Shown here one piece after another: positions 1 through 64,000 of a stretch of 64,000 nt of DNA. Position numbers and translations under genes: made by a program. The notes under the pieces are model-generated. The model saw only the letters and a program-made list of their open reading frames with translations. It had not been told where the DNA came from and searched no databases. Numbering within the stretch: the stretch's first letter is position 1; each line of letters starts with the position of its first letter. Origin of the DNA: Tetmemena sp. SeJ-2015 (taxonomy: Eukaryota; Ciliophora; Spirotrichea; Sporadotrichida; Oxytrichidae); contig JAJKFJ010021722.1 in the NCBI GenBank assembly GCA_027382625.1, positions 1-64,000 on the forward strand, in the 5' to 3' direction.

Positions 1-962
1 GATGGTGCCAGCTAAGGGGCAAGCACGAAAGGGAAATTGAGTTCATGAATAAAACCTTGTGTATGGTTAGTAAAGTTTCAGCTACTCAAAAAGACTCCAG
101 TTGAAGTTTAACTTTGGAGGAGTGTTAAAAATTCCCCCACCTTGCTGACAAAGCAAGAGACACCATCATACAAAAAGTTTTTTAAAAGTTTCCCTTACGA
201 AACCTTGAAAAGAAGGAAGAGAAAATCTTGATTCGCGAACGAACTGACGGGTTTTTGAGAGAACGGGGGCAAAAACTTGAAGTCTTCTTATCTTGCTGGT
301 GTTTTTAATCGACATGATTCATCGCCATTCCCCTTCCTAAATGGGAGATCACACTAAGAGAAATTCTCAGACGGGGCCAAAACAAGTACTAGCTTACTGC
401 TATTCTACTGACTCGTTAAGGAGTGGGGATTTTTAATTGGGATTCGGCCAGAGACTCAAAAGAAATCAATAAATTTTTGAACCATCAAAAAACTGTCATA
501 GACTTCAACAGTTTTGTAAGAAGAAAAAACATTGAGGAAGAATGGGGGGCGGGGGGAACTGGGGGGCATTTCCATAGAACAACTTGGCTAAACTTCAGGG
601 GGGGGGGGACATTTGGTCTATATTCAATCATACTTAAATGCGATAAAAACGAGGATCACTAGTGTGAAAGTGAAGATGAGAAAATATAATTGAAAAAGAC
701 ATTGTAAGATGACAAGGGTATCAGAATTTTGAAAAAGTTAGAAAACAAAGTAAAATCAAGAAACCTATGAAACCTAACTCATTTATCTGAGATAGAGGAA
801 CAAAAGGGTAAAATTTTCAAAAAGAATATAAAAAGGTTTTAAGGTATTCCTAGAAACTTTAGATTGCTGTTTAAAAAATTTAGCTGATTAAATTTTTAAA
901 AAATTTTAATTTAACAATTAAAATTTTCACTTTCTTATCATATTATGGGGTTTTGGGGTTTT
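1..962 (+). mobile_element. TBE-like telomere-bearing transposon, right end (partial)
   Basis: Positions 946-962 read GGGGTTTTGGGGTTTTG, the 17-nt telomeric block that ends TBE transposons of hypotrich ciliates (the complement starts CAAAACCCC). The outer boundary falls at 962/963 and is followed by ATT, which fits the ANT target duplication reported for TBEs. The ORF of the adjacent host gene stops abruptly there. Upstream, 318-770 is open with TAA/TAG as glutamine. The other end lies outside the window, so length and element type cannot be confirmed. Several long G runs (541-612) suggest poor base quality or decay. Confidence 0.72.
318..770 (+). CDS. Partial ORF inside the TBE-like element, unrecognised
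   Basis: This frame is open from a TGA at 315-317 to a TGA at 768-770, with internal TAG/TAA read as glutamine. The protein is basic and charged near its C-terminus (motif ILKKLENKVKSRNL). Glycine runs at its centre come from G homopolymers at 543-610. TBE elements carry three ORFs (transposase, zinc-finger/kinase and a small ORF); I cannot assign this one. A second frame upstream (about 289-340) also looks coding, suggesting a frameshift near 335. Confidence 0.35.
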
Positions 963-1347
963 GATTATAATTAGCAATAAGATAAATGTTCCCATCAAAT
1001 AAAGCAGATGGCGACATATTTTATGAGTTTATTATAGACTGTTTTTGCACCTCGTATTAATTCAAATGCTCCTGTAGCTCATCACAGATCCCTCTCAGCT
1101 CACTGAATCCTTCAGTCAAAGGTGGCTCCACCTTCTTTTGCACACTACGATTGAAATAGTTCACAGAGTCAGCAAATATAGGTTTGGGCTTAGAACGCCC
1201 ACTATCCAATTTAAAATTAGACTGGTTAGTTTAAGAAGGGCTCTCTTATGATTCCAGTAAATACTGCTGGAGGACATCTTGGGTTTGATTGGTCGGAGAT
1301 ATATTCAAATTGCCTCTGTGAAAAGGTAGAATATTATTGTCTGACAT
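963..1347 (-). CDS. Hypothetical protein, 5' part, interrupted by the TBE-like element
   Basis: Read on the minus strand from ATG at 1347, the frame starts MSDNNILPFHRGNLN and stays open for about 128 codons, with TAA as glutamine, up to the transposon boundary at 963. Part of it looks like ordinary coding sequence (FADSVNYFNRSVQKKVEPP, then GFSELRGICDELQEHLNQYE, a likely short helix). No family is recognised. There is no stop before the TBE end, so the rest is presumably beyond the element, outside the window. Removing the TBE during macronuclear development would reconnect the two parts; this is inference. Confidence 0.5.
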
Positions 1348-1440
1348 AACTAATTTTATAATTAAAGTTGATGCTTTTGATTGATATAATTTCATTAGAA
1401 TTAAAGACATAAGTTAATTAAGGCAGATAAATACTAGCAC

Positions 1441-4400
1441 TCATTTCTTAAGGCCATAGAGGGCGAGTCTCTTCCTCTTCTTGGAGGTGTTCTCATCCTC
1501 GTGTTGGTTTGACTCTGCCTCGATCTCTCCCTCCTCGGCTTCACTATCTTGCTTGTGATGGCGCTTGAGCTTCTTGAGTTTATTCTTGCTAAGTTCAGTT
1601 CCCTTGAACTCTCTCTGACTGTTGACTGCTCCCTTGAGGTACTTGTCCTTCTCTTGCTCTATGCTAGTGAGGAGAGCCTATTTAACGAGTTTCTTCTTCT
1701 CCTCTAGCTTTTTCTTGCTTGTACTACTTCTTAAGGTTCCTGACCCTGTGCAAGTTCACATCACTCTCAATCTCTTGCTTCTTTTTCTTTTCGTATTCCC
1801 TCTCTGGTCTTTCGTATTCATCTGGCTCTTAAGTGGCGCCATCTCCCTTAATAAACTCTAGTCTCACAACTTACAGTTACTATTCATTCAGAGCATATTT
1901 ATAAGGTCTGTATTTCTTGAGGGAAACTAGCTTGTTCAATTGGTCGTCGTCCAACAACAGAATTTCATCCTCAGTTAAACCAAAGTCTGCTTGGGCTACC
2001 TTCATATATTTAAACCTTGTCTTGATCTGACCACCGCCAATCAAGTCCTCAAAGTCTAATCTAAATTATCAAATGGATATTAGTCTAAGTTGTAGTACTC
2101 GTCTAGCAGGTTGTCAAGGTATTCCTTCTTCTCTTCTTCAGTCATTTTACTCTTGTCCTTCTTCATTAGCTTGCTCTAAGCATTTTCTCCAGGCAATACC
2201 TTCAGCTTCTCAAGTTTATGCTCTGGATGAGCATCAGCTGTTTTGCACTTAAGACAGAAGTAGAGCACTTCTCCAGCATCAAAGTCCTTGCAGCAGGTCT
2301 TACAGATGTACACTCTCTTGTTCTAGTCTAGAAGACACTCCTTACAAGAGTGACACAACATGTAGGCTCTTTCTATCAGATCCTTTGAATTCTTAGGTGG
2401 CTTATTTAAAGTCTAAATAATTCAATTGATAAGAAGAATACTATATTTGAGAGTGGGATTTTTTCTCTGGTGAACTTATGTAGATGAGTCTTATTCTTGC
2501 GGTAGCACTTATCACAGAAAGAGAAGTTATCGCAAGTGGTGCAGTCAAATCTGTACTCGCCTGCTTCAATAGGCTTATTGCAGCCATCACAAGCAAACCA
2601 AGTGTCAAAATTGTCAAGTACTTCAGTTTCCATCTCTTGCATCTTTTGCTTTCCAGTCAGTCCTCCCTTGGAATCTTTCACTTGCTTCTTGATTGACTTT
2701 GCGATTTCTTGCTCATATGTTCTTTGAATCAATTCTTGAGCATCTGAGTCTTCTTCTTCCTCTTCGCTACCTTCTCCACTTCCATCGCTCATTTCTTCAG
2801 ATAGAGCTTCATCGTCATCGTTCATGAGCTTCAAGTCCAAGTCCTTCCTCTTCACCACTTTCTTGGCTTTTGAATCATCCATGTCGTAGTATTTAAAATT
2901 TGAAACGAGATATAGATCTTGAAACATGAGATATGATCTTAAATTTCTCGTCAAACATCTTCTCCATGGTCTTATCATATAGCTCTGGGATGAACTCAGT
3001 CTTGAGCTCCTTCTCAGCTCTTTCTAGTAGCTTTCTCTCTTCCAATGTAGAGTGATCATATCCAGCCAAGAACTCTGCCTTCCTCAGCTTCTCAAGAATT
3101 TCATCGCGCTTCAGCTGCTTAAGCTTACTGATCTCCTCTTGCTTTCTTTGCTTCTCTTCATCTTGTCTCTCCTTCTTCTCGAGTCTCTTGTCCTTTCTAG
3201 ACTCGTCTTTTCTTCTCATGGTCTCTGGCACTTCTCTAGAATGGGTGGTGATGTAAGCTCCAGTGGAATCCTCAAAACGGAAGTTGTACTTCTCCTCAAA
3301 TTGCTCCATCTCTTAGTCTCTTGCCTCATCCTCTTGATCTATTTGCTCTTGAGTTTTACCAAGACCCTTGAACTTGTCTTTCCAGCCTTCAAGCAGAATG
3401 TAAACTTAAAGAAAGATAATGAATCCACAATGAATTTCATAAATTCAATCTTAGTTGCGGAGGAACTTATCCTTTTCATCTAGTTGCTTGTCGTCTCCCC
3501 AGAAACGCTTCATAAGATCCTAATCAGTGACAAGCTTCATCTCCCTCTTCTTAGGTTTACGTTTGATGATCTGGTCTAACCTCATTTCCTCTATATCTTC
3601 AGGCAATCTTTCACCTTCTGCATCCTCCTCCTCATCACTCTGTCTTTTCTTCTGAAGGAATTCATCTCCATCGCTGTCTTGATCATCTTCCTCGTCTGCA
3701 ATCAGCATTTTAGAAGCCTTACTTCCTATTTTGGCTGCTTTCTTGAATTCATTCCTGAGACGTTCTTCCTCCTCAGCGATAGTTTCTTTCTGTCCTCTCT
3801 TCTTAAATAAACTTTAATCCTTTTCACTATCATCACTGTCATCTGAATCAGAGTTAGCTCCTCTCTTGAGAGCGTCTTCTCTAATCTGATCTTTGTAGGT
3901 AAGCTTCTTCTTGCTTGAAGTTCCCTTTTATTGAGCCTCGCCATCCTCCTCCTCCTCAAAATCGTCGTCCTAGAACAATTCGTCTTTAATCTCTACTTAA
4001 TCTCATACTCACTAGATATACTTATGTTTTTTTCTCCTTAAGCTTAGGGTCGTTATTTCTAATCATGGTAATAGTTTCAAGGAACTTAGTTTCAAAGCGA
4101 GGGTTGATCAGATCCGCCTCCTCGTCCTCACTCTCATCCTCTGATCTATCCTCATCTCTCTCATTCTTTCCTTCTTCTAGAGCCTCCTCTCCATAAATTT
4201 GTTTGCCCTTCTCGAGAAGTTCTCTTCTCTTGTTATGCTCGAACTTCCTAGCGAATTCTTTATTGATAGAGAAACCATTGTCATCACCTGCATCACCACC
4301 TGACACTCTCATAGCTTTCTTTGCTAGGGATTTCTTTCCCTTTATCTGGCCATCTTCCATTTCTTCATCCTCTTCAGCAAAGAGAGTTTTCTTATTCTTG

Positions 4401-4605
4401 TTCTTTAGAAGTTCTCCTTTTATCTAACCTTTATTCTCACCCTACTTAAGGGAGAAGATAAATTAAACTCCTAATGAATGTAAATGGAGTGACTTCCATT
4501 AGTTGAAGTTTTCTTTTGCTTGCTTTGATTGGAAACATCGGAGTCCCTTCTCTGTTTACCACTGCTCTGATTGGCAGCAGAATGCTTTGCTAGCTTGGAA
4601 GACAT
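1441..4605 (-). CDS. KRI1: KRI1-family ribosome biogenesis protein (germline copy with IES)
   Basis: KRI1 is a nucleolar protein needed for 40S ribosomal subunit assembly. Reading from ATG at 4605: an acidic/basic N-terminus (DPKLKEKK, FQDDDFEEEED); the Kri1 core around 3450-2950 (FLRN/YILLEGWKDKF, FRFEDSTGAYITTHSREVPE, MRRKDESRKDKRLEKK); an acidic stretch; Cys/His-rich clusters (2620-2460 and 2365-2250); and the KRI1_C signature at 2110-1900 (LDEYYNLD/FEDLIGGGQ, KTRFKYMKVAQADFGLTEDE, VSLKKYRPYKY). A lysine-rich tail ends with TGA at 1441. TAA and TAG act as glutamine throughout. Five short inserts flanked by direct repeats break the frame at 3994-4024, 3401-3453, 2893-2943, 2403-2448 and 2053-2088. 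Removing each restores Kri1-like sequence. A further frame change near 4440-4500 and one in an A5 run at 1709-1713 remain unresolved. The Cys-rich segments are unusual for yeast KRI1. Confidence 0.88.
2053..2088 (-). other. IES in KRI1, 7-bp pointer AGTCTAA
   Basis: AGTCTAA (+ strand) occurs at 2053-2059 and 2082-2088. Removing 29 nt joins YYNLD to FEDLIGG in frame, matching the KRI1_C motif. Unexcised sequence shifts the frame and hits TGA. There are no GT-AG borders, so this is not an intron. Confidence 0.85.
2403..2448 (-). other. IES in KRI1, 5-bp pointer TATTT
   Basis: TATTT repeats at 2403-2407 and 2444-2448. Removing 41 nt joins REKIPLSN to KPPKNSKDLIER in frame. Without removal the frame ends at TGA. 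Confidence 0.75.
2893..2943 (-). other. IES in KRI1, 5-bp pointer TTAAA
   Basis: TTAAA repeats at 2893-2897 and 2939-2943. Removing 46 nt joins MEKMFDEKF to KYYDMDDSKA in frame. Confidence 0.8.
3401..3453 (-). other. IES in KRI1, TA pointer
   Basis: TA at 3401-3402 and 3452-3453 bounds 51 removable nt containing an in-frame TGA. Excision joins KFLRN to YILLEGWKDKF, the conserved Kri1 core motif. There are no GT-AG borders. Confidence 0.8.
3994..4024 (-). other. IES in KRI1, 6-bp pointer TACTTA
   Basis: TACTTA repeats at 3994-3999 and 4019-4024. Removing 25 nt joins PKLKEKKTQ to VEIKDELFQDDD in frame. The unexcised frame runs into TGA. Confidence 0.75.
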
Positions 4606-4772
4606 TGTATTGTGAATTAAAGTTTACCTTAAGTTCGATTATTAATTATTCTATTAAGTATAGCCTATCAAATAGCCACTTAATGTGATATATATTCACC
4701 AACTCAATAATTAAATTCAATGTTAACAAAGAATCATAATTAAATTCCATTTTAATTCTGTGAAAATAAGTG

Positions 4773-6242
4773 TCAGTTTTCAAAAGCATTAGATCTTCTT
4801 CTGTGGCTTTTCCCTGACATTATCAAAATTGCCTTGCTGTTTATGTCTTTGCCTTTCTCCGATCCAAGTGGCTGCGTTAAACCGTTTGTGATCAAATTCA
4901 GAGAGTCCTATTCAGTTAGAGCCTACTCAGTAAGAGGACCCTCTGACTCTAGCTTAATCTTCTGCAATTTATAACCTCCAAGAGCCTCCATTTGTTGTTT
5001 CCGCTTCTCCTCTTTATACTAAATTCCTAGCTCAATCTTTGTAGAATAGTTAAGGTCTATCTAATCCATTTGATCCAACCTTCTCTTCTACAGATCCTTC
5101 TTTAAGTCCCACTTCTTAGCTAGCTTTTGACTCAATGTAGGATGAATGTAATTCAGGTGAGACTGCCCTGGCACGAAATCTTACTCTTAGATTCCAAGTT
5201 CCCATGCTTTAAACTTTTCAATGCCGATTCAACTCTTCTCTAGGAGGGATTCCTTATGCTTCTCTAATGGCTGATTGCTAGTAGTCTCCAGAAAGGAACT
5301 ACTCTAACCTATGGAAGTAGTTTTCTTTAGCATAACATTGGGAGATTGATTTTGAGCTTGCTAAAAGTTTAAGTTTCTCTAGGTAAAACCTTAGCTGACT
5401 GGGGTTTGGGGAATTTGATTACTCAAGTTCTTGGAACTCAGAGTTTCTACCCTCAGACTTGGCATTCTTTTGTGACAAATTATTCCTATTTCTTCATGAG
5501 AAAAAAAAATAAAAAATAATCAAGAAATGATTATAAAAGAAGGTAATTTTTTGAGAAGTTCTCTTACTCATATTTTTGCTTCTATTATCATGCTATTAAT
5601 TTCCGTTTCAGGTGGTATTGTGACCAATCAAATCTTAATTCAATTAAACTAAAGGAGAAGATGGATAAGAAACTTATTTAAGTAGATTATTATTTAGTTG
5701 CCCTATTATCTTGAACTCTATTGTTCCTACTATCCAAAATGCAAGTTTTAAATGCTCTATGATTTGTTTCCCATGCCTGGTAGTTTCAAATTTAAAGGAA
5801 GCTTGGAATCAACTTAATCCTGCTTGTTAGTTCTATGTGGGCTTTTATTAAATCTGAGCAATTAATTATCCTGGTTGGTTTCTATAGCATCTCTCTTTAA
5901 AGCTGGTTTGAATTTCATGCCCTCTCTCAAGCTGATATCCTTCATTCCGATATTGAAGTTCTTGGAGCTTCAGCTCATGAATCTCTTCGATTTTATCCTC
6001 TACTAGTCCCATATTACCTGGATTGGGTCTGCAACAGTACTTGAAGGATTCTCAAAGAAGCACTTCAGATCAAGCAGTTAATCCACCCCTCTTAAGCTAT
6101 TTAGATCAGTGTTAACCTTCAGAGTTTCTCCAACTTTGGAAATTGGTCCAACACTGGCGTTTCTAAAAGTCTTGGGGTTTAGATACTGCATGTAAGAAGG
6201 CTGCTTCTTAACTTTATCGAATACTCCCTTGCTTCTTTCCAT
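4773..6242 (-). CDS. Hypothetical protein, charged and partly helical
   Basis: A candidate start is ATG at 6242 (MERSKGVFDKVKKQ). An alternative start lies upstream near 6330 in the same frame, separated by one TGA. The frame is open with glutamine TAR codons through VGETLKVNTDLNSLRGVDQ and REGMKFKPALKR. After a disturbed AT-rich stretch (about 5460-5690, probably IES or intron) it resumes at about 5460 and ends at TGA 4773. The C-terminal part is Lys/Gln/Glu-rich and probably helical (SQKLAKKWDLKKDLQKRRLD, KEEKRKQQMEALGGYKLQ). One TGA at about 5235 remains unexplained. No domain is recognised. It lies between KRI1 and the helicase, on the same strand. Confidence 0.55.
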
Positions 6243-6469
6243 TTACTTGAGTGATTATATTCCTCACAGCATCTGATCAATTTGCTCTGTCTCATGAATT
6301 GCTTTCCCATGGTTGTTTTCGAAATTACTCATCATCTTTTCAAGTGAAACTGGCTGCCTTATTTTTTTAATTAGCTTGGTCTTTTTATTTTCCTCTCTAT
6401 CTATCCCCTTAAAACAATATTCTATTAGCAAATTCTCAATGTGGCAAATAAAGAAATAAAATTGCACAA

Positions 6470-7077
6470 CAATACAGCAATAATAAACTCATTATAAGTC
6501 CAGAAAATACTTATGCCTTGTTCTAAATGCGGCTACTTACAAATGGTCTAAAGTTTGGCTTTGAGACAACAAATTGAAATTCCATTGTTTACAAGTTTTT
6601 ATATCTCTGCTATTAAAATTAATTAGTAAAGCATTTCCCCTTTCTTTATTATAAAGGATCCTCACTTATTTGAGTTGATCGCAAATTAGGCCGATAAATG
6701 ATGTTATCTTTAAATCCAAAATGCTTTAATAAATATTATCATATTAATATTGTACTGTCAATCGACAGCTTTATTGTCTTAATCAAGTTAGTTATTGCTG
6801 ACAAGATTCAACCAAGTCATTAAAACATTGGTTTCTTAAGGTTAGGAGATGGAGACATTACAAATCCCTTGTTCGTAAGTGTGCTATTAAATATACATAA
6901 TTTTAATTATCATAGCTAATATGATGTAAAAATATGTTTTAAGGATTCTAAAATTGAAATTTAGGTAACCCTGAGGATTTAGTAAAATATTTTTGGAACT
7001 AAACAATTAATTAACTTTTTGAATAATGATTTCTATCTTCGGAATATATAAACCTTTTGCTGAGAGTGTGTTTAATA
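6470..7077. other. Intergenic, AT-rich, no gene seen
   Basis: This separates the hypothetical gene from the end of the helicase. I see no open frame in the ciliate code, no clear repeat and no RNA gene. Confidence 0.5.
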
Positions 7078-10000
7078 TCAAACTACTCTTCTCATAAAAT
7101 TATTGAACTCTTTCTCTCCCATGTTTTCTCTTAGATCCTTAAGTGATCTTATGTCGTCTCCTGCTTGCATGGCTGCCTAAATTGTTTCTATAAGTAGTTT
7201 AGAGTTTCTCTTTTTATAAACTACGTCTGTAATTTATTCCAGATCAAGCATCTCATCGATCGCCAATCTTTTCATGCCCTAAAGAATTTATGCTTTTGAA
7301 AGCTTCGATATTGGAAGATAAACAGTCTAGAGTTATCCCCTTGATCGACTACTTCTTCCTCTCATCTGCAAATACTGACTCTCAGAGTTAATCTGGCATG
7401 CAATTATTACTTTTGAGTCTTGCTTAAACTTTGTGTTATATCCAAAACTTTAGTCTGACTGTAATATTAAGATTCCACTATTCCATTAAGTAATTTCATC
7501 GAGGACTTCGATACTATTTCTTAGTCTTAAACTCTTGACTCCACATCTCTCAGCTTATTATTCAATAAACTCTATTTCACTATCATCAACAAAGATGATT
7601 ATGGGAAGGTTGGGGCCCAACTTTTCGATTTGAGCAGCGAGCCATTCCTATCTCTCTTTATGAGTACTCAAAGGAATTATTTCTCCACTTAAATCCTATC
7701 TCACTTCAGAACAAATCTCCAGCTCGCTTTTAAAATTAAGAACTTCAGGATTGCCAATCATTCTCTGCAAAATTCTTTCAATCCCTTAGTCGCAAGTTGC
7801 GCTGAACATGTAAGTTTGAGTTATGCTCAAATCCCAAACTCCTAAAATCTTTCCATTATGGCTTGAATATGAATGCATGATTGAAGGTTGCTATTTTCAT
7901 AAATAAACTACATTTAAATAGAGGACTTGAGTAGTATAATTTTATAGTAGATACAAAGAACTCCCCAAATCGTACATGCGATAGTTGAGCATTTATTATT
8001 TTGTTTTACATTGCTTTTCTAATCTTTCTTGCCCTCCTCTTCTTTAACTTCTATGATAATAGTGAGTATGTTTAAGAATTACTTACCAAGATGCTTAAGT
8101 GAGTGATTCTTATTCTGCGCACTCAAATAGCATATATTTAATCTGCATTGTTCTATTTCAGAGTAATTGTTAGCTGCCTTCCTCACTCTCTCTAAAATAA
8201 ATTATCAAGATATATTTATGCATTACCATAATAGCTTAGAAAAAGTTGAATAGCATTGTTGAGCAGCCAAATAAAATGGGAACTTGAGAGATCCAAAGTA
8301 GTAAAGTTGATCTAGTGTCTTTCCAAAAATCGTCTTTGCACTTTCTTTACTTCATTTTAAATTGGAATTAGAAAATTGCTATTATTATTCTGTTTATTTA
8401 TGAAAATAGCAACCTTCAATCATGCATTCATATTCAAGCCATAATTACTGTGAAAGGGAGGCTCCTTATTAGATGATCAAATTCATCGATGATCATGATG
8501 TCGTAATTTTATCTTGACGAATAGTAGTTCTGCAAAGTTGTTATTAAAAGATTTGGTCCAAGTGCTTGAAGACATCTTTGAGTTTAAATTCTCAATATTT
8601 CATTTGGAACAATGATCATTATTTTTTTGTCTTGCTATCTCCAGTATTCTGCGATGAGGCCTATCACCCAAGTTTTGCCTGATGCTGTTGGCATATGGCA
8701 TTGCACCAAACTTTTATCGCAAGATAGGACGCAAGCTGCAATCATAGTTTAATACAAATTGTGCTTGTAATCATTGCAAACAGACTCGAGCTTTTATGAT
8801 ATTGCAGTCATAATTTATACTGAAACTTTCTGATCGCATTTATACTTTTGAAGCAAAGGCTCCATATGATTCTCAACTTTATCTTTCAACTAACTTGATT
8901 TTATCAATTTGCTTGAATTGTTAGATAATAGTTTCGTTGTTTCTTTGAGCCATAGCTATTCATCCAATATAAAAACAGTTTCCATGTCTTCGACATCAAG
9001 GCTTATCATTTATTGCAAAACCAGAAAAAGTCTTTCTAAAGGCAGTAATATCTTTTCCTTCGATAATAAAAAGGCAAAAAGGATCTCTTTTTGATAAAAC
9101 AAGCTCAAGTAATCTTTGATAATCAGGCAAGGGTCTTGGGTTATTTAAGCTTTTCCAAAAAGTTAAATCATCTTTTCCCTAATTTCTTTGTCTTATATCT
9201 CATTAAGTTTCTGTAATTGTTCTGGCCAAAGAAAGTTTTATGGGTTCTCCGATATCACTTTAATTTCTGATTTCGAGAGACCTTAACTTTTCAAATGCAA
9301 CTAGAGCGATTGCATACTGAACTCATCGAATTTAAAGTTCTTTATTATTGTTGGATGGTACTGTACTAAAATTCCACAAATTGAAGGCGAGAGTGGAAGG
9401 TTTTTATCTTTTAAATACTTAAATAGAGAAAGAATCATTCCTCTATATAAGCTCAAGTTTTCTTCTGGAACAAGAATTGGAATATCGTTTTTGTTTAGAT
9501 GAGGGTAAAGTGTTTCAAATAAAGTTCTTCCTTCTAAAATAAGATTGGGTAACTCTTCACATGAGTTGAAATGTATTTTTATTACTTAGTCAGTTGAATA
9601 TTAAAAGTAAAGTTTTGAGTTTTTATAAATCCCTTTTTGCAAATAGTTCATTAAAGTTCTTTTGTTCTATCATCAATTATTCTTCTTGACAATTTTCAAA
9701 AAATGTTGGATCTTGATCGAAGATCTTAATAAGTTGTTTCTGAACTTGAATTTTGAATTTCTTTTCAAAAGTATTGAAATTTTCTAGGACATACCAAGAA
9801 ACCTTGGCTTGAGAGTGAATGAGATTTGTATTGTCAAGAGAAGAAACTTCTTATTCTTTTTCTGAAGCAATCAGTTTTAATTTTGATTCCTTGTCTTCCT
9901 CATAGAGATCATTGAGAAACCCTATGAGATCATCTTTTTCTTACTTATTTACTTTACCCTGATTAGATTTTCACCAAAGCTTTAACCTGTTGATCCTTAT

Positions 10001-10345
10001 GTAGTCTTTGATTTCTTCTAGCTCATAATAAGAGAGTGGATGGCGGAGAAGGACTTGACTTTTTGAAATGTCTTTGAAAGTTAATTTGAAATCTTTAGTG
10101 ATCCTCCTGAGTATATCTTAGGACTCAGAGTCCAGTCCTAGATCTCGATTCAGTTTATCATCTAAACTTTTTAAGGATTGGAAATTACTTTTCTTGTCGA
10201 TGAGTTTCACATCTAGCTTTCTACGAATGGTTTTTTGACTTTTTCTTGAACTAATGTAAGAGCGATCGTTGAAATCACTTTCGCTTTCTTCACCACTTGA
10301 GGATGCATACTTGCCTTAGCTTTCACCTTCTGAGTGCATCATCAT
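7078..10345 (-). CDS. DEAD-like superfamily 2 helicase (divergent), interrupted by a TIR-bearing IES
   Basis: From ATG at 10345 (MMMHSEGESQG) to TGA at 7078, about 890 aa after removing the 585-nt IES. The N-terminal half (about 450 aa) is charged and unrecognised. The helicase core follows: a Q-motif-like LYQTMIAACVLS, Walker A CHMPTASGKTWVIGLIAEYW (about 8700), Walker B YDIMIIDEFDHLI (about 8500), motif III TYMFSATC (about 7800), and motif VI YLQMRGRSSRSRGQ (about 7370), with IIIFVDDSEIEFIEQ in the second RecA-like lobe. These motifs are expected of ATP-dependent SF2 helicases or translocases. DEFD in place of DEAD/DEAH, and the long N-terminus, prevent a family assignment. TAA/TAG read as glutamine. 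The gene is divergent from the + strand gene at 10714. Confidence 0.8.
7857..8443 (-). mobile_element. 585-bp TA-bounded IES/MITE with perfect 52-bp terminal inverted repeats
   Basis: The arms at 7857-7908 and 8392-8443 are exact inverted repeats of 52 nt beginning TATGGCTTGAATATGAATGC. TA dinucleotides bound the insert. Removing one TA plus the interior (585 nt) joins LPFTVI to NGKILGVWDLS, restoring the helicase frame between the DEFD motif and motif III. There is no ORF inside. TA duplication plus TIRs is typical of non-autonomous Tc1/mariner-type elements, and of IES derived from them. Confidence 0.88.
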
Positions 10346-10713
10346 AATTGTGGTCTTTAAAATTAATATACTAATTAAGTTTTAATTACTAAATAGGTAT
10401 TCGCAGATGGAACTGCGACCACAAAAACAAAAACACTCAATTTAAAAATGAAACATTTAATAAATTTCAGATCAGAAAAATTACTCCTCAGATCAGAAAA
10501 ATTACAAAAAACAGCATGAAGGAGAACGATTCACGAGCAGATCAGAAAAATTACAAATAAATTTAAAGTAAAGTATAGTTTAATTGTTTTTTAATCCAAA
10601 CTAACTTCTTTATCATTCAATAGGATTATGAGTTCAATCAGCTTATTTACTATAGGATTTTAGTTGCTAATAATTTTTTTTTAGTTATTAGAGTTAGACT
10701 TTCACACATAAAA
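10346..10713. promoter_or_regulatory. Divergent intergenic region with three copies of a 17-nt repeat
   Basis: CAGATCAGAAAAATTAC occurs at 10469-10485, 10489-10505 and 10538-10554 between the helicase start (-) and the hypothetical gene start (+). The position suggests a shared upstream region, but a regulatory role is only inferred. Confidence 0.5.
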
Positions 10714-11571
10714 ATGAATTCATAAAGGAGGACGTGGAGTACATTTGAGCAATCCTTCGAAAATGGGATGGATGAAAATTTAATGAGGGTGGGTACCTCT
10801 GACTTGATTGGCAGATTTAGATCGAAGCACGACCTCTACTAGTACTTCACAGAAATATGTAACAATTATTTGATGATGATGATGCTTTTTTAGTGTGCTA
10901 CTACCTACCCCCGATTGAGGGAGTCAATAGAGACTATTTCAGAAAAATTCTCAAAGGCGAGAAGAAACTCCTAATGATGGCAGATGTGAAAATGACAAAG
11001 GTGCCAAAGTATGATGAATTGTCAGTGAAGCTCATTTTCAAAGGAATCAAAGATGACAGTGAGCTTCTTCAGTTCTTGCCAGACATGGATGAAAAATAGA
11101 AGCCCATAGACAGTACTTATTTCTTCAATGTCGTCAATACCCTCTAGCCAGACTATCCTTCTCACATAGTTAAAGCCACACAAGAAAAGAGAAACATCTC
11201 AAGCGATGGACAAGTTAAGAATGACTTCATTTTAATTTCAGACGAATGGCTCACTTAGCTTACAAGTCATCCTTTCATTTCAAGTAAGTTTATCAATCAC
11301 CCTTAAATATACTTTAGAAAAAAACGGGAGAACTCTGCAATTAATGAAGTAATCAGCAAAAATTTTCAAAGCTAAAAGGCAGAAGCCCAATCCTCCTCCC
11401 GTCACTACTTTGAAAAGATTCAAAACTAATGATGGACCTGGGTCTGCCTAAAAGCTAAACATGAATTAAAATTAATTGATGATCGACTCCTCCGCTCATA
11501 ACAACAACTCTCATGATTTTAACTAAGAAGGGATATCATAGACTATATCGAAACTTCGTTTCAACATATGA
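10714..11571 (+). CDS. Hypothetical protein, two introns
   Basis: ATG at 10714 opens MNSQRRTWSTFEQSFENG. A 35-nt intron at 10859-10893 (GTAACA...TTTTAG) joins YQYFTEI to LCYYLPPIEGVNRDYF in frame. A second likely intron (about 11285-11318, GTAAGT...TTTAG) joins THPFIS-type sequence to KKNGRTLQLMKQSAK and keeps the frame open to TGA at 11569-11571. About 260 aa, with conserved-looking blocks GRFRSKHDLYQYFTE and RDYFRKILKGEKKLLMMADV, and a basic C-terminus (KAKRQKPNPPPVTTLKRF). No family recognised. Its 3' end lies 18 bp from the 3' end of the convergent transposase gene. Confidence 0.65.
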
Positions 11572-11588
11572 TTAAGTTAATTAGCTCA

Positions 11589-12659
11589 TTAAAAAATTAA
11601 ACCTAACTTCTTCATCTTATTCAAACAAAGCTCTCGAACTTTTTCATTATCGATACTTGCAAATGATTGCTGAATTAGTTTTCTTGGGTTTATCTTTTCA
11701 TTTACTAGAGATGCTCTCATCTTCAATCTCTTGTACGAGTTTTTTAAAAGAGAGAAGAAGTTTTCTATAGGATTATATTGAGGAGAATAAGGAGGAGTAA
11801 ATATTAACTCTATCGAGAGTTCTCTACAAAGTGATTTAATCCTTTTGCTATGATGGACTCTCAAGTTATCTAGGACTATTGCTAGGTTTTAATATTTGAA
11901 GACGTCCTTGATGCCGAGAATATAGTCAAAAAATTTATCAGTGTCTATTGATTTAGCGTGGATGTAATAAAGTTCAACACCTCGAGATAATGAAATTCCA
12001 CAAATCACCGCCAGGCTTTCTTAATTTTGTAGCTTGTCTTAGATTTCTATATTAGAATTTCTATTGCTATAGTCGAGCTTTAGTCTTGTTGATATAGTGA
12101 ACATAACTTCATCTAGGAACAATAATTCTCTGCGGCTGTTAATAGATTCTTGGATTGCCTGTAGCATTTATTGCTCTAGTATTGAAACTTTCTCTTTCTA
12201 TTTCGGAGTTTAGTATTTGAGAGTAACAATAGTCTTTCTTTTAATATGATTCCTTTTGTAGACTGCTCTTAGTTAAGAAGGGGAGATAAATTGGTTAGGG
12301 AATTTGCGATGAAACATGATGCACCTATCAAGAAGAGTCATGCCAGCCTATTAAATTAATGTGTCTTGCGAGATCATAAACTCTAATTGCTCTAACGAAA
12401 ATGATGGGTTCCTTATTATTAAGTGTTGTTCTTAATAGATTTTCTTCCTTTGTGTTTTTGCTTCTATGCATAGCATTCTTACTATCCTTGGATTGAAACC
12501 TGTTAGCTTACTAATTGATGAGTAGCTAATGTATATTAAGCTCTCATTAGATGGAGTTAATGTTTTGTAGCGGAGAAGTATAATCATTTCCTCAACGCTT
12601 CTCACTTCTTAGATTAATTTATTATCCAAAGTTGTTAGCTTGCATCCCCCTTCATCCAT
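11589..12659 (-). CDS. DD34E transposase, IS630/Tc1/mariner superfamily, intact ORF
   Basis: I translated all 356 codons from ATG 12659 to TAA at 11589. No frameshift and no TGA occur, and several internal TAA/TAG codons are read as glutamine. The terminal TAA would therefore also be glutamine in the ciliate code, with TGA somewhat downstream. A probable HTH N-terminal part (SISKLTGFNPRIVRMLCIEA; MTLLDRCIMFHRKFPNQF) precedes the DDE domain: first Asp in ELLFLDEVMF, second in LAIVLDNLRVHHSKR, and Glu in PPYSPQYNPIENFFSLLK. There are 34 residues between D2 and E. This fits the superfamily that includes TBE, Tec and Tc1 elements. No convincing TIRs were found on either side, so it could be a decayed element or a domesticated transposase. 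Confidence 0.88.
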
Positions 12660-13111
12660 CTCTAAAACAAAAGTCAGTTTTAAATGCAGAGTTGACAAGA
12701 ATAGAAATGAAAGAATCATGAAAACGAAGGATTTATAAATAATTTGAAGTCAGAATTAAGCTATTAAAGCTATGATGTTTCCTTAAAAGTTAAATTTTGA
12801 TAAGACTTAAGAATGGTAAGATGCCAAAAAGGTAAAGTTTAAGGATTGAAGTGATATTAAAGAAAAATGTTTTTAAAAAATTATAGTTAAAGTAGTTTGT
12901 ATTATAAATCTCTAAAGAGTAAGAAGAAATGTTTTAGATTTATATTAAGGATAAATGATTATAATGAAATATTAAAAGTTAGGTTTAGGGGTTTTGCTTA
13001 CTTTGAAGATAATCATCTCCGAGCGGAATTTCCGCGCGATCAATTTAAGGATTCTATAAGTATAATGATCTAAAATGATAAATAATCTTAGATCTCCAAC
13101 AATATTATCTC
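12660..13111. other. AT-rich non-coding stretch
   Basis: No gene seen. It contains a short GC palindrome, GCGGAATTTCCGC, at about 13022-13034, and GGGGTTTTG at about 12988, too short to call a telomeric end. Confidence 0.4.
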
Positions 13112-13330
13112 TTATTGCTGATTAAATAATAGGAAGTAATTATTGATGCCGCTTGTTACGACAACATCTTTTGAAGTTCGTGCTAATGTTTCAATTTTTA
13201 CTTCTTTGGCTTTTCCGTTATTGGCAATATAAACTACTTTTCCATCCTGAATTGGCACAACCGCTTCTGTTGGAATTTTATATGTCAATCCTGTTAAATT
13301 ATCGATATTATTTAAAGTGGCTAATGACAA
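13112..13330 (-). pseudogene. Bacterial-type RND efflux periplasmic adaptor (MFP/HlyD family) fragment
   Basis: The minus strand encodes about 72 aa without internal stops. The core, LTYKIPTEAVVPIQDGKVVY then IANNGKAKEVKIETLARTSK and DVVVTSGI, resembles the membrane-proximal C-terminal domain of RND efflux adaptor subunits of Bacteroidetes. In those proteins the sequence ipteAvvpiqdG.kvfv..nGkakev is followed by a repeat about a GL.aGD motif. The match stops within a few codons of both ends, and AT-rich ciliate DNA flanks it. The ORF uses no TAR-glutamine codons before its stop. It is a fragment of a normally 350-400 aa protein, so no function is expected. A transferred fragment or an assembly chimera are both possible. 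Confidence 0.6.
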
Positions 13331-13850
13331 TGCCTTATTTATATAGAGATTAAATTTGACAAGCGAGAGTTACTTATATGATTAGAAATAATATGCTTTG
13401 GCTGAATAGAATTTGAATTTTGTATTTGAAATAAGAGGCTATGAATTGATAAATGGGAAAAGATATATTAAAGAACATAATTTTAAGATATAATTATGAA
13501 ATGTATTCACAAAATAGGATTCTTAGGTTTCTTACATTTTTATGGAAGTCTTGGAGATTGGGTTTCTACTTTCATGCTGTGTGAGTCTTGCTAATTTATG
13601 TTTTAAATATCAAATTATAAATTACTAATTGAGTAATATTAAGATCGAGCTAGAATTGATTAAACTTTTCATTACCCTTCAAATTCTCTCTATTTTTACT
13701 AATTGTAAGAAGCTAAAAGGATTGCGAGGAGTTTCTTGCAGCATTTAGAAACTAGCTCCATAAATTTAGGTATTCATATGTGTTTGAGGTAGATGGCCAT
13801 TATTCAGTGTCTAAGCAGGAGTAATGAATCCCATGGGAGATATCAATGTA
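13331..13850. other. AT-rich non-coding stretch
   Basis: No gene, repeat or RNA recognised between the bacterial-type fragment and the 3' end of the homeodomain gene. Confidence 0.4.
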
Positions 13851-15242
13851 TTGAATTTAATAGAGTTCTACTTTTGCATTTTTTCAATCTAAATAAGAAT
13901 GAAAGCATTTAGGGTTGACGCACTTGCTTTGGAGTTTCTTCAACTTCATCATCCTCGTTAAAGGGCAACTCATCAAATAAACTTTGAGCTGCTGCTTTCA
14001 TGATGACCTTGTTTTAATTAGAGGGAATCAATAGGATTCTTAAATTTAGAATTATATAGAAAGATAAATCACTTGCTGTTGTAACCTCATATGATCCCCC
14101 TGCTTGAAGTGTATTTATTGAGAGATCATCATTCTCTCTTGAATAGGTGTTTGTCTTTGTGGAGTGAACAGCAGGTTTAGTCCATGGCTATTAGCAAAAG
14201 GCTTTTCATTTACATCGCTTGCTCTAGGCTTTAGCATAAGGCCAAGAGGTGTATTTCTATTAGAATGGTTGAGAATTAACAAATCTGCTCTTCCAATTGA
14301 GAATGCCATTAATCATTTAAAAACATTTATGCCTAGTTGAACTCTTATCTCTAGCCATTGAATTCCAAAGTCTTTTTAATGAGAGGCTGTTTAATATCTA
14401 TTATAATTCTGACGGTATTTCGATTATCGAGCTCTTAAGGTTTAAACTGTGCTTCTTTTAAGTTGAACTTTTTGGAGATTATGATGGCAAAATAGTTTCT
14501 GGAATGATACAGAAGTTGGGATTTATAGGCTTTGCTATCTAGCGCCTTGATTAACCATCAGGCGACTTTTTGGCTATGATAGCTCTCGCTTTAGCTTCAA
14601 TATCTTTGATACAATTATCTGTTTCATTTCTCCTTTTGTCAACCATGTCTTGGAGTAGCCTCCAAATTCATCATCATCTTATACAAGCATCCCTAAACTT
14701 GCTTACTCACCTAGATGAGAAAGCTTTTTTCTTTTCTAGGCTTAATCCCAACTCCATTTATAAACTTGCTGTTCGCTGAGTCCTATCTCTATTTCCATTT
14801 AAGAGGCGGATAATTAAGTTTTCTCATAAGCGATATGTAGCGCCTTTATCTGATCTCTATTTTTCCTTACTCTTTTCAAATTTTAAGAGTTAGAATTATC
14901 CTCTCCATCAAAAGAGTCATCGCTGTATGAGATGAACAAATTTTAATCTTTAAAATGTCATTCAATTCAAAATCATCATACCTCTGAGCTTTTCTTTATT
15001 AAGCTTTAGCTTGAGCTAGAAGCTTGTTTATGGCCCGATGTTAAGATTCAAAATCCAATGTTCTTTTAATATTTTTCTTCTGCTTTAACTTTTTTTGCCT
15101 CTTTTTCATGGAAAATCTCTTGCTCTGTGTAGTAAGCAGAGCTTTTTGAATATCTTATTCTTAGACTGTCTTTGCTTTGGGAATTGTTTTTGTCTTCTTT
15201 ATGTTACATCTACTAAATCATGTTGCTGCTGTCTTGGCTCAT
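13851..15242 (-). CDS. Homeodomain protein (germline copy, interrupted)
   Basis: A candidate start is ATG at 15242 (MSQDSSNMIQQMQHKEDKNN). The homeodomain lies at about 14890-14735: an N-terminal arm NLKRVRKNRDQIKALHIAYE, then KTQLSASQMEIEIGLSEQQ and recognition helix QVYKWSWDQAQKRKK. The QV.KW.WDQ helix is of the kind seen in homeobox transcription factors; Trp and Asp-Gln sit where WFxN is usual. Downstream, MVDKRRNETDNCIKDIEAKA and SSIIEIPSELQQILNSLSLK lead into the MAFSIGRADLLILNHSNR block at 14309-14115. A last acidic exon (MKAAAQSLFDELPFNEDDEV) ends near TGA 13851. The frame changes several times, so IES or introns intervene. Product inferred: DNA-binding regulator. Confidence 0.65.
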
Positions 15243-15349
15243 TTTTATGCACGTATTTAGCTTATTTTAGAGATATATTTAAAATAATAATTGGATCTTA
15301 AAAGAAATGCTTGCTTAAATAGCGAGGAGTGTATTAATTTTGCTATTCT

Positions 15350-16419
15350 CTGCAATTTAAAAGCAAAACTATCAGAATTAATGAGAAAAGACTTTCAATT
15401 TTATCTTTATTTCATCTGCCACCATTTATGTCGTTATAGACAAATTTCTTGAAATTTAGAGAATGAGAGGCTGTGCTTGTCTTACAAAATCATGTAAATT
15501 TTCCTCTGCTATAAGTTCTTCCCTTCTGAAAGGAGTGTCCATGCTACTTTCTGACTTTCTTTGATTCAAATCAGTTACTGAGATCTCTCTCATCTCTGAG
15601 GGCAACTGCTCTCCCAGACTTGGAGTGAGCTACTTTTTCTCACTCTTAATCTCTTCTAAGCTACTAGTCTATTTTTTAAGCTGAGGTTTTGCAGAGCTAA
15701 AGCTTTATCTTGAATGATCATTTTCATCCCCTCTAGTTGAATTCATAGAGAACGAGTTCAGAGCTTCTATTTTCTGTTACTGATGAGGATTACCTACGTT
15801 TGAGACTTGTTTGATAAGAGTCAGAAGCGGCTTGGAAATGTCGTTTAGAATAATGGGTCTTGAAGAAGAGAGCAAGCTCAAATTAGGCTGTTTGTAGTTA
15901 ACAATTGGTTGATTAGCATTCCCAAGGATCTAAGGTTACTTCTAGTTTTTGTTATCAGAATTTATCGAGCTAAAATATATGGAAGGAATTATCCTATACT
16001 CTTTTACCTTCAATATCTAAGCCAATAAGAGTAGAAATGCTATCTATTCCATCGAAATCCTCGCTGATTTTCCTCTCAGCAGCTGAGGACATCCCTCCTT
16101 TCATAAATAGATAGAGTAAGAGAGACACAAATTCATCGGTGTTATTTTATTGTCTTAGCATCCTTCTCAAATTTAAAAGTTTTAAATGAGGCCTAGGGAC
16201 TTTGCCAATCTGTTTTGATCTTCCTTGGTCCAGTTACCTCCAGTTTTCTCACTATAAATTACTAATGAGATGATATCGCTAGATTCAACATCATCATTTG
16301 ATTGTAGAAATTTTTTGAGTCTCATAAATGAACTATTTCGCTACTTATTTAATAGCAGAGCTTAAAGTTGCTGATCAGAACTTAGACTGTCAAAAATATT
16401 CCTTGAAGAAATTGAACAT
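15350..16419 (-). CDS. Hypothetical Ser/Gln-rich protein
   Basis: The candidate start ATG at 16419 lies only 28 bp from the divergent kelch gene start. Coding blocks include FMRLKKFLQSNDDVESSDII, GGNWTKEDQNRLAKSLGLI (faintly SANT-like), DEFVSLLLYLFMKGGMSSAA, ISEDFDGIDSISTLIGLDIE, and a Ser/Lys/Gln-rich tail (SLEEIKSEKKQLTPSLGEQL; REISVTDLNQRKSESSMDTP). The frame is broken by at least two AT-rich inserts. It may be a separate gene or the 5' part of the homeodomain gene. Not recognised. Confidence 0.45.
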
Positions 16420-16446
16420 AAAATTATAGATTAAAGTATTTTCAAA

Positions 16447-19400
16447 ATGAAGAATTGTCAATCCTTATGGCTTGAAGTCTCTATCATTACCTTAGTTGGA
16501 TTATTTTTATATTCGTAATCTGCCTCTTGGGAAAGAAGGCTGCACTCAGTTTATGATATTGTAAGCATCTATAGTTGACGCGCTCATATCAAAACTTTAT
16601 AGAAACCATATTATACATGTGATGCTACAAACAATACCTGCACAAATTTCACAAGCCTCCCACTTCCAGACAAGGACATGTTGCAATTTACTATAATACT
16701 GCAAATCCTTTTAAAAATAAACAGTTTTCAATAAGTATTTAAATTTATCAAAATCAGAGTCAGTGCTATGCCTATATAGAAGAAGAGTACATGGATTAAT
16801 TGTTCATTTTTAGCATTTAGTTGTAAACTAAAATAAAATATTTTATCTGAGATTAAATTTATCACCTCGATTTATTGAAGGACTCGATACCTGTGAACCT
16901 TGTTAGCCTGATCAGCAAATGCCGCTGTTCTATTACGGTCGAAGGATGCAAAAGGAAAAGTCATGGTACTCACCTGAGACAGATTTTACAAAATGTCCTG
17001 GCACTTGCTGTCCAACGGATAGTCTAGACTGTAAGAAGAGACTAGATAATAGTTGTTATTTTAAATACTGGCTACCCTTATATCATGGAGACGTAAATGA
17101 TGCTAGTGTTTGGAGGGATCACCTACAGAAATATCTCGTTTCCAGTTAATAACACCTTTGTGTTTGACTACTGCGAAAGTAAGTAAATGAAATCCAATAA
17201 TTTCGAGTATATGCCAGTGCATAGTCTTAAATTTTCTTAGAATATGAAACTTATGCTATAAATGGGACTTTAAACGATTCACTTAAATCATGCGGTGAGC
17301 AGCTGCTGAATGATATGTGGAGATACGATTTGCTAAATGATCTTTGGACTCCAATCAAATATGACTACGATCATACATAGCAAACTTCAATATAAGTAAA
17401 GTATTTTGTCATTGTAATCGCTTTATAGGCCCCATCCACGAGGTTTGGGCATGCAGGCGTTTATATAGAGCTTGATGATCCATATTCTATTTTGGATAAG
17501 CAATATTTTTGTCGAATTATTTGAAATATAATTTGAAATAGGTTTACTACTAATAACACCATGCTAAGAAGAAAGTACTTGTATATATTTGGAGGCTTTT
17601 CGTTCGACTGTACGAGCGCTTGTAATGACACTTGGCGCTATGAAATATGTAAAAGCTAAAGTCTATTGCTTAATATATTCATAGCTTTTGGGCCGTATGC
17701 ATTTTACCCGCAAACATCTTCTACGTCCACTTGGACAAAGGCTGGAAATTATTGGTAAGAAACTTCGAATTTGTAAATAAATCATACTAGGAAATTGATG
17801 ACAGTGGCAGGAGCCTAATACTCCAGGTAAGAGATGGAGACACAATATGGTTGCTTATCAAAAGTTCGTTGACTAGTACAATCCTCAAAATCTAATAACA
17901 AGATTTAGAATGATTTATTTACTTAAAATTAAATGCTGAGGAAGTTCAATTACTATATATGTTTGGTGGTGAGTAAAGGCTTTCATTATATAATTTGAGC
18001 TTTTAGGAATCAGGACACTTGATAATTTACAAAAAGAGGCTTATGGTAAGACGAAATACTCCCTTTAAGATATTTTTAGACACGGCCACTGGTTATCAAT
18101 ACAAGCAGGATATGTGGACATATAACTTGATTTCAAATCAGTGGACTTAAGTTGAGCAATATAAATATTTTTTGAAATATGGAACCTCTTAAGTCACCAG
18201 ACATGTAATAGAATTAATTTAAAATACAAATCTGAGTAATAAAATCGACTGTAGATTTATCTGTGGAATGGGACACTAATTTAGCAAAGCATCTAAACTG
18301 ATGAAGTAATAGAAGACGATAGAAGTATTGGCACAGATGTGGTAACGAAACAAGCAATCAATGCCAATGATTAAAGCAGCGTGGGAATCTAAATTCCTTC
18401 TCCAAGGGGTTCATTCGCAATGACTTTATTCCATTTTTAAATAGAATAATTTTTAATTCATTCAAAGTAAAAATACTATTAGAAAAATAACTTTAATTAT
18501 AAATTAAAATAGGTCTTTCCCAAACTTTGTATCTATTCCATTTCAACCAGATTTTTATTTAAGTATGTTTTATTTTTTGTTGAAATGCTTAAATGATTTT
18601 CAAAAATCTTTTTACGAAAATAATTATGAACTGAATTTAAAATTAATTTTGAAATAATAGTAGGAAATCCTTTGGAGTACATTATGATATTTGGAGGCTC
18701 AACTTATGAAAATATAACATCTATATCAGCAGATACTGTGAGTTATTCCCTTACTTTAACACTACGCTTAGGTTTTGAAAAAGACGCTGAATGATATGTG
18801 GGTCTACTATGTCAAGACAAGTACATGGAGTTAAGTATTTCCAAACTCAGTCACAAATCCAGAGGCAAGAGAGTTAGCAACACTCGTTACTGTGAAGGCA
18901 GATAGACTTGTGCTTTTGTATGGAGGATAGTGGGGTGAAAAGTTATACAAAGATGTGTGGTAGTATAACTTAAACACCAACATGTGGGCAGTACTCACTG
19001 TGATAGATAATAATGTAGATCTCTATAAAAATTGCTCAACTTGCAATCAATGCTAGCACTGTGATTGGAAAGTCTTTAAGAGAATTACCTGCACTGACTG
19101 CCTTAACTGCACCTCTACATCTGGAAGTCTGACTGAATATACAAATCTTAATTGCCCATACTGCGCTAACTGCGTAAGTGGACGTTACTCTGACTGTGTT
19201 AATTGTTCTGGCTGCAATTCGTGCATTAATTCGACTGCACCAGCGGCACCTGCTGGCTATAAGGCTCATGCTTTTGTAGCTGCCTCTTCTGGAGTTATGA
19301 TTTATGGAGGAGCGATCTGGCAATAGTCTGATGTCTCTGCTACAGATTCCATTTAGAGTTCAATCGAAAAGTATTCAGACCTTTGCAGCGACGTTCTTCA

Positions 19401-22400
19401 GCAGAGGACTTTAATAATGCAAGCTGAGGCTGAGGTGACAGGTACTACTTACCCTGAACTCACTATTGATGATATGGGAACAGAAAGGTGGTATCTTCAA
19501 TGGATCCAAACCAACAATTAAAAGATTTAAATGATCTTATGCTAATAATAATTATGCTATTGTTATAAATGTTTGCTTCAACACAAAAGTATATCCTCCT
19601 TTTCCCAAAACGATCAGACATATTACCTATTAAATTTTAGTTTACCTATGGTTAAGGTAAGATAATTACTAACTAGCATTCTTCATCTATAGATGTTTTC
19701 TTCTTATCTACTTCTGCTTGCTACAAAAACTGTAGTGGAGATGGACTTTGCTCGTTAGGAAGATGCACTTGCAAGAATGGCCTTCACAGTGCAGGATGTG
19801 AGTTGAAAAACTGCCCCAATTCTCTCTGTTTTGTAGATATTGATACAATTGATCCTTAAGTTTGCTATCATTGTAGCGCCAATGGTGTATGCAACAATGG
19901 AACCATCTATAATTTAAATTATTTATAATATAAACTTGTCAGTGCAATCAAAATTAATAAAAAGCACAAACTCATAATCAAAGAAACAAAAGATTATAAA
20001 ATAAGAATACTTTAAATACAATTTAAAATTTGCCTTAAAATAAGAATTAATTTCTAGTGAAAGACAATTTCTTCGGGAGTGATTGCAGTTTAGTTGGTTG
20101 CATAAATAACTGCTCAAACACTGCCACTGAAACGTACGGAGATTGCATTTAAGATTTCCCCATGGGCTATTGTAGATGCTATGAGTGGCTAAAAAGAGGA
20201 GGAGACGATTGTAATAATTACCTTATTTTTTGTAAAGCAATATATTTATAGATTTAACTCATAAATTGCTATTTTTTGAATGATTGTAGTACAGTATTCT
20301 GTTTGAACGATTGCTCAGGTCATGGAACTTGTAAGAACGGAGAGTGTAAGTGCAACAATAATTATTTTGGAGTAGATTGCAGCGTAATTGTAGTCACTGT
20401 TCTGACTGCAGCGACTTTAAATCTGTTGGAATATTATTGCTAGCACTATCTTTGCTTTTGTCTTATGATTTAATTTGAGCTATTTCCCCAATTCTCTTAA
20501 TTTCTATTGGTCATCATAATATGATTTATATAATATTTTTTTATAGATTTTGTAATGGTTTTTTTGGGTATTAATTTTATAATTACCAAAATGATAGCAA
20601 AATTATCAGGAGCTTAAAATAAACTGTTTTTCATAGCAATAATTTTAACTTTTTCACTTGGAATATTTTCCAGACAGGCAAAGCTAAACTTGCAGAAAGT
20701 ATCTGATGAATTGGAAGTACCGTATTTTAATGGAGCACAGAACATATAAGGAAAATAAATCTCAAGCCATTATAAAATAGCTTTAGTTTATTTTTATTGT
20801 TTGCCATTTCTATTTTACTTTAAATGTAAGCGTTCACTCATATTTGACTAAAAATCTTGTAAAAATTAATTTTTTTTGTTTTAGCATAGTTAAAGCCAGA
20901 CTGTTTCGGGAATACTTTGTGAAGCCATTTCTTATGAATAGTTCTACTAAAACTGCTATTCTCAGAATCAAACTGCAGAATGGATTATTCTAAGCTTATA
21001 TGAGATAGAGGCCTCAAATATATTGCTCTATAAGTTATTTCCACACAAAGTAGAAGTTATAATTAGAATATAATTATTTTTTCTACTAAGCTTTGATATT
21101 CATTACAGACACACAGATTGAGGCAGAAGGCTAAATTTTGAAACCAGTAAGCGATTATGATGTCTCTAATTAAACTATAGCAACTAATATCGACAATATC
21201 GTATGGATAATACGCTAATTTATTGACAGTTCTTAGTTACATGCCTTCCGATATGTGGGCATAAGTTTCTTTGATCCATACTTATGAGGTTGAATGTGAA
21301 AGTTTGAGTCCCTCTTGCAAGTTAACTATACCCTGCCTTACGTAATGACCGCTAGTTTATTCATAGTCTGGAGCTTTTTAATTTTTGGAAAATACGAGTA
21401 CGAAAACAACACCTTGTAAAAGTGCTTGTCTATACTTCCAGTGTTCTAGTTACTAAGGATATCTATCTATATTGCCTACCTTTTGGATTGCCCTTTTGAA
21501 GATGCTCTTACACGAAGCACATTAGTTTATTCTGATAACTCTTGCTACTTTTTATCATTCTATACTTATGACTATCCTCATAATCTTCTGCTAAGGATGG
21601 GTGCTGTTGAGGTCCTTATCTCACTCGTATACAAGCGACCGGAGTAGCTCTAATACTCGGAGCAGTCTATCTAATTTACAGTGGCTACTTTATAATGCAG
21701 AGTGAATAGGATAATTAGATGCTTCTCAATACTATGATAAATGTACTCGAACTCTATCTTGGCTATTTCATTACAAAGAATAACTTAGAAAATATTGAAA
21801 AAATTCAGACTCTTATAGTTAGGCTTACTTTAGGCATTCAATAAGGGGAGGAGTATTCTTCGGTTATTACTAATTTGCGTATTAAACTCAGTATCTACCT
21901 AGAGGTTCAACATTTTAGTTGTCTCATATTTAATTAGCTTTATAAATAATGAGTGGTATTTCTTGTATGAACTAACTTATAATGGGTTGCTCGAATACAT
22001 TAAATACTTCAGAGGTTCGAGTGAGGAACTTAATACTCTTAACATCCTACTTTAATTCTACTTTCATATGCTATTCACTGCTGCTATAATGATCAACTTT
22101 CGTCCAAGAAAGTGGTCAAATTATTATTGTTTAAATAAAAATTATAATTAATTATAAATAAGGATATATTTTAAAAATTTGTTTAATAATTATAATAAAA
22201 TTAATTAATCTCCTTCTGCAATTATTTCTAAACCAATATATGTGATTTTAACCTTTAATCATTCTCTTCTATGTATTTTAAAGAAAATAAGTTAATTTAT
22301 ACAAATTTAATTAATCCTAATTATTAAATTAGAAAGTTAAAATTCAGGACCACACGTAACCCCCTACTTTATCTCTACTTTCTATGTTTTCACTGCTGGG

Positions 22401-23051
22401 TATATGATCTAACTTATCGTCCAAGAAGAGGAGCCTGGAATTTCTTCATTCGAGATAAATCAAAAATGATTGGTTAATTCAATTATAGTAAGGAGAATTA
22501 TTCAAACATCATCATGCAGTTGAACAGCGTAAGCCAATCCTAGAGATAAAATTTACATCGTTAAGATCCTCTGTAATTATTTCGGCATTAGTGTATTTTA
22601 TATTGTATATTCTCTTCTTATCATTTAAAAAAATAAGATGAGTGTACAATTTAATTAATCCTAATTTGTATTTGTTTAAAAGTGCGTCAAATATCTTGAG
22701 TCAGCTTCTATTAATGCTGGGTTATAAATTCCATTAATTTAAATTATATACACTATTGAATTATTCATTAGCCTATTTTTACTTAACTCTTTGATTTAAT
22801 CTATTTAATTTGTGAATTGAATTATTTTTCTAACTATTTTGCCCTCTTTATTAAATTTTAATTATGAAGTTGACTTTGAAAATATTCGTGAGCTTCTTGA
22901 AGGATTGAATCCGTTTGAGAGAACTGCTTTTGCCTTGAGACTAAATTCAGCTGGAGAATAATCAAATATAATTTATTTTAATTATATGTGCTTTATTAAG
23001 AAGCCTTAGAAATAGGTTATTGCCTCCTATCTATAAGGCTAAAATTTATGA
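16447..23051 (+). CDS. Kelch-repeat/EGF-like secreted-ectodomain protein with C-terminal multi-TM domain
   Basis: ATG 16447 starts MKNCQSLWLEVSIITLVGLF, a signal-peptide-like N-terminus. Kelch blades follow, including PTSRQGHVAIYY, YLYIFGGFSF, APSTRFGHAGVYIEL, EYIMIFGGSTYENI, LNDMWVYYVKTSTWSQV, RLVLLYGGQWGEKLYKDVW and GVMIYGGAIW. A Cys-rich segment at about 19030-19230 (CSTCNQCQHCDW; CPYCANCVSGRYSDCVNC) and EGF-like modules at about 19720-20390 (CSGDGLCSLGRCTCKNG; CSGHGTCKNGECKCNNNYFG) follow. From about 20600 to 22130 there are several hydrophobic segments (LPTFWIALLKMLLHEAHQFI, LITLATFYHSILMTILIIFC, FTAAIMINFRPRKW) consistent with a 7-TM domain. The tail NIRELLEGLNPFERTAFALR ends at TGA 23049-23051. 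Introns of about 33-35 nt are seen (for example 17397-17429). It is receptor-like by architecture; ligand and signalling are unknown. Confidence 0.68.
22020..22670 (+). repeat. Diverged tandem duplication of about 320 bp (exon/MDS plus following non-coding DNA)
   Basis: Unit 1 (about 22020-22322) and unit 2 (about 22345-22668) align from TACTTT..TTCACTGCTG..ATGATC..CGTCCAAGAA to the common end CAATTTAATTAATCCTAATT (diverged as ACAAATTTAATTAATCC in unit 1). Unit 1 encodes FTAAIMINFRPRKW in frame. Unit 2 reads FTAGYMI, then needs a frameshift to reach YRPRRGAW, so it looks like a decayed copy. Confidence 0.6.
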
Positions 23052-23839
23052 TTAAATAAATGACTATGCATCTGCTGATGATGATAAACCAGACTAAAGT
23101 GGACATACTTAAATTTACATTAATTTATATTAAAGAGAATTAAAATTATTGTGCTAAAATAATAGTCTTTAAAATGTTTAAAAATTTAATCTGGGTCTTC
23201 AATTTGGTTTAATCATTTTCTGAAACTCTTACAATTTAAAACTTTTTAATTTGTAAAACTCTTTAAATTTGCTATTCTACGATATATATATAAAGTTTGG
23301 ACAGTCCAGCCTTGAAAGCTTGGTTATATTTGTTTCTCCTTATGAGCAGTAAACAGAACTAATTAATTCGCAATCCCAAGTTACATTAAGAACCAAATAC
23401 TTCCAAATAAGTAACATAAGGAAAAACACAAAGCAACTATTCGCTAATTGATAAAATAAAAATAGGAACCAAGTAAAAACACATTAAATAAAAGATACAA
23501 TGACTTTCATCTAATTTTGCATATTTAACTCAGCTAAAGAAAGAATCTGCTAAATGTTTGTTCGAAATCAATAATTCAAAGTAGTCATTTATTTGCATCG
23601 GCTTCAAAGCTCAAATCATCCTCTTATTCTCTAATAGAAATAATAATATGCATTGTATTAAATTTTTATTGAACTATAATGATCTGAGGTTGCTAGATTG
23701 GCAGTTTTGGCTGTTTCCTATCTTTAAACCTAACTTTAAATTAAGATTTAAGTTATTAAAATCAAAGAAGGAGTAATTTAAGCATTAAAAATTATAATTT
23801 TAGTTTAGCTTAGGGATCTTTTTAATTCTTACTCCCTCT
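23052..23839. other. AT-rich intergenic stretch
   Basis: No open frame in the ciliate code, RNA gene or repeat recognised. It lies between two convergent 3' ends. Confidence 0.4.
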
Positions 23840-25561
23840 TCACTCGCTGATTAAATAACCGCTAAAATAAGTGAAAGATCTACGTTCTTATTCTGATTTT
23901 TTAGCCTAGATAGACTACCTCTTTTGCAAGAATTTCTAAAATACCTGTTCCTTTTAGCTAATTCTTTCACCCTTCAGATGCTGAATATGAGAAAAAGGTC
24001 TCTCCTAAATAGTTTACAAATATAATATAATTCAAACGTTCCTTTTATCTATTTTCTCAAAATCTATTATCTCCCTATTATAAAATAATAAATTTAATCT
24101 AATAGAGAGATGAGAAAATAAATTATAAATATAAAAGTTTAAAGTGGAGTCTTTAGTTCAAATGCCTTGCTATCTGCGGGAGCTATGCTAGTATCAAGCT
24201 TTGAGGATTACAAGCCAAGAGATCCAGAATTAATAGTGGGCACAGCTTATGTAACTTGGCCAGATTCTGTGACTTTGGATCTAAGTGAGTGCCTTGAGCT
24301 TGCTCTTCCAGTGCTGCCGTTCATTTCTGGGAGATTGGGAGGAGATAGGGCTGTTGTTGTAATTTTGTAAATATTTTGAGAGGTTTAGCCATGAGCTGTC
24401 GAAAGCCTTCTTCGCTTTTGCTTGTGAATCAGTAGTTGCTCTGACTACTACGTAGTGGAAGCTTTGTCAAGTTTCTTTGCCTCGAATGCTTTTGTAGTTT
24501 AGCCGTAGAATCTCTCTGTCATTTCCTTAATTCTTTACTCCATCTAACTTCTTTAATTTAGTCTATAGAATTTTAAAGGATTAATTGAGGTTTATAAGTT
24601 GGCATTAAAACTTCTTTACTTCTTTCTAAGATCCATGGACTCAGTCATCTCATCATCAGAGTCTCTCTCAAGAGTCATGTGAGTGGTTTTGCTTTCCTCT
24701 GTTCTCACAGCTTTATGCGAGGGAAATTTGGCCATACTCTCATACCATTTCTAATCCGGCTGTAAATTGTCAAGCTAAGCTTAGAAAATATAGTACAAAT
24801 AACACTTTAATAGAGAGCTTTCATGTCTTAGAGATGATTAAGCTTGGACTTGGCTTTTTATATTTAACTGATCAACTTTTTATTCTGAGAATTCTTCATC
24901 ATGAAGTTGTGCATCTATGCTCTGTTCTATACAAATTATATACTTATAAAGATAAGTTCTCTTTGTCCTCATCTCCAATTGAAGATTATCTGAGATATTT
25001 TTTCAATCCCTAAGTTCCAAGAGGCTTTAAGTTATTTTAAACTTGAACTTGGCTGGTTCTTATTCTTGAGTTTCTAAGGATCTGTGATTAGAGGGATGTC
25101 ATTTCATGCTTACTTTACTGAGCCCCATTATGATGAGAAATGTGTGTCATGTTTACTAAGTTGCTATTTTAGTTGAACTAATGGTGTGCAAGCAAGTTAA
25201 ACTACTGCGACTGGTGTGAAGATGAAGTATTCTGATTTCTATAGTGGTGCTCTCTGCTAGATGCGTAGCAGTAGCTCCTAGTGTCATCATCCATGCCTGA
25301 AGTTGAAAAGGTGGAGGCATTGCCAGTCCCCATCCTCATTAAGTTCTCTTTGAATATTTTATGCTGAGGTGCTTGCTTATTAAAGATAGCTTTGGAGATA
25401 AGCTTCCATCCGTTGCTCACCTTAGAAGGCGAAAAGTTAGTCAGGTTCTCTCCATCCTTCGTGGAATGAGCTTATTGCACAAAATAATCTCCCATACCCT
25501 CTAAGAGTTCGGATGGATCATGATGCTTGTGCAAGGCTGCTGGTATATCAGAGATCTTCAT
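23840..25561 (-). CDS. Hypothetical Ser/Gln-rich protein
   Basis: ATG 25561 starts MKISDIPAALHKHHDPSELL and runs through KVSNGWKLISKAIFNKQAPQ to SSREHHYRNQNTSSSHQSQ (25202). A disturbed AT-rich insert (about 24770-25200) follows. The frame then resumes with KAVRTEESKTTHMTLERDSD and MTERFYGQTTKAFEAKKLD. A long open, Ser/Thr-rich region runs down to about 24150, and the last block (HLKGERISQKEQVFQKFLQK) ends at TGA 23840. No domain recognised. Low-complexity composition suggests a mostly disordered protein. The + strand ORF at 24167-24370 is its shadow. Confidence 0.55.
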
Positions 25562-25670
25562 AAAGAAATCAAATTTCAAATTTAAATTTATTATCCGAAT
25601 CCTTAATCAAACTTATAATCTAATTAATGTAAAGGCTCTAGCTTATAATTAAACCTTCTCTTTTCACTCA

Positions 25671-28600
25671 TCTAATATTTACTAAGTCTAGATTGAACTA
25701 TCTCTAATCGGCAGAAGTAAGAACTCTTGATGATTCTTTATTGTAAGGGCTTGAAGATCCTCTATATTTGGGGCTTTATTAAGCACTATATCTGCTTTCA
25801 TTCCTAAGGGCCTCCAAACCAAGTCCGTAATTTGGACTGACTGGATAAAGGACGCTCACAAGTTTTGTAGTCGCTCCTGCGATAGTTTGATTAGCAAATG
25901 TAGAATATGCCAATTGAGAGCTTGGAGAGGTTTGAGGCTTGGTATTCACTTTACTTTTAAAGGCTTATTTCATGTTTAAGCGAGGCTAGATTGCGAATTG
26001 AGTGTCGTAGTTTGTTGAAACCCCGCTTGAAAAAGGTTTTGCACTAGACTTAAGGATTGTAATTTCACTTGAGTTGATTTCAGGGATCTAGTTTTTATTT
26101 TGTCTGACTTGTGACTACTGCATTCCCTTGGATTTGGGAGAATTAAAATTAGTAAATATAGACTCAAATTGAGGCTTGTTTTATAGGATTATTACTTATC
26201 TTTTATGATCTTGGCTATTAGAGTCTAATTTAATGATATAGTTTTAAACTTAAATTTTGATTTCTTTAAGTCATGCTCCTCGGGATGTACTGTTTCTTGA
26301 GTTGGGTATATCTAGTCATTGGCTAGGTTGAGACTGCAGAAGAAATGTTGAAAGGGTCAAACCTTAGAGAAGAAGACAAATTAACAGAAGGATCCTTTTG
26401 ATCCCTATCTTCATTTGAAAGAGTACTTTTTCAATTAAAAATTTAGCTTTCATATACACATTTTTACCATCCCTCACATCATCTCCTTTCTCTTTTAATC
26501 CCTCCTAAGCGAGATTTGATCTCACTGGCTCGTAAGATGACTTCATTCTTTTCTTTGCTAAGATGCTCATTCGAGGAGGCTCAATTCTCTAGCATTCAAT
26601 TAGCATCGATAAGTTAGAGGAGTTATGATTTCCAGCTGCCTGAAGAAATGAGTTCTGCAACTAAGATTACCTCTAGTCATTAAATTCACTATCTAAACAA
26701 GTGACTTATTAAAGTTATGTCAGCCTAGTTGTCTTCATAAATAGAGTGCAAGTTTATTCTTTGAGAGCCTTAAGCACTTGAAGGCTAATCTGTATGGTCT
26801 ACCGCTGATTGCAAAATCTTTCTTCTCTTGGATCCACCTTGGCTTGTTCCAACTTATTTTCTTTTCTAGATGTATATAACTGAAGGCATTGATGGATTTT
26901 AAAGAGCGCTAAAATAATCACTCTGGTCAACTAATTGATAAGTATGATATAGATACATTTACCTTAAAACTAAGCCCTTCTTGTTGTCAAAAAAGCCTTT
27001 CATTTTATTAAGACCTGTTTGCATGGAATCCAAATCTTAATAAAGCTCATTCAAGGACTTTCTCTTTATTTGAAAGTGCGCTGCTAATGCACTACTACCT
27101 TGATCTTATAAGAATAGGATCAATTTACACATGCTTTTAATATCTTATCGATGATTAACATTTTTCTAAAAATCTCCAACTAAATCCTTGGAGCCTATCT
27201 CTGCAACCATAGATTTATTTCCTTTAGTTCGCTGAAATCTTTTTGAAAACCATAGGCCTTGCTGCTTTAGCTTTTTAGGAGTTGAGGCGTTGAAATCATG
27301 AGGATCTATTTTTAATTGCTGTCCCTCGCACACAATCTTGCTTTCTTAAATGGGGTTAGGCTAAGAAGTTCTCATCTTCTAAATGTCTGATTCATTCTTA
27401 AGCTCATTTTAATAAGTACTAAAAAGGGAATGATTTTGATATCTCATTATAAGGATGAGAGGATACTGAAACTGTCTTTTGCAAGAGATTATGTAGTCTA
27501 AGCCTTTACTCTCCGAGTCTCATACTCTTAAGAACTTGTTCGTTTTTACGGCTAAAATGAAAAAATTTAAAACCCTTGATTTAAAAGCTCTCTTCAGGAT
27601 CCATTTGCTTGCTAAGATTTTTAGGGGATGATTGCAACTATTTTTAATTCTTTTTAAGCTGAATCCCTTTCGAAATTGCTTTTGCACATTTTCTCTACAT
27701 AGTCTTTAAAGTCCCTCAGTTAATCCTAGTATGAACTTATTGTGCTTTGATGAAGAATGTGACTATCTCTAGCTTACCTTTCTCTCTTTATGGTATCTTT
27801 GAGCTACAGAGTGTGATTCTATCGCTCCCTCTACTTGCTAAGCAGCCTCGAGTTATCCCTTACACTTTCCATCTTTATTGCATTCACTTGAAAAGTGTGC
27901 TCATTTATAGGATTGATCTTCATCAGTTGCTATGGACTCTAAGGCTCTGGCGAGGGCTTCTAATCCTCATCTACCACCAGCAACGAGCTTTGGGGAAACA
28001 TTTAAATTGAAAAACAAAATAAATTTACTAAGTAGGTACAGCAGAGGCTGTTTCTTGCTATAAAGGATTGTTGGCTGGTTACTGAATAAGAGCATGCTAA
28101 AATTAAATCTCTTAGTTTTTCTTCTTAGATGGAGAAGCCCCAACAGATTTATTGCTTCTATCAATAGGTTTCATTCTGTGTTGATTATTTTGAGCAAGTA
28201 GCATAATCTTGGGATCTCTTGGTTGCACTATAGTTTCTTGGTGATTATAAATGTGCTTATTCATGTTTAGCTTTTTATTTAAAGCGAGTGCCATATTAAA
28301 ATCCGGCTCCAAAATTTGCAAAGTGGTTGTGCTCCATGGTGAAATCTATTGAGCCAGTTCTCTAGTATTTAATCTGTCAGAGGGCATAATTTTGGCCATG
28401 TTTGCCATTTATCTTGCATGCTAAATATTCTAGGGCTGAATAGCACCTGGGCGGAGTGAAATGTTTTAACGCTGGTGAGGTTGTGACATCATCCGAAGCT
28501 CCCTCTATATTTCCTCTTTACTCTAGTTCGTATTTGAGTTTTAAGTTTAAGTCAGTAGCCCTTGCATGTCTATAAAGAAAGTCTAAGAAAGAGAAAAGAT

Positions 28601-28711
28601 TGAAGTAAGTTACTACATACATTTATCATTCAAAGCAGGTTCATCTCTCCTGGAGTCTATCTCGTCGTGGGTCATAACTGATATCTCTTAATTCACTTGG
28701 TGCGCTTTCAT
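25671..28711 (-). CDS. Large hypothetical protein, Ser/Gln/Lys-rich, with IES and introns
   Basis: ATG 28711 opens MKAHQVNQEISVMTHDEIDS. A GT-AG intron (about 28622-28572) joins LNDK to YMQGLLTQTQNSN in frame. Further blocks: RPGAIQPQNIQHARQMANMA, LNMNKHIYNHQETIVQPRDP, QQGLWFSKRFQRTKGNKSMV, SMCKLILFLQDQGSSALAAH, NELYQDLDSMQTGLNKMKGF, PPRMSILAKKRMKSSYEPVR, and a C-terminal NTKPQTSPSSQLAYSTFANQ, ending at TGA near 25671. A pointer-flanked IES at 27403-27448 and an intron at about 26956-26925 were checked and keep the frame. Two adjacent genes rather than one remain possible, with a break near 28100-27500 where the frame is poor. No family recognised. Confidence 0.5.
27403..27448 (-). other. IES, 6-bp pointer CTCATT
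   Basis: CTCATT occurs at 27403-27408 and 27443-27448. Removing 40 nt joins VSSHPYNE to LKNESDIQKMRTSQ in frame. The unexcised frame stops at TGA. Confidence 0.75.
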
Positions 28712-28830
28712 TTCTTAATAATAAATTAAACTTAGACAAAATTTTATTAATTCAAACTTGTATTGCAAGCAAGCAAACAACAACAAAAATCCTCATAATT
28801 TCTTAAACTTCGAATTATTCATTCTAATAA

Positions 28831-29154
28831 TCACTCTCTGCCCTAGATAAAAATTGGTTTCAAAATACTGGAAAAATTGGGAGCATATTAAGAGCTTCCA
28901 TGCTGATTAATTTGCCCTCTTTGTGACTTCATGCCTGCTTTCATTTGAGGACTTTGGAAACTATCGAGCCCTTAGGTATAAAGTGAGTCTGGTGTATCAC
29001 ATGATCCAGGAAGATGGATCTCTCCGTTCACTCCTATAGCAGAGATATGCTGATTAAGATTCATCATTTAATCTCTGTTGTCCTATAGAAGACTATTTAT
29101 CTCTATTCTGGAAAATAATTTTTCGATGTTAGGTCTCTGAGAGTGCTTGCTCAT
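28831..29154 (-). CDS. Small hypothetical protein (about 107 aa)
   Basis: This is an uninterrupted frame from ATG 29154 (MSKHSQRPNIEKLFSRIEIN) to TGA at 28831, with four TAA/TAG codons as glutamine. It contains NLNQHISAIGVNGEIHLPGS and SPQMKAGMKSQRGQINQHGS. No hydrophobic segment or known motif. It lies head-to-tail between two larger hypothetical genes on the same strand. Confidence 0.5.
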
Positions 29155-29279
29155 CACTCAATCAAATAAAATTTTTTCCCAAATGAGCAAGTTAAATGAA
29201 ACGAAATTATGTGAAAATTTTCTTTAAATTTTAGTTTTTTAAACTCCTTTTTTTAATAATACAATTTCTTCCATAAATT

Positions 29280-31574
29280 AATAAATAATACTGGAGTTAT
29301 TCTTCTCTAATCTCTTTCGATCATACTCGCACTATCAGAATGCTTGGATCCTATTTGCTTCATTTGGTCTATAGCTTTGTCTAAGAGAAGCTCAGGCATC
29401 TTTGGAGAATTTGGTGCAGTCATTTAAGCTGCCTCATCAATCATTTTAGATTAATTTACATGATATTGCTGCGAGGATCTTCTATTTACAAAATTCTAAA
29501 GCTTGCTTCCCACTTTGCGAGAACTTCTGACTTCAATAGCTCCCATTTCAGTTCTTATCTTCTGAATATTCTCATCCCTGTACATAAAACCTTCCTATGC
29601 CTTTTCCTCTGGAGCGTATTCTATGTACCTTTGGGAAGACCTAATCTATCTATTACCAATCATAGGTGCCTTATTGGAATTACACTAAGACTCGCCTAAA
29701 TCTTTTAATGAACTTGGCACAAGTAGATACTTAGGCTCTTGAGCTCTAGATATCGTAAACTGCGACTTATTCTTGCTATTTTCTAAGTAGCGCTTGAGTT
29801 TTATTTGTATTTGAAAATTTTCTGTCATTGGAGTCGGCAGGGAACTCCTATGTGAAGAGTAGTTTTATCCTTTGATCTGATTCTAACTTGAAATCTGGAA
29901 CTAATTTACATCATCAAGGTGAAAGACGCCGTTGGGGTAATTTAAACTCCGCTGTGATTAACAAAAAGCGTTGTTACTGTTTGGGATCCTTAGCAAGGCC
30001 TTAGTAGGAATTAAATTGCTGTCATTCCTTCTTAAGAAAATAACAATTATAGAATCTTGTAGTTTTTGGATCTAGAAAATATTAAGAGTCAAAAGCATCA
30101 TTAGACTAGATTAAGGGATTTTCCTTTTCAGTGATAAATCTACTCTTATGATAAAGCAGTTATCTCTTTTTAATAGATTACTCGTTTCTTTATTTTTAAT
30201 CTTCATCTTGGAAAATGCTGCTCTTTCTCATTTAATGTCGGCTAACTTATATTACTGATATCAAGGGAAATTATAAAACTGAATAGAAAATTGATTAGTT
30301 GATTCCTATATCAAATTGTTTTAGAAATATGAAAAATAGAAGCATTCCAAATTTTAAAACCCCCTTAATAGCCAATGAACATATTCAATCATTTTAGTAA
30401 TTTTGAAATCAAAATTTACTTCTTTATAATCTATTGCTAGCTCTGATATACGCTTCCTCTTGAGAATTTTGGTTAAGAAATTAACTTGCTTGTCTATTGC
30501 TTTCAAAGCTGAGATATTAAGAATTAGTCTCTCTTAAGCTGTTGTTAATGTCTTGCGATAACTTCTTCTGCATGCTTTGAGGAATATGAGAGTTCAACTT
30601 TCTGTTGAGATTAGAAAATGAACTTCTATACCTCTTCTCTCCTTGTTGCACCTTCTTCTCTACCTGAATCTAGTTCTCAAGATTCTACTTATTGAAATCT
30701 TCATCCTGTGAAATTTTCTCATTTTAATTATTCTTTGAAAAAGAGGAGGAGTTCAAACCGAAGACAGGGATTCTAAAAACCCTTTACTGCTTTATTTACT
30801 AGTCTTTTGCCCTTTAATCCGCTATATCTTGCACAAATTTTGTTTAGGTCTGGTCTAAATTTATCAACAAGGTGTCTTTAAGCTAAGAATCTAGATCAAT
30901 TTTTTGTTTGAATTTTCTTCTTCCAGGATCCGCTGTTCCAACAACTTTCCTTTTATTACCGTTATTTTCAATCTGAATCCTTTCGCTATTTTATATTTGC
31001 TTTTAATGAATAGTAATTTGAGCATTAAAGATTTCCTCGCATGAGCTAATTCACTTCCTTAATTAAATTTTGAAATGGCCTTATTGAAAATGCTGTTCTT
31101 TAAGTAGTCCTCAAATTAGCTGAGTGATTGGGATATAACAGAAGTCTATTGGCGAGTAGACTTGCTTTCAAAAATGATATGACCTTCAAGTTATTCAGGT
31201 TTCGATAAATGAATTCTCGTTTAATCACCGTCGTGAATCTCATTAAGTTTAATTTATTTCCTCTCATATTCTTGATTCTAATTAGATTAAGCTGTTTAAA
31301 TTTGTTATGATTCAGCTATTTATAGGTTTTACTTTATTTCTGTGATACCTTGCTCTTATTTAACGTGCTTTTCTTCCTACTATGGCGTTTAAATGATTTA
31401 AAAGAGAAATATTTTTAATTGAATAGAATGAGGCGTTTGCATTTTATCTTGCGGAGTTTCAGACTGATGAATATGCTCTAAGATAACTTAGCTAGTTTGA
31501 GTAGGATTAGCTTTTTATTCTCCAATTCCTGTTGCTGTTGACTTCATTTTGGTTTTAGACTGCATTTTGAGCAT
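29280..31574 (-). CDS. Hypothetical protein, charged/G+S-poor, interrupted
   Basis: ATG 31574 opens MLKMQSKTKMKSTATGIGEQ, followed by TSQVILEHIHQSETPQDKMQ. The C-terminal end is recognisable at about 29450-29290 (AQMTAPNSPKMPELLLDKAI, DQMKQIGSKHSDSASMIERD). The middle is open in pieces in shifting frames, consistent with several IES or introns that I could not resolve. The + strand frame at 29460-29699 is a shadow. Function unknown. Confidence 0.4.
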
Positions 31575-32212
31575 TTTTTTGACGAGATATGCATTTAGTC
31601 TATTTTAAGCAGACAAACTTGTTATTCGTGTTGATTCATTATTTTATAATTTATATCATATTTAAATTAAAATCTGATTTGACTAGGGCAATCAAAATTA
31701 AGAACATAAGATAAACATAATGGCACTCTGATTAATTTTATGTTCTAACTTTTTTACATGAATATCTAGATAATTTGCAGATACATCACCACTGTTTACT
31801 TAAGAAGACTAATTATTTACTAGTTAGTCTTAAAGTCTATTTCTTTTGGGATTATAAGCCTGCTATTCTTTTCAGTTATTTCTTTCTCTCGAGTTTGGTA
31901 AATAAAATTCAATCAATTTAAGAAAGAAAGAAAATTATGAAATGGTTAGGTAGAAAATCTTAATTACTGCTTTAAAAATTATTTCGGTTTAATTTCCATT
32001 TAGGGAGAATTTATAAAAAGTAAATAGGCTGCAGGTTTATAATTATGTTTATCTAAAGTAATTAATTTCTCCTCAAAAGTCATAAGAATATAGTTCTGAT
32101 GGTATGGGGGAATTTATATTAAAAATTTTAAGTATCATAAGGAATATCGAATACAAAATTAAAGGGGTGCAACTAAGGATGAAGTTTAAGATCTATAAAT
32201 ATATAATTATAA
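31575..32212. other. Divergent intergenic region
   Basis: AT-rich region between divergently transcribed genes (31574 minus, 32213 plus). No repeat, RNA gene or ORF recognised. Confidence 0.4.
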
Positions 32213-35200
32213 ATGCAGAAGAAAAGTAAGTTAGCAATAAACAATTTCCCTTGCATTTTTCAGTTTCTTAATTAATTCTTGGTTTATAGAGCAAGTAAGC
32301 GATTATATCGCAGTTTGCAGCTATGAAATGGTGAAGAGGCTAACACTAGCTAAGTTTTACATTTATCTGCTTTTGATTCTGGACTTTTTGCTTGTGATCT
32401 ACATGCTCTTGCATGAGATACCGTTTTAACTTTAAAACCAGAACTCGCTTTAAGCTGGCTTCTTAAGAGAGATTTTTCATGATCGTACTACTTTAAACCA
32501 GAAGTTAGTCATAGTGTTTGCCTTGGGGGCGATATATGTTCTTGTAGGAGTCATTCTAATTGGCACTAAAAATATTAAGATATATCCTTTAATTAATTTT
32601 ATAATGAACTACAATTCTCGTAGTTCGAAATGACAGCCTACTTCGGCGAGGGAACATATTTATTGAGAACATTTTCAAAGGCTTCGGCCATTTTTTCATA
32701 ATCATAAATTATGTACTGATGATCCCCTCTCTTATCATTTTTGCAGAGATTATTCGATGTTACTCTGATAACTCAAAGCCCACAGTTTATTTCACTTGTC
32801 TAGATGCTAAACATACCCCTGCCTTAGCTTTTTCCATAATTTCGGCAGTCTTTTGTTTTTCATATAATTCATTTCTCAATAAGTACAAATAAATAACTGT
32901 TTGGCGATAGCAATATTTACAAATTTGTTTGTGAATTCTTAATTCCCAAACGAGCGAGTCCCTTAGTCTAGTTGGAACCCAAAATCAAGGGTGATAAACC
33001 TGATATGGAAATTTCTCTATGTTTATCACTATGACATGTTGGACGAAAAGTACAGAATAGCATTGCGAATAGTGTGTTTAATAGTTCTTGTCTATTAGTT
33101 GATGCTTCTAGTAGAGTAACCTCGAGCTTACAACAAAATCGTAAACTGGATGGACCTCACATTTTTTACTATAAACCTCATCCTACAAGTTAAATAAAAG
33201 CTTATGCAATTGCCGTTTATTTTTTAAGTGATAATAGTTCTGCAAGATACTCTCTCTGAAGACGTTCTATTCGAACACATACCCATCCTGATTATTTTCT
33301 CGTTTATCATGTCTGGTATATTTATCACTCATCAAGCGAGACGCAATAAGCTGGCTCTTTCAAAAGACAATAGACAGCATACTTCCTTTGAAAATGAGAC
33401 AGATATGGAACTTTATGTGTCTCTTCTCTTTCTCGAATTGGAGAAACTTAAAAATCCTGAGAAAGGCATTGAGCATTCCTCAACAGCAAGCATCTTTACC
33501 ATAATCAGCAGACATATGGAGCACTGTCGCATGGAGGAATGCATTTGTAAGAAGTACGAACCTGAGTATGACAAAAAGTTTTCATCAATAGGCAGTAGAC
33601 GTCTTACAATGCGATAATCAACTTCCTTCTCAAGTATTGACTTCATGTCATTTTTAAAAGTGATCTAATAAAATTCAGTTTATGTTTAAGAAGAAGATTC
33701 CAATCAAGATTTCCTATGAAACTAAAATAGACATTTTCATGGCTGAGATAGCTGATTGCATTGATAGGTTTCTAACCAGCCATCCGAAGTCAGTTGGGAT
33801 TAAATTGCAGAAATCTTTCTACTATCATAATTATGTCAACAGCTCTCTTACATAGGATGGTATATCGTTGTTCTTAACTAGTACGATAAGTGCTGGTTTT
33901 GAAAAATGATTATTAATTTACATTCCTCAAATTTTACTTTACTTTACTTTATGTCAACAGCTCTTATAAAGCATTGTTCGTGTAGCTTGAAAATAGTCAC
34001 TCTTGCAACTCTTTCAGAGGAAAGATCAGTATCTATAATTAATAAGATAACCTAAATTCATAGAGTTATCTATCATTTAAAGACTCAGATATAAGAAGAG
34101 ATGATTCAATCAGAGGCATCACCTTTCTCAATTAAAAAAGCGCTTAAAGATTTGTGCATTCAATTACTTAATATAAGTTGAATAGAATTAGGTGATTGCA
34201 GTTTGAAAAATAAAAGCATTTAACGTAAAATATGTACAAGGAATTTAAATACAAGTCTGAAAACTATACAAACAGTGAATTAGAGATAATTAGGTTAGCT
34301 TAGAAGTGCTTGTATATTTATACGAATATGAATAGAGTACTTTATTTGCGGTACAGGATTTATTTTTTCAGATTGCAACTTTATAATTTCTTATCGATTA
34401 TTCTTATTGGATGAAATGTGTGAATTTTGCAGTAATATATCCCCTTCAACAAATGGCAACTTTTTTAGCGAATCAGATTTCTAGTCTCACATTATTAGAA
34501 ATTTGGAAAGCATCTTAGAGAATGGTTACGATGTTTAGAGTATTGTTCATTTGATAGCCATTTAGTTTTTAATTTAATTAATTCAGTAAACTAATTAAAC
34601 TCTGTCCTGTAATTAAGAGTCGCTTCTATTAACATTGTTTGAATTCACGATCAACTATTCGTATTTGACCTATAATTGAATGGACATAACCACTTGTCTT
34701 AAATTTGAGTCTAAGAGAGTTCTATTTGAAGAGAAGATCATAGAATTGTGCTAAATTTGTGAAAGTTTTTGGAACGAGCTCGCATAAACTCATTCCGATT
34801 ATAATGTGGAGAAGCTACATCTCCTCGTTCTAAGAATATCTAGAAATATCATGTTCATTAAAAGCTTGTACGGTCAACTTTGTGCTTACAATCCCCAGAA
34901 TGTAGATGTTATTTAAAACTATGCACTCATTTACAGATACATTTTGAGAGTATAGTTATTTAAAAATAGAGAACTTATTTATGAGAGACGAATTTAGATT
35001 CAATGATATCATAAACAATCTTAACCAACTTAAGAAAACCAATAAGTTAGAGCAGATAAGAGAGCTCATTCCTAAGTTTAATAAAATAAATATGTAGAAT
35101 ATTATTTGAGACTGTGTTTTAATATTTCATTTAAGTTCTTTGATAGTGATAATTATGCTATGATTATAGCATCAGGCGATATAAAAGATTTGGGAAGGAT

Positions 35201-38200
35201 GATCAAAGCAAATAGAGGAGTAGAACACATATTTGGCTATATGCCTAATGAGCTTTTAGGATTCAAAATTAATAAAGTTATGCCCAGACTTTTTGCATAA
35301 GTGCATGACGAATTCATACAAAATTTCTTGCGAAAGGGTCACTCAAACTTCATAGATAAGAACTAATTCCTACTTATCGAGAACAAGATGCGTTTCATTC
35401 AAATGACTTTGGCTTACATTAAGCCTCTCGTAGATCTAAAGGTGGGCTTATTTTAATCATTATGTAAACTGATTTATTAAGGTCGGCTTAATGTTTATCT
35501 CCTTCTTTAAACTACCATTAAAAGTGCCTAACAATTCAGAAGGCAATTAGTACATAAAGTCTAAGGAAGCCCATTATATCCTATGTGATTCGAAGGGGTA
35601 GATATTTGGTATGAGCCACAATTGCATGAAAAATTTAGGAATCCCACCAACAATAATATCAAAGAGTAAATCTCTCTCGACTATGGTTGATGGAGGTACC
35701 ATGACTTAAATAGATTAATTTTCTCCTAATATCTTAGGACCCGAATACGAGTTCGATTTACCAAAGGGTATGAACTTTACCTTTTGATACGACTATCTTT
35801 AAATCTGATAAATATTTGGCTAAAGAGTTCCATGAGCTCACTGGCAGAATGAGAAAATACAATATCTTTGTCTCTATGAGAAAGCATGAGTATAGACTGT
35901 TCTCTAGAGCAATACTCATGAGATTTTACTCTTCACAATTGAAATTCTATCTTTCTAATTGAGTGAGGCTCCCATCACTATCCCAGTTGATAAAACAGAT
36001 GACCCTAGTTATTCTCAGTATACAGGTACGACAGTTTCATCAGCAAACTCAGATGAACTAAGAACTTCTAAATTCAAGGAATTCAAAACCTAAGTTCAGG
36101 AACTTAATGCACCTTCAAAAATTACCACTTTGAGAAGAATAACTGTGGGCTTTTTTCTTTTCTTGCTCGCAATATTTTCACTCAACTATGCGCTTTGTGC
36201 CAACTAAAACTAAAGTTACATAGATAGAATAGACGTATTAGATCTTCTCTTTGATTTTAATAAATTTAAGTCAAAGTTTTAGAAGATTTGACTGAAAAAC
36301 TTCCTACAACTGCAAGATATGTGAGAACTTGCGTGAACATAGCTAATAGTTTTGAAAATAATACAAACGAAGTGCTTAATGACAGATTTAGCTATTACAT
36401 GTCCGAAATCGCAGTTAATGCTCAAATATTCAATGATCTCCAGTAGCGCATTTACACAACTTACTAAAGTTCACTAAAACTTGATAGTGTTTATGTCATA
36501 ACCAGCAATGTCCAGAGTGATTTTACCATCAAGAATTAAGTTAAATACGAATTTATTCTTCTTTTAATTCGATATTATATAAAGAACACTTCATAATCTA
36601 TTTCTAGCGCATTGAATGTCTTTGCTGGCAAATCTCTTTAGTTCAGTTAAAGTGAAACTTATAATTTTGACTTATAATTCCAATCTATTTAGTTTAACTA
36701 AAGATAGCTGATCTGAAAGGAGTAGTTATCCCATACCTTTCCTTTGATAAATTTGTCATTTCCAATTTGATTTATTGATTTCAATAACTCTGTAGCTACT
36801 AAAGGACTCTCAGAACTTCAGCAGAACTTATACTTCCTAATAAAGAATGGGGATGAATCTATACTTAAGGGACTACTCTAACTAGGAGACAATTCTCAAG
36901 ATACTATGGACAACTAGTCTTACACTTTGATGGTAACCTCACTAGTAATAGGAATAGTTTCCATCTTTGTGAATTTCCTGATTGTCCCTTTCGTTTATCC
37001 TCTTTTGGTGCACTATGAGAGACTTGCTTACTACATTTTACACTCGATTAACAAGCTAACTCTCAAATTTGTTGATAATGAAATTAAGTGCTGTGCTTAG
37101 CTATTCAACTACATCGGCAAAAAGTAAGGCTCAAATCTCAATGATAAACCATCGGCTGCTATTATGAAGAAGCCAGATGCCAGAAAAGAAAACAAGCAAC
37201 TCATGAAGATTAACCCTAAAATACCAAAGCATGTTCTTGACTAAGAGAGGAAGAAAAAGAGAGGATTGAATCAAAGGATTTATTTAAATGATTATAATAT
37301 AAAGAGGCGCAAGAAGGAACAGATCTAGGATGAACTAGTTCGAAGAAGAGAAGATTATGATCGAAGGTCCTGAAGGAGATGAAAAGTCAAAGATTAGAGA
37401 GGAAGATGAGGGCTCTGGCTTGCTAGATGAAGAATTAGACGAGGATCAAAACACAAGAGGTGCAAGAAGCCAAGCCAGAAGTAATGGACAAAATCTTAAT
37501 TATGTCTTTAAAGAAATCTTAGTCATGGAAGGTAAAGGACCAATAGAAGCAGAGGTAGACGATCCTAGTCGTATGGCATGGGAACGATGGAGCCAAATAC
37601 TGCATCAGTAGCTTCATTAGACGAGTCAACAATCTAGACAAGCATAGATGTGAACTCATCGACTAACAAAAGCAGCGGTGATACATCGAGCGATGATGAT
37701 AACTCAAGTGAATAGGGAGAGGGAGATAGCTCTTCTCAGAGTAATTATACTCATTATACAAACGTTTCTCACTGGAAAGTCCTTAGATAGAATGGTTATT
37801 CAAATGCTGGAAATATTGGAGTTAAATCCAATGCTTCTTTCATTTATGATATGACTCATGCTAAATCCTCTGAGCTTCCAGCAGGAGATACTTATTAGGA
37901 GAGAGATAATCACGAGTAACTTTCAGAAGAGGAGAAAGAGTTTAAGAAAGCTATAAAGGAGAAATAGCAAAAGATCAAGACATATTTGAAGCAGAGAAAA
38001 TTAAAGAAGGTCATCTTCCTGATAATCCTGATTATCATCATATCGATATACCTTGGAGTGAATACCATGTACACAAGATTTGTGTTTAGCTACGAGGATC
38101 ATCTCTAATCAGACATAAACATAATTGACAATAGGATTCTCTGCTATCCACAGCTTTTAACTTTGCTCAAAGAGATGGTTTCTAGGAATCACACTGTTGA

Positions 38201-38984
38201 AGTTTGGGATGAGTTTGAATACAATCCATCGACTCAATCCCAGTTTCTAATAAAGAGAGCTTAGATTTTGAAATGCCTTGAAAGGGAGTAATAATTCACC
38301 GATATTTTATTGGGTAAGACTACTGTAAATGGCCAATCTGTTCTAAGTGGAAAATACTCAGAGATAGCTGATTCACTAGAAAAGAACTAGCTTTGTGAAA
38401 CTATGTACCTGAATCACAACTCCCCTAACACCACAAAGTACTAGCTATGTCTTAACTCCTATCATGGAATAAGTTAGTTAGGATTAGGAGAGCTGCTTAA
38501 TTGGATTTTAAGAGAAGGTGACAAGACTCTCATATAGTTTAACTACCCTTTTACCAATAGAACTTAACTGGTCAATCAATTATAATTTGCATTAATTGAT
38601 TTCCCAATAGTTTAAGTTTATAATTTATTGAATATCCTAAAGTACTCTTCACTTGAAGAAGTAGAGACCTTATAGGATGTATTTATACAAGAGACTCTAG
38701 AGTTCCAAAGATCTGAGATGATTTCTAACATAAGAACTTATGCCTCAAGTCTCTTCAAGATATTCAAACTTTAAATTGTAATGATATACTATCATTATTT
38801 ATAATTCGATGTGCTCTTTGCAGTTTTCGTAGCATTCTGCTCAGTGACAGTAGTATTTGGAGTAATGATTCTCATCCGCAGTTTGCGAAGTCTTATCATT
38901 AACATCTATCACATTGTTTTGCTAATCCCCTATGGAGAAAGAACTAAGAGGGAGCTTAATGAATTGCTTAAGATTGAATTATGA
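32213..38984 (+). CDS. Large multi-TM PAS-domain protein (TmcB-like protist family)
   Basis: Start MQKK at 32213. An intron with donor GTAAGT joins EQVSDYIAVCSYEMVKRLTL. Several N-terminal membrane segments follow (AKFYIYLLLILDFLLVIYML; FALGAIYVLVGVILIG; VLMIPSLIIFAEII). A soluble part leads to a PAS domain at about 35100-35450 (NYAMIIASGDIKDLGRMIKA, GVEHIFGYMPNELLGFKINK, VMPRLFAQVHDEFI). The C-terminal half has further membrane segments (VGFFLFLLAIFSLNYAL about 36150; LVIGIVSIFVNFLIVPFVYP about 36950; VIFLIILIIIISIYLGVN about 38020; VFVAFCSVTVVFGVMILI about 38830) separated by charged regions. It ends ERTKRELNELLKIEL, TGA 38984. This organisation fits TmcB-like PAS sensors, which are abundant in ciliates; the ligand is unknown. 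At least two IES interrupt it. Confidence 0.72.
33645..33685 (+). other. IES in PAS-TM gene, 4-bp pointer ATGT
   Basis: ATGT at 33645-33648 and 33682-33685. Removing 37 nt joins FSSIDFM to FKKKIPIKISYETK in frame, while the unexcised frame ends at TGA. Confidence 0.7.
33832..33964 (+). other. IES in PAS-TM gene, 15-bp pointer
   Basis: TATGTCAACAGCTCT occurs exactly at 33832-33846 and 33950-33964. Removing 118 nt joins SFYYHNYVNSS to YKALFVQLENS in frame. The insert contains TGA and ends in a TTTACTTTACTTTACTT tract. Confidence 0.88.
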
Positions 38985-40002
38985 GAACCATAAAAGCTAA
39001 AGATGAGTGTTAATGTGATTATATTATACATTTATCGTTTGATATTTGAAATTGTAAAAACTATATTAAGTATGTAGTTAATAACGTAATGGGAATTGAA
39101 AAATAATAATTAGAGCTATTAGGGAACTCACCCATTAGATATATAACTGTGAGCCTTATTACCAATAAGTGATTAATTAGCCAAAAAATAAATAAAGGGC
39201 ATTTTTAATTAATTACATCACATTAAAAATTTTTTAGTAATGGAGAATTTTCTCTCGTTTTCCCTTTTACGCCCATTTATTGTTTTCTATCTTAATAATT
39301 CCCGGGCCCCACCCCCCACCCTGGCAAACACAAAACCTAAAGAAAGCAAAGTAAGGATTTAAAAAATTTTTTTCCCAAAATTTTTTTTATTTACTCCAGT
39401 TTTTCAGAATAATTATTATCTTTATTTTTATTCTGGGGAACCCCATCTTAATTCTCCAGAAATATTTTGTTTTTTTTTTTTTCTTGATTTGATTCTAAAA
39501 TATATCTTAGAAAAAGGAAGATATTTATTTACCAAATTTTGTAGTTGTCTTGCACGTTTTGGGTGGGGGCGGGCTTGGGGAATTATTAAAATTAAAAAAG
39601 GGAGGGCCCACAGGGGAAAGGAGAAAAAAACTCCATATCTAATTTTTTTTAAATCTGAAAAATTATATATAGTTAATCTTATATTTAAATTTTTTTTACT
39701 AATCTTATTTCAAAAAAATTTTCTTATGTTATTGATTGGCTGAATACCCCCTAAGGGGGAATATTAAATTTTTTTTTAAACTTATTCTTAATAATCAAAA
39801 ATTATTATATTTCCAATTTCAAAAAACAACATAAAATTTTTAAAAAGATTTAAAATTTTTTTTACAATTTAAAAATTTAATTAAATATTTTAAAAAAGGG
39901 GCTTTTATTCCCTTTCCACCTTCTTTTAGGGACCCTTCAGAAAAAAATAATAGGATTATTTTATAATGCTTTAGACATAAAAGTAACTTGTGTCTTTAAT
40001 TC
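38985..40002. other. Non-coding stretch with anomalous homopolymer/GC-run sequence
   Basis: 39250-39960 mixes long T and A runs with G/C runs (for example GGGCCCCACCCCCCACCCTG at about 39304, GGGTGGGGGCGGGCTTGGGG at about 39560). It has no believable coding frame. The neighbours lack this texture, which otherwise appears only at 540-615. Low-quality or mis-assembled sequence is the simplest reading. Confidence 0.5.
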
Positions 40003-43000
40003 ATGACTCTTAATAGGAACATAAACGACCTTACTAATTACAATGAGGAGCTTTTTAATTAGACTAATGATTCGCAAAGGCTATAACTTATGCAAGATAT
40101 CGATCTTCTTATGAAACACCAGTTTGATGCTCAGCCTCCATTTGCCACCCACAAGCCCAACTAGCAATCACATAGGCTCTCTAAAAATGACGTTGTGATT
40201 TATAACTCGGGCCCTGAGTCCCCCACCGCACGTGCGGTTCCGGACCGCACGTGCGGTACCGGCACCGCACGTGCGTACCAGCACCGCACGTGAACCCGGG
40301 ACCGCACATACCATAATTTTTTTTTAAGAACCCTTCATAAATACTCATATAATAACGTTTACGTCTTATCAAGTCTATAACGTCTGAAAAAATTGTCATA
40401 ACAAGTGTTATATTTATTTTCAATAATATTGAATGATTCTGCATCTTGGAAATAAAATATTGAAAATCTTTATAAATTATTAAATATGGATCAATTAAAA
40501 ATTAAAGGAGAGCTTTAACATTTTGTCAAATTCATTTTAATTGACAACAAATAAAGAAAAATTATAAAAACTAATACAACTTATGAAAATAATAAAATAA
40601 AATTATTTGTTCTATAAATATTATTATAAATAATTAATTGATTTTAAATGAATTTGCTCAATTATTTTAAGAAGATAAGTAAAGAAAGGTAATGAGTTAA
40701 ATTAAAAATAAAATTTATTTCATAACACTGAAAACTTAATGGAACAGTACGCGTAGTGTTTAAGCAAAACAATCAAAGCTAAACAAATACTTACTGATTT
40801 CGGCTTTCTAGCAGATACGATTCCATGCGCAATTTATTTTTAAATTTACATTAATAGTTTATTAATAAATGATGACAAATAATTCAATGCTGTTTAAATA
40901 AAACGACACTGTTATTTCAAGAAAATCTCATTAAAAACTACTGTAAACAATTATCAATTATGGAAATCCTAAAATATATTTAACAACATAAGTATTTTTT
41001 TTCTTAAAGTAATTAATTTCGTTAGCAATATAGTTATGCGAAGGCTAGTGTACTGTGTCGAATACTATTAGGCACGGCTACAAAGATTTCCTAGCGTACG
41101 AGTTAAATTTATTAAATACATTTATTTAAGTGTGAGAATTATCAATGCCGGAGTAGACAATCAATTAAACACGGTCTTCGCATCTACTGCCCTAAGTCAT
41201 GGTCTATAGAAATTTTATGCGCAGTGATGATGGAGTACTTATTAATACAAGTTTTTTTAATATATAATTTTTATGAACATATCTTTAATATCGAACATTG
41301 AAAGCTACAAATAAATAACAATTCAAAAATAAATATACATTTTTGTATAATAAACACAAATTATTTGCATTCAAAGGAAAGTATTATTTAAATTATAATT
41401 ATTATCATATTTATATATGTAAAAGAATATTTATATATATATTTAGTTACATATATTTATACATATTTATGTTTAAATATAGATACTTTCCGAACGGATG
41501 CAACACTAGTGAAGTGCCTATACGTTTAAAAATTTATGCTATTGTAGAATAATATATTTTTATCATTGCCTAATTAGTTATACGCTCGTTTCAGATTAAA
41601 GACCAGTAATCGATAATAATGTATCATTATATTACTTAATTATATGTTAGGTTTAGGAAATCGGTTGGAAAAATTTATGGATTTCTAAGGAAGGCTATCG
41701 CAAAATGATATTACACTGAATAAGACTAGTATCAACTCCAAGGCAGATAATAATATATAATACATGTTTAGACGTATTATAATACTTTTTAAGAATACAG
41801 GTAGACGAGTCGATGTGTTAATATCAATTTTATTCTAACAATCTTTCATATTGTATTGTGAATAAAATTTTGAATATACAAGATTGATGAAATGTGTAAG
41901 TAATAGTAGGAATAGCATTTATTCGTTTTATATTTCTTTAAGACGAATGTTTTATAAGAATTATATTATTACTAAAATCATTGTAGTTTATGACATTTTC
42001 CAAATCAATATTGTTTAATGAATAACAAAAACAATAGATTTCCGTAAAATAAGAGATCAGATTTCTTATATAGAATATTATAGCAATTGAATGAATTTAC
42101 ATATATCTTAGGTAGCTATACTAATAACTAGATTCATAAAAATTGCATATATATGTGATAATCTTTATCACATATATATGCACATATATAATAAACTAAA
42201 ATTAGGATGTCCAGAAACATCTTTAGTATCTTACACAGTGTAAGAAAACTGTGATATTTAATGATAAAATGAAAAGCAACATGCAGATATACCTGTCTTC
42301 AAAGTATTATAATAATACTAATTAACATAACTTTTATATATCAGGAATTACATAAAAATGCTTATTTTAACTATATATATTATGTGGTCCCACGAAAGCA
42401 TAACCTATCATGTTATTCCTTTTTATGTTGAACCAACTAGGAGGCACGAGAGACAAGTGTGGATCTTTGGGATGATTGAGGAAGAAATATCTAATTTGTA
42501 TTTTATAAACTCATAGGTGCAAGATTATGAGGATAGGTAATAGGACGGCACAGACATTTACGAATCTTATACAGCAACACATAGCACCAGGGTCACATGT
42601 AGATCATGATGGTCACCTCTCCTACTTGGCCGTGCCGTGGGCAAATCTAAATCTGTCACATAGCCGGCACATTCATCATTCGTCAACGTTTTAATACGAA
42701 AATAAAAGTTTCAATTTATAATAGTTTTAATGCACATTTATTGATTTAAATATAAAAACATTAGTATAATTAAACCTTTGTAAATATCAATAGCCAATAT
42801 ATTTTAAAACGAAACTGCTATAAGTATTTGATAGTCTGCAACAGTAATTTTACATTTGATTGACGAGATATGTTATATTAATCCAGTAAGATAATTAAAT
42901 TGCTTAGAATTTATTATTTATAGACTACTAACATATTTTTTACATATAATTTAGTGTTTTGCAAATGGAAAGGTGAGTGTACATGAAAAGCTTGTAATTT

Positions 43001-46000
43001 TTTGTTATTAACACAAACACGTTTTATTGGAGTTGGTAATATTACTTTATGCAAGTATTTTGTTACTCATAAATACTTGCTTATATTTACCTTTTACTAT
43101 TTTCTTTCTTGTTCTATATATTTTATTTTATTACTAAACGGGTGAAAGAAGGACAATGGAACATTCAAATTTGATAGAAGGGTTGTGGAGCACCCTGTAA
43201 TACCATTGCAGACATATCTACAACGCATTTCCGAGTGATATTGAGCAAATAGAGTTGTTTCTATATGAGTCTCTCTGGCGTCGAGACTTGCGGAGGATAG
43301 AAACATTAGAAGAACGAACAGAGTTCATCTCGGCAATAATAAAAATTATATTCAAATTAATTTTAATTAATTAAAGGATAAGTACACGCGTAAATAATAT
43401 TTACACAGCAACTTACATGTACCTCCACTATAATTAGATCAGTTATTTCTTACGTAATACATAAAATTCAATAATATTAATTGATAAGTTGAGGGTACTC
43501 CAATTTCCATAGTGGAAAGTAATTTATGATTTCTAGGATAGCTCTGTAATCATAAGATTTGAGAATTTTTAGGTACCTTCGTAAAGATTAGTAAGTAACT
43601 CAACCTTTACATAATTCTAGAGAAAAGCCATAAAAATTCGTGACTTCTATGTCAAGATAATACTACATATTATATTATTAGGTGATTATGTATTTTTTAA
43701 ACTGCATCAAAAGGTGTAAACTATACTTTTGATTAAAAGTATTTCGGATTTTATTAAATTGTCAGCATTAATTATGAGATTATCTGTATTACAAGAACAT
43801 GCAATTATTCACACATTCAATACATACTTTATTAATTATTATTTTTATTAAGTTTGTAAACATACTGAGTCGCTTCTCGCATATAATAAATACTTAAATT
43901 AACATACAAGCTCTAATATATTACATGCAAAAACTTCATCTATCATAGTATACTTCTATTTTTACATTAAGTGTTGATTTTATATCATGTAGAAACATTT
44001 GCTTAATTATTTTTTATTAATAATAATCAAGATAAAAAGTATATGTATCGCCCAAATATCTTATGTTTATATAGAGACACGCATCCCGTAAATTATTGGC
44101 TTAGATATATTTTTACTTAGTACTACAATACTATATATGTTCTTTACTTTTTATATTTTATAACAATTCTTGTTACTTAATATTTAGACATTACTTAGTC
44201 ATTAACAAATGTCTTAATGCTTTTTTTAAAACACCTAATTGTGATGATTGGTTGTACATGGTTACTTATATCGCTGACACTACTAATGTTATATGTAAAA
44301 TACATGTACAAATCTTGAATTACAAGATCTTTATATTTTAAGAATTATCTAATTGTTACATTTGATGATCTTTAATAACTCATATTTTTTTGTACATCAT
44401 TATTAGATAAATATATATATCTTTTAACCAATATATAGTAAAAGATTCATTTTTTATTTAAAAAAAAGGTTTTTTTACTTTTTTTAAATTATAAATAACA
44501 CATAAAATTAATTACTATAAATCCGATTCGATATTTAAAAATATAATCAAGCTTATTAACGAAAACTGGATTCTAATAAAACAAAAAGGTGTATCTGGTC
44601 ATCATTCTTCTGCCAGTTTAATTGGAGAGCAGGTAAAATGACTTAATTTTGTATATTTGTTATTTCATAAACAGATTTAGAGGTCATTTAGTTAATTTTA
44701 TATCTATATTTTCTATACTTTTAACCAAACTAACATTACTATTTATTACTTAAGATTAGGCGTAATATAGTATTATAGATAAAAATTAAGTTAACTTTAC
44801 TTAAATTAAATATAACACTTGTTATGACAATTTTTTCAGACGTTATAGACTTGATAAGACGTAAACGTTATTATATGAGTATTTATGAAGGGTTCTTAAA
44901 AAAAAATTATCTTATGTATGTGCCGTCCGGTCACTTGCGGTCTCGTACCGCACGTGCTTGAGCCGTACCATTACCGCACGTGCGGCCGAACCGAACATCG
45001 TGCGGTGGGGGACTCAGGGCCCTATAACTCTAACAGATCTGTTGAATTTAATCCTCCATGGCTTTAAGGCTCAGCTCTAAATGGCTAAAATGTCCCTGGC
45101 TCTCTTAATTAATGTAAGTGATTCTCCTTTAAAATTCAAAATTTCTGCATCCATTTGACGATTCCTTTGAACTATAGCTTCTCTCTTCAATGACTCAAAG
45201 TTCGTTCCTAATGACTAAAATTTCCTGCCTACAATTACTCTTGGGAATGTTCCTGCAGAAGAAATGCATATCTTAGGGGAAAATTTTACACTTGGTGCTA
45301 CAAATAGAGACACTATGCTACCAAGTAACTCAGTCTAGCTGAGTCTAGATTAATTCAAAATGGGGTCTCTTAGCAACTAAGGACTAGAAGTATATTGATT
45401 AACTTTAAGTTAAAATATTTGTAACTAGAAATGATGGGACAATAGAATCTATCCAACACTTAATAGTTAAATCTAGCTGAAATGGGAGCAAACAACAGAC
45501 TTGCGCCGAACATCCTTGATTACAAAAACAGAAGGTTAATTTACGGTTTCATTTAATTGAGTAGCTTTCATCGGGAAACAGTACTCAAAACTTGATGCAG
45601 CTACAATAGGTACAAGAGCCGCTTATGATTTAGTCTCAACTGATTCAATAATATGAGCAAGTCATGCAGTTGATGCATCAAGAAATTTAGAGCCTTCTAT
45701 TGAAAAACAAGGACTTGGATCAACAACTCAAGATTTATGCTGACCACTAAAGGGAATCTTTGGGCTTTAGGGACTAGTCAGCTTTGATAATTTATTAAAT
45801 AAAAATATTGCTATCATAGTAAGACTTAAAATATTAATCTCTCTGCATTTAAGTTTATTACCATAAAAAATTTGACATTAAAAATGTTAAATTTATAAAA
45901 GCTCTGTTAGAGGTTGTAATGAGAGAGAAAGATGAGTTGATTGATACTCTTCGATTAAGAGAGCAAGTAATCATGTCTTTGAGAGTAGATAACGATGTAC

Positions 46001-46935
46001 TGAATCAGAACTTGGCAGATTTCTAGCACAATCTATCCTCTCAGCAACAATTTAAAAATCAAACAGAACAGCAACTGAAGCAAAGAAATGACCAGTTAAT
46101 CGAGAAAATTAGACAACTTGAGAAAGAGAACAGACAACTTGAGTAATCAAACTTTGAATCAGAGTAGTAAAACAGACAATTATAGCGAGACTTAAAGAAT
46201 CAAACCATCATCAACGATTAGATGAGACAGGAAACACAAGAGATTAACGCTAAGAGAGAGTAAGGGGATATGCTTCTGCAGGAGACGAAGAGCAAACTAT
46301 GCCAGAATATAATCCAGACAAGATAATTCCAAGCTACTGTTGATCAGTAGTCTTTGCAGATAACTAGCTTGAAGAATTTAAATGCCTAGAGGGAGAAGTT
46401 CTTAGAGCATGCGAACTACGAGAGTGAAAGTTTGAAAGAGTAGTTGAATGAGGCTGATAGCGTGAAGCTGGAATATTTTTCAACGATAGAGAAAAAGGAG
46501 AGAGAAATTTAGCATTTAAGATAGCTAGTGAGAAAATTTGCTGGATTGATATCAACCCATAAAGAGGAATTTGGAGGACTGATAGATGTAAACTATGATC
46601 AGCTTTTTAAGGATGTTTCTAACACAAATGTATCTTACTAGCCTCCCAAACTTCCCACAAGCCATTTGAATACGTTGAAATCCAGGCCATTTGATGTTTA
46701 AATACCTGCAGCCTAGAAGACCAGCCCTCATTAGTTTGATTCCGAAAATGTTGACTATTACGGAATGGTAGACTAGATAACTTAATATGTAAGAGACAAA
46801 GCATCTTACTAGTCTAATACCCAAAGCTATAACTCTGGCCATAATTCATTGAGAGCGAAGAGCTCAGGAAGATCAGAATCTAAAACCCATTATGTCATTT
46901 ACTATATTTTCAAACATAATTTTATCTTCCGTTGA
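40003..46935 (+). CDS. Coiled-coil protein, host gene of the Merlin-type insertion
   Basis: ATG 40003 begins MTLNRNINDLTNYNEELFNQ. The frame enters the Merlin element at its target site and continues exactly after it (KNDVVIYNS / NRSVEFNPPWLQ) once the element plus one 8-bp duplication is removed. A 64-nt intron (45114-45177, GTAAGT...TATAG) and two IES (45383-45430, 45536-45558) were checked by frame. The C-terminal half is a long Gln/Glu-rich coiled coil (REKDELIDTLRLREQVIMSL, QLIEKIRQLEKENRQLEQ, REKFLEHANYESESLKEQLN, STIEKKEREIQHLRQLVRKF). It then has a Pro/Ser/Tyr-rich tail ending at TGA 46935. It is probably a cytoskeletal or basal-body-type scaffold by composition only. Confidence 0.68.
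42145..42181. repeat. Perfect 17-bp hairpin inside the Merlin element
   Basis: GCATATATATGTGATAA and its exact reverse complement are separated by TCT. The hairpin lies upstream of the transposase blocks. Confidence 0.7.
42360..43330 (+). CDS. Merlin/IS1016-like DDE transposase, split into blocks
   Basis: Three blocks match the family order. Block 1 (about 42433-42497): RRHERQVWIFGMIEEEISNL. Block 2 (42517-42687): CKIMRIGNRTAQTFTNLIQQ, then HIAPGSHVDHDGHLSYLAV and NLNLSHSRHIHHSST, covering the NRTA.T, APG.., second-Asp and HS.H motifs. Block 3 (about 43152-43320): MEHSNLIEGLWSTLQ, with the catalytic Glu in the NxIEGLW signature, then FLYESLWRRDLRR. A 19-nt intron (42498-42516, GT..AG) joins blocks 1-2 in frame, and a 464-nt GT-AG gap (42688-43151) joins 2-3. 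TAA is read as glutamine in block 3. The first Asp block may be at about 41884 (KIDEMCK before a GTAAGT donor), but this is not secure. The N-terminus was not found, so activity is uncertain. Confidence 0.72.
45383..45430 (+). other. IES, 7-bp pointer ACTAGAA
   Basis: ACTAGAA at 45383-45389 and 45424-45430. Removing 41 nt joins LSNQGLE to MMGQQNLSNTQQ in frame. A GT-AG intron reading instead gives an immediate TGA. Confidence 0.82.
45536..45558 (+). other. 17-nt IES, 6-bp pointer TTAATT
   Basis: TTAATT at 45536-45541 and 45553-45558. Removing 17 nt joins DYKNRRLI to EQLSSGNSTQNLMQ in frame. This is the shortest candidate in the window. Confidence 0.75.
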
Positions 46936-46964
46936 TTGTTCAATTTATATTGAACAACCAACGG
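46929..46964. terminator. 16-bp stem-loop across the stop codon region
   Basis: CCGTTGATTGTTCAAT (46929-46944), loop TTAT, and ATTGAACAACCAACGG (46949-46964) pair with a single mismatch. It sits on the TGA of the coiled-coil gene and about 180 bp before the next start. A role in 3'-end formation, or an MDS/IES boundary, is conjecture. Confidence 0.4.
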
Positions 46965-47147
46965 TTAGTAAAAATAGTTTGGAAATATCTATATACAAAT
47001 GGAATGGATTTATTAAAATAATTGAGACAATTTTGAGTTTTGAATTTGAGAACATGAACTCCTCCTAGCAATTTTTAACTAGGGCTAACCAAAGTCCAAA
47101 TTTTGAAGAACTCGAACGTATCTCATAATTAATCTGTGAACCACATG

Positions 47148-50100
47148 AGTATGGAAGAGTCCCACTCGCGTTCCTACGCATCTTCTTCTAATAGAGCGAA
47201 TGCAGAATCTGATGGAGGCTATCTCAAATTTTAGCCGAATTCAACTCTCAATTCAGCTTCGAATACGACCTAGGCCCCAGCAACAATCAGCTGGCTAAGT
47301 GGCGGTGCCGCAAAGCAGCCTAATCAAGTCCAAACTTCAGCAGGGAGGGCTAAAGGTAAAAGTCCTGAAAGAAAGCCAAACATAGACAATTTGAAAAATA
47401 CTCTGAGCTCACTCATTGAAGATAAAAAGATTATCAATTTTTAAATGTCCCTTTAATTGAAGAAAAGGCAACTTTAGAAAGACAGTTGAGAAGTGGTAAC
47501 GCACCCAAGTCTCAAGAAGACTTAAGATTTGAGATAGATTTAGCTGCAAACAACATCAAGAGAGTTCAGGAGAAGATTCAGGCAGCTCAAAGTTCCAACC
47601 ATCTCTGAGGTAGATTTTAAGCTTTTTATTTCTTTTTTCAATTGATGTCAAATCTTTAAATTTTAACATTGGTAAATATAAAAACAACTTAAATATAATT
47701 TTTTTGTTGAGGCTTATCCTGATCACTACAAAATATATATCACTGAAGTTTTATAGAGCAAAGGTCAGAACAGCAAGATAGAGAGTAATTACAATTAATC
47801 TCTTTTTTTAGGGCGAAGTCATCATTTTTAATGGCAACATTAATATGGTTGCAGTATTAAAGTAAAACTAGTTGATCCAAGAGCTGAATCAAGTCGAAAA
47901 TATTTAGCTTTAATGATAAAGAGATTAAGTTAATTCGCAGTTGCAGTAACTTGATGACTTCGTTTCGACATAACAAGAGATGATTGTCAAAATGAAACAA
48001 AAGCATTTGGCATGAATCATTATGTCTTGTTGAAAGCAAGTAGTAAGAGCTACATCTCAAAGATCTTTCCAGCTATATTAAATATAAGTATTACATTGAT
48101 CTAATTAACACAGTTTTAGAGCTGAAGAAGAAAACATAAATCATTAGAGCCTATCAGGAAGTATGACTCTAGCAAATCATATTTTAGAATGTTGGATCTA
48201 AATTAGCATTATTTATTATAAAGTGTAAGCTTAAATGAAAGACGCAGATGAACGAACTTTGATTATAAACAGAGTTGAGGAAATATCAAGAGAATTCAAT
48301 TCTAGAATAGATGGCTCAAATTCATTATTCGTTTTATATAGAACTTGATTTGGAAATGTCACATTGCGAAGTAAAAGTACAAAGCGATGAAACTCAATCT
48401 ATAACTATAATAAGATGAACTAAATACTCAAACTCAAGAAGCAGATTTCTCATAATTTCATGTTGGAATAATTTCTCTTAAATGTTGCACTCTCCAATGA
48501 AGTCAGAGTATACCTCAAAGATTCAGAAGAAATATCAAAGCTGAAAGAAGCAGAGAGATAGTAAAAAGCAATCATAGATTAATAAATGTTAGGAGACGGA
48601 GAAGTAGTTCTTGGTTTGACTTAATATTTTTCATCTTTAAAAGATATTTTAAATTCAAATTAAAAGTAAGAATTATATACAAAATTTGAACTTTAAATGG
48701 AAAGGGACTCTTCAAGAATCACACTGCCCAGCCACATCGACTTCAAAGAGCAAAGGATTAGATTAGAGAAACTTTAAGAAGCCCTTGTTGAATCTATATA
48801 ATAAGTCACTACAAAAGAAAGTCGTACAAAATAGAGGTAACTTATCTATTAACAATAGAGTCCTCTTGTTTAACATTTTAAATAGAACTTTTAGCATCTG
48901 TCTGTGGCTGCTCTCTATAATTTTATGATCTAAAAGCAATTTAGTATATAAGTTATAAGAATGCGAATCAATATGCTAACTACTTCTAGACATCGAGGAG
49001 CAAATTATTAAAGGGTAAGTAGAGAGGACAAGATTAAGTAAATCAATCAACAGTATCCAACCACAGACGACGCGATTAGGCTTGTAATTTAAGTATCAAT
49101 TAAACTCTTAGTATAATTTAAAGTCATCAAGAAGTTAGAACAAGAGAATGAGCTCCAATCTAGGTTTATTAAGAAATTAAATGAGTAAGTCATGCTTTTG
49201 AAGACACTCTCAACTACTGGATAGAGTTTGGACTAGAGTCTTGTACCTGGTTCAAGGCTAAATCAAAAGCTCATTACTAGCTCTCAAACTCAGAGAAGTG
49301 GCTAAAACTTGTCCTTATATATAAATTAAAGTCGAAAGGGAGGTCAGCCTTCTCAGGTAGTAATACTCAGATTCAAAGAAGCCAAGTAAATCAAAATCAC
49401 CTGAAAGAGCTAGATAGGAAAATTATAATAAAAGAATAGCGCAAAACCCTCTATCTAAATCTATTGAGAGATAGCCAGAGCTCACAAGATCTCAATTTTT
49501 CTCTTTTATCTTAGCTTTCAGTGACACCAAGGCATAAATTCAAAAATGAGAGTTAGTTTTAGTTCACCTCATACGATCTTTCTGCATACCAACATCTCGA
49601 AAAAGATTAGCTGCTACTTGTTGTTCAAGATCTTTAGTCTCAAATTTAAAGCTCCCTTGCAGCTCAAGATGCTGCTACAGATCAGCAAAATTCAAAGCTA
49701 AGTAACTCATTTTCCTTTACCTAAACTGGTTAATCACGATCTGTGAGATCAAGAAGTTAACACCCTGGTGCACAGTCGAGTAGTTTAAATAGACTAGCTT
49801 AGTCTTAGAATGGTCCTAGCTACTATTAGCAAAACTTAAGAGGTTAGAGCAATAGCTCGATGCACACTCAACACAGGGCAGATATGAGGGGCTTGAATTT
49901 GCTGCATCAAGAGATTAAGGATTTAGAGAAGAGGCATTTATTCATCGTCAAGGATTTCAGTAAACTCAAGGAAGAGAGGGAAGTGCTCTTATAGGAAAGA
50001 GATTAAGACTATGCTCTTTGGGAAAAAATGATGAGTCATGTATTGTAAAAATGATGGACGATTATTCAAAGGTCTTGGATTAGCAAGATGCCTCAAGCTA

Positions 50101-53100
50101 AGTTTTGCAACTTAATGAGATGCTTGAAAGCAATTATTCCATATAACTCAGTTATCTATAAGAGTCAAAGATCTTGAGTTAAATGACAAAATGAGAGATA
50201 TAATTGAGTTGAGAAGACAAGTGCAGTCAATAGGAAACTAAGAGCCATTAATTAGAGAGCTGAGATAAGAACTAGACAGACTATAATAATTTGAGCAGTA
50301 GATGAATAGTACTTAGGGTCTAGCTTTTGATTATGGTATAAATTCACAAAGAGAGGTAAAGCCTAAAGTTAATTTCATTAAGTAATGGTTGTTTGTTTTA
50401 TTTTAAAGTTGCAACTTCAAACAAGAGTATTTAATGCGATGATTTTATAATAACTAAAAGTGCAGATTCGAAGTATATGGTGGAGAGGTATGAAAAATTG
50501 AAAGTACAGTATGACGAGTTAAAGGAGAAGGAGAGGAATTTGTCTATAAAATCATCCCAATATAACTACGGAATCTCTGATCTTAAATAATTATAGAGTT
50601 GAAGTAAGCTGTAATGGAAGTGTATTTGGGCAGATAGCAATCATTATGAAACTAGATGAGGAATAACGACTCAAGTGAGGATATAGATTATTACACAAGA
50701 GTTCTAAAGAACGCTATTCAAATCATCTACGAAAACTAAGCAAGCCACAATTATTCAGCTTAAATAACATAGATAATAACTGCTAAGGTATCATCTATTT
50801 TTGGCTCAAAATTAGACCAGAAAAATATAGAGGTCATCTCTTAACTTTAGAAGTCATTTAATGATGCAATCTCTACTATCTATCGATTAAGTAAGCAACT
50901 ACCTTATTAATTTTAAAACCTTAAATAGAGAGTAGTTATGACTTTTTGGAGGTAAAGTGTCACATTAAATAAGTTAAGATAGCTTATCTTTCTACACTCA
51001 ATTATGAAAAGATTTACAATAGCTCAGACCAAACTTAGCTGCTAGATGTCAATAAACAACAGATGAATTATAAAGCTTAGATTTCTCTTAATAATAAGGA
51101 AAATAGTTCATAACAGAACGAGCGTTAATTTATTATTGGTTATGTTTAAATTTTTGAATGAGCAAAGCAATTATAACTCTCTAGTTCAAAGGTTGCACTC
51201 TTTTAATATTGGGCATATGATTGAGTTTGCCTCATCTTCACCCTATAGAGAGTCGACTATGCCCTCCCAATAGAACTTCGATTTGAGAAATCAGAATTAA
51301 AGAGCACCTTTCCCCTCCTACTAAAATAGTTCCTCCTCAAAGTCAAATCAGCCTTCAGCTTTCCATCAAGTTAATTAGTCCTTCTCAAATCCAAAGAGTC
51401 CCTCTCATCCCACGGCTAACTAGCCCCAATCAGTGATAGACAAAAAGATCAACTACCTCAATTCAAAGCTCTAAAATGTGATCTATATATTAGAGAGAGA
51501 TAGACTGAGAAACTGTAGGATGAGATAAAAGAGAGTAAATTCTTGAACAGTCAAATGGAGTCTGAACTACAAAGGAAAAACGCTAAGATTGTGTCATTAG
51601 AGTCCTTAATAGAAGACATGAATAAAAAGATCGGAGAGCAGTAGAAGTATATTGATCTCCTAGAATAAGCAAATAAGGAGACTACACAATTAAATTTAAA
51701 ATATCTTTACAATAGTAGTTCTTGGTTGAAACTCAAAAATCATTGAGGGAGCATGATAACCTAATGAGGAGTCTAAATTTCAAAGAAAATGAGCTAAAGG
51801 AGTACATCCATAAAAGTCAATAGCTAGAGGAAAACTCAAAAGATACAGAGGTGCTATACATAAAATTTAACTAAAGTTTAATAGCATGAATTCCAAATTC
51901 ATTCTGTAATACAAAGAAACATACAAATTCTTAAGAGCTAATACGAAAGAGAAAAGCGGTTGGTGGATGAAAAGGTCAGACAATTGACAGAGCTGTAAAC
52001 AACATCAGTTAATGAGAAAACGCTCTTGAAAGAGAATTTAGAACTTAAGAATATGAACATGGAATTGAATAGAGTGATTAAAGAAGAGAGAGCAGTGACA
52101 GAGGAAATGAGAAACAAGCTTCTGAGTTAGATTTAGCTAATGACTCAAAAAGTAATAAACATTGAAAATGGTTGCGCCAAAGAAATTGTGCTGAAGCTAA
52201 AGACTATGAGGAATGAGATTATCTACAAGGTAAATCAGCATTAATTTGAAAAATAAAAGGTATATCTCATATAAATATTAGACAAGTCTCTTTATAAATA
52301 AATGATCAGTTGCTAAATGAAACTGTAGACTCAATTATCAACGACATCATGACAAAGGTTAATCAGTAAATCAAGCTAAGAGACAATCCAATTAACTTTT
52401 ATGCGGTTTTTCTTTATCTTCAGAAAGCTGTCAATGTGTTGCAAAGTGAAAAACAACAGTTATATGCCCAGACTCAGCAGTTGCAATTTTCAATTACTTA
52501 GTCGCAAACACTTAAGAAAGGCTCGCTGGCTGTGGCAGGCGGAATTATGCGTTCTCACGCTGATTATAATAGCTTTGCCCATCAGCCTATCTAGTCAGTT
52601 TCTCCAAAAAGGCTTTTCAATCAAAGAATACAGGGCATGCAATCTATGCATAATTTAGACCAAGCTATGCATAGCCAAGCCTTAGGGGGACCCAGTGTCT
52701 TCCTTAATAACCCGATGATCCTCTAATCATAAGGATCTGTAGGAAATTTCTAGGTTAATTAAACCCATAAGATAGGAGGAGCATAATAAGATTAGGAAGA
52801 GAATTTAATAGAGTATCTTCAAGCAGAAATTGCTGCTCTAAGGTAAAAGAAGGATTAAGTTGGTGCCTAGAATAAGCAACTGCAAGGGTAATTAAAGGAA
52901 ATGGAGAAAAAGCTTGAATAAGCTGATATCTTTTCTAGAAGAGATAACCTAGATAATTATCAAACGCTGTTTTCGCATGTGAGAGATATTCTTGCAGAGC
53001 ATAGATAAGAACGCTTGCTTGATGACATTATTAGAAGGCCTCTGAAAACAAAGTCCCACAAGGATACGAATGGAGGATAAAATACTCTTAACCACACCTC

Positions 53101-53938
53101 CACTTCTTGTGTAGTAAATATGTTGCCAGTTGAAAACAATGAGGGCACCTCCAATTCAACTTTCATCTACAATGAGAATAGCATGAAACTGCTAAGTGAT
53201 TTGGAATCTCTACTTCCTCTAGTCACCAAGAGTATTTACTTGCTACTAACTGAACGGGACAAACTCACAGACCAGTTAAGAGAATAAGCGAGAGACATAG
53301 AATTGCTTACTTTGCAAAGAGAATAAGATAGAGCACTCTTAGATTAAAAAGAGGACAGTGATAAGCAGTATGTGAGGAAGCTTGAGTCTGACTACAAAAA
53401 TGAGCTTGCTTATTTAAAAGCCGAGAAAGATCAAATCGTGCAAAAGAGCAAGGACTTTGCTAAAAACTTCTAACAATTACAGGCAGAAATTGCAGATAAG
53501 AAAGAAATCAATAAGCAACTGAAGTCAGAGAACAAATAGCTCAGAGACGATATCGCTATGTTAGAGGAGAAAACAAAGAGAGCGTATAGCGATAAATATG
53601 ATAAAGAGCTGACTCAGCAAATTCAAAATGTGAGGGAGGAGTCTTACTACAAGGGTAGAAGAGACTGTTCAGACGAGATGACCACTGAAAATCACAAACT
53701 TAGGGAACTAATTGAATCATTGAGAAAGGAGCTCTCAGAGAAATCCAAGAAGGTCATTGAACTTCAGTTTGAAGTTGAAGAGCTTAATAAGAACAAGAGA
53801 AAGTAAAGTTAAGAAGTGGAGGAGCTATACGTTAAACTGAATAGAGAGCGTGATGGCCAGAGAGAACTCTAATCCAAATTAGATTCTCTTTTGCAAGAAG
53901 TTAGCTATTTGAAGAACGTCTCAAGATAAATACAATGA
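47148..53938 (+). CDS. Long coiled-coil protein
   Basis: A candidate start is ATG 47148 (MSMEESHSRSYASSSNRANA). A low-complexity Ser/Gln/Pro region precedes LKNTLSSLI/EEKATLERQL, joined across the IES at 47415-47463. Very long stretches of heptad-like sequence follow, for example IQELNQVENIQ (about 47870), LHQEIKDLEKRHLFIVKDF (about 49910), RELIESLRKELSEKSKK (about 53710) and ELQFEVEELNKNKRK (53760). The end is at TGA 53938 (SYLKNVSRQIQ). Several frame shifts mark further IES or introns, so the model is approximate and more than one gene could be present. Composition suggests a structural scaffold of cilia, centrosome or cortex; no specific family is assigned. Confidence 0.55.
47415..47463 (+). 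other. IES, 8-bp pointer ATTGAAGA
   Basis: ATTGAAGA at 47415-47422 and 47456-47463. Removing 41 nt joins NTLSSLIE to EKATLERQLRSGN in frame. Confidence 0.8.
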
Positions 53939-54073
53939 GAATAGTAAACTTTAATTCTAGATGATTTATTTAAAGGATATATAGCAGCTAGATATTAAGT
54001 GTAGATATTAAAACTTCTTTAATAAATAATTCGAGGTAGATAAAACTGTTCTTAGAGTTTTAAAATAGTAAAA

Positions 54074-57000
54074 ATGAATTAAAGAATGAGCAACAATGCT
54101 TAACTTAATTTGGAGAACGACTTGAGACTTTCTCAACACTCGGATGATAATTCGAATCTCTTGGAAATGTCAAAAAAATACTTCTATTAGAAATTTCATA
54201 TTAAATAAATGTATTTGCAAAGAGACCTGAGTAAGATAAGCAGCGAGGATGATAGAAGTGGGGTGTCCTAAACTTAGAATGATCATGATAGACCATACGA
54301 TTTAAATATTAAAACAGAAGAGCTCAAAGCTCAAGTCCAAAAAAAGGGACAAACTAAATCCTCTTAGGGACAAAGAGAAAATAAATTCGTAGTCAACTAG
54401 ACTAAATATAAAAAACTTCTACCTTAAGGAAAATGAAATTAAGTAAATATGTAGTGAATGAGGAACAGCTTGTTAAAAACTTTTTGATGGACGCTAGAAG
54501 AATGTCAGAGAGAATAGTCGACAAGAACTATGACTCTTCGAAAGGAATTGCTTAAGGTTCTCAAAATACAGCAAAGGGAGGTTAAAACGTAGCGGCCTAC
54601 GAATATAAGACGAATCTAAAAATACCAAATTTTGACAGAGCCTTATAGAAGCAGATAATCTCCTTTTTTATTTTAATGGATATTTTATATATAATTGAGG
54701 AGAAGTAGCTCTAAATTTAAGGTAAAGTTCCTAAGACTCAGCGGCAGAAATACTCAGGAAAGATCATTTATGGGGAAGCTGGAGGGAAGGGACAGCACCA
54801 AAAAGTTCAATCTATGCATAATAAAAGCTAGCAGATAAATTAATTTCATCATTATTTAAATTTTATGAGCAGAAAATTTAGCAACAAAGAGATGCACTTC
54901 TGTCTCCCAGATAAGCTCACACGAGCCACAGTAACTTCAACGCGTTACATCCTTAGAGTTAACTTCCCAAGGGCTTAGTAGGCAGCTAATCTATGGTGGG
55001 ACTTGCTTATAATCAAAGCCACTCTGGAATCATAGTATTGGGCACGAAAACCAAAAGAGCGAATGACAATAAGCGAATCAATTAATCTTATAGCAAGATC
55101 ACCGAATTTATGCAAAATAGTCCTCAGCAAAACTCTGCAAGCAAGAGATTTTCTCATCTCACAGATAGTCCATATTAGTCGAACTAAAGAATAATTTTAT
55201 CTTCTCAATGATCTTTTTATCGCTTTATAATAAAGTGTGGGCGGTTCTTTAATTACGAACTAATTAGGAAATATAATCGCTAAGCACGAGGAGGCAAAGG
55301 TAAGAGTCTAAATAGAAGAAAACCCAAGGCATAAGTAATCTCGACAAGCTCTAAAAGAGTGCTCATCCTCAGCCTCTCTGATTACTTCTACCCAGTAGCT
55401 TAAAAAATAGTTTGCCCCTCCTAATATCTCTAATCAGTCGGCAACCCCTGATCAGACTGCAAAACAGTCTCAGATAATAGTTCTCACTTCAGATAGAGCC
55501 CAACCAAACTCTCAATCCACTAATCTTAACACCATTTTTCAATCTTAAAACTCCGTTCCTAATAAAGTCCAAAATAGCAATCCTTTCAATAGAAAAGTCA
55601 TTAATTCAACCATTTTCCCAAAATAGATTGACTTTGGAAAAGGATTCGTTTCAAAAGATACTGCCTAATAAAGCAGAAGGAAAGTAGAATCAAGTACTAA
55701 TTAAGTCTCTTAAAGAGAGAAGTCCCTCGGCAAGAATAATATTGCTATGGGATAATAGTAAGTAAATTTTCCAGTAGAATAAAGTAACACTGAAAATATA
55801 AATAATCATTAAAATATTAATAATAATTAAAATAAAAAAATTAAATTAATACGAGCAAACTAATAAAAAAAAATTTTTTTATTATTTAAAATTTTAAATT
55901 TTTTTTGAATGAGGAGCTAAAATCGAGATGCTAATTAGAGCTCAATGAATAACACTCTAACCTCTCAGTATTCATCAATCCACCCAAACCAGTCCTTCAT
56001 TTCTTCTCAACCATCAATAAGTCTGAAATAGTAGCAGTAACACACTCAAATTAACCAAACGAATTCAAGCAGGATAAATTAAACTTATTCACAGGTATAA
56101 GCTTCTAACTAAAGCTCGGGCCATTTAAGTAATTAATCTCAGCTGAGCAAAGTTCAATTCAAAAAGAACTTTGCAGCTCCAATTAGTAAGATAGACCTAG
56201 CAACTAGCATTGCCACATCTGAGGGAGAAGTGTGGAGAGAAATTTTGAAGTTTTTTAACCATTGGCTTCTCCCGCCTATCAAGCTCAAGACTTCCTACTC
56301 AAAAGCTGAGGTACTTGACTATAGAATTATTAAAATAAAATTATAATTGAAATGACTTGATCAGAATTTTCATTAATAAGATTGGAGAATTGGATAAACT
56401 GACAAACTACGAGCGATAAAAAGCTGACGAATTCAAAGAAGAGACTGTATTAATGAGTGAACAAGTTGAGGGGTGGAAGTAGCAATACGCAGAGCTTTAA
56501 AATTCAATAGTAGATGTAAGAAAAGAGTTTCTGAGGCATCAGGAAATGGTTGTCAAGATGGAAGAGTGTTAGTAAGAGCTCAAGCAAACATTACTCAACA
56601 GTCTTATAAACATTTTTATTAGCAAATTTTGATTGTCTGATGTGCCTATAATATGTTGATTAATTTCGATTCTGAGATTTGAATTTTAGACTTTTACAAG
56701 GATCTAGAAAACTACATCTAGGAGAATAGGTACTCTGATTAGAGTCCTGAGATTATCAGACATTTTGATGTGATAGGAGATCTGATTTAGCAGCATGGTC
56801 TTTATTCGCTAGACTTTGACACAGAGAGAATATAGTTGCTAATAGATTAGATTCAGGATTACATTAAAGTGAGAGATGTAGAGCAGAAAATCATACAGAT
56901 AAGCATGAATGACCAAGCCTTACTTCTTCTTTAAATTAATAAGAGTTCAAATAAAGGTTTGAGATAGTGTTATTTTACTAAGTGATGAAGATGATTATGA

Positions 57001-59939
57001 TAAAGAGGGCTTGAGAGTGAAAGTAAAGCGCCTTGGACTATAAGACAAATCTGGCTCGATGGGTCTGGTCGGAGCAAACGATAAGCGAATAAGCAACTAG
57101 AGTAGGCTTGCAAACTCTAGACTTTCTGGAATTCATATGCCTGCCTCTACAAGCTAGACCAGAGGAGCAAGGCACAGTTCTTAAACTGGCCACTATACAG
57201 TCGCTAATGGTTCTTAGTGTGTCTGCAACGGAAATCAACTCTTCTCATAAAAGCATCTTAAAGAAGAGATTAAAGACAAGACTGCAATCATCAACAGAAT
57301 GAGAGAGCAACTTCAATAATCAATGTTTAACAGGTATAATAAAAGTATGATGTAAACTTGAACATAAGATGAAGAAGATCATTGAACTCAAATATCAACT
57401 CAAGAGAGAAAGAGACAAGGATTTCAAAGTCAGACAGCATCTCATGTTCAAAGATTCTATTATTAAACTTGAAAAGGACTATAACCAATTAGTAATTAAG
57501 AATACGAAGACCTAACTTGACCTGTAAACAGAGAGGGAGGAAAATGAGGGGATGCGATTAGAATTTAACAAGCAGAAAGAACTTCTCAAAGAATATTCAA
57601 ACGACTTGCATGAGTTGCGAAAAGTCTTGAGTGAGTCAGATGGTTATCAAAATCTAGAGGGCACAGTTAACTCTCTTATCAATCTTTTAGTGAGCAAGCG
57701 AAACGATCAGCTTTCAGCTAACTAGCGGTAGTAACTTAAATCTGTATTTGGGAATAACTCCATGCTCTATAAGTTAAGGCAGAGAGTATAAGCGGCTGAG
57801 GAGCATGTTGCAAATCTTAGTCAGGCTATAACTGGCTCTATCAGACTTAATCTCAACTTCAATCAAATTTCACTCATGCTTTAAATGAACATATGATACT
57901 TTTAGGATATAATAGAAGATTAGTGGGCGACACTTAGGCAAGTCTATCAAGCTTTTAGAGAAACCTCATTTGATCAACTAGAAAATCTGAACTTGATGCT
58001 GTTGATGCAAGTTCTCTAACCTCGATTATCTGAGCAATACTGTGATTAGTGTGAGAGAGACTTTGCTACTCTTATTATAACCTTATAAAAATGTAATTAT
58101 GCGAGTAACTCTTCTAGTGCAATTTAAAGAAATAAGAGTCCTTGTGGCGAAAGAGAGCACAGCAGAGGAGATGAGTAAGGTGCTTGCGTAAAGCGAAGAC
58201 ACAGATAGAATAAATCTACTGTAGATGGTCATGGACTCTCAACAGTAATCATTGCAAGGTGAAAATGCTAGGCGAAAAAGAACTAGAGAAGAAGATGAGT
58301 TGAGAGATCAAAGCAGCACCAAGATAATTTAATTCTTATTTTCAAAGATTACTGTAAATAGTTTTACAAAGCTATAATAAAAATTAAAGAGAAATTCAAT
58401 AAGGAACGACATGAACATTCTTCAGATGATAGAAACGCCAAAGCAAGACAAGAAATATGATTTTAACTTCACTGGTTACAAAAATTCACAAGATAATGGT
58501 CTCAAATCTGCCAGGCCTCCCCTCAATTAATTTGCAATCACTAACTAAAAGCTCAATAAGAATTTTTCAGAGAAGTAAATAATTAATCTTCTAAATCTCA
58601 CTTTTTCCCTTAATTAGGTTTGAGTTTAGTTTGAATAGTAGTTTAAACCAAAGCATCAGTTCAATTTCAAGAATCAAGAAGATAATGTTCTAAGAGGGAA
58701 TAGGAAACAAACAGATCAGGAAGATTCGCTTGGAGCTGGAGATATCACGGATATAAGATTCCATTCGTTTTATATAAATTAGTTGGATATGAATGTATAG
58801 GACTTCTAAATGCTTTTTGAATAGTCTAAGATAGTAGGAGATGATCGGAAAGGCCACAAATGGCAGACACGATTCAGCTACTAAAATCAGAGGCAGGGGA
58901 GGCCGATATATACTTTTAAGCTGGCATACTAAATATAGCTATAATTCGGCTTATGATTAGTTTTAAATTTTTTTTTCACCATCGTCAGGTCTGGCTCAAT
59001 TCAACAGGCCTCACAGGGAGAAGAATACACACACTCTAGACAGAGGAACAATTTTTGAGGTTAAAATCTCGTCTGTTGGCAAATACTTTGCAAACAGCTC
59101 CTCTTCAATTTGGTTAGTGACGGCTTTTCTATAAATTGTGTAACAGAGAATGGAGAATAATTCAGAAGAGTGGGGTAAGTTGTACAATAGGAGCAGCTTT
59201 GCATTGAATCTGCCTTTGGACTTAAATAAATTTTCTCAATAAAGGAGATTCGCAAAAATGTTTAATTCGAATAAAACCTCAACATATAGACTTGGAGGAT
59301 AGCCCAGGCTCACAAAGAAATAACTCCGCATGAAGATAAAGGAACTCAAAGTCCAAAATGCTAATCTGCTAAATGCAATCAAGACTTTCTAATCGAGACA
59401 ATGCTATAATAAGTTTTATATAGATAGAAGATATTAAAACAAACTCAACAGAATCCAACCTTGAATTGATACTTAAATTATTTACCCATTCATGATATTT
59501 GAATGAGTTTAGTCAGACTTTGAACGTCTCTCAAGTGAATAAAGTGACTACCAACGATTCAATGACTCTGTATGATCAACAGCAAATCAGATCCATCCAA
59601 GGCTTAATAGTATCTTAAGGAGATTTTTAATTTTTTATAAAATAGACATAAATGATTTGATTCTCTGACTAGGCCATTTGCTTAAGACTTAATCTGGTTT
59701 TCTTTATTTATTGAATCCACTTTAACTTAACTGACAGGTTTTCAAGTCCATCATAGAAATAACAAGTGAGTCTGGAGTTAAATGAGATGCTGCAAATGTT
59801 CCACCTTCAGAGCGAGACTATAGAATCTCTAATTCATGTGACTGTTTAAAACTGAATGATGAAGGTAGAGGCAGAAGCAGTAGTAGTAGTAAGTTTATTA
59901 AAGATTTAAAACAACAATCTTTAACACACAATAGATTGA
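54074..59939 (+). CDS. Long Gln/Ser-rich and coiled-coil protein
   Basis: ATG 54074 opens MNQRMSNNAQLNLENDLRLS. A disordered Ser/Gln/Asn-rich N-terminal region (54300-56200, for example IIVLTSDRAQPNSQSTN, SSGHLSNQSQLSKVQ) leads to ISKIDLATSIATSEGEVWRE and FFNHWLLPPIKLKTSYSKAE. Helical and coiled-coil blocks follow: NKIGELDKLTNYERQKADEF, ELKYQLKRERDKDFKVRQHL and QRRFAKMFNSNKTSTYRLGG, then LRMKIKELKVQNANLLNAIK. The last block is ELNEMLQMFHLQSETIESLI, ending near TGA 59937-59939. The frame is interrupted repeatedly, and a split into two genes (around 57300 or 58600) cannot be excluded. No recognised family. Confidence 0.5.
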
Positions 59940-60102
59940 CAATTTTTATAAGTTCAGTTTTTAACAAGTGAGTATAACCTTATCAATTAATTTATTCAAG
60001 CTTAATAATTTTAAGAGAAAGCTGATCTGAACATTTCAAACTGATTAGTCTAGTGTGTAAGTGATAAGCATCTTAATAAATAAAAGTCTTACTACTCATT
60101 CA

Positions 60103-60128
60103 TGAATCATCATCATCATCATCATCAT
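60103..60128. repeat. Trinucleotide microsatellite (CAT)n
   Basis: About eight CAT units lie just downstream of the MDR paralogue's stop codon. Confidence 0.8.
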
Positions 60129-60159
60129 TCTATCTTACTTAATTCTTAGAATAATCATA

Positions 60160-61361
60160 TCAGTTGCACTGGAGGATAATCTTACCCTGAAGATTCTTGT
60201 CGTCTATCTGTTTAAGGGCTGAGTCCCACTCCTCTAATTTCATTTCCTTGGCTACGTTTGTGCCGAAGATTTGACCTCCACTCTTGAGATCCTCTGCTAT
60301 TCTATGGAAGAATTTGTGCTGGTTCTCCTCGTCAAGTTCTTCTCTCATAAAGCGTTCCAAGAAAAAGCCCCTTATTCTCTTACTCTAGAAATAGAAGTTC
60401 TAAAATTAAAAAAATGCATAAAAAAGTCAGAATGAAGTTCTGAGCAGGAATCTTGAGGTCTTCTTCAGTGAGATTACCCATCAGAATCATCTCAGACTTA
60501 GCTGGCAATTTTACAAACACCACTAAGAATTCATAAGTATATGATAAGATTTGTTAAGGATTCTGCCTGGGAAGTCGCCTCCTTGCATGCTGATATAGAT
60601 AACTTTCTGTCTATCCTTCAGAATTTCTGCAAATCTGTCTTCGAAGTCTCCTGCTGACTAGTCAAATGCGTTTTGCATGTTGAACTTGCCTCTGATCTCT
60701 TCAAAGTCAGTCTTATTTGTAGCTACTGGAAGCACTTCTTTAGTAAAATAATATAATTCTAGAAGGTGCTAAGCACTTCAATGTTCACTTGTATTTATTT
60801 CTGATATACACCTTAATTTAATTTATATAGTTCTCCTTTTAGAAGAGTTTGATAAGCATTCTCGACATTTGAGTGCCAGCGCCATCAATCACTACGATTT
60901 CAGCCTTGCAATCTCTCACTAATTTCAGAAGACAAAGTGCAGTCAAGGGATTCACTATTCCGTCTGCAGCCATCCTCAGGTCTACGTTGTTGTCCAAGAA
61001 GAGTAAGTCATCCTGATCCTTCACTACATATTGAGACCAGCCATCGTGGAAGAACGCAACCTTCCTGCCTCTAAGATTTTAGTCAAGTCCTTGGGCGATA
61101 TCTTCGATGGTGCCTGAACCCTCTGCCCCGCATATGCACTCGTTCTTTTTGCAGCAAGATTCCATAAGTAGCTTGTCATACTAGTTCACAGAGGAGAAAG
61201 CCACTTTAATAAGCACCTGATTGGCCTCTAGTTTAGGCATATCCTGCTACACTAGCTTTAAATTTATTAGATTTCATTTAAATCTAAATATAAGTTGAGA
61301 GCTTGAAGTTTCCCTCTCTGTATCTTACTTGGTTGAATGAACCCTTTTGTTGTTGTTTCAT
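60160..61361 (-). CDS. MDR-family NAD(P)H oxidoreductase, paralogue A
   Basis: Medium-chain dehydrogenase/reductases are cytosolic or mitochondrial NAD(P)H oxidoreductases (quinone or enoyl reductase types). The start is ATG 61361 (MKQQQKGSFNQ). A GT-AG intron (about 61328-61248) joins DMPKLEANQVLIKVAFSSVN in frame. It then shows ESCCKKNECICGAEGSGTIE, the GroES-like region (RKVAFFHDGWSQYV), NVDLRMAADGIVNPLTALCL, EIVVIDGAGTQMSRMLIKLF at the position of the cofactor loop, and a C-terminal EDLKSGGQIFGTNVAKEMKL ending at TGA 60160. The region 60790-60370 contains IES or introns. It lacks an obvious catalytic-zinc motif, so a zinc-independent reductase is likely. The neighbour B is a tandem paralogue. 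Confidence 0.75.
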
Positions 61362-62089
61362 TTGCATGGTAAAAGTAAAGTTGTTGTAAATTATCCTTAT
61401 TAAAGATTCAGGCTTCCCTCTATTTATAATCAAGATACTGAATCATGATCCAAGTTTAATTAGTATCTATATGCTTCTCTATTTTCACTAATTTTAGAAA
61501 TTTCACTCCCAATTGAATATATATTTTGTAAAATATTTCATATTAAATTATATGAGATTTCCTTCTATTTAAAGGATGGCAAAGAGGATTCTTTCATTAA
61601 AAAACAAATTCTCTTATTCATTCATCAGTCTGATTTTAAATTTAGAACCAATTAAAAAGTCAATCTTCTTGTTGAGCAAAGAAGAATCGACTCTTTCTCC
61701 AAGCTTCAGATCTTTTAGAGGTCAAGCGATCGGACTTCAAATAGTTAAAATGGAATCTTTCAACTTGTTGAAACTCGATAAATAGAGGTATCATTAAATA
61801 AACCAATAAATGCAGATTGAATATCCCTAATCACAAAATGCTTCTCTTCTGATAATATAATTTAAGAACTTATAAGTGCTTCAATATTCTTCTATAATGT
61901 ATTTAAGCTCAAATTTAAGAATTTAACATACTCTCTGAACTAATGAAGTTTAGAATAAGCCTAAAACTTAATGATTAAAATTGAGAGAGAGTTTAGTAAA
62001 GAGAGTAATTTTAAATTTTATGATAACAAAGATATTCTATAGAGGCAATTTGGTCAAATCTTAGCTACTCTAGGACTGGAGGATGACAA
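61362..62089. other. Intergenic region between MDR paralogues, with a possible small + strand ORF
   Basis: A + strand frame at 61576-61940 (MAKRILSLKNKFSYSFISLI...) is open with TAR as glutamine up to TGA, about 121 codons. It has no recognisable domain and lies between two same-strand minus genes. I give it about 0.3 chance of being real. Confidence 0.35.
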
Positions 62090-63257
62090 TCATTAAATTT
62101 TGATCAGGATTTTTCCGTCAGAAGCGATTTCATTCTGAAGGTTGAATTAAAAAATTGAAGATTTTTGTAATGAATCCATCTAGGTAGTTCTCTTTTTATT
62201 TTCAAATAGGAAAGTAAAATGATAGATGAATTCTCGAGAGTGATCTCCTTAGCGATGTTTGTACCGAAGATTTTTCCTCCATCTCTGAGATCGTCACTGA
62301 TAAACTTGAATCGTGCTTCCCTTTGCTCTTGAGTCAAGCTTTGTTGATCTTTTAAGAGATAGTAAGGGCGTAGAGACTTGAATTAGAACAATGAGTCTGA
62401 GGTGTTAAGCACCAAGTCAGACATAGTCAAGTTTCCAATAATAACGATATCTGAATTAGGAGGAAGAGCTGCTAATACTTTACCTGGGAAGTCTCCCGAC
62501 ATCCTAAATCAATTCTCTATTTATATAGAAGAGACATATAGTCAAAGAAGAGATTGGGATTGAGCTTGCTAACGAGTGCCTTCAAATCAGTCCAGAAAGA
62601 TTCAGAGGTTTGGTTAAGTACGTACTCAAATCCAAACTCCTCCTTGAGCTACTTCACTTGCTCTTCACGCCTCACAATATTGATAACTTGAATGCCCTCC
62701 TTAGAGAAAAGTCTGTTTATCTGCTTGCCTAATTGAGAAGCTGCAGCATCTTGCACTACTGCTTTAGATTACTTTGCCTTGGCAATATCTAACAAGCCGA
62801 GAGCAGAAATACTTTATGAGAAATTAAAATAAGATGCAAAAGCAGAAAGGGGATTAACAATAGAGTTGGCTGCTTTAGTTAGATCCTGTGAATCATCTAG
62901 AATTATAATATCCATTGCCTTTACGATTCTATACTCTGACCATTCTCCTCCATTGAAAGCAACCTTCTTGTTTAGGAGAGAGGCATCAACTCCTGCTCCA
63001 ATTTTTACAATTTAGCCAGAGCCATCTGAGCCTACTCTCTCAACTTTAAACAAGAAGTACTGGTATCTATCGACTGGGTTGAAGGTGGAGTATTTCTTTT
63101 CAATATTTGTATTTGTATTTGAAATTTGATAAGAGTAGGCGACCTTGATGAGGACTTCTCCTTCTCCTGGGGTAGGGATCTGTTCAGTGATGAACTGGTA
63201 TTGATCGTCAACGTACTTGAGGTATTTGTAGGTTGGTGTTGAGGTTTGTTCGACCAT
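62090..63257 (-). CDS. MDR-family NAD(P)H oxidoreductase, paralogue B
   Basis: ATG 63257 starts MVEQTSTPTYKYLKYVDDQY. The GroES-like domain follows (GEGEVLIKVAYS/TFNPVDRYQ, joined across the IES at 63088-63137), then VGSDGSGQIVKIGAGVDASL, KVAFNGGEWSEYRIV, NSIVNPLSAFA, AVVQDAAASQLGKQINRLF in the cofactor-binding region, QVINIVRREEQVKQLKEEFG, MSGDFPGKVLAALPPNSDIV and FISDDLRDGGKIFGTNIAKE. It ends near TGA 62090. A second IES at 62498-62537 was checked, and a third break at about 62130-62230 is unresolved. The order and motifs parallel paralogue A, indicating tandem duplication. Substrate unknown. Confidence 0.78.
62498..62537 (-). other. IES in MDR paralogue B, 5-bp pointer GACAT
   Basis: GACAT at 62498-62502 and 62533-62537. 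Removing 35 nt joins NLFFDYM to SGDFPGKVLAAL in frame. The same GGDFPGRIL motif is uninterrupted in paralogue A. Confidence 0.85.
63088..63137 (-). other. IES in MDR paralogue B, 5-bp pointer GAGTA, in-frame
   Basis: GAGTA at 63088-63092 and 63133-63137. Removing 45 nt joins KVAYS to TFNPVDRYQ, matching the MDR motif (A uses KVAFSSVNQYD). The insert is 15 codons without a stop, so an ORF finder would keep it. Confidence 0.82.
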
Positions 63258-64000
63258 ATCTTGAATCTATCTTTGAAGTTTATTTTGATTAATTTTGGAA
63301 TTGGAAGCTAATTTATATGTGACTAATATATGACGTAATTAAAAGAGGATGCCTTCTCTGGAAAAATAACATAATTATATTTTTAACCAGATCACTAACC
63401 TTTACATCAACGTTGAAATAAGAAGTTCGACAATTAAATCTCAGTAAAATATTAATACCTCCCAAATTTTATTCAGCCTATAATATACATTTATTTCCAC
63501 AATTTTAAAATATGAGTACATAACTATTTGAAAATTTGTCAGTGTTTTTCACATAGATATGAAAACTTTGAAGAAAAAATAGACAAAATTTATTAAACAT
63601 ATAGAGTTCTTGTCTATTATTTTAGCCATGAATTTGAAATGTGCATTTATTTCTAATAAGATGTACGCAAATATAGTTTGACATTGCACACTTATATATT
63701 ACACGAACTTAAATGGCAAGGATGTTATAAAGTCGAAAGAAATCATCAAATTATAGACAATCTTTTGATTTAAAATAAAGGAAAATTTGAACAATCTGAT
63801 AATTTCATTCAGAATTTGAGAATCACTTTAATGATAAATTTATTAACTCGATATACTACTTGTTCTCATCCTTTGAATTAATAAAGCTTATTTGTAAAGT
63901 CATAAACCAGTAAATACCAGCCACTGATCCATCTATGCTCAATTGCTTCTTTTCAAATTAATATCCAGTATTTTTATTCTTCACTCTCTTTATAACACTT
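63258..64000. other. AT-rich non-coding end of window
   Basis: No coding frame, RNA gene or repeat recognised. Confidence 0.4.

Follow-up and report, generated by a model that had tools for sequence, protein, structure and literature searches.

Internal eliminated sequences (IESs) are usually seen as transposon remains. The TBE elements of hypotrichs (Tc1/mariner) are germline-limited transposons that often lie near coding segments, are described as three open reading frames and carry a transposase under purifying selection (PMC4724952, PMC9797194). The sections of these two accounts on which we draw describe no IES interruption of that transposase. Merlin elements bear a terminal 5'-GG, target duplications of 8 or 9 bp and ends of 24-462 bp, with about 50-70 residues between transposase blocks 1 and 2. 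In the portions of the same source used here, their proteins are said to lack Zn_Tnp_IS1595, unlike most IS1595 members, and Merlin-like tblastn matches are given for 24 of 33 ciliate genomes (PMC8101967). The Oxytricha macronucleus encodes 11 IS1595-domain proteins, named as candidates for genome rearrangement; in the relevant parts of that report, their genes are placed on nanochromosomes that lack terminal inverted repeats, and are called domesticated (PMC3558436). In Oxytricha, retention of IESs has also been brought about by RNA injection (PMC8495736). For Blepharisma, where most IESs are TA-bound and MITEs behave as IESs, DDE_Tnp_IS1595 (Merlin) domains were noted in a comparison of germline and soma, and the excerpts considered describe no Merlin element with ends and duplications (PMC9942856).

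In the window, by which we mean the whole stretch of 64,000 nucleotides that was analysed, a Merlin-type element with an 8-bp duplication interrupts a ciliate coding exon. We consider it probable that this concerns one likely allele and that the transposase gene, divided into nine pieces by eight likely IESs, would give rise to a protein only after host editing. The element agrees with Merlin/IS1595 in its full-length DDE_Tnp_IS1595 domain, DDE triad, 8-bp duplications, 5'-GG and end size, and differs in the IES-like inserts that split its gene and in a zinc-ribbon-like N-terminus (PMC8101967). Like TBE it would be a germline-limited transposon (PMC4724952, PMC9797194), but it belongs to a different DDE family. 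It has its domain and its spirotrich origin in common with the Oxytricha macronuclear proteins (PMC3558436), whereas its gene lies in the germline, inside a mobile element that has ends and duplications. In the original prediction this family was not known as a germline element of spirotrichs, which was incomplete given the Oxytricha proteins (PMC3558436) and the Merlin-like ciliate matches (PMC8101967) already reported. With this element spirotrichs gain another germline transposase type beside TBE, and it is a possible germline source of the Oxytricha IS1595-domain proteins.

A Merlin-type element in a ciliate coding exon

The element, its flanks and the neighbouring host features are as follows.

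40003..40208, + strand: host coding exon upstream of the element (MTLNRN..KNDVVIYNS), by comparison with a Stylonychia lemnae protein
40201..40208, no strand: left target-site duplication TATAACTC, identical to 45023..45030, single copy in contig C1693
40209..45022, + strand: whole Merlin-type element, 4,814 bp, from its inverted repeat pair, its duplications and its absence from the collinear C1693
40209..40446, + strand: left terminal inverted repeat, beginning GGGCCCTGAGTCCCCCACCGCACGTGCGG, from complementarity to the right end and 162 pattern places in the genome
44777..45022, - strand: right terminal inverted repeat
45023..45030, no strand: right target-site duplication TATAACTC, identical to 40201..40208, abutting the element
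45114..45177, + strand: predicted host-gene intron, 64 bp, GT-AG, joined by visual comparison with the Stylonychia lemnae protein
45383..45423, + strand: host-gene IES, 41 bp, with the 7-bp pointer ACTAGAA, present in both contigs

The inverted ends span about 240 bp, begin with GGGCCC and contain the CCGCACGTGCGG palindromes; their complementarity is 100% over the outer 24 bp and 90% over 141 bp further in. The exact duplication, the palindromic ends and the position within a coding exon had all been proposed in the original prediction, and each of them held, as did the assignment to germline sequence, for which the host IES with its pointer, C4A4 telomere repeats and the reading of TAA/TAG as Q speak. 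The host frame, MTLNRN..DVVIYNS, continues across the element with NRSVEFNPP. The Stylonychia lemnae homologue (47% identity over 95% of the host query) has nothing inserted after KNDVVIYN. Together with the C4A4 repeats and the reading of TAA/TAG as glutamine, this match points to a spirotrich, probably a hypotrich-like one.

That the host frame rejoins after removal of the element was predicted correctly, but such rejoining is expected for any insertion that duplicates its target and is not evidence of excision. A second contig, C1693, lacks the element; it runs collinear with the window (95-98% identity) and contains a single TATAACTC; the joined flanks align uninterrupted at 98%, and collinearity continues further on, again at 98%. 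Exactly the element and one duplication are missing at the insertion site, which is what an excised, macronuclear version of the locus would look like. Such an origin of C1693 is nevertheless very improbable, as the contig retains the host IES (41 bp, pointer ACTAGAA), is 26.7 kb long, shows no match to the C4A4 telomere pattern, and diverges from the window by 3-5% in three aligned stretches. Since the host IES is kept in both contigs, C1693 is likely an empty germline allele and not the product of macronuclear excision. Macronuclear removal of the whole element from the host exon is plausible, and the existence of C1693 allows a direct test of whether the 8-bp duplication serves as a pointer.

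A transposase gene in nine pieces

The blocks NRTAQT...APGSH..D and SNLIEGLW had been recognised as Merlin/IS1595 in type, which is correct; what had been missed is that they are fragments of one gene with at least eight IES-like inserts between them. The pieces and inserts, all on the + strand, are given in order.

40739..40833, + strand: transposase piece 1 (MEQYAQ..DTIPCAI), ATG at 40739
40829..41024, + strand: IES-like insert 1, 196 bp, repeat GCAAT
41030..41103, + strand: transposase piece 2 (QLCEGQC..LAYE)
41101..41128, + strand: IES-like insert 2, 28 bp, repeat AGT
41132..41240, + strand: transposase piece 3 (CENYQCRSRQSIKHG..MMEY)
41236..41483, + strand: IES-like insert 3, 248 bp, repeat TACTT, same site in C2013, C3534 and C1757
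41489..41538, + strand: transposase piece 4 (FPNGCNTSEVPIRLKIY)
41535..41642, + strand: IES-like insert 4, 108 bp, repeat TATG, same region in C2013, C3534 and C1757
41647..41747, + strand: transposase piece 5 (VRFRKSVGKIYGFLRKAIAK..LQGR), in-frame TGA at 41706-41708
41745..41791, + strand: IES-like insert 5, 47 bp, repeat AGA, same site in four relatives
41795..41817, + strand: transposase piece 6 (IQVDESM), first catalytic D
41813..42381, + strand: IES-like insert 6, 569 bp, repeat ATGTG, same site in four relatives
42387..42487, + strand: transposase piece 7 (WSHESITYH..RQVWIFGMIEEE)
42485..42506, + strand: IES-like insert 7, 22 bp, repeat AAA, the weakest of the eight
42510..42688, + strand: transposase piece 8 (THRCKIM..PGSHVDHDGHLSY..RHIHHSST), second catalytic D
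42685..43136, + strand: IES-like insert 8, 452 bp, repeat AACG, same site in four relatives
43141..43350, + strand: transposase piece 9 (GERRTMEHSNLIEGLW..), catalytic E, 3' limit at 43350 provisional

Joined on one copy of each repeat, the nine pieces give a single frame with a DDE triad (D147, D218 and E257, spaced by 70 and 38 residues) and one remaining TGA. This joined frame matches the DDE_Tnp_IS1595 profile PF12762 over all of its positions (1-153 of 153) with 44.6 bits against a cut-off of 27, which bears out the predicted Merlin/IS1595 type. The NRTAQT..APGSHVDHDG block by itself stays below that cut-off (21.5 bits, E 2.6e-4), and SNLIEGLW alone has no Pfam match. With the IS1595 model NF033547 the score of 56.4 bits (E 3.7e-15) lies below the cut-off of 75, in a model made for bacterial and archaeal annotation that is not a defining mark of Merlin. 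The N-terminus is cysteine-rich and zinc-ribbon-like (CEGQC..CENYQC), with no Pfam match to Zn_Tnp_IS1595, and protein-database searches with the joined transposase gave no match at E <= 0.001. The window copy, with its one premature TGA, is probably not autonomous today.

The inserts and their counterparts in relatives

The eight window inserts are 22-569 bp long and AT-rich (19% vs 41% GC). Direct repeats of 3-5 bp flank every one of them, removal restores the reading frame in each case, and seven have a length that is not a multiple of three. In five copies with 25 junctions in all, the repeats average 4.48 bp, compared with 2.20 bp in random placements (400 sets, maximum mean 3.04 bp). These junctions were first found by eye, as were the C3534 joins at sites 3, 3b and 4, and a fairer comparison is the one in which homology fixes the excision length: here the mean repeat is 4.1 bp vs 2.26 bp at other in-frame lengths (n=20). 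Site 7 (repeats of 3, 2, 2, 3 and 5 bp) shows little excess and is not convincing by itself, only C2890 beating most controls there. Within the window copy by itself, site 6 is the only one to exceed every other excision length (share of other lengths doing as well: site 5, 0.38; site 6, 0.00; site 7, 0.59; site 8, 0.17), so that the case for pointers rests on the relatives taken together.

The transposase relatives are interrupted at shared places, often with different repeats, and three of them lie within complete family ends. No uninterrupted copy of the close group of the window transposase was found among the matches listed; C2449, a more distant Merlin gene, is uninterrupted across sites 5-8. 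Positions common to the copies and lengths that vary are also what introns would show, and for spirotrichs the relevant part of one study reports that introns and IESs can interconvert at a given site (PMC9797194). The inserts might thus be unusual introns removed from RNA, within an ordinary intron-bearing Merlin transposon. We regard this as unlikely, given that the flanking repeats exceed the controls and that the host gene nearby has a predicted 64-bp GT-AG intron, whereas none of the eight window inserts can be written with GT-AG ends. Across the five copies 0 of 25 inserts can be so written, wherever in the repeat the boundary is set, and spliceosomal introns were rejected on this count.

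The in-frame TGA at 41706-41708 could instead point to a decayed pseudogene whose fragments are relics parted by random insertions and drift, as could the lack of any overlap between the 28 transposase matches and the 20 contigs retrieved for their ends. Such decay is quite unlikely and was rejected: each of the eight breaks can be closed in frame at a direct repeat, relatives are interrupted at the same sites, frequently with another repeat, and the joined frame recovers the whole Pfam domain. For three pairs of relatives, with C2005 and C2890 among their members, dN/dS is 0.059, 0.098 and 0.048, so the transposase of the relatives appears to be still under selection. Pairs with the window copy gave no usable ratio, dS being infinite against C3534 and C2013 and 2.8 (ratio 0.117) against C1757. 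Between C2013 and C3534, identity is 88.4% in the pieces and 77.4% in the inserts; a frameshift in piece 7 is common to these two copies, and C3534 has a further one in piece 5.

Because of the direct repeats, the lack of GT-AG ends, the restored DDE frame, the shared sites and the low dN/dS, the inserts are most likely internal eliminated sequences. A gene split in this way would yield transposase only after host genome editing has joined its pieces. We propose that the inner inserts are removed at their 3-5 bp repeats in the developing macronucleus, that the joined gene would next be either briefly transcribed or retained as a somatic chromosome, and that the whole element would be cut from the host exon with the 8-bp duplication as pointer. 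Movement in the germline would occur in trans and carry also copies without the gene. Whether the family has come to depend on programmed rearrangement seems to us evenly balanced. Being present in the germline only as pieces scattered between IESs, the transposase would be silent there by construction and become active only while the somatic nucleus develops, through nested excision that starts with the innermost segments; the element would then be removed by its 8-bp pointer. A transposon whose own gene is broken by IES-like inserts, with relatives seemingly under selection, would be a parasite that has ceded control of its expression to host editing.

Family ends and transposase-bearing copies

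A 29-bp end pattern, run over the 146-Mb assembly with up to two mismatches, occurs in 162 places, against none for the reversed control. Of these places 100 were listed, and no family end of C2005 or C2890 is among them. The left end has at least 87 matched pieces across the genome, a lower bound because 40 of 91 candidates were scored. Exact, copy-specific 8-bp duplications flank 19 of the 22 two-ended copies examined, a set that takes in 10 of the 20 loci fetched for their ends. This supports a multi-copy family, for which a search had been suggested in the original prediction. The exceptions are an end pair without duplication (C607), one matching at 7 of 8 positions (C2470) and one matching only after a one-base slip (C1819). 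Octamers that differ from copy to copy had been held to speak against the element; this was incorrect, since difference between copies together with a match within each copy is expected of a transposon, and is what was found.

Of the 20 loci fetched for their ends, 11 are of type A, whose frame gave no match at E <= 0.001 in protein-database searches, and 8 are of type B. These 19 have only the ends in common with the window copy. Taken with the missing overlap between end-fetched contigs and transposase matches, such sharing of the ends alone would fit a GGGCCC-ended family moved by another 8-bp-duplicating transposase, the Merlin gene being a passenger in a few copies. We consider that arrangement rather improbable. 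Cut-and-paste families commonly include copies that have the shared ends but no transposase. A scan of ten frames revealed no further transposase domain, and the terminal 5'-GG and 8-bp duplications are typical of Merlin in the sections of the family description used here (PMC8101967). The Merlin gene as the family's own transposase is further favoured by C1757, C2013 and C3534, in which it is enclosed by complete end pairs with exact duplications (8/8).

Ends of the element and the contig without it

As the original prediction had it, the octamer TATAACTC stands at window positions 40201-40208 and 45023-45030, adjoining the inverted ends of the Merlin-type element on both sides. The predicted palindromes are also present: the inverted ends, which start with GGGCCCTGAGTCCCCC and are approximately 240 bp long, contain recurring CCGCACGTGCGG palindromes. 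In the genome searched (146 Mb, 5,213 contigs; the window is C2797:1-64000), the left end of the window copy gave at least 87 matched pieces, and a degenerate 29-bp end pattern was found at 162 places with at most two mismatches, compared to none for the reversed control.

Target-site duplications (TSDs) were scored in two sets. The first consisted of 11 two-ended copies (ends at ≤5 mismatches) from 20 fetched loci and the window, leaving out the 10 of the 20 loci showing just one end at this threshold. The second consisted of 11 more end pairs chosen among 100 of the 162 pattern places, with the left end of the C3534 copy taken from locus L058. Exact 8-bp duplications directly adjoined the ends of 10 of the 11 copies in the first set and of 9 of the 11 pairs in the second, thus in 19 of 22 two-ended copies, and the expectation of further copies with such duplications held. 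C1819, which matches once a one-base slip in a G run is allowed, and C2470 (7/8) were counted as misses. The C607 end pair, also among the 22 scored, showed no matching octamers; this pair (C607:2778-5834) may be recombinant, mis-assembled or two separate elements. Differing octamers in other copies had been named as an argument against the element, but they vary from copy to copy, as they should.

The joined flanks match contig C1693 uninterrupted (98%, one TATAACTC only). Collinearity of this contig with the window extends over 35506-39026 and 45023-47637 (95%) and 39972-40208 (97%), and a search with window 52300-53900 gave only the window and C1693 (98%). Both contigs are germline, because both keep a 41-bp insert flanked by ACTAGAA in the host gene, removal of which restores the frame. 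Since C1693 is germline like the window contig, it would most simply represent the empty allele. The sole database match of the host gene is a Stylonychia lemnae protein of 643 amino acids (47% identity over 95% of the query); in it, the insertion site corresponds to the end of the conserved KNDVVIYN, beyond which the sequence runs on with no insert. Upstream of the host gene, window 39027-39971 (945 bp) corresponds to approximately 155 unaligned bp in C1693, a second structural difference.

Inserts in the transposase gene

The breaks in the transposase gene resemble internal eliminated sequences (IESs). They were located by comparing copies. In the window copy, all of them close in frame once the insert lying between a pair of short direct repeats is taken out and one repeat is left.

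Inserts in the transposase gene of the window copy, with length and direct repeat
Insert 1, 196 bp, GCAAT
Insert 2, 28 bp, AGT
Insert 3, 248 bp, TACTT
Insert 4, 108 bp, TATG
Insert 5, 47 bp, AGA
Insert 6, 569 bp, ATGTG
Insert 7, 22 bp, AAA
Insert 8, 452 bp, AACG

The inserts total 1,670 bp with 19% GC, compared to 942 bp and 41% GC for the transposase pieces. GT-AG ends were possible for none of the eight under any boundary placement, and seven have lengths that are not multiples of three (20 of 25 across five copies). Insert 6 contains a perfect 18-bp inverted repeat with a 3-bp loop (window 42144-42182). An additional insert with repeat AATT occurs in C2013 and C3534 and was not seen in the window copy or C1757, which indicates that inserts were gained or lost over time.

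Repeats at 25 junctions from five copies averaged 4.48 bp, compared to 2.20 bp in random placements with comparable search freedom (400 sets, highest set mean 3.04). Because the joins had first been picked by eye, a second test used excision lengths fixed by homology. Its 20 tests, covering four sites (5-8) in each of five copies, gave a mean repeat of 4.1 bp, compared to 2.26 bp at other in-frame lengths. The lengths at sites 5-7 are consistent with the uninterrupted gene of C2449, while that at site 8 comes from agreement within the family, whose members have two residues more there than C2449. With the five copies considered together, the repeat excess is clear at sites 5, 6 and 8 but not at site 7 (3, 2, 2, 3 and 5 bp), so that insert 7 is supported mainly by frame and homology. 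Considered by itself, the window copy has a repeat that beats every other length at site 6 only, the share of other lengths equally good being 0.38, 0.00, 0.59 and 0.17 for sites 5, 6, 7 and 8.

Identity, relatives and constraint of the transposase

A genome-wide profile search with the IS1595 transposase domain PF12762 (DDE_Tnp_IS1595) found 12 places, all outside the window; taken alone, the middle block of the window copy scored 21.5 bits. The joined frame, which begins with the ATG at 40739, read to approximately 43350 and with one TGA (41706-41708, read as X), matched PF12762 over its whole length with 44.6 bits, in agreement with the Merlin assignment of the joined blocks. It contains the triad D147, D218 and E257 and reached 56.4 bits against the NCBIfam IS1595 model, below the cut-off of 75 set for that model.

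The 28 matches of a pasted-block genome search included related transposases on C1757, C2013, C3534, C4005, C2005, C66, C2890 and C2750, and more distant ones on C2449 and C3266. Close relatives having both halves are interrupted at the same residue, and no uninterrupted copy of this close group was among the matches of the two genome searches. Complete family end pairs enclose the transposases of C1757, C2013 and C3534. Among 100 of the 162 pattern places, reaching into those with one mismatch, C4005, C66 and C2750 each have one family end, and C2005 and C2890 have none.

Over 93 codons across pieces 8 and 9, dN/dS was 0.059 for C2013/C3534, 0.098 for C1757/C2005 and 0.048 for C1757/C2890. 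Comparisons with the window copy are not informative for its lineage (dS infinite against C3534 and C2013; dS 2.8, ratio 0.117 against C1757). Identity between C2013 and C3534 is 88.4% in the pieces and 77.4% in the inserts.

We propose that a Merlin transposase would insert the element, leaving an 8-bp repeat that would be pointer-sized in a hypotrich-like ciliate. As the macronucleus develops, excision of the inner inserts, each at its own pointer, could render the transposase readable, and excision at TATAACTC might remove the element itself, with order, timing and enzymes equally hypothetical.

Merlin-like matches are described in 24 of 33 ciliate genomes, and the Stentor cases described there are given without ends or duplications (PMC8101967). 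The open-access literature searched, as far as its text was accessible, held no description of a germline transposon with an IES-interrupted transposase gene, which is no proof of absence in print. Three long uninterrupted frames, L001 (C2848:25728-26084), L002 (C2884) and L003 (C3004), have IS1595 domains above the Pfam cut-off and no family ends at ≤5 mismatches within the 3.4 kb fetched. They are apparently domesticated genes similar to those reported for Oxytricha, whose macronucleus encodes 11 known IS1595-domain proteins expressed almost exclusively during conjugation (PMC3558436).

Copies without the transposase gene

The 20 fetched loci comprise 11 type A loci (complete copies of 2.8-4.3 kb), eight type B loci (2.2-3.2 kb) and L047, which was assigned to neither type. 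What both types have in common with the window copy is limited to the ends, and the 28 transposase matches included none of the 20 contigs. A miniature copy of 447 bp (L098, C1996:12103-12549) has both ends and the TSD TAGTTTAT. Such copies lacking the transposase gene (types A, B and miniature) would be moved in trans. Type A loci, among them L033, L036 and L041, have a conserved frame in common (the longest are 618, 568 and 477 amino acids) with no Pfam match above cut-off and no database relative; the family may thus have a second gene, which is perhaps interrupted as well. C3715 and C2293 (L036 and L037) carry identical element copies of 2,956 bp; the two contigs are probably haplotypes of a single locus or one contig in duplicate.
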